Part shown: positions 1-56,178 of the stretch, in pieces
Position numbering within the stretch: the stretch's first letter is position 1
How the letters are laid out: every line of letters starts with the position of its first letter
Origin: Planctomycetales bacterium
Lineage (GTDB): Bacteria > Planctomycetota > Planctomycetia > Isosphaerales > Isosphaeraceae
NCBI GenBank assembly: GCA_027449865.1
Contig: DAIDKV010000201.1
Coordinates: 1-56,178, forward strand
DNA length: 56,178 nt
Direction: 5' to 3'
Position numbers and translations under genes: made by a program
Notes under the pieces: model-generated
Told to the model about the DNA's origin: nothing
The model's database searches: none
The model's input: only the letters and a program-made list of their open reading frames with translations

Positions 1-39
1 TGTCTGATTCACGTGTCCGCTGATGTTGTCCGATCGGTT

Positions 40-162
40 CCCTTGTCGGAGCCGGCTCTAACCGGCGATCTTCGCGTGACCTTTGGCTTCGTCCGGGACG
101 ATGACCCTTGTAGGAGCCGGCTCCAGCCGGCGATCTTCGCGAGACCTTTGGCTACGTCCGGG
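40..162. repeat. Direct repeat pair with GGAGCCGGCTC core
   Basis: Two copies of a roughly 57-base unit lie at about 40-98 and 105-162. Each holds a palindromic GGAGCCGGCTC core followed by the same CCGGCGATCTTCGCG and GACCTTTGGCT blocks, with only a few substitutions. A third, inverted partial copy (GGGAGCTGGCTCCTACA) follows at about 170-187. This looks like an intergenic REP-like element; it has no coding potential I can support. Confidence 0.6.
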
Positions 163-608
163 TCGCCAGCGGGAGCTGGCTCCTACATGGGCGATTGGCC
201 CGGTCCTTCGCGATCGGCCGATCGTTCGAGCTGGCTCCGGCCGGAGACCAGGTCACGACCCGGTGCTCCCTCCGACAATAGATCGGCGACCCCAGCCATC
301 ACAAACCGGACAGGATCATCGGGCTCGTGAATGAGCCTCCACGTCCCCCGCGCGGGGATGATGATAGGTGTCCGAGAATCCGTCAAGGCGGTCGCTCGGG
401 AGCCGGCTATCCCGGTATCACAGGCGCTTCGTGGTCCCGAAATTCGTGACGGGGAACGTCGGGCGAAAGTCCAACGTCCATGCCTGGGAAAAGGTCTGGC
501 CGAAGTCTTTCCACCCGGCGCGATCGGATCGTATCCTTGAAGGTCGATGATCGACTGGACCTCTTCCCGAGCGGATCGAAACCGCCGACCGCCTATACGG
601 AACCTCGC
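163..608. other. Leader region upstream of the PVC-type dehydrogenase
   Basis: No gene is supported here. The long open frame on the opposite strand (to about 2156) is arginine/proline-rich and mirrors the codon bias of the dehydrogenase gene. The dehydrogenase frame stays open back to 480, but those codons give a basic, low-complexity stretch rather than an exported-protein N-terminus, so the start was placed at 609. The segment probably holds the promoter; I could not pick a convincing one. Confidence 0.4.
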
Positions 609-3600
609 ATGAGAATCGAACGACTGCTCTCCGCCCTGGCCCTCGCGATCTTCGCGATCATCCTGGTCGCCGCCGCGCCGCAGCATCCGGCCACGCCCGA
701 TGGCGACTCGAAGCCCTATAACCCGAAGGTCGCGCCGGCCTCCGACGAGGCCGCCCGCGCCGCCCGGTCGTTCCGGCTCACCGAGGGCGTGAAGGTCGAG
801 CTGTTCGCCGCCGAGCCGATGCTCGCCAACCCGGTCGCGTTCGGCCTGGATGAAAAGGGAGTCGTTTACGTCGCCGAGACCTTCCGCCACGGCGCCGGCG
901 TCACGGATACGCGCAGTCACATGAACTGGCTCGACGACGATCTCGCGAGTCGGACGGTCGCCGATCGCGTGGCGATGTATCAGAAGTACCTTGGCGCGGC
1001 GTTCGCCGGGTACTCGGTCGAGCACGAGCGGGTGCGTCGGGTCGTCGACCGCGACGGCGACGGCCGGGCCGACGCCGCGACCACCTTTGCCGACGGCTTC
1101 AACGACCCCGCCGCCGGCATCGGCGCGGGGATTCTGGCGCGCAAGGGCGAGGTCTGGTACTCCTGTATTCCCTGGCTCTGGAAGCTTCGCGATCACAACG
1201 GCGACGGCCGCGCCGACGAGAAGATGCTGCTCCATCAGGGCTATGGCGTGCACGTCGGGTTCCTCGGCCACGACCTTCACGGCCTGAAATTCGGACCGGA
1301 TGGTCGGCTTTACTTCAGCATCGGCGACCGGGGGTTGAACGTCACCACGCTCGACCATCGACGGGTGGTCAACATTGAGAGCGGCTCGGTCCTGCGTTGT
1401 CTTCCAGACGGGACCGAGCTGGAAATCTTCGCGACCGGCCTGCGCAACCCGCAAGAACTGGCCTTCGATGAGTTCGGCAACCTCTTCACCGGCGACAACA
1501 ACAGCGATAGCGGCGACCGGGCGCGGTGGGTCTACCTGATCGAGGGGGGCGACAGCGGCTGGCGGATCGGCTACCAGTTCATTGCCGGACCGATCAGCCG
1601 GGGGCCCTGGAACGAGGAAAAGCTCTGGTATCCGGCGTTCGACGGCCAGGCGGCGTACCTCGTTCCGCCGATCGCGAACGTCTCCGACGGCCCCTCGGGT
1701 CTGACCTACGAGCCCGGCGTGACGATGCTCCCCGACGCGTACCGCCGCCACTTCTTCCTCGTCGATTTCCGCGGCGGGAGCGGTCAAAGCGGCATCCGGA
1801 GCTTCGCGGTCAAGCCGAAGGGGGCGTCGTTCGAGCTGGTGGATTCGAAGCAATTCCTCTGGCGCACGCTCGCCACCGACGCCGACTTCGGCCCCGATGG
1901 CGCTCTTTATTTCAGTGACTGGGTCGAGGGCTGGGAGAAGCCGAACAAGGGGCGAATTTATCGAGCGTTCGACCCCTCGAAGGCGAACGACGCGAAGGTC
2001 CGCGAGGTGCGCACGATCCTCGCCGAGGGAATGGAGCGTCGACCGGTCGTCGAGCTGGCGGAGCTGCTGGCTCACGCCGACATGCGCGTCCGGCAGGCGT
2101 CGCAGTTCGAGCTGGTGGATCGGGCCTCGGTCCACGTCCGAAAAAAGCTCGCGCATACCCAGGATTCAGGCGTGGAGAACACATCCGACGACGGCAAGAC
2201 GGCCCTGTCGGCCCTCACGAAGACGGCGGCCTCGTCCGGCCCCGTACTCGCCCGGCTGCACGCGATCTGGGGGCTTGGACAGGTCGGACGGGTCCGGCAG
2301 GAGGGGCGACAGTTTGAGGCTGGCCTGCTGCTTGTCCCGATGCTCGACGACCCGGAAATGGAGGTCCGGGCGCAGGCCGCCAGGGTGCTGGGCGACCTGC
2401 ACGACCCACGGGCGTTCGACAGCCTGATCGGCCGGCTGAAGGACGAGAGTCCTCGGGTCCGGTCGATGGCGGCGATCGCGATCGGAAAGCTGGGGCGGGC
2501 CGATGCGGTCGCGCCGCTGCTCGCGATGCTGGTGGAGAACGCCGACCACGATCCGACCCTCCGCCACGCCGGGGTGATGGGGCTGGTCGGATCGGCATCG
2601 AAGGACGCCTCGACGCTTCGTGGCCTGGCCGGCTCGGCCTCGCCCTCAGCGCGGATGGGCGTGCTGCTCGCGATGCGGCGGCTCGGCGACCCGCGAATCG
2701 CCGGGTTCCTCAAGGACGCCGATCCGAGGATTGTGCTGGAGGCGGCCCGCGCGATCCACGACGCTCCGATCGACGCTGCGCTCCCCGCGCTGGCCGACCT
2801 GCCGATCTCGGGCTCAAGCCCCTTGCCTCTGATCCGACGGGTGCTCGACGCCCACCAGAGGCAAGGTGAACCCCGCGATGCAAAGGCGCTGGCCGAGGTC
2901 GCCGGACGTCCCGACGTGCCGGCGTCGGCCCGTCGCCTGGCGCTGGAGATGCTGGCGCACTGGGCGAGCCCTCCTGGCCGTGACGCGGTGCTGGGCCTCT
3001 GGCGACCGATCGCGAAGCGGCCGGCCGAACCCGCCGCCGAGGCGCTCCGGCCGAGGCTCGCCGCGATTCTCGCCGAGGCTCCTGACGACGTCCGAACGGC
3101 CGCGATTCAGGCCGCCGCGAGCCTGGGCGCGAAGGAGGCTGGCGAGAGCCTGGCGAAGCTCGTCGGCGAGGCCAATCGCAACGACACCACCCGCGCCGCC
3201 GCGCTCAAGGCTCTTGAGGATCTGAAGGATCCGAGACGAGCCGACGCCGCTCGAAAGGCCGCGGCGATGCCCGGCGAACGCACCCGGGCCGAGGCGCTCC
3301 GGGTCCTGGCCGAGGTCGACCCGGCCGCCGCCATCCCGATGATCACCGAACGAATCGAGCGCGGGTCGACGTCCGACCGCCAGGGCGCGATCGCCGCCCT
3401 GGGCTCGCTTCGCGGCGACGCGGCGCGAACGGCGACTTTGAACCTGCTCGACCGGCTCTCCGCCGGCTCCATCGCGCCGGAGCTTCAGCTCGACGTGATC
3501 GAGGCCGCCGCTCGCCGGCCCGAGACCGAGGTCCGCGACCGGCTTCGCGCGTACGAGGAATCGAAGCCAAAGGACGACCCAGTGGCCGCCTACCGAGAAG

Positions 3601-4058
3601 CCTTGGCCGGCGGGAACGCCCGACGCGGTCGCGAGATCTTCGTCGGCAAGACGGCCGTCGAGTGCAACCGGTGTCACCGAGCCCGAACCTGGCGCGGAGA
3701 GATCCCCGGCGGCGAGGTTGGCCCCGATCTCACCGGCCTCGGCGCCCGTCATGATCGCGCCTACATCCTCGAATCGATCGTGAACCCCAACAAGCAGATC
3801 GCGGAGGGGTTTGAATCGGTCGTGGTGGCGACGGCCGACGGCCAGGTACTCACGGGCGTTCTTCGCGGCGAGGATGCGAAGTCGGTCCACATCATGACCG
3901 CCGAGGGGAAGCGGCTGGACATCGCCAAGGATCAGATCGAGGACCGCAAGCGCGGGCCCTCGGCAATGCCGACCGACCTGGCGCCGAAGCTGACAAAAGC
4001 TGAGCTGCGCGACCTGATCGAGTTCCTCGCCTCGCTCAAAAACCCGAGGCAGCCGTGA
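609..4058 (+). CDS. PVC-type membrane-bound dehydrogenase with HEAT repeats and haem-binding domain
   Basis: This is a large (1149 aa) exported protein typical of planctomycetes and verrucomicrobia. The chosen ATG begins MRIERLLSALALAIFAII, a clear signal peptide; the frame is open further upstream but without such a signal. Residues about 40-440 match the PVC-type dehydrogenase (six-bladed NHL/glucose-dehydrogenase-like) domain, with the DRDGDGRAD and DHNGDGRADE metal-binding-like loops. Residues about 480-950 are HEAT-like alpha repeats (MEVRAQAARVLGDL, SPRVRSMAAIAIGKLG). The C-terminus holds a cytochrome c-type haem site CNRCH followed by GPDLTGLGARHDRAYILESI, as in the Pirellula/Verrucomicrobium haem-binding family. 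The substrate is unknown; members of this family are usually assumed to oxidise sugars or other small molecules in the periplasm. It appears to be a single-gene unit. Confidence 0.9.
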   Translation: MRIERLLSALALAIFAIILVAAAPQHPATPDGDSKPYNPKVAPASDEAARAARSFRLTEGVKVELFAAEPMLANPVAFGLDEKGVVYVAETFRHGAGVTDTRSHMNWLDDDLASRTVADRVAMYQKYLGAAFAGYSVEHERVRRVVDRDGDGRADAATTFADGFNDPAAGIGAGILARKGEVWYSCIPWLWKLRDHNGDGRADEKMLLHQGYGVHVGFLGHDLHGLKFGPDGRLYFSIGDRGLNVTTLDHRRVVNIESGSVLRCLPDGTELEIFATGLRNPQELAFDEFGNLFTGDNNSDSGDRARWVYLIEGGDSGWRIGYQFIAGPISRGPWNEEKLWYPAFDGQAAYLVPPIANVSDGPSGLTYEPGVTMLPDAYRRHFFLVDFRGGSGQSGIRSFAVKPKGASFELVDSKQFLWRTLATDADFGPDGALYFSDWVEGWEKPNKGRIYRAFDPSKANDAKVREVRTILAEGMERRPVVELAELLAHADMRVRQASQFELVDRASVHVRKKLAHTQDSGVENTSDDGKTALSALTKTAASSGPVLARLHAIWGLGQVGRVRQEGRQFEAGLLLVPMLDDPEMEVRAQAARVLGDLHDPRAFDSLIGRLKDESPRVRSMAAIAIGKLGRADAVAPLLAMLVENADHDPTLRHAGVMGLVGSASKDASTLRGLAGSASPSARMGVLLAMRRLGDPRIAGFLKDADPRIVLEAARAIHDAPIDAALPALADLPISGSSPLPLIRRVLDAHQRQGEPRDAKALAEVAGRPDVPASARRLALEMLAHWASPPGRDAVLGLWRPIAKRPAEPAAEALRPRLAAILAEAPDDVRTAAIQAAASLGAKEAGESLAKLVGEANRNDTTRAAALKALEDLKDPRRADAARKAAAMPGERTRAEALRVLAEVDPAAAIPMITERIERGSTSDRQGAIAALGSLRGDAARTATLNLLDRLSAGSIAPELQLDVIEAAARRPETEVRDRLRAYEESKPKDDPVAAYREALAGGNARRGREIFVGKTAVECNRCHRARTWRGEIPGGEVGPDLTGLGARHDRAYILESIVNPNKQIAEGFESVVVATADGQVLTGVLRGEDAKSVHIMTAEGKRLDIAKDQIEDRKRGPSAMPTDLAPKLTKAELRDLIEFLASLKNPRQP

Positions 4059-4065
4059 GCGGCCG

Positions 4066-4097
4066 TTGTGTGGAAACCGCCCTCCAGGGACTATAAT
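4066..4097 (+). promoter_or_regulatory. Possible promoter for the AAA ATPase/TOPRIM-like pair
   Basis: A perfect TATAAT box lies at 4092-4097, about 107 bases before the ATPase start, in a locally AT-rich spacer. The best -35 candidate is TTGTGT at 4066-4071, but the 20-base spacing is too long, so only the -10 box is persuasive. A second -10-like GATAAT lies at 4159-4164. Confidence 0.35.
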
Positions 4098-4204
4098 GGG
4101 AGAACCTGGTACAAGGTAGACTCCAGGTCTCGCGACTGGCCAGAGGCGTACCTATAGAGATAATATACGAGCCTTGAAATGTGGTTGCATCCATCGGAAT
4201 TACA

Positions 4205-5749
4205 ATGCTAACAAGACTTAAGGTGTCGGGCTTCAAGAACCTGGTCGATGTCGACGTTCGATTCGGCCCGTTTACCTGCATCGCTGGCGCGAACGGAGTC
4301 GGGAAATCAAACCTTTTCGACGCGATAGGCTTCCTGAGCGCACTGGCAGAGTTGCCCCTGATGGAGGCTGCAAAATCGATCCGAGGGGGGCGCACGGCAG
4401 ATGCGGCTAACCTCTTTCACCGTGTCGGCGATCGCTATGACGAAAGGATGACTTTCACGGCGGAAATGATCATCCCGAGGGTCGGAGCCGATGATCTCGG
4501 CCAGAAGGCGGAAGCGACCAGTACCTTCCTGCAATACTCCCTGGAATTGATTCTGCGAAAAACCCAGGGCAACGTCTCCTCGGGCGGCCTGGAACTCTGC
4601 AAGGAAGAACTGGCTCACATAAATATCACGGATGCTTCTCGGCACTTGCAGTTTCGGCCGTCGAAGGAATGGCTCCAATCTGCCTTGAAAGGCCGACGGA
4701 CCGTGCCATTCATCTCGACAAGAGTGGACGGTTCCTCGACATCGATTCAATTGCACCAGGATCGAGGAGGGAGTGGGGGCGGTCGCCCCGCCCCGTTTCT
4801 CGCATCGTCGCTTCCGCGCACCGTTTTGTCCTCGGTGAACGCCGCAGAAACCCGCACGGCCGTACTGGCGCGGCAGGAAATGCGGTCCTGGCGTCGCTTG
4901 CAGCTCGAACCCGCCGCACTGAGAGAACCCGACGATTTCACGACCCCTCCCCGGCTCGGCAGTGATGGTTCGCATCTCGCCGCGACCCTCTTCCATCTCG
5001 CCAATGGCGGCGCAGATCCCTGGGGCGGTCCGGCGAGGCGAATTCCTGGGCCCGATCCATCCGCTCTCTACGCTCGTGTTGCCAATCGACTCGCGGATCT
5101 GATCGATGACGTGCGTGAAGTAGGGGTCGAGGAAGATGTTCAGCGCGAGCTCAGGACGCTCTTCGCAAGTGGTAAGGATGGTACCAGGCATCCGGCCAGG
5201 GCATTATCCGACGGAACTCTCCGATTCCTCGCCCTTGCGGTTATCGAGCTCGATCCCATCGTGCAGGGCGTTCTCTGCCTGGAGGAGCCCGAAAACGGGA
5301 TCCATCCGGAACGCATCCCCGCGATGCTCACTCTTCTCAAGGAAATCGCCACGGATGTGGATGAGCCCATCGGCTCCGACAACCCCCTGAGGCAGGTCAT
5401 TATTAATACGCATTCGCCCTCGGTTGTCCGCGAGGTCGACGATCAAGATCTCCTCTTTGCACAACTTCGCGAGACTGGGCGGGACGGCCAGCGGTTCCAG
5501 AGCGTTCACTTCGCTGCCCTCGACGAGACGTGGCGAACGCAGGGAGACGAGCCAACCGAAGAACTCCGTAAGGGAGACATCCTCGTCTATTTGAGTGGAC
5601 CTCGTCCAGCGATCGACTCGGATCCAGTGGCCGAGGAACGGCCCACTCGGAACGGTCGCCAGTCGCCCGCGAAGACACGACAGCGACGCCGTGTCGCCGA
5701 CCGAAGTGACCTGCAAGGACTTTTGCATTTCGGTGATCAGGAGACATGA
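4205..5749 (+). CDS. AAA family (SMC/RecF/OLD-like) ATPase
   Basis: An ABC-class ATPase of 514 aa. It starts MLTRLKVSGFKNLVDVDV, the usual N-terminus of AAA15/AAA21 proteins; an in-frame GTG at 4181 would add eight residues and is less likely. Visible motifs are Walker A GANGVGKSN (28-36), signature-like LSDGTLRFLALAV (from about 334), Walker B VLCLEEPENG (about 356-365) and the switch histidine INTHSPSVV (about 400-408). The central 230 residues are variable, as in OLD/PARIS-type ATPases. The stop overlaps the next start (ATGA), so the two genes are translationally coupled. There is no C-terminal TOPRIM domain; that role may be supplied by the next gene. The pair looks like a mobile defence or toxin-antitoxin-like module; the function is inferred. 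Confidence 0.85.
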   Translation: MLTRLKVSGFKNLVDVDVRFGPFTCIAGANGVGKSNLFDAIGFLSALAELPLMEAAKSIRGGRTADAANLFHRVGDRYDERMTFTAEMIIPRVGADDLGQKAEATSTFLQYSLELILRKTQGNVSSGGLELCKEELAHINITDASRHLQFRPSKEWLQSALKGRRTVPFISTRVDGSSTSIQLHQDRGGSGGGRPAPFLASSLPRTVLSSVNAAETRTAVLARQEMRSWRRLQLEPAALREPDDFTTPPRLGSDGSHLAATLFHLANGGADPWGGPARRIPGPDPSALYARVANRLADLIDDVREVGVEEDVQRELRTLFASGKDGTRHPARALSDGTLRFLALAVIELDPIVQGVLCLEEPENGIHPERIPAMLTLLKEIATDVDEPIGSDNPLRQVIINTHSPSVVREVDDQDLLFAQLRETGRDGQRFQSVHFAALDETWRTQGDEPTEELRKGDILVYLSGPRPAIDSDPVAEERPTRNGRQSPAKTRQRRRVADRSDLQGLLHFGDQET

Positions 5750-6411
5750 AGCAACTTCATTTTACCCTCGTCACGGACGGTCCGTCAGATAGCGCAATGC
5801 TCATTCCTATACTGGAATGCCTCCTCCGTCTGCATTGCAGCGACTTCGCAATCAATATTTCCCATGCGGACCTTCTGAAATTCCGCGAAGTCCCAAAAGG
5901 ACTCACCAGTAAAATCCGATATGCCCTGACAGCCTACCCCTGTGACACCCTCTTCATACACCGAGACGCGGAGAACGATCCCCCCGATTCACGTTATCAG
6001 GAGATACAGAATGCGGTCATGGCTACCGTGAAATCCGGGATGGAGGTTCCTTGCATCGGCATTGTACCCGTTCGGATGACGGAAGCCTGGCTACTCATCG
6101 ATATCATGGCCATCCGACGAGCCTCAGGTAATCCGAACGGAAATGTCGAACTCAGTCTTCCATCGCTGTCTCGCCTCGAAGATGTACCGGACCCCAAGCG
6201 TTTGCTACACGATTTATTGACAACTGCCAGCGAGCTGTCCGGTCGAAGACGAAAATCCTTCGATCCAAAGAGCCATATCCGGCGAATCGCCCAGCTCATC
6301 GAGGATTTTTCACCACTTCGAAAGCTTTCGGCGTTCCGTCGTCTGGAGAGCGATGTCCAGCAACTTGTCGCCGAGAAGGGGTGGGGCTCCCAGACCATCG
6401 CATCGAGGTAG
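5746..6411 (+). CDS. TOPRIM-like (DUF4276-type) partner of the AAA ATPase
   Basis: A 221-aa protein overlapping the ATPase gene by four bases. The N-terminus FTLVTDGPSDSAMLIPIL has the shape of the first TOPRIM strand and loop (usually hhVEGxxD); here the acidic residue is Asp in TDGPSD. LFIHRDAENDP (about 67-77) could be the second acidic motif (DxD/DxE). Further conserved-looking blocks are VPVRMTEAWLLIDI and LSGRRRKSF. I read it as a TOPRIM-fold nuclease candidate resembling DUF4276 proteins that accompany AAA ATPases. It is visibly less GC-rich than its neighbours, which fits acquisition by transfer. Alternatives are a non-enzymatic sensor subunit or an unrelated fold; the catalytic assignment is tentative. 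Confidence 0.75.
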   Translation: MKQLHFTLVTDGPSDSAMLIPILECLLRLHCSDFAINISHADLLKFREVPKGLTSKIRYALTAYPCDTLFIHRDAENDPPDSRYQEIQNAVMATVKSGMEVPCIGIVPVRMTEAWLLIDIMAIRRASGNPNGNVELSLPSLSRLEDVPDPKRLLHDLLTTASELSGRRRKSFDPKSHIRRIAQLIEDFSPLRKLSAFRRLESDVQQLVAEKGWGSQTIASR

Positions 6412-6531
6412 GCTTCGCCCACCGAGGGGAACAATGGTGTCCGCGGAACTACCAGAAGCGACGCGGGCCGATCGGCTGGCGATGATCCGACGTGGAGTGA
6501 CCTCGGATCGTCGCCGAGCTTGGGGTCGGCC

Positions 6532-7605
6532 TTATCCCTGGCGGGCCGGCGCGGGGGCCGGCGATGGGACCATCCCGTGGAGCACATCCGGGCGCGCCGC
6601 CAGTACCTCCAACGCCGCGGTTCGGTCGACGATCCCCGTCTGGAACGACTCGATCCGTCGACGCTCGGGGCCCTGTAATCGCGTCAGCGAGCGCGCCAGG
6701 TCGTTCTCAAAGGTCGGCTCCGCCAGAACCTTCGCCGCAGCGTAGCGCGCCGCCGGAGCGGCCGTCGCCTCGTCACCTCGCGCCGCCGCCGACATCGCCA
6801 GATATTCCCAGGCCCTCGGATCGTCCCAGAGATACGCCGCGGCCGCCGCGGCCTCCTCCGCCTGCGCGTAGCTACCCGCCCAGTAATGTTGATAGGCCGC
6901 GTCGAAAAGCGCCGGCCCGTCGGACGCCGTCCGCCCCCGGACCAGATCGTACCGAGAGACCACCGGCCCCGCCGACCCAGACCACGAGGCGGAAGCCGGT
7001 GACGACCACCCCGTCGACTGCTCTGAAGCCATCGCGCCGCGTCCGCCGCGGGATGAGACCGATGCGAACGGCCCACACGGCCAGGCCATCGCCGACGTCG
7101 TGGTCGTGGTCCCGGCTCCCGTCCCGGTCGGCTGGATGATCGGGGGCGCCGGCGGGATCGGGATCGGTCGCGATTCCACCGCCTCGACCACCGTCACCAC
7201 CACCGACCCTCTCGTGGAAAGGCCGTCGGAATCGACAACCGTCATCGAAAGTGAGACGCTGCCGGCGCGACCCGGTGGCGGGGCGATCGTCAGCGCCCGG
7301 CGCGAGCCTTCTCCCTCCAACCGAACACTCCCCTCCGGCAAGAGGGCACGGTCCGGAACCGAGATCGTGAACTCCAGCGCGGCCGGTGGCGTCCGGTCGT
7401 CGGCCACCGTGAACCAGGTCGTCACCGCTCCACCCGCCGGAACCGTGATGACTCCCGGACCCGTCAAGATCGGCGGCCGTTCCATCGGCGCCGCGGCTGG
7501 GGCTGGGGCCTGCGCTGGGCCAGCCTGCGCCCCCGCGCAAGGCGCCAGCATCGCGGCCGATACCACCCAGGTCATCGCGATCGAGAGTCTCGGGCGATCG
7601 AGCAT
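6532..7605 (-). CDS. Secreted hypothetical protein with C-terminal TPR-like region
   Basis: A 357-aa protein. The start at 7605 gives MLDRPRLSIAMTWVVSAAML and a signal peptide ending near AGAQA; an upstream ATG in frame at 7695 would put charged, low-complexity sequence in front of it. Residues about 25-150 resemble an immunoglobulin-like or cadherin-like beta domain (PPILTGPGVITVPAGG ... VSLSMTVVDSDGLSTRG). After a low-complexity linker, residues about 240-330 are alanine-rich helices with TPR-like spacing (YAQAEEAAAAAAYLWDDPRAW). The family is not recognised. The gene is convergent with the TOPRIM-like gene and stands alone on its strand. Confidence 0.7.
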   Translation of the reverse strand: MLDRPRLSIAMTWVVSAAMLAPCAGAQAGPAQAPAPAAAPMERPPILTGPGVITVPAGGAVTTWFTVADDRTPPAALEFTISVPDRALLPEGSVRLEGEGSRRALTIAPPPGRAGSVSLSMTVVDSDGLSTRGSVVVTVVEAVESRPIPIPPAPPIIQPTGTGAGTTTTTSAMAWPCGPFASVSSRGGRGAMASEQSTGWSSPASASWSGSAGPVVSRYDLVRGRTASDGPALFDAAYQHYWAGSYAQAEEAAAAAAYLWDDPRAWEYLAMSAAARGDEATAAPAARYAAAKVLAEPTFENDLARSLTRLQGPERRRIESFQTGIVDRTAALEVLAARPDVLHGMVPSPAPAPARQG

Positions 7606-8368
7606 CGTGGGACCTCGCTTCCCGTGGGATCGATCAGGCCGAGGACCGGATCCCCAGACCCGATCACCCGCCGACCTCTTCGTGTCACCGGGCAATCCGC
7701 GTGCCCATTTTGTTCGCTCGCTTCCCTATTTCACGCAATACCCCTAAATTCCGGACGCCTGACATCCGAGACCGCCCATCGTGTCATTCCCTCTTTACCG
7801 GGGGAGTTGACGCTCGGGATCGTCAAGCCTACACTCCAAGGATGGATGAACAGACTCCTTTTCATTTGGACCGACCAGGAAGCCGATAAAGCGGTCGAGT
7901 TCGAAATTTTTCATTTTCCTCGCCGACCCCGGTGTGGGAGATGGAGTGTTGGGTCACAAGGTGGGCCTGTTCACGTCCTTCTTTCAAAAGCGTGGTGAGG
8001 ACGAGCTAGGCTTGAAGGTCAAGCCTGTCTCCATATTTCGAGAACCACGAGAACCGAGGTCGAGACGCGATGGTGAGTCTGACCGATCGGCCGACGTGAT
8101 CTGGAGCCGATCGGACCCTGCGAGGTGAGACGAGAAGGCGGAAGTCGGTCAGGTTTTTCCTGCGGAGGCTCGACAACCTTTTCGTACAGGCTTTGAGTGC
8201 CGGAGCCATCATCTGTTTCGTTTCGCGAAGAGCCTGAGATGGAAATTCGGAGAGATTTGTCCGAGTGGCTTCGCTGTCGTTCGATCGATCTCCCAACACG
8301 GTCGAGGGAGGAATCTCTCGATTGGATAGGAATTTCTTAGGGTCTCACTTACGGAAGGAGTACGTGCC
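7606..8368. other. Intergenic region before the first DUF1559 gene
   Basis: No coding frame with plausible composition was found. It should hold the divergent promoters of the flanking genes. A small perfect hairpin AGGCTTGA-AGG-TCAAGCCT occurs at 8008-8026, with no T-run. I see nothing else to name. Confidence 0.4.
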
Positions 8369-9469
8369 ATGATCGCAAGGCGGAGCGGCCTGAGCCGCGG
8401 GTTTACGCTGATCGAGTTGCTGGTGGTGATCGCGATCATCGCCGTGCTGATCGCGCTGTTGCTGCCGGCCGTGCAGGCGGCTCGCGAGGCCGCTCGACGC
8501 GCCCAGTGCACCAACAATCTCAAGCAAATGGGCCTGGCCGCCCACAATTACAACTCGGCCAACGGCGCGTTCCCCATCGGCTGGATGGGCCCCGCCCTGC
8601 CGAACACCTACCTCGGCCTGCCGGCCTGCTACAGGAGCAACCCAATTGGTCACACCGCCTTTGTTTACATGCTTCCCTACATGGAAGGCGGAGCGGCCTA
8701 CAATGCCTGGAACATCATACGCGTTTACAATAGTTACGCCAACAACACGGGCTCATTCACAAAGCTGAACAGCTATGTTTGCCCGTCCGACACGCCGAAC
8801 GTGCCCGATCCTTCGGGGGATTTCCCCGTGGCCCAGGCCTCTTATGCCGCCTCGGAAGGGCTCCAGGAGCAGCTTCTCTACAACTGGGCGACCGTGGCGA
8901 CCGTTCCCGACCCGAAGGGCCAGTATGCCAACAGTTGCAACCTGGGGCCTGGCGACGGGATGTTCGGCCCCTATTATGCCCAGAGGGAGGCGAGCGTCAC
9001 CGACGGCCTGAGCAACACCCTGCTCTTCGGCGAGAACTCGCGATTCATCAACGAGCCGGGCGGCTCGAATTTCTACTTCAATTATGTGGCCGGCTTCTGG
9101 AGCGGCCCTCCCTGGACCGGCGGTAGTACCTACTGGACGAACGACTATAGGATCACAGGCGTTGTCCCCAGCATCGCGCTGCCCAACTCACCGCCCGACC
9201 TCACCGGGAACATGATCAACAATTGCGTCTTCAATTCGCCGGCCAGCTTCCCGCCCGACCTCGCCAACCTTTCGTCGAACCCGAACTCACCGCTCTTCGC
9301 CTGCACCAAATGGGGGCAGATTTCGTTCCGGAGCCTCCACCCGGGCGGTGTGAATTTCGCCTTCGCCGATGGCTCGGTTCACTTCATCAAGAGCACCATC
9401 AACCTGATCACCTACCGTGCCCTGGCGACCCGGGCCGGCAACGAGGTCATCTCGTCGGACCAGTATTGA
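8369..9469 (+). CDS. DUF1559 domain-containing pseudopilin-like protein (cassette A)
   Basis: A 366-aa member of the planctomycete DUF1559 family. A short basic leader and [20 protein letters not shown] (from residue 11) form a type IV prepilin/pseudopilin signal, with cleavage expected after the Gly of [25 protein letters not shown] continues the N-terminal helix. The C-terminus holds the family motif [18 protein letters not shown] and ends EVISSDQY. An AGGAG box sits about ten bases before the ATG. The role of DUF1559 proteins is unknown; they are thought to be processed by a prepilin peptidase and to sit at the cell surface. A small lipoprotein gene follows at 9585. Confidence 0.92.
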
Positions 9470-9584
9470 TGATCCGAGGGACGCCTGCCCGTCTTCAAGG
9501 TCGGGCCACACACCATCACACGAGACGCCCGCTCCCCGCCGCGCCGGAGCGGGCCTTCGTCTTTTCCCACCCGAGACCCTGACC

Positions 9585-9809
9585 ATGCCACTCGCCAAAC
9601 GACTCCTCGCCCCGGTGGTCGTCGCGGCCCTCGCCGCTGGCTGCGGTTCGCCCCCGCCACCCCCGGCCGTCGCCAGTACGGAAGCCCCAAAAGCCAGTGC
9701 GCCGCCGCCCGCTACCAGCGGAAAGGCCGCCAGTGCCCGGGTGCAACGAAAACCCAAGGAGCGCCTCCAGCCCGGACCGCGAATCCCAAGCACCCGGAAG
9801 GATCTCTAG
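9585..9809 (+). CDS. Small proline-rich lipoprotein (cassette A)
   Basis: A 74-aa protein beginning MPLAKRLLAPVVVAALAAGC. The lipobox LAAGC has the lipidated Cys at position 20. The mature part is short and rich in Pro, Ala and Lys (SPPPPPAV ... KPKERLQPGPR) and probably disordered. It lies 115 bases after a DUF1559 gene, in the same position as lipoprotein genes at 11781, 18008 and 55538, so it is likely co-transcribed with it. The function is unknown. Confidence rests on the signal sequence and the repeated gene order. Confidence 0.65.
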   Translation: MPLAKRLLAPVVVAALAAGCGSPPPPPAVASTEAPKASAPPPATSGKAASARVQRKPKERLQPGPRIPSTRKDL

Positions 9810-10606
9810 TTTTTTTCGCCTCGTCGGACGATCCCGATTTTCTGGCATCACCCGGTCAGAACCCCTCGGTCCGACACGCCCACCCCCTCGGTTCTCTCCC
9901 ACCGAGATCACCACGCGATCCGGCCGTCACTCGACCGGCGGGATCGCGGCCCAATTGCTGCCAGGGGGTTGACGCCGCCGTGAGCTCATCATACACTCTT
10001 TACAGTTCAAGGTCGGCGCATATCTCTCTCCCTGGGCGCCGGTTCGTCCTGCTATGTTCTTGTCCTGGCGATATCTTAATTCTTTAAGATGGAGTCTGGA
10101 CGGCCCGGCGCGGCTAGTGGGGGAGCTGACCTCGTCGGAACCGCCTCCCCGCAATCGTTGTTGAGATTCCAGGAGGAGTGCAGGTCCGTTGATCCAGAAT
10201 TGTGGAGCCTCACGTCACGGGCGAGCGATTCTGACGTAGCGAATCCAGGCACAGGTAAAATGTAACCCAGGCCCGAGCTCACCACCAGGTCGGGTCGAAC
10301 GGCCGACGCGAGTCTTCTGGTCTTCGCCCGAGGTGCGTGTCTGCCGGTGGACCATCTCGTGGTGCAGACCTTTTGTTGTTCAACATCTGAGGATGGACAC
10401 GAGGTCTAAGTCACGGCCCCCGTGGCAGTGACTCGCTCGCTACCTGGGCGAATTTCCCTCCGTCATCTGAATTTACGAACAGATCTACACGAGATCATGT
10501 CTCTGCGGTCGGGTCGCATCCGTGCGCGCTCGATCGCCCGGGACATCCGTTCGTACGCCTCTCCCGATTTCGTCATTGAGTTTTCTCTTTTTCGAAGGAG
10601 GCATTC
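9810..10606. other. Intergenic region between DUF1559 cassettes A and B
   Basis: About 800 bases with no convincing gene. It contains a sigma70-like promoter candidate (9969-9997) roughly 600 bases ahead of the next start, which would imply a long leader or an unannotated short transcript. The last 30 bases hold a strong AAGGAGG ribosome-binding site for the next gene. Confidence 0.4.
9969..9997 (+). promoter_or_regulatory. Sigma70-like promoter candidate
   Basis: TTGACG at 9969-9974 and TACACT at 9992-9997 are separated by 17 bases. Transcription would run into the 600-base leader of the DUF1559 gene at 10607. Planctomycete promoters are poorly defined, so this is a pattern match only. Confidence 0.35.
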
Positions 10607-11683
10607 ATGTCCGTTACGCCGCGCGGCGACCGCCGCGGATTTACCCTGATCGAACTGCTGGTTGTCATCGCGATCATCGCCGTTTTGATTGCACTCCTCT
10701 TGCCGGCCGTGCAGGCGGCTCGCGAGGCTGCCCGACGCGCTCAGTGCACCAACAATCTCAAGCAGATTGCGCTGGCGACCTTCAACTACGAATCGGCCCA
10801 GGGCTCGTTCCCAATGGGGAACCGGGCCTTCGCCGATCGGAGCCAGCCGAATGCCTGCTCGGATTACTACGGTTATTCGGCATTTACTTACATCCTCCCT
10901 TTCATGGAGCAGGGGGCCAGCTTTGGCTCTTACAACTTCAGCGTGAAGGGGGACAATTACCCGACCTACGCAGCCTACTCCCCCAACGCGACGGCGGGGC
11001 TGCAACTGATCAAGGCCTACGTTTGCCCCTCTGACCTGCCCTTTAATTCCCTGAACCCGTTGTCCTTCTACACGCCCAAGAATCAGGGCTCCTATGGAGA
11101 GAATCGCGGCCGGCAGGAAAATATTTACTTCAACTGGGCGGTCAGCGCCTTCCCGGACCCGAACCAGCCGTACTACCAGAACTGCAACTACGGTGGCGGA
11201 GACGGCATGTTCATGCCCGAGAGCGTCGTCACGGTCGCCGGCGTGACCGACGGAACGAGCAACACGCTCTTCTACGGCGAGATGTGCCGGTTCCTCAATG
11301 AGCCAGCCAGCTCGGGGTTCTACTTCTCGAACATCGTGGGCGCCTGGGGCGACAGCGGCTTCTTCAGCGGTGGCGTTCGGATCACGGGTGGGGCCTTCGT
11401 GATCCCCAACCCAAACACCCCCGCCGACACCACCGGCCAGTACTTCAACGCCTGCTTCGCCAATACCGTCGTGCCGCCCGACTGGATCAACTACGGGACC
11501 CCGCCGGGCGGTCCTTGCTACAAGCTCGGTCAGTGGGGCTTCCACGGACTCCACCCGGGCGGCGTGAATTTTGCCTTCGCCGACGGCTCCGTCCACTTCA
11601 TCAAGAACTCCATCAACCCGATCACCTATCGGGCGCTCGGTACGCGAAATCTCAACGAGGTCGTTAGCTCGGACAGCTACTAA
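10607..11683 (+). CDS. DUF1559 domain-containing pseudopilin-like protein (cassette B)
   Basis: A 358-aa paralogue of the protein at 8369. The N-terminus [18 protein letters not shown] carries the prepilin motif, followed by the long hydrophobic helix and AQCTNNLKQ. The middle shares GGGDGMF and [14 protein letters not shown] with cassette A, and the C-terminus has [18 protein letters not shown] and EVVSSDSY. The AAGGAGG box about six bases before ATG is strong. Protein similarity to cassette A is high along the whole length, suggesting tandem duplication of the DUF1559-lipoprotein unit. A 17-base inverted repeat and a lipoprotein gene follow. Confidence 0.92.
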
Positions 11684-11689
11684 TCTCCC

Positions 11690-11762
11690 TGGTTTTCCGT
11701 TTTCCGTGGATCGACGGCCCGTGCCGTCTCGCCAACTCAGCGTACCGGAAAACGGAAAACCA
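11690..11762. repeat. 17-base perfect inverted repeat between DUF1559 and lipoprotein genes
   Basis: The arms 11690-11706 (TGGTTTTCCGTTTTCCG) and 11746-11762 are exact reverse complements with a 39-base loop. Each arm itself contains a TTTTCCG doublet. It fills almost the entire spacer between the DUF1559 stop and the lipoprotein start, so it probably acts on mRNA, for instance in differential stability or partial termination. Its arms resemble the foldback elements at 21585, 46562 and 47749. Confidence 0.75.
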
Positions 11763-11780
11763 AATATTGAGGCATCTGGA

Positions 11781-11975
11781 ATGAAAAAGACAAATCAGAA
11801 GCGTTGGCACCGGATCCTTGGCCTGGTTCTGGCCGGGATGATGAGCTCGACCCTGATCGGCTGCAACGAGGTTCCGGCCCCGGCGACCGGCGAGCAGCCC
11901 GCGGTCCAGACGGCGCCGCCGCCGCCGGGCCGGTCCGAGAAGGCCAAGGGCAAGATGGGCATGCCTCACCTTTGA
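11781..11975 (+). CDS. Small lipoprotein (cassette B)
   Basis: A 64-aa protein beginning MKKTNQKRWHRILGLVLAGM; the lipobox LIGC places the lipidated Cys at position 28. The short mature part (NEVPAPATGEQPAVQTAPPP then PGRSEKAKGKMGMPHL) is proline-rich and ends in a basic tail. The PPPPG...KAKGK ending resembles PPPPGPVPSAKGR in the lipoprotein at 55538. It lies 97 bases after the DUF1559 stop and is followed by a strong terminator, so the two genes form one unit. The function is unknown. Confidence 0.7.
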   Translation: MKKTNQKRWHRILGLVLAGMMSSTLIGCNEVPAPATGEQPAVQTAPPPPGRSEKAKGKMGMPHL

Positions 11976-12003
11976 GATTGCACCGAATCGAACGAGATCG
12001 TCT

Positions 12004-12052
12004 CGGCCCGACCTCGCGGGCTTGCTCCCCGCGAGGTTCAGGGCCGTCTTTT
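12004..12052 (+). terminator. Rho-independent terminator after cassette B
   Basis: CCTCGCGGG (12012-12020) pairs with CCCGCGAGG (12028-12036) around a 7-base loop, and an outer CGGCCC/GGGCCG pair extends the stem. TCTTTT follows at 12047-12052. It ends the DUF1559-lipoprotein unit and separates it from the SGNH hydrolase gene. Confidence 0.75.
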
Positions 12053-12175
12053 CCGCGCCGGGTGATCGATGGGGATGTCAGGCGGTGCCGGCCCTCGGTA
12101 AATTGAAGGAGACCTCGAACGCCGTTCTCCAGGTCGAAGAACGGTTCGGGGGGATCGCCGGGTCGGGACCTCGAC

Positions 12176-14068
12176 ATGATCCGATTACCTGCTGGGTGGT
12201 CCCGCCGGTTTGGCCGGCTGGTGGGCCTGGCGCTGCTTGGTACAGGGATGGTTGTCGGCCTGATTCTTGGGCCTTCGTGGTTCTCGATTTATGCACCGTT
12301 CTGGGCCCCTCGCGACGTCATCATCGACGCGCTCCGGGCGGCCCATTTTCTCTACGTCAGCCTGATCTTCGGTCTTCCATCGGGGATTCTCGCGGCGGGA
12401 CTTCTCGGTTTGGCGGCCCATCGGCGAGGGTGGCTGAGGGCCCGTTCGGTGGCGGCGAGGGCGATGGCCGTGATGGTCGCGACCGTCCTTGCGATGGCCG
12501 CGGCCGAGGCCGTCGCCGCCGTCCGGCTCGCGGCGATGCTGGCCGCCTCGCCGGCACCGTGGCTCCCCGAGCACTTCGACGACCCGCCCAACCGCGACTC
12601 GAAGTCGCCGGACGATGGTACGTCCGCGTTCCGTTCCGATTTCCCCGACGCGGTTGACGACGCCGGGCGAACGGTCGATGTCGTCATCCTGGGCGAGTCG
12701 AGCGCGTGCGGCGACCCGTACGACCAGTGGTTTTCGGTCGGCTCGATCCTCACCTGGAAGCTCGGCGAGGCGATCCCTTCGCGTCGGTTCGTGCTTCACA
12801 ACCTGGCCATCCCCGGGGTTCGGCTCGAACAGATTCAAAAGGGCCTCGAAACGCTCGACCGCCGGCCCGACCTGGCGATCCTCTACGCAGGCCACAACGA
12901 AATCTCGATGCGGCACATCTGGAACGGTACTCCGCCGTATTACCTGGACGCCAGCCAGCCGCCGAGGCCCCCGACCTCGATCGATACGCTTGGCAAGCTC
13001 TCGTCGGTCTGCCGATTGATCGACGCGACGATCGACCGCCGCCTCCCCTCGCTCGCGCCGGTGCGGACACCCGAGCGCCGATTGGTCGACGTCCCGACCT
13101 ACAACGCGCGCGAGCTGAGCGACTGGCTCGCCGAGTTCCGGGCTCGGATCGAGGCCATCACCTCGTACTTCGAGCGGCTCGGCGCCCGGGTTGTCCTGGT
13201 GATCCCGCCGGGGAACGACGCCGATTTCGAACCGAGCCGGTCGTTCCTGCCGCCTTCCACACCGCTCTCCGAACGCGAGGCGTTCACCAGCAGGTTCGCC
13301 GAGGCGAGAGACCTCGAGCGCTCCGACCCATCCGCCGCCGAGGCCTCCTATCGCCGGCTGCTCGACGAACAGCCCCGTTTCGCCGAAACCCATTATCGCC
13401 TGGCCCGACTCCTCGAACAGTCCCACCGCCCCGACGAGGCCACCCGCCATTACGTCGCCGCACGCGACCTCGACGGCCTCCCCGTGCGCTGCATCAGCAC
13501 GTTTCAGGCGGCCTATCGAGAGACCGCCGCCCGCCACCCGAACGCGATCCTCATCGACGGGCCCGCCGTCCTCCGCCTTCGAAGCGGTCGGCCAGCCGCC
13601 GGCGACAATTACTTCACCGACGCGATGCATCCCTCATTGATTGGCTACGCGAGCCTTGCCGACGAGATCCTCCGCGCGTTGCGCGCCCGGCGCATTTTTG
13701 GGTGGCGGGGCCAGGCGGAGGCTCAGGTGCCCGAGGTCACCCCCTCGGAATGTGCCCGGCACTTTGGGATGGACGTTCCGAAGTGGCTGCACGTGGGCGA
13801 ATACGCGGCCTGGTTCTACCTGCACGCCGGGGCTGTCCGGTTCGACCCGGAATCGCGGATGGCCCACCAGGCCCGCTACGAGAGGGCGATCGATCGCATC
13901 AAGGCTGGCGTCAATCCCGATGCGATTGGCGTGCCGGGAATTGGCACCCGGATCGTCTTGACCGGTCCTTCCCCGGATACCGTTGCCCGTCGATGGTCCT
14001 GGATCGGGCCGAGCCAGGCGAGAGGAACCGCGACCGCGACCGATCCGGGCCTGAGTCCGGCCGATTGA
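12176..14068 (+). CDS. Membrane-anchored SGNH/GDSL-type hydrolase with TPR-like insert
   Basis: A 630-aa protein. The N-terminal 120 residues hold about three membrane helices. The SGNH fold follows: VVILGESSACGDP (block I, Ser nucleophile), a block II region near HNLAIPGV, LAILYAGHNEIS (block III, with His-Asn in place of the usual Gly-x-Asn-Asp) and TDAMHPSLIGYASLADEI (block V, Asp and His). Between blocks III and V a helical stretch about residues 370-440 has TPR-like repeats (AEASYRRLLDEQPRFAETHY). Such proteins act outside the membrane as esterases or acyl-transfer enzymes on cell-surface polymers. The substrate is not evident. The start is the ATG of MIRLPAGW; its ribosome-binding site is weak. 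Confidence 0.8.
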   Translation: MIRLPAGWSRRFGRLVGLALLGTGMVVGLILGPSWFSIYAPFWAPRDVIIDALRAAHFLYVSLIFGLPSGILAAGLLGLAAHRRGWLRARSVAARAMAVMVATVLAMAAAEAVAAVRLAAMLAASPAPWLPEHFDDPPNRDSKSPDDGTSAFRSDFPDAVDDAGRTVDVVILGESSACGDPYDQWFSVGSILTWKLGEAIPSRRFVLHNLAIPGVRLEQIQKGLETLDRRPDLAILYAGHNEISMRHIWNGTPPYYLDASQPPRPPTSIDTLGKLSSVCRLIDATIDRRLPSLAPVRTPERRLVDVPTYNARELSDWLAEFRARIEAITSYFERLGARVVLVIPPGNDADFEPSRSFLPPSTPLSEREAFTSRFAEARDLERSDPSAAEASYRRLLDEQPRFAETHYRLARLLEQSHRPDEATRHYVAARDLDGLPVRCISTFQAAYRETAARHPNAILIDGPAVLRLRSGRPAAGDNYFTDAMHPSLIGYASLADEILRALRARRIFGWRGQAEAQVPEVTPSECARHFGMDVPKWLHVGEYAAWFYLHAGAVRFDPESRMAHQARYERAIDRIKAGVNPDAIGVPGIGTRIVLTGPSPDTVARRWSWIGPSQARGTATATDPGLSPAD

Positions 14069-14174
14069 CTCGGGTTGGCTGGCCCCGTTACGATCGGCAT
14101 CAGGACGACCCCGAGACGCCGGCCCAGGTCCGGCCCTTTTCACCAGTGACCAATTACTCATTAGTCATTACAAA

Positions 14175-14951
14175 ATGCACATTCTCCTGACGAATGATGA
14201 CGGCGTCTTTGCTCCTGGTCTGCGAGCTCTCCGCAAGGAGTTGCTCCGGCTGGGGGATGTGACGGTGGTGGCCCCGGCGATGGAGCAGAGCGGGGTCGGG
14301 CACTCCATCACGCTCCTTGAGCCGCTGGTCGTCACGCAGGTCGAGGACGTTGACGGGACGAGGCTCGGCTGGAAGGTTGAAGGAAGCCCGGCCGATAGTG
14401 TCAAGCTGGGGATCTGCGAGCTGATGTCCCGGCCGCCCGACCTGATTGTCTCCGGGATCAACTCGGGGTCGAACGCCGGGATCAACGTGCTGTACTCGGG
14501 GACGGTCGCCGCGGCGATTGAGGGCGCCTTCTTCAAGATCACCAGCATCGCCGTTTCGCTCGAACTCTCCGAGCACTTCGACTTCCCCCACGCCGCCCGC
14601 CACGCCAGCCGCGTGATTGAAAAGATCCTGGCGAACAAACCGGCGAACGGGTCGCTCTTCAATGTCAATTTACCCGCTCACTCGCGCGGCGAGCCGCGAG
14701 GGATCCGGGTCGTTCCGATGGGCCTCGGCCGGTACGGCGAGGGCTTCGAACGCCGGCAGGACCCCCGCGGCCGAACCTACTACTGGATGACCTACAACCC
14801 ACCTTACCACTTCGAAGGCGCCGAGACCGACGTGACCAGCCTGAGCGAGGGCTACATCACCGTCACCCCGCTCCACTTCGACCTCACCCGGTACGACGCC
14901 ATCCCCGATGTCCGCCGATGGAAGTGGGACGACGGACCTTCGTCTCAGTAA
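14175..14951 (+). CDS. surE: 5'/3'-nucleotidase SurE
   Basis: A 258-aa protein of normal SurE length. MHILLTNDDGVFAPGLRAL has the paired metal-binding aspartates near the N-terminus, EQSGVGHSIT carries the conserved Ser, and DLIVSGINSGSNAG is the family's Asn-containing signature. SurE removes phosphate from nucleoside monophosphates in a metal-dependent reaction and is linked to stationary-phase survival and salvage. The ATG chosen matches the family N-terminus exactly. The gene at 14989 follows by 37 bases and may be co-transcribed. Confidence 0.96.
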   Translation: MHILLTNDDGVFAPGLRALRKELLRLGDVTVVAPAMEQSGVGHSITLLEPLVVTQVEDVDGTRLGWKVEGSPADSVKLGICELMSRPPDLIVSGINSGSNAGINVLYSGTVAAAIEGAFFKITSIAVSLELSEHFDFPHAARHASRVIEKILANKPANGSLFNVNLPAHSRGEPRGIRVVPMGLGRYGEGFERRQDPRGRTYYWMTYNPPYHFEGAETDVTSLSEGYITVTPLHFDLTRYDAIPDVRRWKWDDGPSSQ

Positions 14952-14988
14952 TTCGACCCGCCCCGACCCGAATCGAACGGAGGGACTC

Positions 14989-15501
14989 ATGCCGACGTCA
15001 CCGACCTGGCCCCGTCGTCTGTCGACGCCGGCCGTCTGGATCGGCTCGATCGCCGCCTTGATTGCCGCTGGATGCGAGGAGGAGCGCCACGACGCCTTCG
15101 CTCCGAAGACGACGAAGGCCGCCCTGGCACCCGCGAAAAAGGCCGACGAACCGGTCTTCATTGTGGGGAAGCGCACCCAGGAGATCAAGAACGCGGGGCC
15201 CGCGATCCAGTCTGGCCAGGCCCAGCAGGTGCAGCCCCGAATCACCGCGAAGGATCCGATCACCCTCCAGGGCAACGCCTACGTTTCGATCATCGGCCAG
15301 ACTTCCATCCTCTCGATCAAGCAGGCGATGGACCTCTACCACGCCACCAACGAACGATATCCCAGAGATTATAATGAGTTCATGACCGAGATTATCAAGG
15401 CGAACAACATTGCCCTGCCCCGGCTGCCGCACTACCAGGAATACGGCTACGACGCGGAGAGGCATCAGTTGATCATTCTGGAATATCCCGATCGAAAGTG
15501 A
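14989..15501 (+). CDS. GspG-like exported lipoprotein
   Basis: A 170-aa protein. The start at 14989 is preceded by a GGAGGG box; the signal ends in a lipobox IAAGC with Cys 29. The C-terminal 75 residues (SILSIKQAMDLYHATNERYP ... LPHYQEYGYDAERHQLII) resemble the C-terminal domain of type II secretion major pseudopilins, but the pilin-type N-terminus is replaced by a lipoprotein signal. That suggests a membrane-tethered pseudopilin-like domain, perhaps a chaperone or adaptor for a secretion system. Only the rhodanese gene lies close downstream. Confidence 0.75.
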   Translation: MPTSPTWPRRLSTPAVWIGSIAALIAAGCEEERHDAFAPKTTKAALAPAKKADEPVFIVGKRTQEIKNAGPAIQSGQAQQVQPRITAKDPITLQGNAYVSIIGQTSILSIKQAMDLYHATNERYPRDYNEFMTEIIKANNIALPRLPHYQEYGYDAERHQLIILEYPDRK

Positions 15502-15515
15502 ATCGGGAAGAGAGG

Positions 15516-15555
15516 CCTCGGTCGGCGGAGAGTCTCCGCGGTGAACAGACCGAGG
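15516..15555. other. Nested hairpin between lipoprotein and rhodanese genes
   Basis: Outer arms CCTCGGTC (15516-15523) and GACCGAGG (15548-15555) enclose an inner hairpin GCGGAG-AGT-CTCCGC (15525-15539). No T-run follows, so a classic terminator is unlikely; an RNA structure controlling the downstream gene is possible. Confidence 0.5.
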
Positions 15556-15615
15556 AATCGTCCCGAAAGCGAGCTGAGGGACGATCGAGACCTTCAAGCA
15601 AAGGAGGAAGACACC

Positions 15616-16065
15616 ATGAAGAAGCTCCTGAGACGGATCTCCCTGGCGATGACCGCCCTGCCGATGTTTCTGGCCGGGGGGGTTCGGGCCGACGACCCGG
15701 TTTACACCCGGGAGCCGCTCGACCAGATCAAGTCGAGCGTCAAGGACAGGAAGGCGATCCTGGTCGATGTTCGCGAACGAAAGGAATGGGATCGCGGGCA
15801 TATCGACGGCGCTGTCCTCATTCCGTTGAGCAAACTTGCCAAATGGGAGGAAAATGGGATCAGCGAGGCCGACCGGAAGGAACTCGTGAAAACTCTACCC
15901 AAAGGATCGGTCGTTTACTGCCACTGCGCCTTCGGGGGGCGGGCGCTGACCGGTGCCGGGGTGCTTCACAATCTCGGCTACGACGCCCGACCGCTCAAGC
16001 AAGGCTACTCCAACCTGATCGGGGCCGGCTTCCCGAAGGCCCAGGAGTCAACCCCCGGATCGTGA
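15616..16065 (+). CDS. Exported single-domain rhodanese
   Basis: A 149-aa protein with signal peptide MKKLLRRISLAMTALPMFLA ending near VRA. The mature part is a single rhodanese domain: ILVDVRERKEWDRGHIDGAV is the CH2A-like region, and VVYCHCAFGGRALTGA holds the active-site Cys loop (CAFGGR). Rhodaneses carry a persulfide on that Cys; the periplasmic sulfur acceptor is unknown. The AAGGAGGA box precedes the ATG, which excludes a start 75 bases upstream. Downstream is a long region without a clear gene. Confidence 0.9.
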   Translation: MKKLLRRISLAMTALPMFLAGGVRADDPVYTREPLDQIKSSVKDRKAILVDVRERKEWDRGHIDGAVLIPLSKLAKWEENGISEADRKELVKTLPKGSVVYCHCAFGGRALTGAGVLHNLGYDARPLKQGYSNLIGAGFPKAQESTPGS

Positions 16066-16940
16066 CCCAACCGGGCGAGCCGGTCGACGTCGACCGGCCG
16101 CTCTTTCTCCGATCCTCCCCAAACCCGCTCCGAATCGCACCCACATCCACGCCTCTTCGCCTTTCCTTGCCTCTACTCGCCAAATTCATCAAGCATTTAC
16201 TTTACAATCGATCGCACAACCTCTATGGTTTCTCTTGCCATCAGGTTCGTGGCGTTCGACAGATGGATCCGATCGAAGCGGATCTCTTTCCTTGAGGCAG
16301 CGATGCGCGCTTTGGCCTCCCGAATAGCACTGTATCTCATCATCGGTCGGGTCGCCCTGGCCCCGCTGGCGCTCCCCCACCAGTACGACCATCACGCGAC
16401 AGCCCGGGGGCACCTGATCCTTCGGGTCTGCTCCTGGTCCGTCGCGCCGGGCCGGACCATGGTGGTCGTGCGAGCCGCGCCCCTCGACGCCTCGTCGAAC
16501 GGATCGGAGGCCATTCCAGGCGTTGGTCGCCCCTCTCGGCTCGTGGGCCGTCTTTCGCCGTGGTCGAACACCTCGATCCCTCGTTTAACGGTCTTCCACC
16601 AAGGGAATCACCTTCGCTGCTGAAGGTGGGGATGGTTCCGCCGCGGCGGCCCATCCACCAAATCGGCGGACGATGCGGTTTCGCGCATCGGTCGCCGCTG
16701 TCCTTTTCCGGCGTGCCTGGCGGCACGAGGCCGGTCCGATCGGACTCGCGATCCCTCGCAAGTTCCGAGAGAGGCCGTCGCCTTTGCCGATGATGGCAAA
16801 TTGATTCGATCGAGGTAGGTGGCATGGCCGCCCTCGCGAGGCGAGGGGATCTCGGTCGTGCGCGCCTTGATCGAATTGATCGAGAGTGCTCACGTTTTCA
16901 GATGTGGTAAATGTTTTTGACTTTTCTTCGGAGTTTCTCC
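16066..16940. other. Long intergenic region before cassette C
   Basis: About 875 bases. One weak small gene candidate is listed at 16303. The last 130 bases are AT-richer, contain repeated GATCGA words and probably hold the promoter of the DUF1559 gene at 16941. No RNA gene or terminator was recognised. Confidence 0.4.
16303..16623 (+). CDS. Possible small exported protein
   Basis: A 106-aa frame starting MRALASRIALYLIIGRVALA, with a signal-peptide-like hydrophobic stretch, an APLALPHQYDHHA His-rich patch and a GAGG box six bases upstream. The C-terminal half is low-complexity. No family is recognised. It could be an accidental frame; it is listed because of the start context and the signal. 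Confidence 0.3.
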   Translation: MRALASRIALYLIIGRVALAPLALPHQYDHHATARGHLILRVCSWSVAPGRTMVVVRAAPLDASSNGSEAIPGVGRPSRLVGRLSPWSNTSIPRLTVFHQGNHLRC

Positions 16941-18005
16941 ATGCGCCGACGCGGATTTACCCTGATTGAATTGCTTGTGGTGATCGCGATCATCGCTGTG
17001 CTGATCGCTCTGCTGCTTCCCGCCGTGCAGGCGGCTCGTGAGGCGGCCCGACGAATTCAGTGCACCAACAATCTGAAGCAGCTTGGCCTGGGCATGCACA
17101 ATTACCAGAGCGCCAACGATGCCTTCCCGCCGAAAATGATGGCGATCGGATTCGCGAATCAGCCCAATAATCCGAACTGGATCTACACGACCAGCCTGGG
17201 GCCGACCCCGCGGATCATGCCGTACCTCGAAGGGAATGCCCTCTACAATTCGACCAACTTTCTGTGGGGATACACCGCGCCTCAAAACCGCACGATTAGC
17301 TATACGCAGATTGCCTCGCTGCTCTGCCCGAGCGAGGTGAACAATAACCCCGTGACCACGGTCGACGGTGTTTTCGCGGTGTCGAGCTACGGCTGGAACA
17401 ACGGCGACTGGTACGTCTGGGGCGGTTACAACACAGCGCTGACTCTTGGTGCCTTCGCGCCCAACGCGAGCCGACGGATCGCGCAGTTCACGGATGGTCT
17501 GAGCAACACGCTGCTGGCCTCGGAGGTGAAGGTTCAGACTCCGACGTTCCGGCACTGCCTGCCGGCGGGGAGCGGCCAGACGCCCTCGGGCTTCAGCCCG
17601 TTCATGACTCCCACGTTGCCGCAGTCGCTCGCGCTCATCCAGCAGCTCATTTCCGGGGGCGGCTGCACGACGGGCGTAACAGGCCACACCCGGTGGCCGG
17701 ACGGCAAGGTGCCCGATGGAGGATTCACCACGGTCCTGCCGCCGAATTATCCGCTTCAGGTCACCCCGGTTCCGGCGGCCTTCGGCAGCTACGCCCAGAC
17801 AGGTTACGACGTCATCACGATCGACGAAAACGACGGCGGCCCGACCTACGCCGCGGTGACCGCGCGGAGTTACCATCCTGGCGGCGTGAACGCCCTGTTC
17901 GCCGACGGCAGCGTCCACTTCCTCAAGAGCACGGTCAGCCAGCCGACCTGGCGGGCGCTCGGGACGATCGCCGGTGGCGAGGTCATCTCCAGCGATTCGT
18001 ACTGA
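16941..18005 (+). CDS. DUF1559 domain-containing pseudopilin-like protein (cassette C)
   Basis: A 354-aa DUF1559 paralogue. [20 protein letters not shown] is the prepilin signal; an ATG 30 bases upstream is possible, but the CGGAG box fits the start at 16941. The C-terminus has [20 protein letters not shown] and ends EVISSDSY. The middle is more diverged from cassettes A and B and includes a [11 protein letters not shown] region with paired cysteines that may form a disulfide. The next gene starts two bases after the stop, the tightest coupling of the four cassettes. Confidence 0.92.
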
Positions 18006-18007
18006 GG

Positions 18008-18415
18008 ATGAGCGTCATGGCCGTCAGAAATCGCAAGGGGTCCACCCGGTCCACGATCGCCGGGTCTCTGACCCTGGCCACCGGTCTGACGTTTCTCGGC
18101 TGCGGGCAAGGAGGCCCGCCGCCGGAGACCGTCGAATACAGCAAGGCGACCCTCGAGTCCTCCGAGACCGTCGCCGCCTGTCTGCCGTCGGGCGTCACGC
18201 TCGACACGAAGACCACCGACAAGGACGGCGGCTCCGAGACCGTCGAGGAAACCCTGGCTCGACTCAAGGCCACGCCGAAGCGCGGGAAACTCTATGACCT
18301 CGGCGGTCGCGAAATCGTCTTCCACAAGCCGACCGCGACCGGCCGCGCCATCCTCAACGATCCGGTCTACAAGAAACTCAGCGCCAAACGCACCATCGTC
18401 CTGCTGGCGCCCTGA
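18008..18415 (+). CDS. Lipoprotein following DUF1559 (cassette C)
   Basis: A 135-aa lipoprotein. The frame starts at 18008 (MSVMAVRN) or, with better spacing to a GAGG box, at 18017 (MAVRNRKG). The signal ends in lipobox FLGC. Unlike the other cassette lipoproteins, the mature part is a folded-looking 100 residues: TVEYSKATLESSETVAACLP, ETVEETLARLKATPKRGKLY and TGRAILNDPVYKKLSAKRTI. No family is recognised. The two-base spacing from the DUF1559 stop indicates translational coupling. It is convergent with rpe. Confidence 0.75.
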   Translation: MSVMAVRNRKGSTRSTIAGSLTLATGLTFLGCGQGGPPPETVEYSKATLESSETVAACLPSGVTLDTKTTDKDGGSETVEETLARLKATPKRGKLYDLGGREIVFHKPTATGRAILNDPVYKKLSAKRTIVLLAP

Positions 18416-18514
18416 CCGTTTTTGAGGGAAGCGGCGCCAGATCTTCCAGATCTCGATTCCAGCTTCCGGATTCCGTTCGTGGTCTTGATGATGTTCCGGA
18501 TTCCTCCGGGAGTC

Positions 18515-19192
18515 TCACGACGAAAGCGCCCCGCGGAGGCGAGCCATTCCCTCGGCCGCGCCGCCAGGGGCGCCGTAGACCGACGAGCCGGCGACAATCA
18601 CCGTGGCGCCGGCCTCGACCACCTGCCGGATGGTCTCCGGCTCGATTCCGCCGTCGACTTCCAGTTCGCAATCGGGGCGAACCTGGTCGATCATCCGCCG
18701 GGCGCGTCGGAGTTTCGGCAGCGTTCCGGCGAGGAATTTCTGTCCGCCGAAGCCGGGATTCACGGTCATCACCAGCAGCAGCTCGATTTCGGGGAGGATC
18801 TCCTCGATCGTCGACACGGGGGTTGCCGGGTTGATCGCCACCCCGGCCTTTTTCCCCAGCGCGTGGATCGCCTGGACCGTCCGGTTCAGGTGGATGCCTC
18901 CCTCCTGGTGAACGATCAGCGAATCGGCGCCGGCCTCGGCGAATGCTTCGAGGTAGCGGTCGGGCTCCTCGATCATCAGGTGGACCTCCAGCGGGACGGG
19001 GCAGACCGGCCGGAGCTTCCGGACGATCACCGGGCCGAAGGTCAGGTTGGGGACGAAGTGGCCGTCCATCACGTCGACATGGATCCGATTGGCCCCGGCG
19101 GCCACCGCCGCCGAGACCTCCTCGGCCAGCCGGGAGACGTCCGCCGCCAGGATCGACGGCGCCAGCTTGATCGTCTCGGGTCGCATGCTCAT
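18515..19192 (-). CDS. rpe: Ribulose-phosphate 3-epimerase
   Basis: A 225-aa TIM-barrel enzyme of standard length. It interconverts D-ribulose 5-phosphate and D-xylulose 5-phosphate in the pentose phosphate pathway. Motifs seen are IKLAPSILAADVSRL, IHVDVMDGHFVPNLTFGP (metal-binding His/Asp), LEVHLMIEEPDRY, LLLVMTVNPGFGGQKF and ELEVDGGI, then VIVAGSSVYG for the phosphate site. The start at 19192 has a GGTGGAG box; a second ATG two codons later is also possible. The frame is open further upstream but that sequence belongs to the spacer and the neighbouring gene's region. Confidence 0.97.
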   Translation of the reverse strand: MSMRPETIKLAPSILAADVSRLAEEVSAAVAAGANRIHVDVMDGHFVPNLTFGPVIVRKLRPVCPVPLEVHLMIEEPDRYLEAFAEAGADSLIVHQEGGIHLNRTVQAIHALGKKAGVAINPATPVSTIEEILPEIELLLVMTVNPGFGGQKFLAGTLPKLRRARRMIDQVRPDCELEVDGGIEPETIRQVVEAGATVIVAGSSVYGAPGGAAEGMARLRGALSS

Positions 19193-19244
19193 GAGGACTC
19201 CACCGGGTCGTTGGCTTCGGATCGATTCGCTCGGACCGATCCTA

Positions 19245-20582
19245 TCATCCGACGATTGCCGCCAGCAACGTCCGGTCGTCGCCCGGGGGATGGCCGCCGG
19301 TGAAGGCGTCGATGGCGGCGACGACGGCCGCGACGATCCCCGGGGCGTCGAGGTCGCATCGGCCGAGGACGTCGTCGAGCCGTCGGGTTCCGAACTGCTC
19401 GCCGCTCGGGTCCATGGCCTCGGTAATGCCGTCGGTGTAGAACGCCAGCGCGTCGTCGGGGCGGAGCGAGAGGGTCGTCTCGTCGTACTCGGTCGCCTCA
19501 AAAAGGCCCAGCGGTGGGCCGCCCACCTCGTCGAGCGCCGAGACCGAGTCGTCGCCGCAGCGCACCAGCCTCGGCGGGTTGTGACCGGCGACCGCGTAGC
19601 AAAGCGTTCGCGCCATCGGGTCGAAGATCGCGTAAAAGGCCGTTACGAACCCCTCGTTACCCGCCGAATAGCGACGGCAAAGCTCGCGGTTGACGTGCCC
19701 CAGCAGAAGACCCGGCGGCTCGGGATGTCCCGGTACTCCGTGCGCCAGACTGTGCGTGATCGCCATCATGACCGCGGCGGGAGTTCCGTGACCGCTCACG
19801 TCCGCGATCAGGATGCCCCATCGGCCGTCCGGGAGCGGGAAGAAGTCGTAATAATCGCCGCCCGCCCATCGCGAGGTCTGGTAGTAAGCCCCCAGCTCCA
19901 GCCGAGGGATCGTCGGCAGCGATTGCGGCAAAAGCGAGCGCTGGATATCAGCCACCACCTTCAATTCCCGCTCGACGATCTCGTAGGCGCGCTTCAGTTC
20001 GTCGCTCAAAACGAGGTTCTGCGTGAGCCGGCCGAAGAGCCCGCTGAGCCAGTACCGCTCCGGAAACAACTCCGGGTCGAACGCCGACGGCTCCTGTTCC
20101 ATCAGGAAGACCATGTTCGTCGCCGTTCCACGGTCGTAGTGCGGGATCGCCATCAGCGAGCGGAAGCCTTCGAGGTATTCGAACGCTGGGTCGTCCTCGT
20201 CGAGCATCGGTGCGAGGTCATCGATCAGTTGCGGACGTCCCTCGTCGAGCAGCCGACCGAGCAGTCCGTACTCGTAGATCGGCAGCCGATCGGGCTGGAG
20301 CCAGGGGTTGATCTCCTCGGTCCAGGTGCTCGACCGGGTGATCTTGTACCGCGGCGGCTCCAGACCGCGCCGGCTCACCGAGACCCATCGTCCCGCCGGC
20401 ATCAGCCGGCGAATCCGCGTCCCGTACGCCCGGACCATGGCCTGCGGGTCGTCTTGCCGGCTTATTTCGCGCATGGTCGCGTCGATGTAGGCCAGACGTT
20501 CCCGCCAATCCCCGCGCAGGAGGCCGATTTCGCCCTGACCTCCGACGCCCCCGGCTTCCGTTTCGATCGCGGTGTTGCTCAT
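19245..20582 (-). CDS. GAF domain-containing PP2C/SpoIIE-type serine phosphatase
   Basis: A 445-aa protein. Residues about 25-200 form a GAF-like sensor region; a short coiled coil (LVLSDELKRAYEIVERELKV) links it to a C-terminal SpoIIE/RsbU phosphatase domain. Metal-binding motifs are RWAGGDYYDFFPL, ILIADVSGHGTPAAVM and LAFYTDGITEAMD. Such enzymes dephosphorylate anti-sigma-factor antagonists in partner-switching pathways in response to a GAF signal. No antagonist or anti-sigma gene lies next to it. It ends 52 bases before rpe on the same strand, so the two may be co-transcribed. Confidence 0.92.
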   Translation of the reverse strand: MSNTAIETEAGGVGGQGEIGLLRGDWRERLAYIDATMREISRQDDPQAMVRAYGTRIRRLMPAGRWVSVSRRGLEPPRYKITRSSTWTEEINPWLQPDRLPIYEYGLLGRLLDEGRPQLIDDLAPMLDEDDPAFEYLEGFRSLMAIPHYDRGTATNMVFLMEQEPSAFDPELFPERYWLSGLFGRLTQNLVLSDELKRAYEIVERELKVVADIQRSLLPQSLPTIPRLELGAYYQTSRWAGGDYYDFFPLPDGRWGILIADVSGHGTPAAVMMAITHSLAHGVPGHPEPPGLLLGHVNRELCRRYSAGNEGFVTAFYAIFDPMARTLCYAVAGHNPPRLVRCGDDSVSALDEVGGPPLGLFEATEYDETTLSLRPDDALAFYTDGITEAMDPSGEQFGTRRLDDVLGRCDLDAPGIVAAVVAAIDAFTGGHPPGDDRTLLAAIVG

Positions 20583-21042
20583 TATGGTCTGGCTCGTTGC
20601 CCGGTGGTGATCTTCGTCCGGCGCCGGCCCGATACGGTCCGGATCCCGCGGTCGACGACTCGCCTTTTATTCTATCCCTGCGATCGAGCCTCCGCGCCCT
20701 CAGGTCGGCTGCGGTCCCAGGGCCGATTTCTTCTCGGACCGACCGCGAAACGGGGACGGACTCTCTCGGGCGAACCCATGGGGGTCGCGTGAAGGGAGAC
20801 CGGCAACGGTCGAGGACGGCTGGAGCCGGCCGCCGTTGACCCGACCCGGGTGAAAATGACGATAGATCAGAAACAAGGCCGCGACACGCGCCGACGTCGC
20901 GCGTTATGATCGACAGGTGACCTCGTCTCGAAGCGGACCACCCCAGATTCGGCGGCCCCCGGCCCTTGTCGACCAGGTCCGTCGACCGAGTGCGATCCCG
21001 GCTCGATGGCGAATCGCCCGTGCCGGGATCAGGAGGTGAGAT
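20583..21042. other. Intergenic region between divergent genes
   Basis: About 460 bases separating the SpoIIE-type phosphatase (minus) and the repeat protein (plus). No coding frame is convincing. It must hold both promoters. A complete Shine-Dalgarno AGGAGGTGA stands at 21031-21039 for the downstream gene. Confidence 0.4.
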
Positions 21043-21576
21043 ATGAGCCCAACCGTTCGCCTCGTGCCCTTCTCCCCGGCCGTGGCCCTCACGGCCCTCC
21101 TGACCGTCGTCGTCCCGACGACCGCGTCGGCGCAATCCACCCCAGGATCATCCGCCTGGTCGGGCTACCGACCCGGAATGGTCTGGGCCCGCCCAGCCGT
21201 CCCGGCCGTCGCTGAACCGGCTCGACTGGCTTCCACGGAAGCCCGCGCTCCCTGGTCGGGCTATCGACCGGGGATGGTCTGGGCCCGGCCCGCCGTCCCG
21301 CCGGATCAACTGGCTGCCGCGCGAGAGCGAGCGGCCATGGCCTCGCCTGGCTGGGCCACCTATGCCCCATCCTCGGCCTGGCGCGATTACAGCAGTCGCG
21401 GGGGGGCCGTTGTCTGGACGAGCTATCGTCGGATGAGAGCCCGGCCACCGATCATGCCGCTGGCCCACGTCCTCGGCCCCAGCCCCTATTCCGACGATCG
21501 ACCGCATCCTTATTACGAATACGGCACCGGCCGCCCGGTCCCACTCGCCAAGCCCTGGCTCCCTGGCGCCTCCTGA
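21043..21576 (+). CDS. Small secreted protein with WSGYRPGMVWARP repeats
   Basis: A 177-aa exported protein with a signal peptide ending near TASAQ. It carries two exact copies of WSGYRPGMVWARPAVP (about residues 42-57 and 78-93), each followed by an Ala/Glu/Arg-rich spacer, and a degenerate third unit WATYAPSSAWRDY. The rest is rich in Pro, Tyr and Arg. The start is fixed by the AGGAGGTGA box. No family is recognised; the aromatic-basic repeats suggest a structural or polysaccharide-binding surface protein. It is convergent with the gene at 21697 across a hairpin. Confidence 0.7.
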   Translation: MSPTVRLVPFSPAVALTALLTVVVPTTASAQSTPGSSAWSGYRPGMVWARPAVPAVAEPARLASTEARAPWSGYRPGMVWARPAVPPDQLAAARERAAMASPGWATYAPSSAWRDYSSRGGAVVWTSYRRMRARPPIMPLAHVLGPSPYSDDRPHPYYEYGTGRPVPLAKPWLPGAS

Positions 21577-21584
21577 GTCTCCCA

Positions 21585-21692
21585 AGAAACCACGAAAAAA
21601 CACGGAGGCCACGAAAAAGCGATCGACAGATCCCCCTCTCCCAGAGGGATCCACTTCTCTTTTTCCTGTCCTCCGTGTTTTTCGTGGTTTCT
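21585..21692. terminator. Foldback element acting as a probable bidirectional terminator
   Basis: The left arm (21585-21607) and right arm (21671-21692) are inverted repeats with core ACCACGAAAAACACGGAG; one extra A in the left arm is the only difference. The loop is about 63 bases. A- and T-runs lie inside the arms. It fills the gap between two convergent genes, so it may terminate both. Closely similar arms occur at 46562-46735 and 47749-47901, making this one copy of a dispersed family. Confidence 0.7.
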
Positions 21693-21696
21693 CTTG

Positions 21697-22287
21697 TTAT
21701 TTGGCAGGCATTTCGACCGATCGCTGAATCTTCCCACGTGCGTCGAAGAGGCCGACAGCCGGCGTCGCGTCCGGCCGGACCGCGACCGCGGCGCGGAGGG
21801 TTCCCGCCTCGTCGTAGACGTTCACGCCCGAACTGCCGTCGTGGCCGACATCCAGAGAAGCGCGGACCTGACCGCGAGGGCCAAAGAGCCCGACGCCGGG
21901 CGTCCCATCAGGCCGGACCGCGACCGAGGCGAGTAGCGCCCCCGCTTCATCGTGCAGGTTCACCCCGCCCCGCCCATCGCCGTCAAGATCCAGCGAAACC
22001 CGAACCTGGCCGCTACGATCGTAGAGCCCAAGGCCCGGCGTCCCATCCGCCCGGATCGTCAGCGCAGCCCGGGTCGCGCCGGTGTCGTCGCGGAGCAGGA
22101 ACTCCCGCGCCTCGATCGTCGCCAGCCGATTCGCCGCCGCTCCGCACAGGACGATCGCCGCGGCACAGCCCGAGAACCCGATCCCCCACCGCCGCCAGGC
22201 CCGATGTCGAACCTCCAGCCGATGGTGCGACCGCTCCAGTTCTTCCAGCCGTTGCTGCAACTCTCTGAGCTCTGTTTCGCGATTCAC
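21697..22287 (-). CDS. Membrane protein with coiled coil and beta-repeat ectodomain
   Basis: A 196-aa protein. A GTG start at 22287 follows a GAGGGG box; an ATG at 22329 is an alternative. Residues about 1-27 (RETELRELQQRLEELERSHH) are a coiled coil, residues about 33-52 a membrane helix, and the remainder is made of about three 36-40-residue repeats of the form LLRDDTG.TRA.L.....DG.PGVGLFD..G..R.SL. The topology is probably cytoplasmic coiled coil and outside repeat domain. The family is not named by me; similar repeat proteins with D/G loops are common in planctomycetes. Confidence 0.65.
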   Translation of the reverse strand: MNRETELRELQQRLEELERSHHRLEVRHRAWRRWGIGFSGCAAAIVLCGAAANRLATIEAREFLLRDDTGATRAALTIRADGTPGLGLYDRSGQVRVSLDLDGDGRGGVNLHDEAGALLASVAVRPDGTPGVGLFGPRGQVRASLDVGHDGSSGVNVYDEAGTLRAAVAVRPDATPAVGLFDARGKIQRSVEMPAK

Positions 22288-22760
22288 CGTCGTTCCCCTC
22301 GTTCCGGGCGTCATCGAACCCAGACCCATGGCTCTTAATCCCTATGGCAAGCCCCGCGCCAGAACCCTCCGCTCCCAAAAATTATTGTTGTAAGTCATTT
22401 GCCAAAAATATTTTACGTATTTCCTTCCTCCCTTCGACCTGGTCCGGAAATCGCGCCACCGTGTCGATTTCGTATGCACAATGCACGATCCTCGGGCAAG
22501 ATGCCCGTGCGGCCCTCATGGTGGAAGGAGCAGGCGGTGGCCGGGGGATGGGTTGTGTGGAAAATTCTGAAAAACATTGTCCGAAGGATCTTGACAATTG
22601 GAGTCGATAGATTGGGAACTGCCGGGCCACGGGGCGTGCCGCCGGCGATTTTCGGTGATTCAGGATGACCAGCGGCCTTGGGGTGTCGGCGTGCAAGCGT
22701 CGGGCAACCTCTCCCTCCCGGGGCCTCGGGCGCGTTGTTAGTCGATGAGGACGCAAAACG
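22288..22760. other. Intergenic region before the porin gene
   Basis: About 470 bases between divergent genes, no gene supported. A TTGACA box lies at 22591-22596 but has no acceptable -10 at 16-18 bases. The section 22380-22460 is AT-rich and could hold the promoter of the minus-strand gene. Confidence 0.35.
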
Positions 22761-24389
22761 ATGGTTACCAGGTATTTCCGGGGAGAGACATCCGGCGGGC
22801 GATCGGGGATCGGGTGGATTCCCTTGCTTCTGGCTGGAGCGTTGTGTGTGGACTCCGCCCGAGGCGACGAGCCGACGGAGGCCCGGCCGGTGATCCCGCC
22901 ACCACGTCCGATCGATCCGGCCGTTATCGATCCCGTCGAGATGCGGCCGGTGATCCCGCCCCCGCGCTCGTTTACCTCACCGCGCTCGTTTACCGTGGAT
23001 GCGGGGTTGGCTCGCGTCCAGATCCCCTCGGCCCCGACGCCGACACCCGGCAACGCCGGCCAGCCCAATGATGTGACGGCGCCCGAGGAATCGGTCCCGA
23101 TCCCCGACCTCGCTCTACCGGCCGCCGAGCGCGGACTCGGCGGCGGCGAGCCCACCGAGGCCGAGGCCGAAATCGAGGCCGCCGCCGCCCAGCCGACCAC
23201 CACCAGCCTCCTGATGCGCGCCCTCAAGTGGACCGATACCCCGGTCCGCGTCTACGGCTGGATCCAGAACAGCTACACCGGGAACGCCAACGGCTACGGC
23301 AACGGGTTCAACTTCGGCGTCAATCCGAACTTCAAGGCCAACCAGTGGATGGGAAACCAGTACTATCTCGTCATCGAGAACCCGCTGGAGCAGAACGATT
23401 CGGTCAACTTCGGCTTCCGTATCGACAACATGTTCGGCAACGACTGGCAGTTTAACTACATGCACGGCCTGTTCAACGGGGCCTTCCCGCCCGGACAGTT
23501 CGCCGGCTATGACCTCTCGCAGCTCTACGGCGAGGTTCACCTGCCGATTTTGACCCCCGGCGGACTCGATATCAAGGGCGGCCTCTGGTATACCCTCGCC
23601 GGTTATGAACAGGTCCCGGCGATCGCCAGGCCACTGCTCTCGGTCCCCTACATGTTCAACTACGGTCAGCCGTTCCGTCATGTCGGCGTGGTGACCACGT
23701 TGCACCTGACCCCCAGGCTCAACCTCTACAACGGAGCGATCAACGGCTGGGACCGCTGGCTCAGCGAAAGCTACATCATGGGCTACATCGGCGGCTTCGC
23801 CTGGACCTCACGCGATAGCAAAACCCAGGTCGCGTTCACCTGCGTCTGGGGCCCGAATCAGTATCCCCACTTCCTCGCACCCAACGAGTCGATCTACCCG
23901 ACCGGCTACATCAACATTCCCAGCCTTAACGGACGACGTGACCCAGGCTATGCCTCCAATGACCGGACGCTTTTCACCACGGTGATCACCCATACCTGGT
24001 CGGATCGACTCACCCAGGTCATGGAAACCGACCAGGGATGGGAGCTCAACGTTCCCGGCCTCCCCTCCGGCGGCAAGAACGGCGCCACCGAGACCGCGAC
24101 CTGGTTCAGCTACGGCAACTGGTTCCTCTACAAATTCGGCCGGGACCCCGCCGCCTCGAAGGTCACCGGCGTCTGGCGGAGTGAGGTCTTCTGGGACCCC
24201 CAGGGAGCCCGAACCGGAAGCGCGAACACCTACAACGAAATCACCCTCGGCCTGATCTACAAACCCAAGGACTACATCTGGGTCCGACCCGAGGCCCGAT
24301 ACGACTGGGTCCCCCACGGCGACCCCTACAGCAACGGCACCCGAGGCAGCCAGTTTACCCTGGGCCTCGACGTCATCTTCCTCTTCTAA
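22761..24389 (+). CDS. BBP2-type outer membrane beta-barrel porin
   Basis: A 542-aa exported protein. The signal peptide includes IGWIPLLLAGALCVDSA; the mature N-terminus is a proline-rich linker with RPVIPPPR twice. From about residue 155 it reads as an outer membrane barrel: VRVYGWIQNSYTGNANGYGN, alternating aromatic/polar strands, and a terminal strand SQFTLGLDVIFLF ending in Phe, the usual barrel-assembly signal. This matches the planctomycete putative beta-barrel porin family 2. It precedes amt by about 220 bases on the same strand, suggesting passage of ammonium or small nitrogen compounds across the outer membrane; that role is inferred from context only. Confidence 0.85.
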   Translation: MVTRYFRGETSGGRSGIGWIPLLLAGALCVDSARGDEPTEARPVIPPPRPIDPAVIDPVEMRPVIPPPRSFTSPRSFTVDAGLARVQIPSAPTPTPGNAGQPNDVTAPEESVPIPDLALPAAERGLGGGEPTEAEAEIEAAAAQPTTTSLLMRALKWTDTPVRVYGWIQNSYTGNANGYGNGFNFGVNPNFKANQWMGNQYYLVIENPLEQNDSVNFGFRIDNMFGNDWQFNYMHGLFNGAFPPGQFAGYDLSQLYGEVHLPILTPGGLDIKGGLWYTLAGYEQVPAIARPLLSVPYMFNYGQPFRHVGVVTTLHLTPRLNLYNGAINGWDRWLSESYIMGYIGGFAWTSRDSKTQVAFTCVWGPNQYPHFLAPNESIYPTGYINIPSLNGRRDPGYASNDRTLFTTVITHTWSDRLTQVMETDQGWELNVPGLPSGGKNGATETATWFSYGNWFLYKFGRDPAASKVTGVWRSEVFWDPQGARTGSANTYNEITLGLIYKPKDYIWVRPEARYDWVPHGDPYSNGTRGSQFTLGLDVIFLF

Positions 24390-24496
24390 CCGACGCCTCA
24401 CACAGCCTCGTTCGAGTCTCTGGCACACCTTTCGCCTTAAGCACTCCCCCATTCTGACTCTCCCGTTCCTGCTCAGACCAGATGTCGGCGATGTAA

Positions 24497-24536
24497 CCGG
24501 GGAAATAACAAGACCTTACGCTTGTTGTTTCCCCGG
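24497..24536 (+). promoter_or_regulatory. Strong hairpin in the leader of amt
   Basis: CCGGGGAAATAACAAG (24497-24512) and CTTGTTGTTTCCCCGG (24521-24536) pair over 16 positions with a single G-T wobble around an 8-base loop. It ends 75 bases before the amt ATG. There is no T-run on the plus strand, so it may be a leader regulatory structure, or a processing site between porin and amt mRNAs. Confidence 0.55.
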
Positions 24537-24611
24537 CCGATGACCGTAGGGAGTGGTTCCCGGGGCGACGTCTGGGTCGGGAATGTGCCTAGGAAAAGGT
24601 CGAGGCTGCTC

Positions 24612-25994
24612 ATGAAGCGTGCAACACCGGTTCCCTTCATTTTGCTGGTAGTCCTGGCGGCGATCTCGGTGGTCCCCATGAAATTTGGGGGCGGGAATTC
24701 ACCGGCCGGGGACCCGATCAATTCGGGCGATGTCGCCTGGATGCTGACGGCCTCGGCGCTGGTGCTGCTAATGACCCCGGGGCTCTCGTTCTTCTACGGA
24801 GGGATGGTGAGCCTCAAGAACGTGGTTTCGACGATGCTTCAAAGCGTCGTGGCGCTGGGGGTGATGAGCCTGGTCTGGCTGGCGGTGGGCTTTAGCCTGG
24901 CGTTCGGTGACAGCATCGGCGGCGTGATGGGCGATCCCCGGACGTTCCTGATGTTCGACGGCGTCGGCGAGGCGTCGAACAAGGCGCTCTGCGCCACGGT
25001 TCCGCTGGTGATCTTCGCGATGTTCCAGCTCAAGTTCGCGATCATCACGCCGGCGCTCATCACCGGGTCGTTTGCCGAGCGAGTACGATTCTCGTCGTAT
25101 CTGCTCTTCATCGTCCTGTTCAGCCTCTTCATCTACGCACCGCTGGCCCACTGGACGTGGCACCCGGATGGATTCCTCCGGAAGTGGGGCGTGCTCGACT
25201 TCGCTGGTGGGACGGTCGTTCACATGTCGGCCGGCTGGGCGGCGCTGGCCGGGGCGTTGATTCTTGGGCGGCGGAAGTCGCACATCTCGAACGAGACGAC
25301 CTCTCCGGCGAACATCCCGTTCGTGATCCTGGGGACGGGGATGCTTTGGTTCGGCTGGTTTGGGTTCAACGCCGGCTCGGCGCTCGCGGCCAACGGAACG
25401 GCGACGATGGCCTTCGCAACGACGAACACGGCCTCGGCCGCGGCGATGCTCGGCTGGATGTTTTTCGACTGGGCGCGGGGCCGCAAGCCCTCGGCGCTGG
25501 GGGCCTGCATCGGCGCGGTGGTCGGCCTGGTCGCGATCACGCCGGCGGCCGGTTACGTCTCGATCCGCGAGAGCATCTTCATCGGGGTGGTGGCGAGCGT
25601 CGTCTGCAACATGGCGGCCCACTGGAAGAGCAAGTCGACGCTGGATGACACGCTCGACGTCTTCCCCTGCCACGGCGTCGGCGGGATGATCGGTATGCTG
25701 ATGACCGGGATCTTCGCCAAGGACGTGGGCCTGACCAGCGGCAAGACCGAGACGTTCCTGGCGCACCTCGCCGCCCTGGCGATTGTCTCGGCGTTCAGCT
25801 TCTTCGGCGCCTTGATCCTTTTCAAGATCACCGACGTGATCATTCCGCTCCGGGTGACGGAGGAGCAGGAGCTGCAAGGTCTCGACCAGAGCCAGCACGG
25901 CGAGCACGCGATTGCCGCCGAACTGCTGCTGGCCCCGGCGACCAACGGCAACGGCGTTCATGCTCCGCACGAGAAGGAGCTGGTGCTGGCCTGA
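24612..25994 (+). CDS. amt: Ammonium transporter Amt
   Basis: A 460-aa channel of the Amt/Mep/Rh family. The start is MKRATPVPFILLVVLAAI, preceded by a GAGG box; the frame is open upstream but without a membrane signal. Family motifs: MTPGLSFFYGGMV (first helix region), HWTWHPDG, DFAGGTVVHMSAGWAAL (conserved pore His), MLWFGWFGFNAGSAL and CHGVGGMIGML (second conserved His). The first 30 residues form an extra N-terminal hydrophobic segment, probably a signal peptide, as in Amt trimers. No glnK/glnB gene follows, which is unusual for bacterial amt loci. A strong terminator ends the transcript. Confidence 0.96.
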   Translation: MKRATPVPFILLVVLAAISVVPMKFGGGNSPAGDPINSGDVAWMLTASALVLLMTPGLSFFYGGMVSLKNVVSTMLQSVVALGVMSLVWLAVGFSLAFGDSIGGVMGDPRTFLMFDGVGEASNKALCATVPLVIFAMFQLKFAIITPALITGSFAERVRFSSYLLFIVLFSLFIYAPLAHWTWHPDGFLRKWGVLDFAGGTVVHMSAGWAALAGALILGRRKSHISNETTSPANIPFVILGTGMLWFGWFGFNAGSALAANGTATMAFATTNTASAAAMLGWMFFDWARGRKPSALGACIGAVVGLVAITPAAGYVSIRESIFIGVVASVVCNMAAHWKSKSTLDDTLDVFPCHGVGGMIGMLMTGIFAKDVGLTSGKTETFLAHLAALAIVSAFSFFGALILFKITDVIIPLRVTEEQELQGLDQSQHGEHAIAAELLLAPATNGNGVHAPHEKELVLA

Positions 25995-26014
25995 GTTTGG
26001 ATCGAGAGAGAATG

Positions 26015-26052
26015 GCCGGGCGCGGCGACCGTTGCCGCGCCCGGCGTCATTT
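26015..26052. terminator. Terminator after amt
   Basis: A 12-base perfect stem GCCGGGCGCGGC (26015-26026) / GCCGCGCCCGGC (26034-26045) with a 7-base loop is followed by GTCATTT. It lies between amt and the convergent oxidoreductase gene and could serve both strands. Confidence 0.7.
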
Positions 26053-26072
26053 CGGTGGTTGAGGACCGAGGA

Positions 26073-27386
26073 TCAGAGTCCCTCGACCTTCCACCCCTTC
26101 CGATAGGTTCGGCCGACGAAGTGGTTGGCCTCCTCGACATTGGCGATGGCGAGTTTTTTGGCGTCCCATTCGAGGGTCGTCTTCGGGAACCGGGTGGCGA
26201 GGCAGCCGAGAAGGACCGACTCGGTGAGCGGCCCCGCGTAGTCGAACGGTGCCGATGTCTTGCCGTTGCCGCGGACGGCCTCGACGAACTGGATGTAGTG
26301 GTTGTCGCCGTCCTGCTTCTTGATGGCGTCGGGTTCGAACTTCCCGGCGGGGAGGAGCACGGGCGACTGGAAGTAGGGAGCGTAGAGCACGCCCTTTGAC
26401 CCGATGTAGATCGAGCCCTGATCCTGGAAGTCTTTCTTCTCGCCGAGTAGGGCCTTGACCTCGGCGGGAGGGCGGCGGTCGCCGTCGTACCAGTGGAGGG
26501 TGATGGGCCCGTCGGTGAACTCGGTGGCGGGGAAGACGTAATCGACCTGCGAGTCGAGGCCCCAGTTGTGGGCGTTGGGCGCGCCGCCGTTGGACCGGAC
26601 GGTTGTTGGCGAGGTGAGCGCCAGCGACATGAAAACGGGATCGAGGATATGGCATCCCATGTCGCCGAAGGTCCCGGTCCCGAAATCGAGCCGCTTGCGC
26701 CACTCGCCCGGATGATAATATCCGGAGATGAAGGGCCGATCGGCGGCGACACCCAGCCAGAGGTTCCAGTCGAACCCGGCGGGAACTGGGTCTTTTCGAT
26801 CGGGCCGGGGTTTGGTGTCGCCCCAGTGTTTCCCGCTCCAGCTATGCACCTCCTTCACCTTGCCGATCGCCCCCGCGCGGATGGTCGCGGCGATCGTCCG
26901 ATGAATGGCCGATGAGTGGAGTTGAGTCCCCATCTGGGTGACGACCTTCTTGCCGCGTGCCGCCTCGGCGACGAGGCGAGCCTCTCGGATCGTCTGGGTC
27001 ATCGGCTTCTGGGTATAGACGCTCAGCCCCCGATGGAGTGCGCTCATGGTGATCGGGGCGTGCATGTGATCGGGCGTTGAGACGTTCACCGAATCCAGGT
27101 GCTTCTCCCTGTCGAGCAGCTCACGCCAGTCCTGGTAGACCCGAACGCCGGGGAATCGCTTCTTGATCGCGGCGGTGTTGCGGAGGTCGACATCGGCCAC
27201 GGCGACGAGCTTGACGTACTTGCTCGCGGTGATCGAGCCGATATCAGCGCCGGCCATGCCCGAGGCGCCGAAGCTGGCGTGATAGACGGTTTCGCTCGGG
27301 GCGGCGGCGTGAGCGCGGAATGCCAGCGGAGCGGCGATTCCGGCGGCCATCGTCCGGATGGCGGATCGGCGGGTCAGTTGGTTCAT
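26073..27386 (-). CDS. Tat-exported Gfo/Idh/MocA family oxidoreductase
   Basis: A 437-aa protein. MNQLTRRSAIRTMAAGIAAP is a twin-arginine signal, so the protein is folded before export. The Rossmann part shows VKLVAVADVDLRNTAAIKKR and VNVSTPDHMHAPITMSAL; the usual EKP motif is VYTQKPMTQT, with Gln in place of Glu. The C-terminal domain includes FGTGTFGDMGCHILDP with the conserved Asp/His. Such proteins oxidise or epimerise sugar derivatives using NAD(P), and many copies exist per planctomycete genome. The substrate is unknown. The gene stands alone apart from a short dehydrogenase remnant just upstream. Confidence 0.9.
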   Translation of the reverse strand: MNQLTRRSAIRTMAAGIAAPLAFRAHAAAPSETVYHASFGASGMAGADIGSITASKYVKLVAVADVDLRNTAAIKKRFPGVRVYQDWRELLDREKHLDSVNVSTPDHMHAPITMSALHRGLSVYTQKPMTQTIREARLVAEAARGKKVVTQMGTQLHSSAIHRTIAATIRAGAIGKVKEVHSWSGKHWGDTKPRPDRKDPVPAGFDWNLWLGVAADRPFISGYYHPGEWRKRLDFGTGTFGDMGCHILDPVFMSLALTSPTTVRSNGGAPNAHNWGLDSQVDYVFPATEFTDGPITLHWYDGDRRPPAEVKALLGEKKDFQDQGSIYIGSKGVLYAPYFQSPVLLPAGKFEPDAIKKQDGDNHYIQFVEAVRGNGKTSAPFDYAGPLTESVLLGCLATRFPKTTLEWDAKKLAIANVEEANHFVGRTYRKGWKVEGL

Positions 27387-27416
27387 GGCAGGTGGGGTCC
27401 TCGAGTCGGCGGGTCG

Positions 27417-27509
27417 TCAGGTGAAGGACCACCCTTCGTTGCCGTGGATGGTCTGCCCCGTAATGTAACCGCTGGAAGCGACCGTTGCGATCACCTGGGC
27501 CATCCTGGA
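27417..27509 (-). pseudogene. C-terminal remnant of a short-chain dehydrogenase/reductase
   Basis: The last 30 codons before the stop at 27417 read MAQVIATVASSGYITGQTIH and GNEGWSF. This resembles the C-terminus of classical SDR enzymes, where (S/A)GYITGQ is followed by a G-G-W ending. The sequence upstream loses all similarity within a few codons, and no Rossmann fold or YxxxK motif exists in the region. I read it as the surviving 3' end of a deleted gene. The match is short, so chance resemblance cannot be excluded. Confidence 0.55.
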
Positions 27510-27720
27510 TTTGTCGCCTCGCGAAGCCAAGGCGCCACTTTCCGGACATCGTGGCGTCAAGGTCTCGCCATGAGGGTGGTTGCTTGAGACCCTTTCCGTT
27601 TCGCATCTTCGTCCTTTCACGGTTTCGTGATTTCCGAGAGAAGTTTGGAAATCGGGAACCAACCGGTCGCCCGGGCGCATTATGATCGTTCATCCCCGAG
27701 GCCGAGCGGAGGGTCTTCCC

Positions 27721-30681
27721 ATGGCGATCGAGCGCAAGGCCGGCGCCGGCCGGCATCTGCGCGTCCTGTTCGAGTCGGGCGTCGCGGCCGGCCTCTCGGA
27801 TCGCGAACTAATCGAGCGGTTCGCGGGGCAGTCGGGCGAGGCTTCCGAACTGGCGTTCGCGGCGCTGGTGGAGCGGCATGGGCCGATGGTCCTGCAAGTC
27901 TGCCGGGCGACGATTGGCGACGAGCACGAGGCGCACGACGCTTTCCAGGCGACGTTTCTGGTTCTGGTCCACAAGGCACGATCGCTCTGGGTGCGCGACT
28001 CGATCGGGCCCTGGCTGCATGCGGTCGCCGTTCGGATCGCGGCCGGCGCGCGGGCGTCGTCAGCGTCTCGGCGTTCGCGAGAGCGCCGGGGTGCCGTGGT
28101 CGATTCTCCAGTGATTTTGCCCACACCTCTCGAAGTGGACGAGCTGCGGGCCGCGCTGCACGAGGAGATCGAACGGCTGCCGGAGGGCTATCGCAAGGCG
28201 GTCGTGCTCTGCGACCTGGAGGGCCTGACGCACTCTGAGGCGGCGCGTCGGCTGGGGTGGCCGGTCGGGACGGTCAAGAGCCGGCAGGGGCGGGGACGCG
28301 ACCGGCTCCGATCCCGGCTGATCCGCCGGGGCCTGGCGCCGGCCTCCGGCGCGATCGCCTCGATGATCGGGTCGAGCGGCGTCCAGGCGGCGGTGCCGAC
28401 GGTGATGGTCGATGCGACGGCACGGATTGCCTCGATGGTGGCCGCCGGACAGGCTTCGGCGGTGGCGGCCTCGGCGGCGGCGATGGCCGCGGCGATGATC
28501 GTGGCGCGGCTCCGGCTTGCCGTGGGTCTGGCGATGGCCCTCGGAACGAGCTTCGCAACAGCCGGCCTGGCGATCCGATCGGGGGCCGAGGCGCGGAGGG
28601 TCGTGCCCATGGTTCAGAAGGATGAGCCTCCGCCTCGTCCTGCGCTCGATCTTTTGAAGCGGGACGACATCCCGCCCGAGAAGCGGCTGGCCGACCTCCC
28701 GCCGCCCACGGTCGCCGTGCTGGGCGAGGTCCGCGGACGGAATGCCGGCGAGGTCCGCGGCCTCGCGATCTCGCCTGACGGCAAGACTCTCGCCTCGATC
28801 GCCAGCGATGACCACATGGTCCGTCTCTGGGACGCCTCGACGTTGCTGAAGACCGGCGCCCTGGCCGGACATCGCGGGTTCGGCCGATGCCTTGTGATCG
28901 CGCCGGATGGCCAATGGCTGGTCTCGGGCGGCGAGTACGGCGACTTCTTCCTCTGGGACCTGAACGTCTCGCCGCCGAAGGGCCCGATCCTGCTGCCGAC
29001 CCGCCGGAAGGACCTCCGCTTCTTCAACCGGATCGACGCGGCGACGATCTCTCCCGACGGCAAGACGCTCGCGGTCGCGGGCGACGCCGGTGGCTTTGAG
29101 CTGTTCGATATGACGACCAGCCCACCCACCTCGCGCCGGGTGCTCGGAGGGATCCCGCAGCAGGCCCGGTCGCTGGCGTTCGCGCCCGACAGCAAGACCC
29201 TCGCGATGGCCGGGCTCGACGACGGGACCGTTCGCCTCTTCGAGATCGACGGGAAGTCGCCGCGCGAGAAGGCCGCTCTGAAGCCGCCCGATATCACGGT
29301 CGTCGAGGTGAACGGCAAGAAGACCACCCGCGTGACGCCGGTGGTCTCCGTTGGGTTCGCCGCGGACGGCTCGATACTGGGGCTCGATCACCACGGCGAC
29401 GTCTGGAGGGCCAGGCTCTCCGGGCCGAAGCCGCAGTTTGGGGCGATCGTTGCGTTTCCGATCGAGAACCGAAGCCCATCGCTCCGAGGGCTGCCCTATG
29501 GTGCGGCGCTGGCGCTCTCGAACGACCGGAAGACCCTGGCTGCGGCCCAGCCTGATGGCGGCGTGCATCTCTGGGACGGCGAGGGAGGCAACTTCACCGA
29601 GTGGGCCGCGATCCCGCCCGATGCGGCCGGCGAACCGATCGGCGCGCTGGTGTTCGCGCCCAACGGCAAGACGCTCTACATCGGCGGCGGCGATCATTTG
29701 ATCCGAGCCTGGGACCTCTCGAATCCGGTCGTGCGCGAGAAATCCCCTCCGCAAGGGCCGACCGGCGGGATCAGCGGCCTGGCGTTCTCGCCGGACGGGA
29801 CCAGACTGGCGGTCGCCGACCTCGAAGCCATCCGGATCTGGGACCTGACCGACACTCCGGGCCTCTCGCGAAGGCCCTCGCCGACGATCCGGATCGATCG
29901 GGGTTCCCGGTACAAACTGCCGATCGTCTTCCGGCCCGACGGGCGATCGCTCTTCGCCGGCGGCGAGCGGATCGTGATCGGCCGACACGAGACCCGGCAC
30001 TTCCACATCTGGCCGCCGATCGGCGGCGCGGGACTCTGGTCCCTGGCACTCTCCGGCGATGGCCGAACGCTGGTCAGCGGTGGGAACGACAACAAGGTCC
30101 GGCTCTGGGACGCGAGCGAGGCCGAGCCGATCGAGCGCCTTGCCCTCGACGGCGACAGATCCTGGCGGCCGCCCGTGGTGGCGATCTCGCCCGACGGCCA
30201 GACGATGGCCTTCGCCGGGTCGGATCAATCTGTGCAGATCTGGTCGGCGGCCCCGCCCGAACCTCACTCGATCGCCTCGATCGCCGGGAACGGCTGGCCG
30301 ATCTCGTCGCTGGCGTTCTCGCCCAATGGCAAGATTCTCGCCGCCGGCACCAACAGCGGGACGCGGGTCTGGGACATCACTGACGCGGTCCCCCGCTTGC
30401 TCTCGGCGGGGAAGCCGATCGAGCGGTCGTACGGCTTTTCGATGGCTTTCACGCCCGACGGCAAGCGGATTGTCGCGGCCGACCAGATCGCCGATTGGAG
30501 CGGCAAGAAGGCTTCGTGGCCGGCGGTTTGCGTTTACGACGTCGCCACCGGCGCCCGACTCCACGGCTGGGAGATGACCGTCCCGTCGTGGGCGATCGCG
30601 ATGGCTCCCGACGGCCGGCATGTCGCGGTGGCGCGCCGCGACGGCCTCACGCTGATCCTCCGGCTCCCCGACGATCGCTGA
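27721..30681 (+). CDS. Membrane-spanning ECF sigma factor with WD40 repeat domain
   Basis: A 986-aa fusion. The ATG at 27721 follows a GGAGGG box. Residues about 45-110 are sigma region 2 (LAFAALVERHGPMVLQVCRA then DAFQATFLVLVHKA) and about 145-195 sigma region 4 (EIERLPEGYRKAVVLCDLEG, HSEAARRLGWPVGTVKSRQ). A single membrane segment follows (about 255-285, RLAVGLAMALGTSFATAGLA). From about 345 to the end are WD40 blades such as LAISPDGKTLASIASDDHMV and RLWDAS. Planctomycete ECF groups with C-terminal WD40 extensions are known. The layout suggests an outside beta-propeller that senses a ligand or partner and controls a tethered sigma factor, replacing a separate anti-sigma factor. Confidence 0.92.
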   Translation: MAIERKAGAGRHLRVLFESGVAAGLSDRELIERFAGQSGEASELAFAALVERHGPMVLQVCRATIGDEHEAHDAFQATFLVLVHKARSLWVRDSIGPWLHAVAVRIAAGARASSASRRSRERRGAVVDSPVILPTPLEVDELRAALHEEIERLPEGYRKAVVLCDLEGLTHSEAARRLGWPVGTVKSRQGRGRDRLRSRLIRRGLAPASGAIASMIGSSGVQAAVPTVMVDATARIASMVAAGQASAVAASAAAMAAAMIVARLRLAVGLAMALGTSFATAGLAIRSGAEARRVVPMVQKDEPPPRPALDLLKRDDIPPEKRLADLPPPTVAVLGEVRGRNAGEVRGLAISPDGKTLASIASDDHMVRLWDASTLLKTGALAGHRGFGRCLVIAPDGQWLVSGGEYGDFFLWDLNVSPPKGPILLPTRRKDLRFFNRIDAATISPDGKTLAVAGDAGGFELFDMTTSPPTSRRVLGGIPQQARSLAFAPDSKTLAMAGLDDGTVRLFEIDGKSPREKAALKPPDITVVEVNGKKTTRVTPVVSVGFAADGSILGLDHHGDVWRARLSGPKPQFGAIVAFPIENRSPSLRGLPYGAALALSNDRKTLAAAQPDGGVHLWDGEGGNFTEWAAIPPDAAGEPIGALVFAPNGKTLYIGGGDHLIRAWDLSNPVVREKSPPQGPTGGISGLAFSPDGTRLAVADLEAIRIWDLTDTPGLSRRPSPTIRIDRGSRYKLPIVFRPDGRSLFAGGERIVIGRHETRHFHIWPPIGGAGLWSLALSGDGRTLVSGGNDNKVRLWDASEAEPIERLALDGDRSWRPPVVAISPDGQTMAFAGSDQSVQIWSAAPPEPHSIASIAGNGWPISSLAFSPNGKILAAGTNSGTRVWDITDAVPRLLSAGKPIERSYGFSMAFTPDGKRIVAADQIADWSGKKASWPAVCVYDVATGARLHGWEMTVPSWAIAMAPDGRHVAVARRDGLTLILRLPDDR

Positions 30682-30712
30682 GTATGGCGCTCGATGGCGC
30701 TCAGTGGCAAGA

Positions 30713-32851
30713 TTACGGACCGACCGCGGCTGCCTGGTGCTCAGAATCGGCCTCGCCCCGTAGCGAATCCAGCTCGTGCAAGAGCCGATCGCGCGTCGGG
30801 CGATGCTCGGGGACGTTGGCCAGGTCTCGGAGGTTTTTCGGGTCGTCGATCAGGTCATACAGCTCGGGCGGTTTCTGAACCGACTCGATGAGCAAATGAT
30901 CGTCTGCCACGATCGAATCCATCCGAATTTGGCCATCCATCTGGACTTCCTCGCCGGCGAAGCGCTGTTCCTGCATCTGGGCGAGGATCGGGTCAGGATT
31001 GCCTGGGTCGCTTGATCTCCAGAACCGCGCGAAACTCCGGCCGGGGAACGGCCCCGATGCGCCGGGGAGCAGGACGTCGGCCAGCGTCGCCGGCAGGTCG
31101 CGAAGCGAGACCGGCGCGCCGATCCTCTGTCCGCGGATCGAGGTGGATTGATCGGCTCTGAGTGGTGGGATCAGGATCAGCGGGACGTGTGTGACCTGGC
31201 TGTAAAGACTCGCTCCGTGGCCATAGATTCCGTGCTCGCCAAACTCCTCGCCGTGATCGGCGGCGATCACGACCCAGGTGTCGTCGAGCGTGCCCGAGTT
31301 CTTCAGGCCGTCGAGGAACCGGCCGAGTTCGGCATCGAGGCCGCGGAGGCAGTCGTCGTAGAGGTTGACCAGGTCTCGGGTGACCTCGTCGAGCCGACGC
31401 TGGCGGTCGGCGCGGTCGGCGGGTGAGGCGGCGTCCCGGGCGTGGAGTGCCTTCCAGCCGGCCTCGGGGACCGACTCCTTCCGCGGCGGTCGCTTGCCGT
31501 CGAAGAAGGCCCGACCCGAGGCGGGCAAGGGGACGTACGGGCTGTGGGCGTCCATGAAGTTCAGGAACAGGAAGAACGGGCGGCGGGAGTCGCTTGCGTT
31601 GCGATCGTGGACACGACCGATCCAGTCGCGGGCGTCGGCGATGATGGTGGGGGCGAGCCGTCGATGCGGCTCGGGCATCTCCTCGGGCGCCGGCAGGCCG
31701 AGGGACCGGGCGATCCGCGCGACCCGGCGGGCCATCGCGGCGTTTGCGATGGCGGCGCGAGCGCTGATCTCCTGGTTGCCGACGAGTTCGACGTAGTGGT
31801 CGAAGCCTCGGCCGAGGCCGTAGGTCGCGTTGCACATCCCCGTGTTGGCCGCGAGCCCGGCCGTGGCGTAGCCGGCGGCGGCGAGGTGTTCGGCGATCGT
31901 CGGCGAGTCGCCCGAATACGGACGGTCGATCCGCCCGCCGTGCTGGTACGGCCAGAGCCCGGTGAACATCGTCAGATGCGAGGGTAAAGTCCAGGGCGCC
32001 GCCGCTCGGGCGCGGTCGAACACGATCCCCCGGCGCGCCCATTGGTCGAGGTTCGGCGTGGTCTTTCGATCGTAGCCGTAGAGGCTCATATGATCGGCCC
32101 GGACGGTGTCCATCACGATCCAGATCAGGTTGGGCGCTCGCCTGGTGATCTGCGATGCGGGCGAGGCCCAGGCGCGCTCGTCGGCATGGGTGACACGATC
32201 CCACCGCCAGGCCGAGAACGAGGCGAGGACAACCGAGGCGATCACCCCGGCCCGGATCGCGATGAGACGCCAGCCGGGGGTCGGCCGGACGAGCGCGCCT
32301 CGGAGTCGAGAGCCGGCTCCGATCGCCAGCACCAGTGCCGCGACGGGGTGCAGCCGTCGGATGGCGAGCATCGGCCCGAGGAACAGAAGCGTTCCCAGGA
32401 CCATCCCCGACCACGTCCAGACCCATCGGCCCGCCGAGGCCCCGCGCCGTCGTCGCCAGGCCGACCACGCCAGCGCCGGTGCGATCAGGGTGAAGGCGGC
32501 GGCGAGCGTCGCGCCGGCCTCGGCGGCCGGGATCATCCAGGACGCATGCCGGCTGATCCGCATCGTCCAGAGGCCGACCCGGTGCAGTCCGTGGATCTGG
32601 AAGAATAGCATCAAGACTTCCAAAAATCCCGAAGCGACGCCCGCGGCGATCGCGGCCCCGGCGAGTCCCGACAGCGAGGGCGCGGGGATCGAGGGCGCAG
32701 CCGAGAGGAGCCGGGCCGCCCGCGCGGATCGTCGGAACGCGTCTCGAAACGCCGTGGATGGGCGATAGATGCCGGTTGCTGCGCGATGGCCCGACCGGGT
32801 CGAGTCGTGGTCGGCGAGCCGGGTCGGCGCGCGGTCCTGAACGGGAGACAT
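30713..32851 (-). CDS. Membrane sulfatase/alkaline phosphatase-superfamily protein
   Basis: A 712-aa protein, convergent with the sigma/WD40 gene. The start at 32851 gives MSPVQDRAPTRL; residues about 60-220 contain four to five membrane helices. The catalytic domain begins at PNLIWIVMDTVRADHMSLYG (metal-binding Asp) and includes VIAADHGEEFGEHG (Asp-His metal site). The nucleophile loop reads APWTLPSHLTMFTG: Thr replaces the Cys/Ser of the sulfatase CxPSR motif and His replaces its Arg. It may therefore be a phospho- or other transferase acting on envelope components rather than a formylglycine sulfatase. The substrate is not known. Confidence 0.85.
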   Translation of the reverse strand: MSPVQDRAPTRLADHDSTRSGHRAATGIYRPSTAFRDAFRRSARAARLLSAAPSIPAPSLSGLAGAAIAAGVASGFLEVLMLFFQIHGLHRVGLWTMRISRHASWMIPAAEAGATLAAAFTLIAPALAWSAWRRRRGASAGRWVWTWSGMVLGTLLFLGPMLAIRRLHPVAALVLAIGAGSRLRGALVRPTPGWRLIAIRAGVIASVVLASFSAWRWDRVTHADERAWASPASQITRRAPNLIWIVMDTVRADHMSLYGYDRKTTPNLDQWARRGIVFDRARAAAPWTLPSHLTMFTGLWPYQHGGRIDRPYSGDSPTIAEHLAAAGYATAGLAANTGMCNATYGLGRGFDHYVELVGNQEISARAAIANAAMARRVARIARSLGLPAPEEMPEPHRRLAPTIIADARDWIGRVHDRNASDSRRPFFLFLNFMDAHSPYVPLPASGRAFFDGKRPPRKESVPEAGWKALHARDAASPADRADRQRRLDEVTRDLVNLYDDCLRGLDAELGRFLDGLKNSGTLDDTWVVIAADHGEEFGEHGIYGHGASLYSQVTHVPLILIPPLRADQSTSIRGQRIGAPVSLRDLPATLADVLLPGASGPFPGRSFARFWRSSDPGNPDPILAQMQEQRFAGEEVQMDGQIRMDSIVADDHLLIESVQKPPELYDLIDDPKNLRDLANVPEHRPTRDRLLHELDSLRGEADSEHQAAAVGP

Positions 32852-33015
32852 GAAAGGCGTACCCCTTCGGCCGCGCCGCGTCGGCACGGCCGGGTCGAGA
32901 CGGATCCCGGGCGGGATCGTGGATGGGAACGGCGGCGAGGGCCGCCCGACGAGGTGGGGGGCGGGACGATCCGGCGTCCGTCGCAATCTGGCCGCGACGA
33001 GTCCCGCGGGAGGAA

Positions 33016-33435
33016 TCAGCAGGTCAGCCGGCAGAGGACCGCAAGCGCGGGCGGTCGGGTCTGGGGGGCGAGGCGCACATTGCTCTGGGGCGACTGAGGA
33101 ATTCGGCCGATCGGCCGATATCCCTCGGGCGTGAGGAAAAGTTGGATGGAGCGAGCCAACTCACGCCGTCGGCCGATCGCGGACGAGCCCTCGGGCACGC
33201 CCGCCATGGTGGAGACCGTAAGCGACTCGTTCCGATCTGGATCGCCCAGTCGGTCGGTCCCGGGGAGCTGGGCCGCGCCGGGATCGGCTGATCCCGAGGT
33301 GGTCAGCAGATCATCGAGCCGGTCGAGCGTCCAGGGCGAGGCCAGCGAGCGCGCGTCGGGAGTCAGGCCCTGGATCGCCGAGACGATCACCAGTGCCCAC
33401 ATTCCGGCCGCTCGGCCCCGACGCTCCCTCGTCAT
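33016..33435 (-). CDS. Small exported hypothetical protein
   Basis: A 139-aa protein starting MTRERRGRAAGMWALVIVSA, a signal peptide; an ATG four codons upstream is possible. The rest has no recognised domain: SPWTLDRLDDLLTTSGSADP, RRELARSIQLFLTPEGYRP, and a C-terminal LCRLTC cysteine pair. A GGGGGTG stretch precedes the start. It lies upstream of the sulfatase-like gene on the same strand but 164 bases apart. Confidence 0.55.
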   Translation of the reverse strand: MTRERRGRAAGMWALVIVSAIQGLTPDARSLASPWTLDRLDDLLTTSGSADPGAAQLPGTDRLGDPDRNESLTVSTMAGVPEGSSAIGRRRELARSIQLFLTPEGYRPIGRIPQSPQSNVRLAPQTRPPALAVLCRLTC

Positions 33436-33628
33436 GAACACCCCCATCCTGGGACGACCCTGGCCGGCAAGGCCGGCGTGATGGTCTTTCTTTCGTCTTC
33501 GACACGGATTCTGTCAAGTCCGAAGGCGATCCACGGTGAACTCGGTAAAAAGATGTGTGCGCCGATTTCTGATGGTCGCGGAGCTGGTCCCATCCGGTGT
33601 CGATTCTACAAACGGGCGGACATCTCAT

Positions 33629-33886
33629 TTACTGGGCGAGGTAGAGGTCGCGCCACTCGGGTTGAGTCGAGAGGAATTCGCGATCGACAACGACCCAGGG
33701 GCCTTCGGCCTCGCCGTCGGTGACTTCGAGCCGCCAGACAGCCGATCCGGCGGTGTCCCAGCCGATGCAACGGGCTGTCCCAATGGGGAGGCCCTCGGGA
33801 TCGTCAAGGACGCGGATTGGCTCGTCGACATCGCGATACAGAAGGATACCGTCTTCCGGGCCAGCATCGGTGAAGTACGGTCCCAT
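33629..33886 (-). CDS. Small acidic hypothetical protein
   Basis: An 85-aa acidic protein starting MGPYFTDAGPEDGILLYRDV. A GAGGGGGG box just before the ATG supports translation. The sequence (IGTARCIGWDTAGSAVWRLE, EGPWVVVDREFLSTQPEWRD) looks like a compact globular beta domain; no family is recognised and no signal peptide is present. It is an orphan on this strand. Confidence 0.6.
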   Translation of the reverse strand: MGPYFTDAGPEDGILLYRDVDEPIRVLDDPEGLPIGTARCIGWDTAGSAVWRLEVTDGEAEGPWVVVDREFLSTQPEWRDLYLAQ

Positions 33887-34319
33887 GGTGTCCCCCCCTC
33901 ATATTTTGATGGTCGGGACTCGGGCGCAGGACGCTCCTCCTTCGCGTCCGCCGCACGGGTCGGCGTCGAGGTCTCAAAACGGCTTGATAAGACAGGTTAT
34001 CAACCCTCAACTCACAGCAAATGGTGTGCCGGATGCCAGAGGCCGCCGCGGGACGATCGAATTCTCTTTTGAAGAACCCATGGAATTCACGGACCGGCAC
34101 GCAACGACAGACCGAGGCGAAGGATCGATCGCGAATATCAACAGGTTGAGAGAGCCTGTAGTTTGTAGAATGTTCTTGATTCAAGATTTTTATTTGTTAG
34201 TGGTATCCGGCCGAAGAAACGGGACTGAGATCGAGTGCAGGAATTCGAGCGAACCCGGACAAATGCCGGTGCCATGCGAGAGTCGGCGCCGTTTGAATTT
34301 GAGGCTGCATGGGCGGGGG
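33887..34319. other. Intergenic region downstream of the cyclase gene
   Basis: About 430 bases without a convincing gene. The part 34130-34210 is AT-rich. A hairpin TTGATAA-GACAGG-TTATCAA lies at 33984-34003. The open frames here are arginine-rich shadows. Confidence 0.35.
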
Positions 34320-36164
34320 CTACTTGCTTCGGAGTTCTAAGATCGGGTCGAACTTGCCGGAGGGAGCCTTCAGGTAGGTGACGGCCCGGCCGATCAGGTC
34401 GAGGGTTGGTACGTCGTAGACCTCCTGTTGCCGGCCGGCCAGAAGCGAGTGGAGGACGCGGCAGGCGGCCGGGAGCTGCCCGGCCTCGAAGAGCGAGAGG
34501 GCCGTTTCGTAGGTGTCGCGGTCGGCCTTCCAGCCCGGGTCCTCGCCGTGGATTTCGTAGAGTTCCACGGCGTCGGCAATGCCGACGACCCGGGTCTGGC
34601 AGACGCGCCTGGTGGCGATCGTCCCATCGAGCTGAGCGAACGTGGCGCCGGTGATAAGGGCAGGCACCCCGAGTTGTTTCGTGGCCCCCTCGACACGGCT
34701 GGCGAGGTTCACGACGTGGCCGAGCGGGCCGTACTTGAACTTCGCCCGGCTCCCGGTGTTCCCGACGATTACCGGCCCGGTGTTGATGCCGAAGCCTACC
34801 TTCAGCGGGCCACCGACGACCTCGCTCCATTGCGAGGAGAGGGCGGGGACCTCTTCCAGCATGGCCAGGACCGCACGGCAGGCCATCACGGCGTGGCGTT
34901 CCTGGTCGGCGGGTGCGTTCCACATCGCCATCAGGCCGTCGCCCAGGTAGTCGACGACGACCCCTTCGTGGTGCCGGATGCATTCGGTCAGCCGGTCCAT
35001 CACGGCGCCGACCAGGCGGCAGATCCGGGGCGGGTCGTCCTTGAGCCGTTCGGAGATCATCGAGAAGCCGCGGATGTCGCAGAACAGGATCGTGGCTTCC
35101 CTCTCCCGGCCGTTGAGGAGGTCGGGGTGGCGTTCCAGCTCGCGCGCCAGGTCGGGCGTGAAGAACTGCTCGAACTGGACACGGGCGGCGATGGCGGCCT
35201 GCTCCTGGCGGACTCGCTCCAATCCGGCGGCGATCCCGCTGGCCAGCAGTTCCACCAGCATCGCCTGGAGCTCGGTGATGGCTCCGTCGCGACCCGACGA
35301 CGCGTCGCCGAGAGATCGGTCGCCATACAGGGCCCCGATGACCTCGGCCTGGCGATTCATTATGGGCGCGGCGACCACGGCGGAGATGGCGTCAAGGCTG
35401 GCCGGTGCCGCGGCGCTCGTTGGCTTGTCCCAGAGGGTCTTGGCCCGCCGGCGGACCTGGTCCAGGACCTGGCGGCTGACCGGGACCCTGGCCGAACGGC
35501 CGACGCGAGCCGGGGTGGCATACGCCTCCTGGAGCCACTCGCCGTCGCGAAGCAACCAGACGCTCGCCGAGTCGAGGTCGACAAGGTCGGCGGCGGCCTG
35601 CGCGGCTTTGGAGAAGAAGTCGAAGGAAGAGGCGGCTGCCTGGAGGACTTCCATCGCCACACGGAGCGACCGGATCATCCCGGCGGTGTCGTGGGCGGCG
35701 ATGGCCTGTCCGAGGCCCCCCGCGCGGGTCGCCAGCGCCTCGAAGGCGCCTGGAGGTCGGGTCGCCTCGGGCAACTCCTGGAGGGCGTCCTCCGGTAGGC
35801 TCTCGGGCAGGTCCACATAAATGACCTTGCCAGAGAGGTAAATGTGGGCGGGGAGCAGCAGATCTCGCGTCTCGCCTGGACGGACCTCCTCGCCGTTGAC
35901 CAGGCGAATCGGGATTGTCTTGCTTGGGTTGCGGAGCCGAATCCGTCCCTGCTCCAGCGGCTCCAGCGTGAGCTGGCAGCGGGAGACCGTATCCTCGGTG
36001 AGCCGGGCCACGATCAGGCGCCATCGGCCGGCCTCGAACTTCTGGCTGAAAGGGCCGGGATCGTCCCGGTCCTGCCGCCCGAGCTCGACCCTTCCGGAAT
36101 AGTCGTGGACGAAGGCCTGTTTCTGGTGCTCGTCGATCACTCGGAGCCGGAACGTTGGAGTCAT
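34320..36164 (-). CDS. FHA-GAF-class III adenylate/guanylate cyclase
   Basis: A 614-aa soluble signalling protein. The ATG at 36164 (MTPTFRLRVIDEHQ) starts an FHA-like domain (about 5-120: VELGRQD, TVSRCQLTLEPL, RIRLRNPSKTIPI). A GAF domain follows (about 165-325), then a class III cyclase domain (about 355-545) with metal aspartates in TILFCDIRGFSMIS (D363) and YLGDGLMAMW (D409). The purine-specifying position, usually Asp or Thr before the VN motif, is His in YGPLGHVVNLASRV (H483), so the product is uncertain. FHA domains bind phosphothreonine. The gene is divergent from a Ser/Thr kinase, suggesting that phosphorylation controls cyclic nucleotide output. Confidence 0.9.
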   Translation of the reverse strand: MTPTFRLRVIDEHQKQAFVHDYSGRVELGRQDRDDPGPFSQKFEAGRWRLIVARLTEDTVSRCQLTLEPLEQGRIRLRNPSKTIPIRLVNGEEVRPGETRDLLLPAHIYLSGKVIYVDLPESLPEDALQELPEATRPPGAFEALATRAGGLGQAIAAHDTAGMIRSLRVAMEVLQAAASSFDFFSKAAQAAADLVDLDSASVWLLRDGEWLQEAYATPARVGRSARVPVSRQVLDQVRRRAKTLWDKPTSAAAPASLDAISAVVAAPIMNRQAEVIGALYGDRSLGDASSGRDGAITELQAMLVELLASGIAAGLERVRQEQAAIAARVQFEQFFTPDLARELERHPDLLNGREREATILFCDIRGFSMISERLKDDPPRICRLVGAVMDRLTECIRHHEGVVVDYLGDGLMAMWNAPADQERHAVMACRAVLAMLEEVPALSSQWSEVVGGPLKVGFGINTGPVIVGNTGSRAKFKYGPLGHVVNLASRVEGATKQLGVPALITGATFAQLDGTIATRRVCQTRVVGIADAVELYEIHGEDPGWKADRDTYETALSLFEAGQLPAACRVLHSLLAGRQQEVYDVPTLDLIGRAVTYLKAPSGKFDPILELRSK

Positions 36165-36508
36165 ATCGCCTGCCTCGACATCTTCGGCGGAGAGGGCACG
36201 GTCTCCGTGCCTGGCTCGATCCGCGTACCATTCTAAATCGATCGCGACGAGAAATGCACGACGGGCCTCACCCGGTTTGTGAATCTCCGATCGCTCCCTG
36301 GCCAGCCTCAATCCCTCGGGCTCGCCCGGCGGAGACTCCACGGGCCGATGGATGAGCTGGCCCCACGGCGAGCGAGACGCGATGGGAGGTGCCGGCTTGC
36401 CACGGGAGAGACGATTGTGTGAGTCTATGTGGACACGGTCGCCAGGGCCCGGAATGGGTGCCGCCTGCTACCGAACATCGCGCCGAGACGAAGGAGTCCA
36501 ACAAGACG
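36165..36508. other. Divergent promoter region of cyclase and kinase
   Basis: 344 bases shared by the cyclase (minus) and kinase (plus). Open frames running in from both genes have no domain support and were excluded. No promoter pair stood out. AAGGAG at 36491-36496 lies 12 bases before the kinase ATG. Confidence 0.4.
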
Positions 36509-39500
36509 ATGTCCGATCCCGCCGCCGAGGAGCTATTCCGAGCGCTCTCCATTCAATGCGGGTTCGCCACTGCCGCCGACTGGGTGGCCGTTCGGGGCGG
36601 GCCGCCTGATGGGCCGCCGCGGCCAATCGAGGAGCGGCTGGCGGAACGTTGTTCGATCGAGCCGGCCGACCTCGCATCCTTGCGAGCCCTGGTGCGGCGC
36701 TCGATCGAATGGCGGGGAGGCGCGGGGCGGTCGATGTCGCCAGCTCCCCCGGTTGACCCGTACGCGACACGCCTTCCCGGACCACCGGAAGGGGGAGCAA
36801 CGGCGTCGCACTGCGAGCCTGTCCCGGATCCGTCCGGGGTCTCGTCGGGATCCGATACCTCCGAGGCCGACCCATATGCGACCCGGATACCGGGGGCGGA
36901 GGAAGCGGCAGAAGAGGTTCGGGCGTTTGCCGCCTGGGCGTCCTCGGGCCGGTTCCGGAAGGTTCGCGATCATGCAAAAGGGGGCCTTGGGATCGTTTAC
37001 GTTGCGGTTGACGGCGAGCTGGATCGCCAGGTTGCCCTCAAGGAGATTCAGGACCGCCACGCCGACAGCGACGACAGCCGAGCCCGCTTCCTGTTGGAGG
37101 CCAAGATTACAGGGGGCCTGGAACATCCCGGCATCGTCCCGGTCTACGGGCTGGGACATCACGCCGACGGCCGCCCCTACTATGCGATGCGGTTTATTCA
37201 GGGCGACAGCCTCAGGGAGGCGATCGCTGCATTCCACTCCGATCCGTCGCACCGGTCGGACCCGGGTCGGCGCACCCTGGCCCTCCAGAAGTTGCTGAGG
37301 CGTTTCGTTGACGTCTGCAACGCGATCGCCTATGCCCATAGCCAGGGCGTTCTCCACCGCGACCTCAAGCCCGAAAACGTGATGGTCGGGCCGTACGGCG
37401 AGACGCTCGTCCTCGACTGGGGCCTGGCAAAGTCGGTCGGCCGCCCTGTCGCGGCCGGGGAGTCGGGCGAGCCGCGACTTCCCCTTTCGGGCCTGGCCTC
37501 GGGGAGCTCGAACGAGACCCTGCCCGGATCGATCATCGGGACGCCAGCCTACATGAGTCCGGAGCAGGCCGCCGGGAATCTCGACCGGCTCGGACCGGCC
37601 AGTGATGTCTACAGCCTCGGGGCAACGCTCTACGTCCTGCTGACGGGCTCCAACGCGGTCCAGGCGGATAATCTGAGCTCGCTCCTGGAGAAAGTCCGTC
37701 GGGGCGACTTCCCCCCGCCTCGGCAGGTTGATCCGGCGGTCCCCAGGCCCCTGGAGGCGGTCTGCCTTAAGGCGATGGCCCTGAGGCCCGAGGATCGATA
37801 CGGGTCGCCGAAGGACCTGGCCGCCGAGATCGAGCAATGGACGGCCGACGAGCCGGTTTTGGCCTACCGAGAGCCCTGGACGGCCCGCGCCGCCCGATGG
37901 GCCCGGCGGCACCGGACCCTTGTGGCCGCCCTCGGCGTGCTTTTGCTGACCGCCGGCGTGGCGCTCTCCGTCGGCTACGTCCTGGTCCGCCGTGAGCGCG
38001 ACCAGAAGGAGGTCTTCTTCCAGCGGGCCCAGCGCACCGTCAAGGACTATCTCGTCACGATCGCCAACGACCGTCAGTTGCTCGACGACGCCCGGAGCCC
38101 GATCCGGAGCGAGCTACTACAGAAGGCCGGAGCCTATTATCGGATGTTCCTGGCAGAGGCGCGCGATAATCCTGCCCTCCGCCGCGAGTCGGCCGACGCG
38201 TATTACAACCTCGGGATCGTCCACCACAACTACGCGCTGTCGGCCGACGACAAGCAGCCCGACGAGGAGGCCGCGCTGATCTGGCATCGCAAGGCCCTCG
38301 ATCTGCGCCGAGAACTGGCCCAGGCGGCGCCGGACGATCCGGCGACCCTGCACGAACTGGCCCTCAGCGAGGAGGCCGTTGCCAACCAGGAGCGCCTGCT
38401 CCCCGGCGAGGGACGGGCTGAGAAGGCCCGGACTTTGTATACAACGGCGATCGGGCTCCTCGAGCGCCTGGCGAAGCGGGCGCCGGCGGGCCGGGACGAC
38501 GGCACCCGAGCGGACCTGGCCCGTACCTCGCACCAGCTCGGGACCCTGTTGATGGAGCTGGGCCGGCGAGACGAGACCCTGGGGCCGATCCGCCGGGCCA
38601 TCGAGGTCCAGCGAGCCGTCGATGCCGTGGTGCCCGGGCAAGCCGTCGGGAGCCCGCTGGCCTTCTACCTGGCCGACCTCAGCGAATACCAACGCAAGGA
38701 CGACCGGCTTCGTGAGGCGATCGCGACCGCCCGAGAGGCCCTGGCCGAGCGCGAGCGCGATCTCAAGGCTCTTGCCAGCAATGCGGTCTCCTCGCGGCAG
38801 GGGGTCGAATCGCGGTACCAGGCCGGCCTGGCCCACTGTCATCTGGGCAATTTTTTACTGGAAGATCAGCAGCTCGGTGAGGCCGAGGGCCAGTTTGACC
38901 TGGCTTTCGGGTTGCTCGATCCCCTGGTCAAAGCCTATCCGCTACGGACGGATTTCCGCTCGGTCCTCGCCGACGTCCACAATGGGCTTGGCGAGACGAA
39001 GCTGATCAGATTGCAGGCCGCCCGGTCGAATGGGGACGCGAAGAAGGCGAGCGAGCTCGGCGCCGGAGCAATCGCCGACTACCAGCGTCACGGCGAGATC
39101 TCGCGAGCTCTTGAGGCGGAGCGACCCGGCGTCGGCCGGTATCATGCCGAAGTCGCCCGAAGTGATCGCAACATCGGGTTCGCCCGCTACCTCCTGGGCG
39201 AGCTCGCCACGGCCCAGCAGACGACGCAGGCCGCGATCGACCGCCTGGCGAAGCTCATCGTCTCGTTCCCCGACCGGTACGAATTTCGGAGCGATCTGGG
39301 CGCGGCCTGGAACAACCTGGGTCTGATCCGGCTCGCCATGGGCCGCGCATCGGAGGCGGTTGCCGCCTACCGCGAGGCGATCCGGCATCAGACGATCGCC
39401 TTCGAGCGGGCGTCCCAGTATCGAGCCTTCCTCCTGACGACCTACGCGAATCTGGCCGACGCCGAGCTCCGGCGCGGGCGGGTCGAGCCGGCGGTCGAGG

Positions 39501-39793
39501 CCCTGGATGAGTGTCGAAAGCTGGCAGCCCGGAACCCCATGGCCTCGGTCGGCGTCGCCGTCGCGCTGGCGAAGTGCGCTGCGCATGTCGACGGGCCGGG
39601 ATCGCGACAACGGATTGCTGACCTGGCGATCGAAGCGCTCCGACAGGGAGTCGATGCCGGGTTCGACGACGCACCTCTGCTAAACTCGGTTCAGGAACTG
39701 GCGCCGCTCCACGATCGCGACGATTACCGCCGTCTGGTCAAGTCCATCGAATCGAAGGCGGCCGGCAAGGAGCAGGGGGCGGTCCGTCCCTGA
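36509..39793 (+). CDS. Membrane Ser/Thr protein kinase with extracytoplasmic TPR domain
   Basis: A 1094-aa kinase. The N-terminal 140 residues contain a linker with DPYATR twice (VDPYATRLPG, ADPYATRIPG). The kinase domain (about 148-450) has a Gly loop KGGLGIVYVA, VALKEIQ (Lys 178), HRDLKPENVM (catalytic Asp 285), LDWGLAK in place of DFG, and GTPAYMSPEQA. A membrane helix follows (about 468-492). The remaining 600 residues are TPR-like helices (SADAYYNLGIVHHNYAL, AVAAYREAIRHQT), likely a ligand or protein-binding sensor outside the membrane. The ATG at 36509 gives a soluble N-terminus typical of this planctomycete kinase group. It is divergent from the FHA-cyclase, a plausible target. Confidence 0.93.
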   Translation: MSDPAAEELFRALSIQCGFATAADWVAVRGGPPDGPPRPIEERLAERCSIEPADLASLRALVRRSIEWRGGAGRSMSPAPPVDPYATRLPGPPEGGATASHCEPVPDPSGVSSGSDTSEADPYATRIPGAEEAAEEVRAFAAWASSGRFRKVRDHAKGGLGIVYVAVDGELDRQVALKEIQDRHADSDDSRARFLLEAKITGGLEHPGIVPVYGLGHHADGRPYYAMRFIQGDSLREAIAAFHSDPSHRSDPGRRTLALQKLLRRFVDVCNAIAYAHSQGVLHRDLKPENVMVGPYGETLVLDWGLAKSVGRPVAAGESGEPRLPLSGLASGSSNETLPGSIIGTPAYMSPEQAAGNLDRLGPASDVYSLGATLYVLLTGSNAVQADNLSSLLEKVRRGDFPPPRQVDPAVPRPLEAVCLKAMALRPEDRYGSPKDLAAEIEQWTADEPVLAYREPWTARAARWARRHRTLVAALGVLLLTAGVALSVGYVLVRRERDQKEVFFQRAQRTVKDYLVTIANDRQLLDDARSPIRSELLQKAGAYYRMFLAEARDNPALRRESADAYYNLGIVHHNYALSADDKQPDEEAALIWHRKALDLRRELAQAAPDDPATLHELALSEEAVANQERLLPGEGRAEKARTLYTTAIGLLERLAKRAPAGRDDGTRADLARTSHQLGTLLMELGRRDETLGPIRRAIEVQRAVDAVVPGQAVGSPLAFYLADLSEYQRKDDRLREAIATAREALAERERDLKALASNAVSSRQGVESRYQAGLAHCHLGNFLLEDQQLGEAEGQFDLAFGLLDPLVKAYPLRTDFRSVLADVHNGLGETKLIRLQAARSNGDAKKASELGAGAIADYQRHGEISRALEAERPGVGRYHAEVARSDRNIGFARYLLGELATAQQTTQAAIDRLAKLIVSFPDRYEFRSDLGAAWNNLGLIRLAMGRASEAVAAYREAIRHQTIAFERASQYRAFLLTTYANLADAELRRGRVEPAVEALDECRKLAARNPMASVGVAVALAKCAAHVDGPGSRQRIADLAIEALRQGVDAGFDDAPLLNSVQELAPLHDRDDYRRLVKSIESKAAGKEQGAVRP

Positions 39794-39883
39794 GTCACGC
39801 TCCCCATCCGGAGTGAAGCTCCCGAGCGAACGGAGCCCGGGAGAGCGGCGAGAAGATGGCGGATCGGGGCCGATCTCAACAAC

Positions 39884-40543
39884 TCAGGCGTTCGCCGAAC
39901 GGCGGCGTGCCCGCGCGACGCCCAGGGCCATCGCCGTGCCGACCAGGCCCATCAGAAGACTGCTCGGCTCGGGGACCGGCACGGCCGCCGTCGTGATCTG
40001 ACCAAAGAGAGTGGCCTGAGAATAGTCCGTATTTGCCGCCTTGAAAAGCGTCGAGTCCGGAAAAGAGTCGATCTTAAGCGTGTAAATGGTATCCCCAATG
40101 GTGACCGATCCCATCTGCACGCTGTCGAAGGAAAGGCTAACATTCATGTCCTTCGCGTCGGTCGTGTAGTCCGCAACGCCGGTGAGGCCACCGCCGATAG
40201 AGATCCTTCCCTGGGCTCCCGTGTCCGTCGTGATGATCACGACGATCTTCGTCTGGATGGGACCGGCCATCATATTGTTGTAGGTCGTACCGTCGGCGTA
40301 GTTGGTGATCGATCCGTTGTCCGTGCTTCCAAAGACCGTACCGAGCCCAATGTCCGTACCGGTCACGCCCGTCGTCGGACTACTAATACCCCCGGCGGTG
40401 ATGTCGACATGGAAGCCGAAATTCGACGGGTCGGACGGGGCCGTGAAGGTGTCCGTCGTCGTGTACTTGAATCCAGCTTCGGCTCGGCCACCGGCCATGA
40501 CCAGGCCCAGCAACGCGCAGTACGAAATGGTCCGCGTTCTCAC
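39884..40543 (-). CDS. PEP-CTERM sorting domain protein
   Basis: A 219-aa exported protein. A GTG start at 40543 follows a GGGGGGTGG box and gives signal VRTRTISYCALLGLVMAGGR; the open frame upstream lacks a signal. The body (TTTDTFTAPSDPSNFGFHVD, VGSTDNGSITNYADGTTYNN) is a Thr/Gly-rich beta domain. The C-terminus VPVPEPSSLLMGLVGTAMAL followed by ARARRR is a complete PEP-CTERM signal, recognised by an exosortase (EpsH) that is not in this window. The protein is probably displayed on or released from the surface. Confidence 0.85.
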   Translation of the reverse strand: MRTRTISYCALLGLVMAGGRAEAGFKYTTTDTFTAPSDPSNFGFHVDITAGGISSPTTGVTGTDIGLGTVFGSTDNGSITNYADGTTYNNMMAGPIQTKIVVIITTDTGAQGRISIGGGLTGVADYTTDAKDMNVSLSFDSVQMGSVTIGDTIYTLKIDSFPDSTLFKAANTDYSQATLFGQITTAAVPVPEPSSLLMGLVGTAMALGVARARRRSANA

Positions 40544-40943
40544 AGGAAGCCACCCCCCAAAAAGAGTTGATTTTGTTAAGACGCGGACGTGGCGTTTCAG
40601 GATTTTATCATGTGACGGCGAGCGAGCAAGGATGTTGATAAAAAGCAACATGCCCACGAAAATAGGCCGCCGGGAGGCTGTGTGCCCTCATCAAGGCCCG
40701 TGACTGCCTCTTCTGTGCGGGTGCCGAGGCCAGGCACCGGCCTTTTCGACTGGACGGAACGGCTCCCTATCCGATGGCCATGGCGGCGATTCCGGTCAAA
40801 TGAGATGAAATTTGTTCACTGTAGTGCGTTCGGAATTCGGATCTTCTATCCGCACGACGTCGCAACGGGGCACGGGCACTCCTGCTCGATTCGTTTGCCC
40901 TCGCCCCGGGTGGAGACCGATATCCTGCGGTGGCCCGACTCAG
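40544..40943. other. Intergenic region between PEP-CTERM and rhamnosidase genes
   Basis: About 400 bases. The AT-rich section 40555-40640 lies just upstream of the minus-strand PEP-CTERM gene; a -10-like TAAAAT on the minus strand (40602-40607) is the best promoter hint. Nothing else is recognised. Confidence 0.35.
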
Positions 40944-43900
40944 TCATTTCAGCCGCATCCGGAAATGATAGGTCCCCGAGCCGATCAAGAGGGCCGAACC
41001 CTCGAGTATCCGGACGCCCTCGACCTCGGCGGCGGGGCGGTCGCCCTCGCGGATCTCGGTGACGCCCAATGGAGGACGAACAACGGCCTTCGCATTGGCC
41101 GGGATCGTGACTTCCAGGTCGAGCTGGTCGCCCTCGCGCTGCCATCGGGTCGCGATCATGCCCGAGGGGCCGCGGTATGTTGTCTTCGCCCAGGTGAGGC
41201 GCGGGTCGAGTTGGGGCTCGATTGTGATCGTGCCGTCGTGAGTCGGCCGGATGCCGCCGATCGTTCGCACCATCCAGCCGTGGACCGCTCCGAAGGAGTA
41301 ATGAGCAAACGAGTTCATGCCCGGGTCCTGGAAGCCCTTCTCCGGCGTCCAGCCATCCCAGCGCTCCCAGATGCTCGTCGCGCCCTGGCGGATCGAGAAG
41401 CCCCACGAGGGGAACGTCTCGTTGTGCAGCAGGCGGAACGCCACGTCATACCGGCCGATCTTGGAAAGCGCCTGCATCAGCGATTTTGTCCCGATGAATC
41501 CGGTCGACAGGTGATTCCCGCGTGCCTCGATGTCCTCGACCAGATACCGGGCCGCTCGCTCGAACGACGGATCGGAGCGATCCGGGCCGACCAGGTCAAA
41601 CGCAATCGCCAGCACGTAGCACGCCTGGGTGTTTCCCTTGATCCGGCCATCTGGGCCGATGTAGGCCCGGCGGAACGACCCCCGTATCTGGTCGAAGAGC
41701 TCGCGGTACTTTTTCGCGTCGTCGGACTTCCCGAGCGCCTCGGCGGCCTCGGCCGTTAGCTTCGCACTGTGCGCGAAGTAGGCCGTGTAGATCACATCCT
41801 TGGGCGTATCGGCCTGGATGCTCAGCCAGTCGCTGAAACAGTGGAATTGAGCCGGCGGCAAGAGGTCGGGCGTGCTCCGCTTCTTGCAGAACTCGATAAA
41901 CTTCACCATCGATGGATATTGACGCGCCAGCAATCGACGATCGCCGTAGACCTCGTAAATCGTCCACGGGCAAATCACGCCGGCGTCGGCCCAGGCCGGT
42001 CCGCCGTCGTCGCCGGCCACCTTCACCGGCGCCACCATCGGGAACTGGCCGTCGGGTCGCTGGCCATCGGTCAGGTCGACCAGCCACTTCGTGAAGAACG
42101 CCTGCACGTCGCAGATGAGTGAAGCGGTCTCGATGTAGACCTGAGCGTCGCCGGTCCAGCCGAGCCGCTCGTCGCGCTGGGGGCAGTCGGTTGGGATGTC
42201 AATGAAGTTGGCACGCTGGGTCCAGTAGATGTTGCTGAAGAGCTGATTGAGCATCGGGTCGGAGCAGGCGAACGAGCCGACGACCGGCGTCTCGCTCGAC
42301 AGGGCCACGCCCTTGATCGTTTCCTCGGTCGGACGCGAGGTCAGGCCCGAGACCTCGACGTACTGGAAGCCGTGGAAGGTGAACCTCGGCTCCCAGTTGA
42401 TGGGTTGGCCGTCGCTGATATAAACGTCCGTTGCGCGGGCCTCGCGAAGGTTGGTCGTGTAGACGGTGCCATCGGGATTGAGGCGTTCGGCGAACCGGAG
42501 GGTGATCGTTCGGCCGGGCTCGGCGGTCGTCTTCAGCCGGACGATTCCCGCGAAGTTCTGGCCCATGTCGAGGACGTAGTTTCCGGGCGTCGGCTCGGTG
42601 ATCGAATTTGGCCTGATTTCGGCGAACGGACGGACCGGCGGGCCGGGGTGCCATTGCACCACGGGGTTGACCTCAGCGCCGGTGTCGACGGCGTGCCAGG
42701 CCCGGTCGTCGAAGGAGGGGGCGTCCCAGCCGGGCATTGCCTTGCGGGCGTCGAAGGTCTCGCCCATCAGGAAATCGGCCTCGGTGATCGGGCCGGTTGA
42801 GGCTCGCCAGTTCGGGCCGGTGACGACGTCTTCCGTCGTTCCATCGTCGTGCTCGACATGCAAAATGGCCCGGAATCGCGGCTTCTGGCCGTAGTGATCG
42901 CGCTTCTTGCCGAAGCCGACGTAGCCGCTGTACCAGCCATCGGCCAGAATCGCGCCCAGGGCGTTTTCGCCGGGGCGAATGGTTGGGGTCACGTCGTAAG
43001 TCCGGTAATACACGCGGCGGGTGTAGTCGGTCCAGCCGGGGTTGAAACGGTCGTCGTGGACCCGTTGCCCGTTCAGATGAACATCAAAGATGCCGAGGCC
43101 GGTGGCATGGAGCGTCGCTCGTTTCACCGGCCTTGTGATCCGGAAGCCCGAGCGGAGGTAGATGGGCGGCGGCAGGATCAGCCGGGCGAATCTCAATCGG
43201 CCCCAGGGCGCCATGCCGTAATCGCCGAGAACCGCGGCCGAGGGCCAGCCGGCCGTTTCGAGCGTGCGGTTGTGCCAGTTGGCGCCGGGGTTATCGAGCG
43301 TTTTCCACGAGCCGTCGGTGACGAGCGTCGAGGTCGTTCCGTCAGCGGTCGTCACGGTCAGTTTCGCGATCAGACCGGCCGGGCTGGGTGTCGTGTTGTT
43401 GACCTCGACGCGGATGGTGTTCTCGGCGCCCGGCTTCAGGTGAGCGGCGACGTCGGCCGATTGAGGGTGATCCCATCCGCCCGAGCCCTCCGCACCGTTG
43501 ATAACCTGCGTCCCGTTGATCGTGAAATGGAAGAAGTCGTCGGCGGTCGCGATCAGTTCGGCCTTCTGGATCTTGCCGGCCGGCAGACGCCATGAGGTCA
43601 CGAAGAGGCGATGCGCCTTCGGTTTGTTGGGTTCGGTGTCGCGGGCGTGCCAGATCCACCTCGCGCCGTCGAGGGGAGCCTCGGGGAGGTCCATTTCTCT
43701 CGATCGATCCGAGCCGATCCAGGCGGCCCGTCGCCACTCGGAGGGATCGAGCGGACCCATCGACCAGTGCGCCGGCTCGCTCCAGGCCGATGGATGCCCC
43801 TCCCTGTCCCAGACCATCACCTTCCAGAAGCACGGCCGATGCGCGGTGAGCGGCTTGCCGGCATAGACGATTTCTCGGGTCGAGTCGGAGTCGACTCGCC

Positions 43901-44159
43901 CGGTGTCCCAGAGGTCGCCACGGTTCTGGGCGAGTGCTTCGCGATCGCCGGCAACCAGGATGCGATAGGCCGACTGCCGCTGCCCACGGGTCGAGGATTC
44001 GACGATCCAGCTCAGCCGGGGCGAGCGGACATCCATCCCGAGCGGACCGACAAGGTTCTCGCAACGGAGATAGGTTGGTCTCAGGCCGGAGCCGTCGGCG
44101 CCCCACGCCGTCGCGTGCATCAAAATCGCCAGGATCGCCAATGCCAGGGAGAGTCGCAT
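40944..44159 (-). CDS. Exported alpha-L-rhamnosidase, GH78 family
   Basis: A 1071-aa enzyme that releases terminal alpha-L-rhamnose from glycans. The start at 44159 has a GAGGGA box and gives signal MRLSLALAILAILMHATAWG; the frame upstream is spacer with repeats. The order matches GH78: an N-terminal Fn3-like domain (SPRLSWIVES), jelly-roll domains (about 170-330, 340-500), the (alpha/alpha)6 barrel with IPTDCPQRDERLGWTGDAQ, the catalytic-acid signature, and a C-terminal beta domain (KTTYRGPSGMIATRW). It is the last gene of the rhamnose operon; with the transporter and RhaA upstream it feeds one pathway. Confidence 0.95.
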   Translation of the reverse strand: MRLSLALAILAILMHATAWGADGSGLRPTYLRCENLVGPLGMDVRSPRLSWIVESSTRGQRQSAYRILVAGDREALAQNRGDLWDTGRVDSDSTREIVYAGKPLTAHRPCFWKVMVWDREGHPSAWSEPAHWSMGPLDPSEWRRAAWIGSDRSREMDLPEAPLDGARWIWHARDTEPNKPKAHRLFVTSWRLPAGKIQKAELIATADDFFHFTINGTQVINGAEGSGGWDHPQSADVAAHLKPGAENTIRVEVNNTTPSPAGLIAKLTVTTADGTTSTLVTDGSWKTLDNPGANWHNRTLETAGWPSAAVLGDYGMAPWGRLRFARLILPPPIYLRSGFRITRPVKRATLHATGLGIFDVHLNGQRVHDDRFNPGWTDYTRRVYYRTYDVTPTIRPGENALGAILADGWYSGYVGFGKKRDHYGQKPRFRAILHVEHDDGTTEDVVTGPNWRASTGPITEADFLMGETFDARKAMPGWDAPSFDDRAWHAVDTGAEVNPVVQWHPGPPVRPFAEIRPNSITEPTPGNYVLDMGQNFAGIVRLKTTAEPGRTITLRFAERLNPDGTVYTTNLREARATDVYISDGQPINWEPRFTFHGFQYVEVSGLTSRPTEETIKGVALSSETPVVGSFACSDPMLNQLFSNIYWTQRANFIDIPTDCPQRDERLGWTGDAQVYIETASLICDVQAFFTKWLVDLTDGQRPDGQFPMVAPVKVAGDDGGPAWADAGVICPWTIYEVYGDRRLLARQYPSMVKFIEFCKKRSTPDLLPPAQFHCFSDWLSIQADTPKDVIYTAYFAHSAKLTAEAAEALGKSDDAKKYRELFDQIRGSFRRAYIGPDGRIKGNTQACYVLAIAFDLVGPDRSDPSFERAARYLVEDIEARGNHLSTGFIGTKSLMQALSKIGRYDVAFRLLHNETFPSWGFSIRQGATSIWERWDGWTPEKGFQDPGMNSFAHYSFGAVHGWMVRTIGGIRPTHDGTITIEPQLDPRLTWAKTTYRGPSGMIATRWQREGDQLDLEVTIPANAKAVVRPPLGVTEIREGDRPAAEVEGVRILEGSALLIGSGTYHFRMRLK

Positions 44160-44217
44160 GGTCGTGTCCCTCGTGGTGCCAATCTTCCCGCCGTTGAACC
44201 TGGGAAATGCCGTTTCA

Positions 44218-44250
44218 CGCAGAGACGCAGAGGTTCGCAGAGACGCAGAG
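44218..44250. repeat. 15-base direct repeat CGCAGAGACGCAGAG
   Basis: Two exact copies lie at 44218-44232 and 44236-44250, separated by three bases. Each copy is itself built of CGCAGAG units. It sits in the spacer between the binding-protein and rhamnosidase genes. Repeats with this word are scattered in intergenic DNA of several bacterial groups; it is distinct from the ACCACGAAAA family in this window. Confidence 0.65.
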
Positions 44251-44357
44251 GGGCCGAAAATTCCCTCATCGCTGAACCTCGCCACTTTCGCGTCGATCCA
44301 TTATCAAGAGATGAAGAACTTGTTAAAAAACATATATATCTTTATTAAATAAAAGTG

Positions 44358-46478
44358 TCAGAAATCGAATTTGTCGATATTCTCTTTGGTGAACAGGTAG
44401 GGCTGGCCGAGCAGGATGTTGTCGCCCTCGATCTTGATTTCGCCGAGCCGTCCGGCCTTGATTTGCGAGTCTCCGGGCTTGAGCGAGCCCTCGATCAGGG
44501 CGACGGCCGATCGGACGGTCAGATAGCCGAGGTCCATCGTGTTCCAGAGGACGACGCAGTCGGTGATTCCCTCGTGAACGTATCGCTTGTTGTCATTTGG
44601 CAGGCCCAGGCCGATGACCTTCACGTCGGTTCGACCCGATTGCTTCACCGCCTCGGCCGCGCCCGGGACGGCCGGCGTGCAGATCGCCATGATGACTTTT
44701 ACACCTGGGTCGGCGTTCATGATCGCGTTGGCCTCGTCAAACGCCTTCTTCTGGAGATCGTCGCAGGGCCGGAGCGCTGCCATCTTGATTTTGGGATACT
44801 TTTCCGCCCGGATCTTTTCGATCCATTTTTGCCACTCGATCATGTTGGCGGCCGTGAGCGAGGCGGTGATGATCGCGAACTCTCCCTGATTGCCGAGAAC
44901 CCGGGCTGTGTTGTCCATCAGGGTGCGGCCGATCCCCTCGGGGGTCGCCTGGTTGACGAAGAAGTCGCGGGAGTCGGGCAGGGTGTCGGCGTCGAATGTC
45001 AGCACCTTGATTCCCCGGTCGTGCGCCTTGCGCAGGACCGAGGCGATGGCCTGGCGGTTCTCAACCGCGACGGCGATCACGTCCACTTTCCGGGTGATCC
45101 AGGTGTCCACGATTTCATTCTGGCGGGCGGGATCGGGGTCGGTGGGGCCGTCCCAGATCAGATCGACGCCCATCTCCTTCGCGGCCTCCTCAGCGCCCTT
45201 GCGGCAGGCGATGAAATAGGCGTTTCCCTTGCTTTTGGGCATCATTGCCAGGGTGATCCGCCGATGGGGTTTTGACTCGTGTTCCACCGTCGCCCGGGGC
45301 GCGATTTCCGGAGTCGGCACGCCCTCGGCCGGGCGGTTGGCGACGAACGAACGAATCAAGAAATAATTGCTGAGTGAAAGAATGGCCGCGCCGGCGAGGA
45401 TGGCCAGGCAGAGGGCGGCGACTTGCGAGTTCTTCACGGCGAATCTCTCCTGGAAAGAAGCGGTCGGCGCGAGGGCAGGGGGGTGCGGCGGTATTGCTCG
45501 CCATCGCCATCGCCATCGTTCTCGTCCTCGTCCTCGGCCGGGGCGGTCGAGGCCGATGGCGAGCAGGAGGAGCAAGCCGGTGACAACGCCGGCCAGCTCG
45601 CCCGGCATCGCCGAGAGGATCATCCCGTTTCGAAGGACCGAGATGGCGAACAGTCCGAGCAGCGTCCCCCCGACGCTTCCGCGTCCGCCGAAGATCGAGG
45701 TCCCGCCCAGAACGACCGCCGTGATCGCCGAGAGCTCGTAGCCGGTTCCGGCGTCGGCCTTGGCCTGGCCCAGGTGCGCCACGTAGATGATCGCCGCGAG
45801 GCTGGAAACCACGCCCGAGAGCACATAGGTCATCGCCACGAGGCGGTCGACCGGAAGTCCGGCATAGCGCGCCCCCTCGGGCGAAAACCCAATCGCCGAG
45901 AGCCCCCGGCCGATCGTCGAGCGATGCAGGATCACCCAGAACGCCGCGGCGACCATCGCGAAGATCGGCACCTGCGCCGGGATGCCACCCATCGTATAGC
46001 CCTGGCCCAGGAACAGGAACGACTCGGGGAAATTCGTGTAGTTCTCCACCCCGCCCGTCAGCCCCTCGGCCAGACCTCGAAAGAGCGAGTACGATCCCAG
46101 TGTTACGATCAAGGGAGGAATCCGGCCTCGCGTAATCAGGAGCCCGTTCAGGCCGCCGGCCAGCGCACCGATCGCGAGTGTCACCACGGCGGCCAGGGGC
46201 GTTGAGAGGCCGGCGTCGCGCCAGAGCATCCCGAAGACCACGGCCGAAAGCCCCATCAGCGAGCCGACCGACAGGTCGATCCCACCCGTCGTGATCACCG
46301 GCGTGAGCGCCACGGCCAGAAGCCCGATCTCGACCGAAAGCCGCAACACCTCGAACGCGTTGCCGACCGTCAGGAAATTCGTGCCGAGCACCGCGAACAC
46401 CGCGACCTCGGCCAGCAGAATCCCCGCCAGCACCCCACGCGCCGGATCAAACCACAACAGCCTCGGACCACCTGCCAT
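44358..46478 (-). CDS. Rhamnose ABC transporter: permease fused to sugar-binding protein
   Basis: One uninterrupted frame of 706 aa joins two transporter parts. Residues 1-312 are a RbsC/RhaP-like permease (ITTGGIDLSVGSLMGLSAVV, AVVLGGTSIFGGRGSVGGTL). Residues about 348-706 are a periplasmic sugar-binding protein of the RhaS type (KGNAYFIACRKGAEEAAKEM ... GRLGEIKIEGDNILLGQPYL). The linker is Arg/Trp-rich (RGRGRERWRWRWRAIPP), encoded partly by hexanucleotide repeats. A GTG at 45437 with an AGGAGAGA box begins a signal-anchor (VKNSQVAALCLAILAGAAIL), so a free binding protein of 359 aa could also be made. The chosen start, ATG 46478, has a GGTGG box; GTG 46481 precedes it. The fused form keeps a sensible topology, with the anchor as an extra helix. 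Confidence 0.85.
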   Translation of the reverse strand: MAGGPRLLWFDPARGVLAGILLAEVAVFAVLGTNFLTVGNAFEVLRLSVEIGLLAVALTPVITTGGIDLSVGSLMGLSAVVFGMLWRDAGLSTPLAAVVTLAIGALAGGLNGLLITRGRIPPLIVTLGSYSLFRGLAEGLTGGVENYTNFPESFLFLGQGYTMGGIPAQVPIFAMVAAAFWVILHRSTIGRGLSAIGFSPEGARYAGLPVDRLVAMTYVLSGVVSSLAAIIYVAHLGQAKADAGTGYELSAITAVVLGGTSIFGGRGSVGGTLLGLFAISVLRNGMILSAMPGELAGVVTGLLLLLAIGLDRPGRGRGRERWRWRWRAIPPHPPALAPTASFQERFAVKNSQVAALCLAILAGAAILSLSNYFLIRSFVANRPAEGVPTPEIAPRATVEHESKPHRRITLAMMPKSKGNAYFIACRKGAEEAAKEMGVDLIWDGPTDPDPARQNEIVDTWITRKVDVIAVAVENRQAIASVLRKAHDRGIKVLTFDADTLPDSRDFFVNQATPEGIGRTLMDNTARVLGNQGEFAIITASLTAANMIEWQKWIEKIRAEKYPKIKMAALRPCDDLQKKAFDEANAIMNADPGVKVIMAICTPAVPGAAEAVKQSGRTDVKVIGLGLPNDNKRYVHEGITDCVVLWNTMDLGYLTVRSAVALIEGSLKPGDSQIKAGRLGEIKIEGDNILLGQPYLFTKENIDKFDF
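45500..45535. repeat. Hexanucleotide repeat at the permease/binding-protein junction
   Basis: Six consecutive hexamers: GCCATC three times, then GTTCTC, GTCCTC, GTCCTC. They encode the ERWRWRWR-type linker on the minus strand. The period of six keeps the reading frame whatever the copy number. Confidence 0.8.
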
Positions 46479-46510
46479 CACATTTCCACCACGGGAAAAA
46501 GGTACTCAGG

Positions 46511-46573
46511 GAAACGGGGAAACGGGGAAACGGGGAAAACAGGAGCAACCACGGAAAACAGGAGCAACCACGG
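46511..46573. repeat. Short tandem repeats upstream of the permease/binding-protein gene
   Basis: GAAACGGG occurs three times in a row (46511-46534). It is followed by two exact copies of a 19-base unit AAAACAGGAGCAACCACGG (46536-46554 and 46555-46573), which run into the left arm of the foldback at 46562. The block is only 30-90 bases upstream of the minus-strand start codon, so it lies in the mRNA leader or spacer. Confidence 0.75.
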
Positions 46574-46735
46574 AAAACACGGAATTCCACGGAAAAGATA
46601 TATTATATAATCAGATAATCAGACTTAATGTAAAAAAGTTTCAGGATTTGATGGATCTAGAAGGGCTCTCATGGTTTTTTTGATTTGTTTGATGGTCTTA
46701 ATTTCCGTGAAATTTCGTGTTTTTCGTGGTTGCTC
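46562..46735. repeat. Foldback element between the two transporter genes
   Basis: The left arm (46562-46596) and right arm (46701-46735) are imperfect inverted repeats of about 35 bases with core GAGCAACCACGAAAAACACG. The interior (46600-46700) is strikingly AT-rich compared with the genome. It occupies the spacer between the ATPase-permease and permease-binding-protein genes, and its right end supplies the last codons of the upstream gene (SNHEIS). Confidence 0.7.
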
Positions 46736-46736
46736 T

Positions 46737-49406
46737 TCAAGAAATTTCGTGGTTGCTGCTTTCGCGGCGGAGGGCGTCGGAGGCGACGGCGAGGAGGATG
46801 ATCAGGCCCTGGATCGCCTTTTCCCACTGGGGTCGGGTGCCGAGGAAGAAGAGCGCCGGGCCGATCGTGCCGAGCAATGCCACGCCGACCAGCGCGCCGA
46901 CGAGGGTCCCACGTCCGCCCGAGATCGCGACGCCTCCGACCACCACCGCCGCGATCACCTGGAGTTCCAGGCCGGTGCCGGAATTCGGGTCGACGTCGGG
47001 GAGTCGAACAGCGTTCAGGAGTGCGGCCAGGCCGGCCAGGGCTCCCATCGCGACGAAGACCGCAAACGTGACGCGATTCGGTCGGATGCCGGCCAGTCGG
47101 GCGGCCTCGGGGTCGGAGCCGGTTGCGTAGATCGCCCGTCCGGCGGCGAGATTCCGCAAGGCCCAGGCGAACGTCGCGAAGGCTCCCAGCGCGATCGCCA
47201 CCACAATCCACTGGCCGACTGACTGCCCGACGCCGAACCACTGGAAGTCGGGCGGCAGGTCGCGGACGAACTCGCCCTCGCGCAGGTAACGTAGCGACTC
47301 GCGGCCGATCACGAGCGTGGCGAGCGTCACCACGATCGAGGGGAGTCCCAACCCGGCGACGAGTCCGCCGTTGACCGCTCCGAACGCCGCTCCGGCCGCG
47401 ATCGCTCCGACGACCACCGCCGGCATCGGCAGACCGGCCCGCGCGAGTAATCCCGCGGCCACACCGCTGATGCTGAAGATCGAGCCGATCGAGATATCAA
47501 TCTGTCGGCAGAGGATGACCATCGTCATCCCGACCGCCGCCACGAGCACCGGTGCGTTGGCGACCACCAGCGCCCGAATTTGCTCCCCCCGGAAGAACCT
47601 CGGCGCGGCGACCGCCAGCACCAGCAAGAGCACGAACAACGCCGCCGCCACCGATAGCTCCCTCGCCATCGAATTCGAGGAGGAACCACGAAAGGAATTC
47701 GCCATCGAATTCGAGGAGGAACCACGAAAGGAATTCGCCATCGAATTCGAGGAGGAACCACGAAAAACACGGAGGACACGAAAGAAATTCAAAGGATTAA
47801 AAATTTTGGAATCCGGGTCATCGACGATTCTGCCCTGATGATGGATTGAGGATGCCTGTCCTTCTTTTTCGTGTCCTTCGTGTTTTTCGTGGTTCCTCCT
47901 CTCTTCCGTAATCCACTCCGATCCGTGGTGGTGGCCGAGGGCGAGGTCGAGGATGGCTTCCTGGCTGGCCTCGGCCCGGTCGAGGGTCGCGGCGATGGTC
48001 CCGCCGCGCATCACGGCGATCCGGTCGCTCATTCCCAGGATCTCGGGCAGTTCGGAGGAGATCATCAGGATCGCGAGCCCCTCGCCGGCCAGTTCGCTCA
48101 TCAGCCGGTGGATCTCGGCCTTGGCGCCGACGTCCACGCCCTGTGTCGGCTCGTCGAGGATCAGAAGCCTCGGTCCGGAGGCCAGCCATCGGGCGAGCGC
48201 CACCTTCTGCTGGTTCCCGCCCGAGAGGTTGCCAACAGGCGCCTCCAGGCTCGGTGTCTTGACTCCCAGCCGATGCACGAAGGCGCTCGCTGTCGCCCGT
48301 TCGCGCGATCGGTGGATCAGTCCGAACGACGAGTGGGCGGGGAGGGTCGCCAGGGTGGTGTTGTCGGCCGTTGACATCGGCAGAATCACCCCGTGCCGCC
48401 GTCGGTCTTCTGGCACATACGCGATCCCCATCGAGATGGCCCTGGCCGGCGTGTCGATCCGGGCTGGCTGGCCGTCGATCTCGATCCGGCCCGAGTCGGC
48501 GGGCGTCAGGCCAAAGAGGACGCGCGCCAGTTCGGTCCGACCGGCGCCGACCAGGCCCGCGAGCCCGACGATTTCGCCGGCGCGCACCGAGAGGTGAATG
48601 TTGTGGATTCCCGACTCCCGGCAGCCGAGCCCGGTGGCTTCGAGGACGACCTCACGCGGCTCGACATCCCCTTTCGGGAAGACGGCCGAAAGCTCGCGGC
48701 CGACCATCATCCGGATCAGCTCGCCTCGGGAGACTTCCGACATGGCCCGGGTGCCGACCAGCCGGCCGTCGCGGAGCGCCGTCACGCGGTCGGCGATTGT
48801 CGGCAGTTCTTCCAGCCGGTGGGAGATGTAGATGATTCCCACGCCTCTGGCCTTCAGCTCAGCAATCGCCCGGAAGAGGCGCTCGACCTCCTGATCGCTG
48901 AGTGAGGCGGTCGGCTCGTCCATGATCAGGATTCGGGCCTCCGCGCCGAGGGCCCGGGCGATTTCCACAAGCTGCTGCTCGGGCATCGAGAGCCCGTGGA
49001 CGTCGGCGCCTGGGGCGATCGATGCCCCCGCGCGGTCCAGTAGCCGGCGTGCCCGGTCTCTACGCTCGTTCCACCGGACCCGCCGCCACCATCCGCCCGG
49101 CTCCAGGCCGATCCCGATGTTCTCGGCCACGGAGAGGTCGGGAAAGAGCGCCGGTTGCTGGTAGATCGCCGCGATCCCCAGCCCCCGCGCGGAGACCGGG
49201 TCGAGATCCTCGACAATCGCGCCGTCGACCTCCATCGTCCCCTCGTCGGGACGATGCGCGCCGGTGATTACCTTGATCAGTGTGGACTTTCCCGCACCGT
49301 TTTCGCCGACCAGCGCATGCACCTCTCCCGGTCGAAGGTCAAACGAGACACCCTCCAGAGCCCGGACCCCGGCGAACGATTTCCCGATCCCCCGCAGTCT
49401 CAGCAC
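46737..49406 (-). CDS. Rhamnose ABC transporter: ATPase fused to permease
   Basis: One open frame of 889 aa. A GTG start at 49406 follows a GGGAGGG box and gives VLRLRGIGKSFAGVRALEGV; the frame is open upstream but overlaps rhaA in another frame. Residues 1-500 hold two ABC ATPase domains (GENGAGKST, ILIMDEPTASL; LSGGNQQKVALARWLASG, LLILDEPTQG), as in RhaT/RbsA. Residues 580-889 are a permease (MARELSVAAALFVLLLVLAV; RQIDISIGSIFSISGVAAGL). Residues 500-580 come from repeat DNA: NHEKHEGHEKEG, then RGSSSNSMANSF repeated. No stop exists in this junction, so the ATPase cannot end separately unless translation or protein is cut. An internal ATG at 47669 could give a free permease, but it lacks a ribosome-binding site. 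Confidence 0.85.
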   Translation of the reverse strand: MLRLRGIGKSFAGVRALEGVSFDLRPGEVHALVGENGAGKSTLIKVITGAHRPDEGTMEVDGAIVEDLDPVSARGLGIAAIYQQPALFPDLSVAENIGIGLEPGGWWRRVRWNERRDRARRLLDRAGASIAPGADVHGLSMPEQQLVEIARALGAEARILIMDEPTASLSDQEVERLFRAIAELKARGVGIIYISHRLEELPTIADRVTALRDGRLVGTRAMSEVSRGELIRMMVGRELSAVFPKGDVEPREVVLEATGLGCRESGIHNIHLSVRAGEIVGLAGLVGAGRTELARVLFGLTPADSGRIEIDGQPARIDTPARAISMGIAYVPEDRRRHGVILPMSTADNTTLATLPAHSSFGLIHRSRERATASAFVHRLGVKTPSLEAPVGNLSGGNQQKVALARWLASGPRLLILDEPTQGVDVGAKAEIHRLMSELAGEGLAILMISSELPEILGMSDRIAVMRGGTIAATLDRAEASQEAILDLALGHHHGSEWITEERRNHEKHEGHEKEGQASSIHHQGRIVDDPDSKIFNPLNFFRVLRVFRGSSSNSMANSFRGSSSNSMANSFRGSSSNSMARELSVAAALFVLLLVLAVAAPRFFRGEQIRALVVANAPVLVAAVGMTMVILCRQIDISIGSIFSISGVAAGLLARAGLPMPAVVVGAIAAGAAFGAVNGGLVAGLGLPSIVVTLATLVIGRESLRYLREGEFVRDLPPDFQWFGVGQSVGQWIVVAIALGAFATFAWALRNLAAGRAIYATGSDPEAARLAGIRPNRVTFAVFVAMGALAGLAALLNAVRLPDVDPNSGTGLELQVIAAVVVGGVAISGGRGTLVGALVGVALLGTIGPALFFLGTRPQWEKAIQGLIILLAVASDALRRESSNHEIS
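47667..47774. repeat. 36-base tandem repeat inside the ATPase-permease frame
   Basis: A 36-base unit occurs at 47667-47702 and 47703-47738, with a third partial copy from 47739 that runs into the foldback arm. Each unit contains two GAATTC sites and GAGGAGGAACCACGAAA. On the minus strand it encodes MANSFRGSSSNS per unit, each with an in-frame ATG. It is not CRISPR: there are no spacers. Confidence 0.85.
47749..47901. repeat. Foldback element within the ATPase-permease coding frame
   Basis: The left arm (47749-47786) and right arm (47862-47901) are inverted repeats of about 38 bases (GAGGAGGAACCACGAAAA core, then ACACG and GGACACGAAA) with three or four differences. The loop is about 75 bases and AT-richer. 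On the minus strand the right arm reads ERRNHEKHEGHEKEG and the left arm FFRVLRVFRGSSSN, all without a stop. Confidence 0.75.
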
Positions 49407-49495
49407 GTCGAACCCTCCCGATCGCCTCGTTTTGACCTTGCGCGAGGATATGGCGATGCGATGAATTTGGGTGGTCGATTCGAGATAAGGGTTCC

Positions 49496-50767
49496 TCAGC
49501 GATGCGCCAGCACCGACCGCTCGTATTCCTTGACCTCGGCGAGCCAGTCTCGGCCGGGGGGGACGCCGTGGGTTCGGCAGTGGTGGTCCCAGACGGCGCC
49601 GAAGGGGAGGGCCTTGATTTCTTCGAGGAGAGCCAGCCGGGAGGTGAGATCGCCTTCGGCTTCGAGGCGGCGGAGGGATTCGGTCGGTTCGAGCAGGGCG
49701 ATCAGGAGGGCCTTGAGCATGGCCCGGGTGCCGATCACCCAGGCGGCGACGCGGTTGATGGTGGCGTCGAAGAAGTCGAGGCCGATGTGGACGCGAGGGA
49801 GGTAATCGCCTCGGACGAGTTCCTGGGCGATGGCGAGCAGTTCGTCGGAGAGGATCACGACGTGGTCGCTGTCCCATCGGACGCCCCGGCTGACGTGGAG
49901 CAAGACCTCGTCGAGGTGGGTCAGGACGGCGGAGAGCTTGTCGGAGACGACCTCGGTGGGGTGGTAGTGTCCGGCGTCGAGGCAGAGGAGCTTTTTGCGG
50001 GTGAGGGCGTATCCGTAATAGAACTCGTGCGAGCCGACGACGTAGCTTTCGGAGCCGATTCCGAAGAGCTTTCCCTCGACGGCGTCGCGGGCGGCCATGG
50101 GGTCGATGGACTCGGCGAAGAGGGCGTCGAGCGATTCAGCCAGGCGGGCTCGTGGACCTTTGCGGTCGAGTGGAGGTTCTTTTGAGCCGTCGGGGATCCA
50201 GACGTTGTTGATGGATGGGGAGCCGAGCGCGGTTCCGATCGCGGCGGCGATTCGGCGGCAGGCGATTCCGTGGTCGATCCAGAACCGGCGGATGCCGGGG
50301 TCGGGGTGGGCCAGCGTGTAGCCGTCGGCGGCGAGCGGGTGGGCGAAATAGGTGGGGTTGAAGTCGATTCCGATCCGGCGTGAACGCGCCCAGTCGATCC
50401 AGCCACGAAAGTGTTCGGGCTCGACGGCGTCTCGGTCGACGGTGTGGCCCGAGGGAAACTCGCCGTAGCTGGCGTGGAGGTTGAGGCGGTGCCGGCCGGG
50501 CAATAGTGAGAAGACGCGGTCGAGGTCCGTCCGAAGCTCGTCGGCGTTTCGGGCACGGCCGGGATAGTTCCCGGTGACGGCCAGACCGCCGCCGATGGCC
50601 TGGCCCGTGCCCTCGAAGCCGACGACGTCGTCCCCTTGCCAGCAGTGGAGTGAGATCGCGATGGTGGACAACCGGTGGAGGGCGGCGTCGACGTCGACGC
50701 CCCACTCGGCATACTGTTCGCGGGCCAGTTCGAAAGGGGTTTCCACGCTGGTTGTCGCCGCGGCCAT
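49496..50767 (-). CDS. rhaA: L-rhamnose isomerase
   Basis: A 423-aa enzyme converting L-rhamnose to L-rhamnulose. Family features: [62 protein letters not shown] followed by [12 protein letters not shown], the metal- and substrate-binding region, and [12 protein letters not shown]. The start at ATG 50767 ([14 protein letters not shown]) has a GAGG box; a TTG six codons upstream is less likely. It is the first gene of the minus-strand rhamnose operon and lies 89 bases before the ATPase-permease gene. Rhamnulokinase and rhamnulose-phosphate aldolase are not in the window. Confidence 0.95.
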
Positions 50768-51571
50768 GATTTCGGATCCTCGCAAACGGTGGGGCGCCCG
50801 CGGTGCGGGGCAGGGCGGATCGGCCCACCCAGATTAGCCGAGGCGGATCCGACGGGCAATGACATCATTCCGATCGATCGTGATGGATGGGAACGGGTCG
50901 AGGGTAGCCGTTCACGCCCCAGACAATTTGTACAGGGATCCGCGCGGGTGGCACCGCCTCGAGGCCGAGCGAGTGGACGGGGAGGGATTCCGCACGGCGA
51001 GTTCGCGGAACGGATGCTGACAGTGGTCGCCACCTGCCGCCAGCAAGGGCGGAGCGTGCGGGACGCCAGGACATCCTGCTTCGACGCGGCTCGGAGTGGC
51101 CAAGCGATCACATCTCTCCTGCCCGCGGAACCACCGGAGACCAAGATTGCCTGATATCGGCTATCCCACTCCGTGAACGGTGACTGCTGAAAAGACTGGT
51201 TTATTAGCGAGGAGTGTTGACATCGGCCGAAAAGCATACTACTTTCCTCGCAGGGAACCAAGTAAAAGCACGCACTTAACTGTTGATTGAAAATGATTTT
51301 GGGCGAGGGGGGCTCTGAAAAACCGGGGTTCAGGGCTGTTGAGGGAGGCATCCGGCGAATCAGCGGATCGTCGGCTCAGCAGGCCGCATCTGTGCGAACG
51401 GCCTGCAAGAGAGGCCGTTTCTCTGGGATCAAGCCACTCGCCGTAACGACCAATTTTTCAACAACAAAGTGTGCGATTGTCCCGCGGGGGAACCGACCAG
51501 GCTCGGTCATCGGTCATCATCCGAAATCGGATGAACCGCACGGAATACAGCGCACGTTAATGGAGGAATCA
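50768..51571. other. Divergent region between rhaA and the DUF1254/DUF1214 gene
   Basis: About 800 bases with no supported gene. The first 100 bases should hold the rhamnose operon promoter (minus strand), but no clear box or operator palindrome was found. A sigma70-like candidate for the plus-strand gene is at 51217. Confidence 0.4.
51217..51245 (+). promoter_or_regulatory. Promoter candidate for the DUF1254/DUF1214 gene
   Basis: A perfect TTGACA at 51217-51222 is followed after 17 bases by TACTTT (51240-51245). It would give a leader of about 320 bases. The -10 match is weak. Confidence 0.35.
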
Positions 51572-53827
51572 ATGACGATTACCAGCTGCTATCGCACCGC
51601 TCTCAACGTCGGCAACATCCTGGGGTCGATCGTGTCTCGGAAATTCGCGAGTCGGCCGCGTGACCGGGTGGTGGTCCGGCGGGACGTGCCTTGGACCGGC
51701 TCCATCCTCGAGGCACTTGAGCCGAGGATCGCACTGGCGGCATCGACCACAACCGGCCTGCACGCGCTGGCGGATGCGGCGGCGAGTCAGGCGCCTCGGC
51801 CGGCGTTGCTCTCGCGGATCGAGAAGTTAGCCGCGGCGGCCTATACCTGGGGCCTGCCCGCTGAGTTCATGTACCGCTTCGCGAACTACAACGAGCTGGT
51901 GACGGCGCCGGTGAACACGTTGGCTTATAGCACGGTGCCGGCCGCCTGGAACAACGCGGCCACCAACGCGGGCGATTCGTCCGTCCTCTACATCAACGGC
52001 GAGCTCAATCTTACTCATGGGGCGCTCGTGTACACCATCCCGCCCACCAACGCGGATTATCAGGTTACCCAGATCTTCGACAACTTCATCAACGTCGTCT
52101 CCGATCCTGGGACCCGAACGGTGCCGTCGAACGCGCCCGAGTCGTATCTGCTTGTCGGGCCGAGATCTCCGTACGCCCATCGCGAGAACGTGACCCTCCG
52201 CGGCTTTACATTCCCCGTGATCACGCTCGACACCAACCGGGGCGAGATGCTGGTGCGGTTGCTCGCCGATACCCTGGCGCCCAACGGCAGCCCGACCTCG
52301 GTGGAGAACACGTACAACACCCTGGCGAAGAACTTCACGCTCAATACGCTTCGGCAGTTCCAGGCGAACGGGAACCAGCCGGTCGCGCCGAAGTCTTATG
52401 GCTTGATGACGCCGACGGCCGAGCAATTGCGGCGTGCGCAGCGATGGCAGAACACGCCCACGAACGCGGTTGCCTTTTTCAAGCAGGTAGGGCAGTCGCT
52501 CCGGCTGAATCCGCTGCCGAACCGCTTGACGGGCATGGGCGGCACACCCGTGTCCAGTCTACCCGCATATCTGACGCCCCAGGCCACCGCGAGACGCCTC
52601 TACTTCGTCCCCTCGGCCGGGCAGCGCTCGACGCTGGCCCTGTTCCGCTCGATCGGACTGACGTCGAACGGATTCCGAATCCCCAGGGGTTGGGGACCCG
52701 CCGAACTGGCCGCCTTGCAGCAGGGGTTCGAGAACGGGAAGAATGCGGTCCAGGCGAAGCTGAAGACGCCGCCGACGTCGGCGACCAACTACTGGTCTTA
52801 CATCAACCACGACTTCGGCACCTATCCAAACACTCCCTCCGGTTATCAATATCGAGCCGTGGGCGTCATCGCGGGGGGATTCCCGAACCTGCCGATCGAC
52901 GGGCTGTACGCGCCAACCTTCACCAACAGCAGCACGCTCGCGCCGTTGAACGGCAACAACACGTACGCGATCACGTTCACCTTGCCGCAGGCCGGCTATG
53001 CCAGCTACCCGGTGACGGGGATCGAACCCCCGCTGGCGTTGAACGCCGGCGGATCGCCGATCGGGTTCTGGTCGCTGACCCTGTACCAGCCGGATAGTTC
53101 CGAGGCGGCCGCGCCGTTCCTCTCGCAGGCGAGCGTGCTGAACACGGCCTACTCGACGGCGGCCACGCCGGTGCTCTCGATCGACACAACGGCGAACACG
53201 ATCACCATCCCCGCCTCGAATCTGGGGACGCTCTCGGCGAGCACCCCCATCCTGTTCGGCGCCGGTGCGGGCGCGTATGGCCTCACGCCGGACGTGCCTT
53301 ATTACATCGCGTCGACGCCGGTCCTGAGCGAAGGCAACGCCACGTTCCAGATTTCGGCGCAGTGGAAGCAGGACCTTTCCAGCAACGGGGTGCCCATCCA
53401 GTACTCCGGCGGGCCGAATGGGATCGTGACGTTGAGCACCCCGCTCAGCCCGAGCACTCCGCTCGATCTCGGGGTGATCCAGCCGGTCTCTCAACTCGGT
53501 TCCACGCAGATCGAGGACGGACAGCTCAAGGCCAACGATGGCTCCGTGCCGGGATTCCCGGCGGGCTCGTACACCATCTGGCTGTCACCGACCTTGCCGA
53601 ATGGAGTCCCGGCCACGAACTGGATTCCCACGCCCTCGACGGCGTATCTGCAATCGATCTACGGCGACTCGACCACGCTGAACACCACGATCGAACCGAT
53701 GATTCGGATGTACGACGCCCAGCCGGGCGACCTGCCCCCTTCGATCCTGCCGTTGCCGCCCGGCGGGAACTATCCGGACGGCCTGCCCTCGAGCTATCTC
53801 TTCCCGCCCCTGATCCAGATTTCATGA
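51572..53827 (+). CDS. Exported DUF1254/DUF1214 domain protein with LEPR signal and insert
   Basis: A 751-aa protein. The ATG at 51572 follows GGAGGA; another in-frame ATG lies 12 bases earlier. Near residue 50, SILEALEPRIALAAS is the LEPR motif seen at the N-terminus of large exported planctomycete proteins. Residues about 85-220 form DUF1254 (AAAAYTWGLPAEFMYRFANY, TNADYQVTQIFDNFINVVSD). DUF1214 starts near residue 410 (NYWSYINHDFGTYP, PIDGLYAPTF) and continues to FWSLTLYQPD, then is broken by about 120 residues (ILFGAGAGAYGLTPDVPYYI) before its end TNWIPTPSTAYLQSIYGDS. The function of these domains is unknown. Confidence 0.85.
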   Translation: MTITSCYRTALNVGNILGSIVSRKFASRPRDRVVVRRDVPWTGSILEALEPRIALAASTTTGLHALADAAASQAPRPALLSRIEKLAAAAYTWGLPAEFMYRFANYNELVTAPVNTLAYSTVPAAWNNAATNAGDSSVLYINGELNLTHGALVYTIPPTNADYQVTQIFDNFINVVSDPGTRTVPSNAPESYLLVGPRSPYAHRENVTLRGFTFPVITLDTNRGEMLVRLLADTLAPNGSPTSVENTYNTLAKNFTLNTLRQFQANGNQPVAPKSYGLMTPTAEQLRRAQRWQNTPTNAVAFFKQVGQSLRLNPLPNRLTGMGGTPVSSLPAYLTPQATARRLYFVPSAGQRSTLALFRSIGLTSNGFRIPRGWGPAELAALQQGFENGKNAVQAKLKTPPTSATNYWSYINHDFGTYPNTPSGYQYRAVGVIAGGFPNLPIDGLYAPTFTNSSTLAPLNGNNTYAITFTLPQAGYASYPVTGIEPPLALNAGGSPIGFWSLTLYQPDSSEAAAPFLSQASVLNTAYSTAATPVLSIDTTANTITIPASNLGTLSASTPILFGAGAGAYGLTPDVPYYIASTPVLSEGNATFQISAQWKQDLSSNGVPIQYSGGPNGIVTLSTPLSPSTPLDLGVIQPVSQLGSTQIEDGQLKANDGSVPGFPAGSYTIWLSPTLPNGVPATNWIPTPSTAYLQSIYGDSTTLNTTIEPMIRMYDAQPGDLPPSILPLPPGGNYPDGLPSSYLFPPLIQIS

Positions 53828-54269
53828 CGCGGATGTTCGCCGCGGCTCGTCCCCGACCGGAAGTCGCGATTGGCCCGTGAACGCGTACGTGGGAGGCGCT
53901 GGCGGGTGTGGACGGATTTCACCGATTCAGGGGTCTCGGTCTGGACACCCGCCGCGTTCCGGGCGATGATCCGCATCGCCCTGGCTCGGGCCGACTCCCG
54001 ATCCGAATCGGCGCTCCCGGGATATGACTTATGTCTGGAACTTGCTTGCGGTTTCCTCCGGGGCGTTATATAGGTAGGAATGGATCGAGCGGGGCCCGCC
54101 CCGTTCTCGAGTTGCCGGGGACGTGGCGAGGTCCAACGCGGCCGATGCGGCCCGAGGGGCCCGTTCCGGTGCGGCGCGGCGGAGCGTCGGGGGCGGGCGC
54201 GGCCGATTCGGTCGAACCCGGCGTCATTTCTCAAATTCCGGTCGTCGAGGGAAGGGAAGGGGGAGTCGC
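53828..54269. other. Intergenic region before cassette D
   Basis: About 440 bases without a convincing gene; the open frames are arginine-rich. The last 15 bases contain a purine-rich AAGGGGGAG ribosome-binding site for the gene at 54270. Confidence 0.4.
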
Positions 54270-55421
54270 ATGAAGTCGCGTCGAGCCTTCACGCTGATTG
54301 AGCTGCTGGTGGTCGTCGCCATCATCGCCGTCCTGATCGCCCTGCTGCTGCCCGCGGTGCAGGCGGCCCGCGAGTCGGCCCGGCGGGCCCAGTGCACGAA
54401 CAATCTGAAGCAACTGGGCCTCGCCATGCACAATTACATGACTCAGATGGGGACGTTCCCCCCGCTGGTCTCCAACGGAAGTTTCAACGTCTGGGGCAAC
54501 ACCTACGGGAGCAATGGCCTGTACTTCGACCCCTGGCCGCTGGACTGGACGGCCTCGCTCCTCGGCCAGCTCGACCAGATGCCGCTGTACAACCAGCTCA
54601 ACTGGTATGTTTCGTCGGGCTGGGCTGGGTTTGGGTCGGTCGGTTGGGATCCGCAGAATACTTCGGTCCTCTCGGTTCAGGTCAAGACGCTGCTCTGCCC
54701 GTCGGAGAACCTGACCCGACCCGCGATCGGACCGGGGACCCGGAAGAATTACGTCGCCAATATCGGCGGCCCCGCCGATTTCTACGCCTGGAGCGGCATG
54801 CTCGTCCCGCTGAAGAATAACCCGCCGTTCGACTATTCCGGTGTTTACTGGAACCAGAACGTCGGCACCTTCGGCGCGGAGGGCGTCACCGATGGTCTGA
54901 CCAACACCGCGATGTTCAGCGAGAGCCTCATCGGGACCATGCCGGCGAACCCCATCGCGCTTTCGGCGACCACTCGGGCGTCGACGTATGCCTTCCAGTT
55001 GACCATTCCGAATTACTGGGACATGGGCCCCGCCGGCGGCCTGAATGCCCTGCAATTTTACCGGACTTGCCTGGCGATCCCGGGAACCTACACGTCGAAG
55101 AACCTCAGCGGATCGATCACCTACCCGGTCAACGGCAACATCTGGCTCGCCGCCAACGCCGCGAGCTGCCTGAAGTGGGACGCTTATAACCACTTCGTCC
55201 CGCCCAACAAGCAGGGGTGCGCCGCCAGCAACAACCTCTACTCGACCTCCTACGGCGAGTTCATGGACGCCATTCCGCCCAGCTCGAACCATCCCGGCGG
55301 CATCAATATTTGCTTCGCCGACGGCCACGTTCAGTGGATCAAGGAGAGCATTCAGTACCAGGTTTGGTGGAACCTCGGCACCCGGAACGGTGGCGAGGCG
55401 ATCAGCTCGGACTCCTATTAA
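54270..55421 (+). CDS. DUF1559 domain-containing pseudopilin-like protein (cassette D)
   Basis: A 383-aa DUF1559 paralogue. [20 protein letters not shown] is the prepilin signal (Ala rather than Gly before FTLIE, a change at the peptidase cleavage site). It continues [20 protein letters not shown]. The C-terminal motif is [20 protein letters not shown] and the protein ends EAISSDSY. Its middle is long and Trp-rich. Two small lipoprotein genes follow. The open frame upstream of 54270 is spacer. Confidence 0.92.
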
Positions 55422-55537
55422 TCCGGGCCCGTCGAGTGGAAACGCGGCGGATCGAGGGGTCGATGTTCGACCGGCCGGGGGGCGCGCCCGGTCGGTCGGC
55501 CGGCGTTTCCGCGCCGGGCTGGAGCGAGAGGAAACCA

Positions 55538-55804
55538 ATGCGCCGAGACCGATCGCCGACGATCGCGGGCCTGGTCCTCGTCGCGATGGCCCTGGCCGTT
55601 GCCGGGTGTGGCGAGGATCCCGCTCTTGAGCAGGGAACGTTCCCGTTCAAGGGAACCGATACCTCCGCGCTCGCCCCGCTTCGCGACGAGATGACCCGAA
55701 AGATGCAGGCCCAGGTCGGGCCGTCGAAGGACCAGCCGGCCGGCACCGCCGCGCCGGAGACCCCGCCGCCGCCAGGGCCCGTTCCCTCGGCGAAGGGCCG
55801 ATGA
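55538..55804 (+). CDS. Small lipoprotein 1 of cassette D
   Basis: An 88-aa protein beginning MRRDRSPTIAGLVLVAMALA; lipobox AVAGC has the lipidated Cys 24. The mature part, FPFKGTDTSALAPLRDEMTR followed by a PPPPGPVPSAKGR ending, is similar to the next gene's product over about 25 residues (F-K-x-T-D ... L-x-P ... E-M). The gene lies 116 bases after the DUF1559 stop. The function is unknown. Confidence 0.72.
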   Translation: MRRDRSPTIAGLVLVAMALAVAGCGEDPALEQGTFPFKGTDTSALAPLRDEMTRKMQAQVGPSKDQPAGTAAPETPPPPGPVPSAKGR

Positions 55805-55887
55805 GCCTCCTCGGTCGTTCGCGTCTCGACTGGACCCGGTCGACGCGACGATCTTTTTCTTATTCAGGCACGATGGAGACCGCGACA

Positions 55888-56133
55888 ATGAGCCGGATTC
55901 GTCCGAGGATTGTGGGGATGGTGCTGGCCGGGTTTCTGGCTGGCTGCGGTGGCGGCAACGTCGACGAGGGACCGGGAGGTTTCAAGCCGACCGATGTCAA
56001 GCCCCTGGACCCCATGGTCAAGGAGATGCAGGATATGATGAAGAAGGGCGATTACGCCAAGAAGGCCGTTCCGCCGCCGGAAAAGAAGGAGGCGGAGAAG
56101 GAAAAGAAATCGAAGTCAGGACCCCAGCCCTAA
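55888..56133 (+). CDS. Small lipoprotein 2 of cassette D
   Basis: An 81-aa protein beginning MSRIRPRIVGMVLAGFLAGC, lipobox FLAGC with Cys 20; a GGAG box fits this start better than ATGs at 55801 or 55873. The mature part GGFKPTDVKPLDPMVKEMQD aligns with the previous lipoprotein, indicating a tandem duplication. It ends in a highly charged Lys/Glu tail (KKEAEKEKKSKSG). The function is unknown; possible binding to an acidic surface polymer is speculation. Confidence 0.7.
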   Translation: MSRIRPRIVGMVLAGFLAGCGGGNVDEGPGGFKPTDVKPLDPMVKEMQDMMKKGDYAKKAVPPPEKKEAEKEKKSKSGPQP

Positions 56134-56178
56134 AGGGCGGGGCTTGCCAGTAGCCTCGGCCGGGTTCCGAGCCCGGCG

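Follow-up and report, generated by a model that had tools for sequence, protein, structure and literature searches.

A single open reading frame in a planctomycete contig joins the permease of a CUT2-type importer to its RhaS-like binding protein. It is likely that this gene makes two products: the permease with the binding protein tethered to it and, from an internal start, the anchored binding protein free of the permease. The window, the whole stretch of DNA that was analysed, comprises 56,178 nucleotides of Planctomycetales bacterium (GCA_027449865.1, contig DAIDKV010000201.1). The frame at 44358-46481 on the minus strand has 707 codons when read from GTG at 46481 and 706 when read from ATG at 46478. 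Read from the latter, 44358-46478 encodes a CUT2 permease, a short linker, one membrane helix and a RhaS-like binding protein, in that order (Table 1). The preliminary description of this DNA had placed permease and binding protein in one frame and had noted that a GTG within it follows a good ribosome-binding site. Both observations held: the frame is open with BPD_transp_2 followed by Peripla_BP_4 in Pfam, and the GTG and its Shine-Dalgarno (SD) site lie where they are listed in Table 1.

Table 1. Features of the fused gene and its neighbours. Positions are those of the window.
Feature	Position	Strand	Basis
CUT2-type permease domain, residues 1-311	45546..46478	-	Pfam BPD_transp_2 residues 41-307, E 1.5e-39; helices in the model, pLDDT mostly >85
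Linker, residues 312-347, presumed cytoplasmic	45438..45545	-	Length and sequence vary among relatives, frame always kept; residues 334-348 pLDDT <50
Pair of adjoining hexamer arrays, 3.5 copies each, coding RGRGRERWRWRWR	45498..45536	-	Tandem-repeat listing
Shine-Dalgarno-like AGGAGAGA, 6 nt 5' of the internal GTG	45444..45451	-	Read from the sequence; conserved among relatives
Candidate internal start GTG (residue 348), opening the conserved V/M-K-N-S-Q motif	45435..45437	-	ATG/GTG in 52/52 motif-bearing fusions, GTG in Gemmatirosa
Single membrane-anchor helix, residues 350-380	45339..45431	-	Predicted model
Flexible linker ahead of the binding domain, residues 381-404	45267..45338	-	Residues 382-403 pLDDT <50
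RhaS-like sugar-binding domain, residues 405-706	44361..45266	-	Pfam Peripla_BP_4 at 411-664; match to 4kvf
Partner ORF, double ABC ATPase fused to second permease	46737..49877	-	Two ABC_tran stretches and BPD_transp_2 in Pfam
Tandem array of a 36-bp unit (2.9 copies) where ATPase and permease join	47663..47765	-	Tandem-repeat listing
L-rhamnose isomerase RhaA, upstream, same strand	49496..50785	-	TIGR01748 638 bits, cutoff 585
Alpha-L-rhamnosidase, downstream, same strand	40944..44285	-	Pfam Bac_rhamnosid6H and others

Binding proteins of the Peripla_BP_4 type are typical of CUT2 importers. A single ATPase chain with two ABC cassettes is described as a further trait of that family (PMC11212667). 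The transporter in the window has a BPD_transp_2 permease, a two-cassette ATPase chain in the partner ORF (the first ~157 residues of which are probably not coding) and a Peripla_BP_4 binding protein. It departs from the family in that the binding protein is fused and is not a separate gene product, a trait usual in CUT2 importers and not strictly defining.

The gene for the fused permease and binding protein is sporadic yet widespread. In a search of 59 genomes, its own included, a near whole-length match in one stop-free frame was found in 13, and a 14th was cut by a contig end. A profile was built from the 13 whole-length open matches and then used on 45 genomes of the window's family; the fusion was open in 17 of them, own included, with no internal stops (16 whole, one cut by a contig end). 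A scan of 84,980 named species genomes gave 44 loci, of which 34 were fused, 7 unfused and 3 too short to call (L088-L090). Some of the 34 fused loci come from genomes of the 45-genome family count, and the scan reaches fairly close relatives only because it was built on two conserved peptides. Fused members were found in Planctomycetota (Isosphaeraceae, for example Singulisphaera and Tautonia, Pirellulaceae, Phycisphaerales and Tepidisphaeraceae), Acidobacteriota, Armatimonadota and Verrucomicrobiota, and in a fifth phylum on a plasmid of Gemmatirosa kalamazoonensis (Gemmatimonadota). Phylum surveys, drawn evenly, gave matches at E 1e-90, with fused and unfused pooled, in 13 of 392 genomes of Planctomycetota, 19 of 297 of Acidobacteriota, 12 of 288 of Verrucomicrobiota and 64 of 251 of Armatimonadota; 30 of the matched places were read in Armatimonadota and all listed places in the other three phyla. 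The phage collection yielded 13 records, all below 60% identity. The preliminary description had allowed for a conserved stop between the parts in orthologous loci together with an error here; close orthologues lack such a stop, and some more distant relatives encode permease and binding protein as separate genes. Two candidates, G044 and G058, for which equal open-frame lengths had suggested a fusion, were rejected, their genes being separate.

The reference set consisted of 59 distinct fused proteins, identical copies being counted once, and all 59 contained both the BPD_transp_2 permease and the Peripla_BP_4 binding domain. One genome cut by a contig end (L014/L046), whose junction reads GTG, stands outside this set. 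In 52 of the 59 proteins the anchor helix is headed by (M/V)[KR]NxQ or a close form (MKYGQ, MKTSH). The first codon of the motif, read from the alignment, was ATG in 26 and GTG in 26 of these 52 (ATG in L135 by this alignment-based count), and no other codon occurred. A 27th GTG was found at the aligned site of the Gemmatirosa gene (L181), which was added later and is not counted among the 52. Were the position conserved for valine as an amino acid, its other codons should turn up at the motif head as well; GTG was seen in 26 of 26. In the same 26 rows, none of the 10 all-valine control columns was all GTG, nor was any of the 45 columns with at least 13 valines, the highest reaching 85%.

The surroundings of this codon also resemble a site of initiation. 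An SD 4-mer lay 4-16 nt upstream of the internal codon in 48 of 52 fusions, compared with 16.7% of 33,983 control codon positions, and the SD duplex energy placed the site in the best 6% of codon positions (median over 24 representatives). Local mRNA fold energy averaged -6.1 kcal/mol at the site against -11.0 kcal/mol in the rest of the gene (38 representatives), the 9th weakest of 619 columns; the fold was stronger than the gene's mean in two of the 38 (L011 and L152). The four sites lacking an SD fold weakly (L111, -1.2; L070, -2.1; L133, -1.9; L134, -1.3), and the Gemmatirosa site, also without an SD, has a fold of -7.4, which is not weak. When codons were re-drawn with the amino acids fixed, the SD was not significant (p 0.06, 24 representatives; p values combined across relatives overstate independence). 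Because re-drawn codons give nearly as good an SD, the amino acid sequence could account for the SD and folding signals: the acidic residues behind the SD could be kept for protein reasons, and low GC and weak folding are partly a by-product of K, N and E codons. The start-codon test is free of this weakness. As expected of a gene with two products, the internal codon and the initiation signals around it are conserved; the exception is the synonymous SD control.

Unfused relatives bear on the same question. Among 118 distinct binding domains read, 59 were fused (52 with the motif and 7 without) and 59 were others. Of the latter, 54 are clearly unfused, with a stop codon upstream within the locus; four that run off the locus end (L088, L089, L125, L143) and a broken fused-type gene (L120) were excluded. 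The motif was found in none of the 54 clearly unfused domains, and a lipobox-like cysteine was present in 35 of 54 unfused and 0 of 59 fused domains. In L120 the GTG AAG behind an SD is kept and NSQ is lost; its permease lies in a different frame, owing to a frameshift or an assembly error. The suggestion in the preliminary description that a fused and a free binding protein could both be produced thus gains comparative support, in that start codon and SD are conserved and the motif is absent from unfused genes. Judged at the level of sequence, we consider the comparative evidence for the putative internal start strong.

An alternative is that the protein is fused constitutively and that selection acts on (M/V)KNSQ as a piece of protein at the mouth of the anchor helix, and not as a place where translation starts. 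The strong conservation of the motif's N and Q as residues would fit this, as would the non-significant synonymous SD control and the seven fused proteins that do without motif or start. However, methionine and valine are the sole residues at the motif head, motif and start were lost together in the seven, and a valine conserved as such would be coded by GTC about as frequently as by GTG (46% of valine codons are GTG in 38 genes and 43% in 24 representatives), in contrast to the GTG of all 26 valine-headed motifs, which no control column matched. We regard a purely constitutive fusion as unlikely.

The seven fusions without the motif are one planctomycete (L096) and six members from the Acidobacteriota survey (L117, L118, L119, L122, L123, L124). 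All keep the hydrophobic stretch; the aligned codon is a non-start codon or is missing, and in some the joint contains in-frame ATG, GTG or TTG codons at other places. Since both motif and start are lacking, the free form would be dispensable there and the fusion alone enough. The planctomycete example (L096:1501-3435) belongs to another family than the window. It seems fairly probable that at least five phyla keep a gene that gives from one frame a subunit with its receptor and the receptor alone, that the ratio of free to tethered receptor depends on how strong the internal start is, and that some lineages have become fixed as fused-only and others have split the gene.

Changes between the fused and unfused states numbered six on a tree of the binding domain and three on a tree of joined permease and binding sequences. 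Both trees were quick ones; L120 and L125 are labelled startless in both, and the joined tree omits 10 of 95 rows, namely those without a permease hit plus L017 and L102. The three changes on the joined tree could be two gains and one loss. In both trees the unfused clade of Verrucomicrobiota and L083 were placed among fused lineages, which suggests that split genes re-arose from fused ones. The shared KNSQ anchor argues for one gain with later splits; there may also have been two gains of the fusion. The Opitutus genome of L079 has a second, incomplete permease and binding-protein set on another contig (L147, L150), cut by the contig end.

In the window the linker is Arg/Trp-rich and, as the preliminary description had it, coded in part by tandem hexamers; the count is about seven copies of two related units and not six copies. 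The arrays, at 45498-45518 and 45516-45536, have scores of 42 and 35. In the window 57 tandem-repeat rows score at least 30, and such arrays are not rare. Allowing up to one mismatch, a 20-base stretch of the hexamer array had no second copy elsewhere in the genome. Three or more tandem hexamers occurred in one of the 59 fused-protein linkers, that of this genome only. The origin through repeats that had been proposed for the fusion was rejected, as relatives with quite different linkers and no hexamer arrays have the same fusion; for the same reason the hexamer repeat must have arisen after the fusion, and the Arg/Trp repeat appears to be one local filling of the spacer. Among the 52 motif-bearing fusions the linker varied from 14 to 38 codons by whole-codon differences and without a stop. 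It was open in the coding frame in 52 of 52 and in the other two frames in 34 and 27 of 52; it is in this conservation, and not in the arrays, that the linker goes beyond chance. The fused members were gathered as open frames, so this count weighs only jointly with the absence of the motif from unfused loci. In 13 close pairs the linker changes freely: replacement codon changes numbered 105 and silent ones 43, and changes at third positions were in modest excess (p 0.003). Such a pattern fits a spacer that is translated but under loose constraint.

A linker that is disordered in the model and hypervariable could also serve as a cleavable spacer, so that a single chain would be cut there into a permease and an anchored binding protein. 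We consider such a polyprotein highly improbable: inspection of the aligned linkers by eye showed no conserved cleavage motif, a cleaved chain would have no need of a conserved start codon, and the cytoplasmic position of the linker is itself one that we infer.

The preliminary description had also counted two separate fusions in this transporter, both through repeats, and had seen in them a striking coincidence. The other fusion is that of the double ATPase with the second permease. We examined 37 loci for this joint, five of which were incomplete. ATPase and permease share one frame in 3 of the 32 readable loci (the window, L047 and L048), all from the window's genus, and are separate in the other 29, less surely so in L065, where the ATPase hit is on the other strand, and in some loci that are cut. 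The joint at 47663-47900 runs through dispersed-repeat-like sequence, which in the window also includes the 36-bp tandem array. Among the loci read, the ATPase-permease fusion is lineage-specific; it is repeat-borne and probably young. Because it is confined to one genus whereas the permease-binding protein fusion spans phyla and is not repeat-borne, the two are not one phenomenon, and the coincidence dissolves. That a lost stop or a sequencing error in one assembly, aided by the hexamer repeats, had opened the binding-protein joint was rejected and has a negligible probability: although the genome is high in GC with few stops, repeats lie at the joint and the nearby junction of ATPase and permease offers an example of this kind within the genus, the open joint recurs in many separately sequenced genomes, in five phyla and with other linkers.

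AlphaFold2 with a 59-row alignment gave a model of mean pLDDT 87 and pTM 0.79. In it a helical permease is followed by a helix at 350-380 and then by the binding domain, with disordered stretches at 334-348 and 382-403 on either side of that helix. The permease alone had no match among PDB sequences at E 0.001, and in structure searches with the model the best 50 listed of each were nearly all binding domains. The C-terminus of this permease type lies in the cytoplasm, and given this, one extra helix would put the binding domain outside. A tethered binding domain, as the preliminary description had envisaged, is topologically sensible, with an anchor helix in the predicted model.

We propose the following mechanism for the gene with two products. 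From the cytoplasmic end of the permease the short linker would lead into the extra helix, which would cross the membrane, and the flexible 24-residue linker would keep the rhamnose-type binding protein at the inner membrane's outer surface. With no stop between the parts, every permease copy would bear a binding protein. The second start at the head of the anchor helix would let ribosomes also make the anchored binding protein alone, and one mRNA could provide one tethered catcher per transporter and extra free ones mobile in the membrane. The partner permease has no binding protein, so a transporter that pairs the two permeases would be a heterodimer with a single tethered domain. The expected benefit would lie in local concentration: our own estimate of the effective concentration, taking 0.35 nm for each of the 24 linker residues and adding 2 nm, is about 0.7 mM. 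It follows the reckoning of the OpuA authors, which takes a half-sphere of linker plus domain radius and gives 4 mM for OpuA (PMC11065425).

Gene context points to rhamnose as the probable ligand. The transporter in the window is flanked by RhaA and an alpha-L-rhamnosidase; RhaA also adjoins the transporter in Singulisphaera (L050) and Tautonia (L057), an alpha-L-rhamnosidase that of L049, and a rhamnulose-1-phosphate aldolase/dehydrogenase the acidobacterial one of L070 (942 bits, cutoff 634). This last gene (L070:2178-4421) encodes a bifunctional rhamnulose-1-phosphate aldolase/short-chain dehydrogenase and is itself a two-enzyme fusion. Of the few genes scanned next to the transporters of L077 and L079, none was named as a rhamnose gene. 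The RhaS equivalog model TIGR02637 gave 259.6 bits, below its cutoff of 342.25; the rhamnose context therefore supports the substrate and not membership of the equivalog. Since the model score is below cutoff and no rhamnose gene was named beside L077 and L079, the substrate is not certain beyond the loci named. The binding domain matched the rhamnose-binding protein 4kvf with a VIA-align Z of 27.5 (1.8 A over 300 residues) and the autoinducer-2-binding LsrB with a Z of 27.4; being nearly equal for the two, the fold does not separate these ligands. The RhaS/LsrB-like structures 4kvf, 5bq3 and 1tjy share the fold (Z ~27, 28-34% identity), but unlike the domain described here their proteins are free and not fused to a permease. 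The binding domain also has matches at ~37% in plasmid genes of Rhizobium that are annotated rhaS. In Rhizobium leguminosarum, RhaSTPQ is described as a rhamnose ABC importer encoded in a rhamnose operon (PMC3870299); its binding protein, unlike ours, has a separate gene.

Tethered binding domains are known from other importers. The permeases of OpuA and GlnPQ are of type I and carry BPD_transp_1. The window's importer shares with them a binding domain covalently linked to the permease and, in the predicted model, an anchor helix with a flexible linker; it differs in its BPD_transp_2 permease. By analogy it may work like OpuA and GlnPQ, without being a member of that group. In OpuA (OpuABC) of Lactococcus lactis the binding domain is described as tethered by a short flexible linker and a transmembrane helix that serves as its anchor (PMC11065425), and in GlnPQ the substrate-binding domains as covalently linked to the transmembrane domain (PMC8025302). 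OpuA and GlnPQ are type I importers of osmolytes and amino acids, and OpuA, from what its account states, has two copies of the fused chain and two tethered domains, in contrast to the one tether expected here; the gene studied here belongs to a CUT2 sugar importer of Gram-negative phyla with two different permeases and a conserved internal start. The permease of EgtUBC, the ergothioneine transporter of Streptococcus pneumoniae, is of a different family. EgtUBC likewise has a permease followed by a binding domain in one chain; its ligand is another, and no internal start is described in the available part of the paper (PMC9732360). In Salmonella and E. coli, pairs of N-terminal proteoforms, a long and a short product from one frame, are reported from Ribo-RET (PMC11005335), whereas here the putative short product would be a whole separate subunit with a start kept across phyla. 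Neither a CUT2 permease-binding protein fusion nor an internal start in one appeared among the matches listed from partial texts in open-licence PubMed Central, which is weak evidence that none has been described. What sets this gene apart from OpuA and GlnPQ is its place in another family of transporters and its conserved internal start. To our knowledge, why some importers tether their binding proteins and most release them in excess is still open. With fusions that have an internal start, fusions that have none and split genes, one family offers a direct comparison of tethered with free receptors. Should the internal start prove to be used, it would rank as a deeply conserved in-frame start that gives a different subunit and would be missed by one-gene-one-protein annotation.

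Further repeats were noted in the window. The gap between the two transporter ORFs holds short tandem arrays at 46509-46600 (an 8-mer in 3.8 copies and a 19-mer in 2.4-3.3 copies), adjoined by an AT-rich stretch at about 46597-46640. A 65-bp tandem repeat (1.9 copies, 91%) lies at 40-162, and the longest period listed in the window is a 138-bp tandem repeat at 21746-22055 (2.2 copies, 74% matches).
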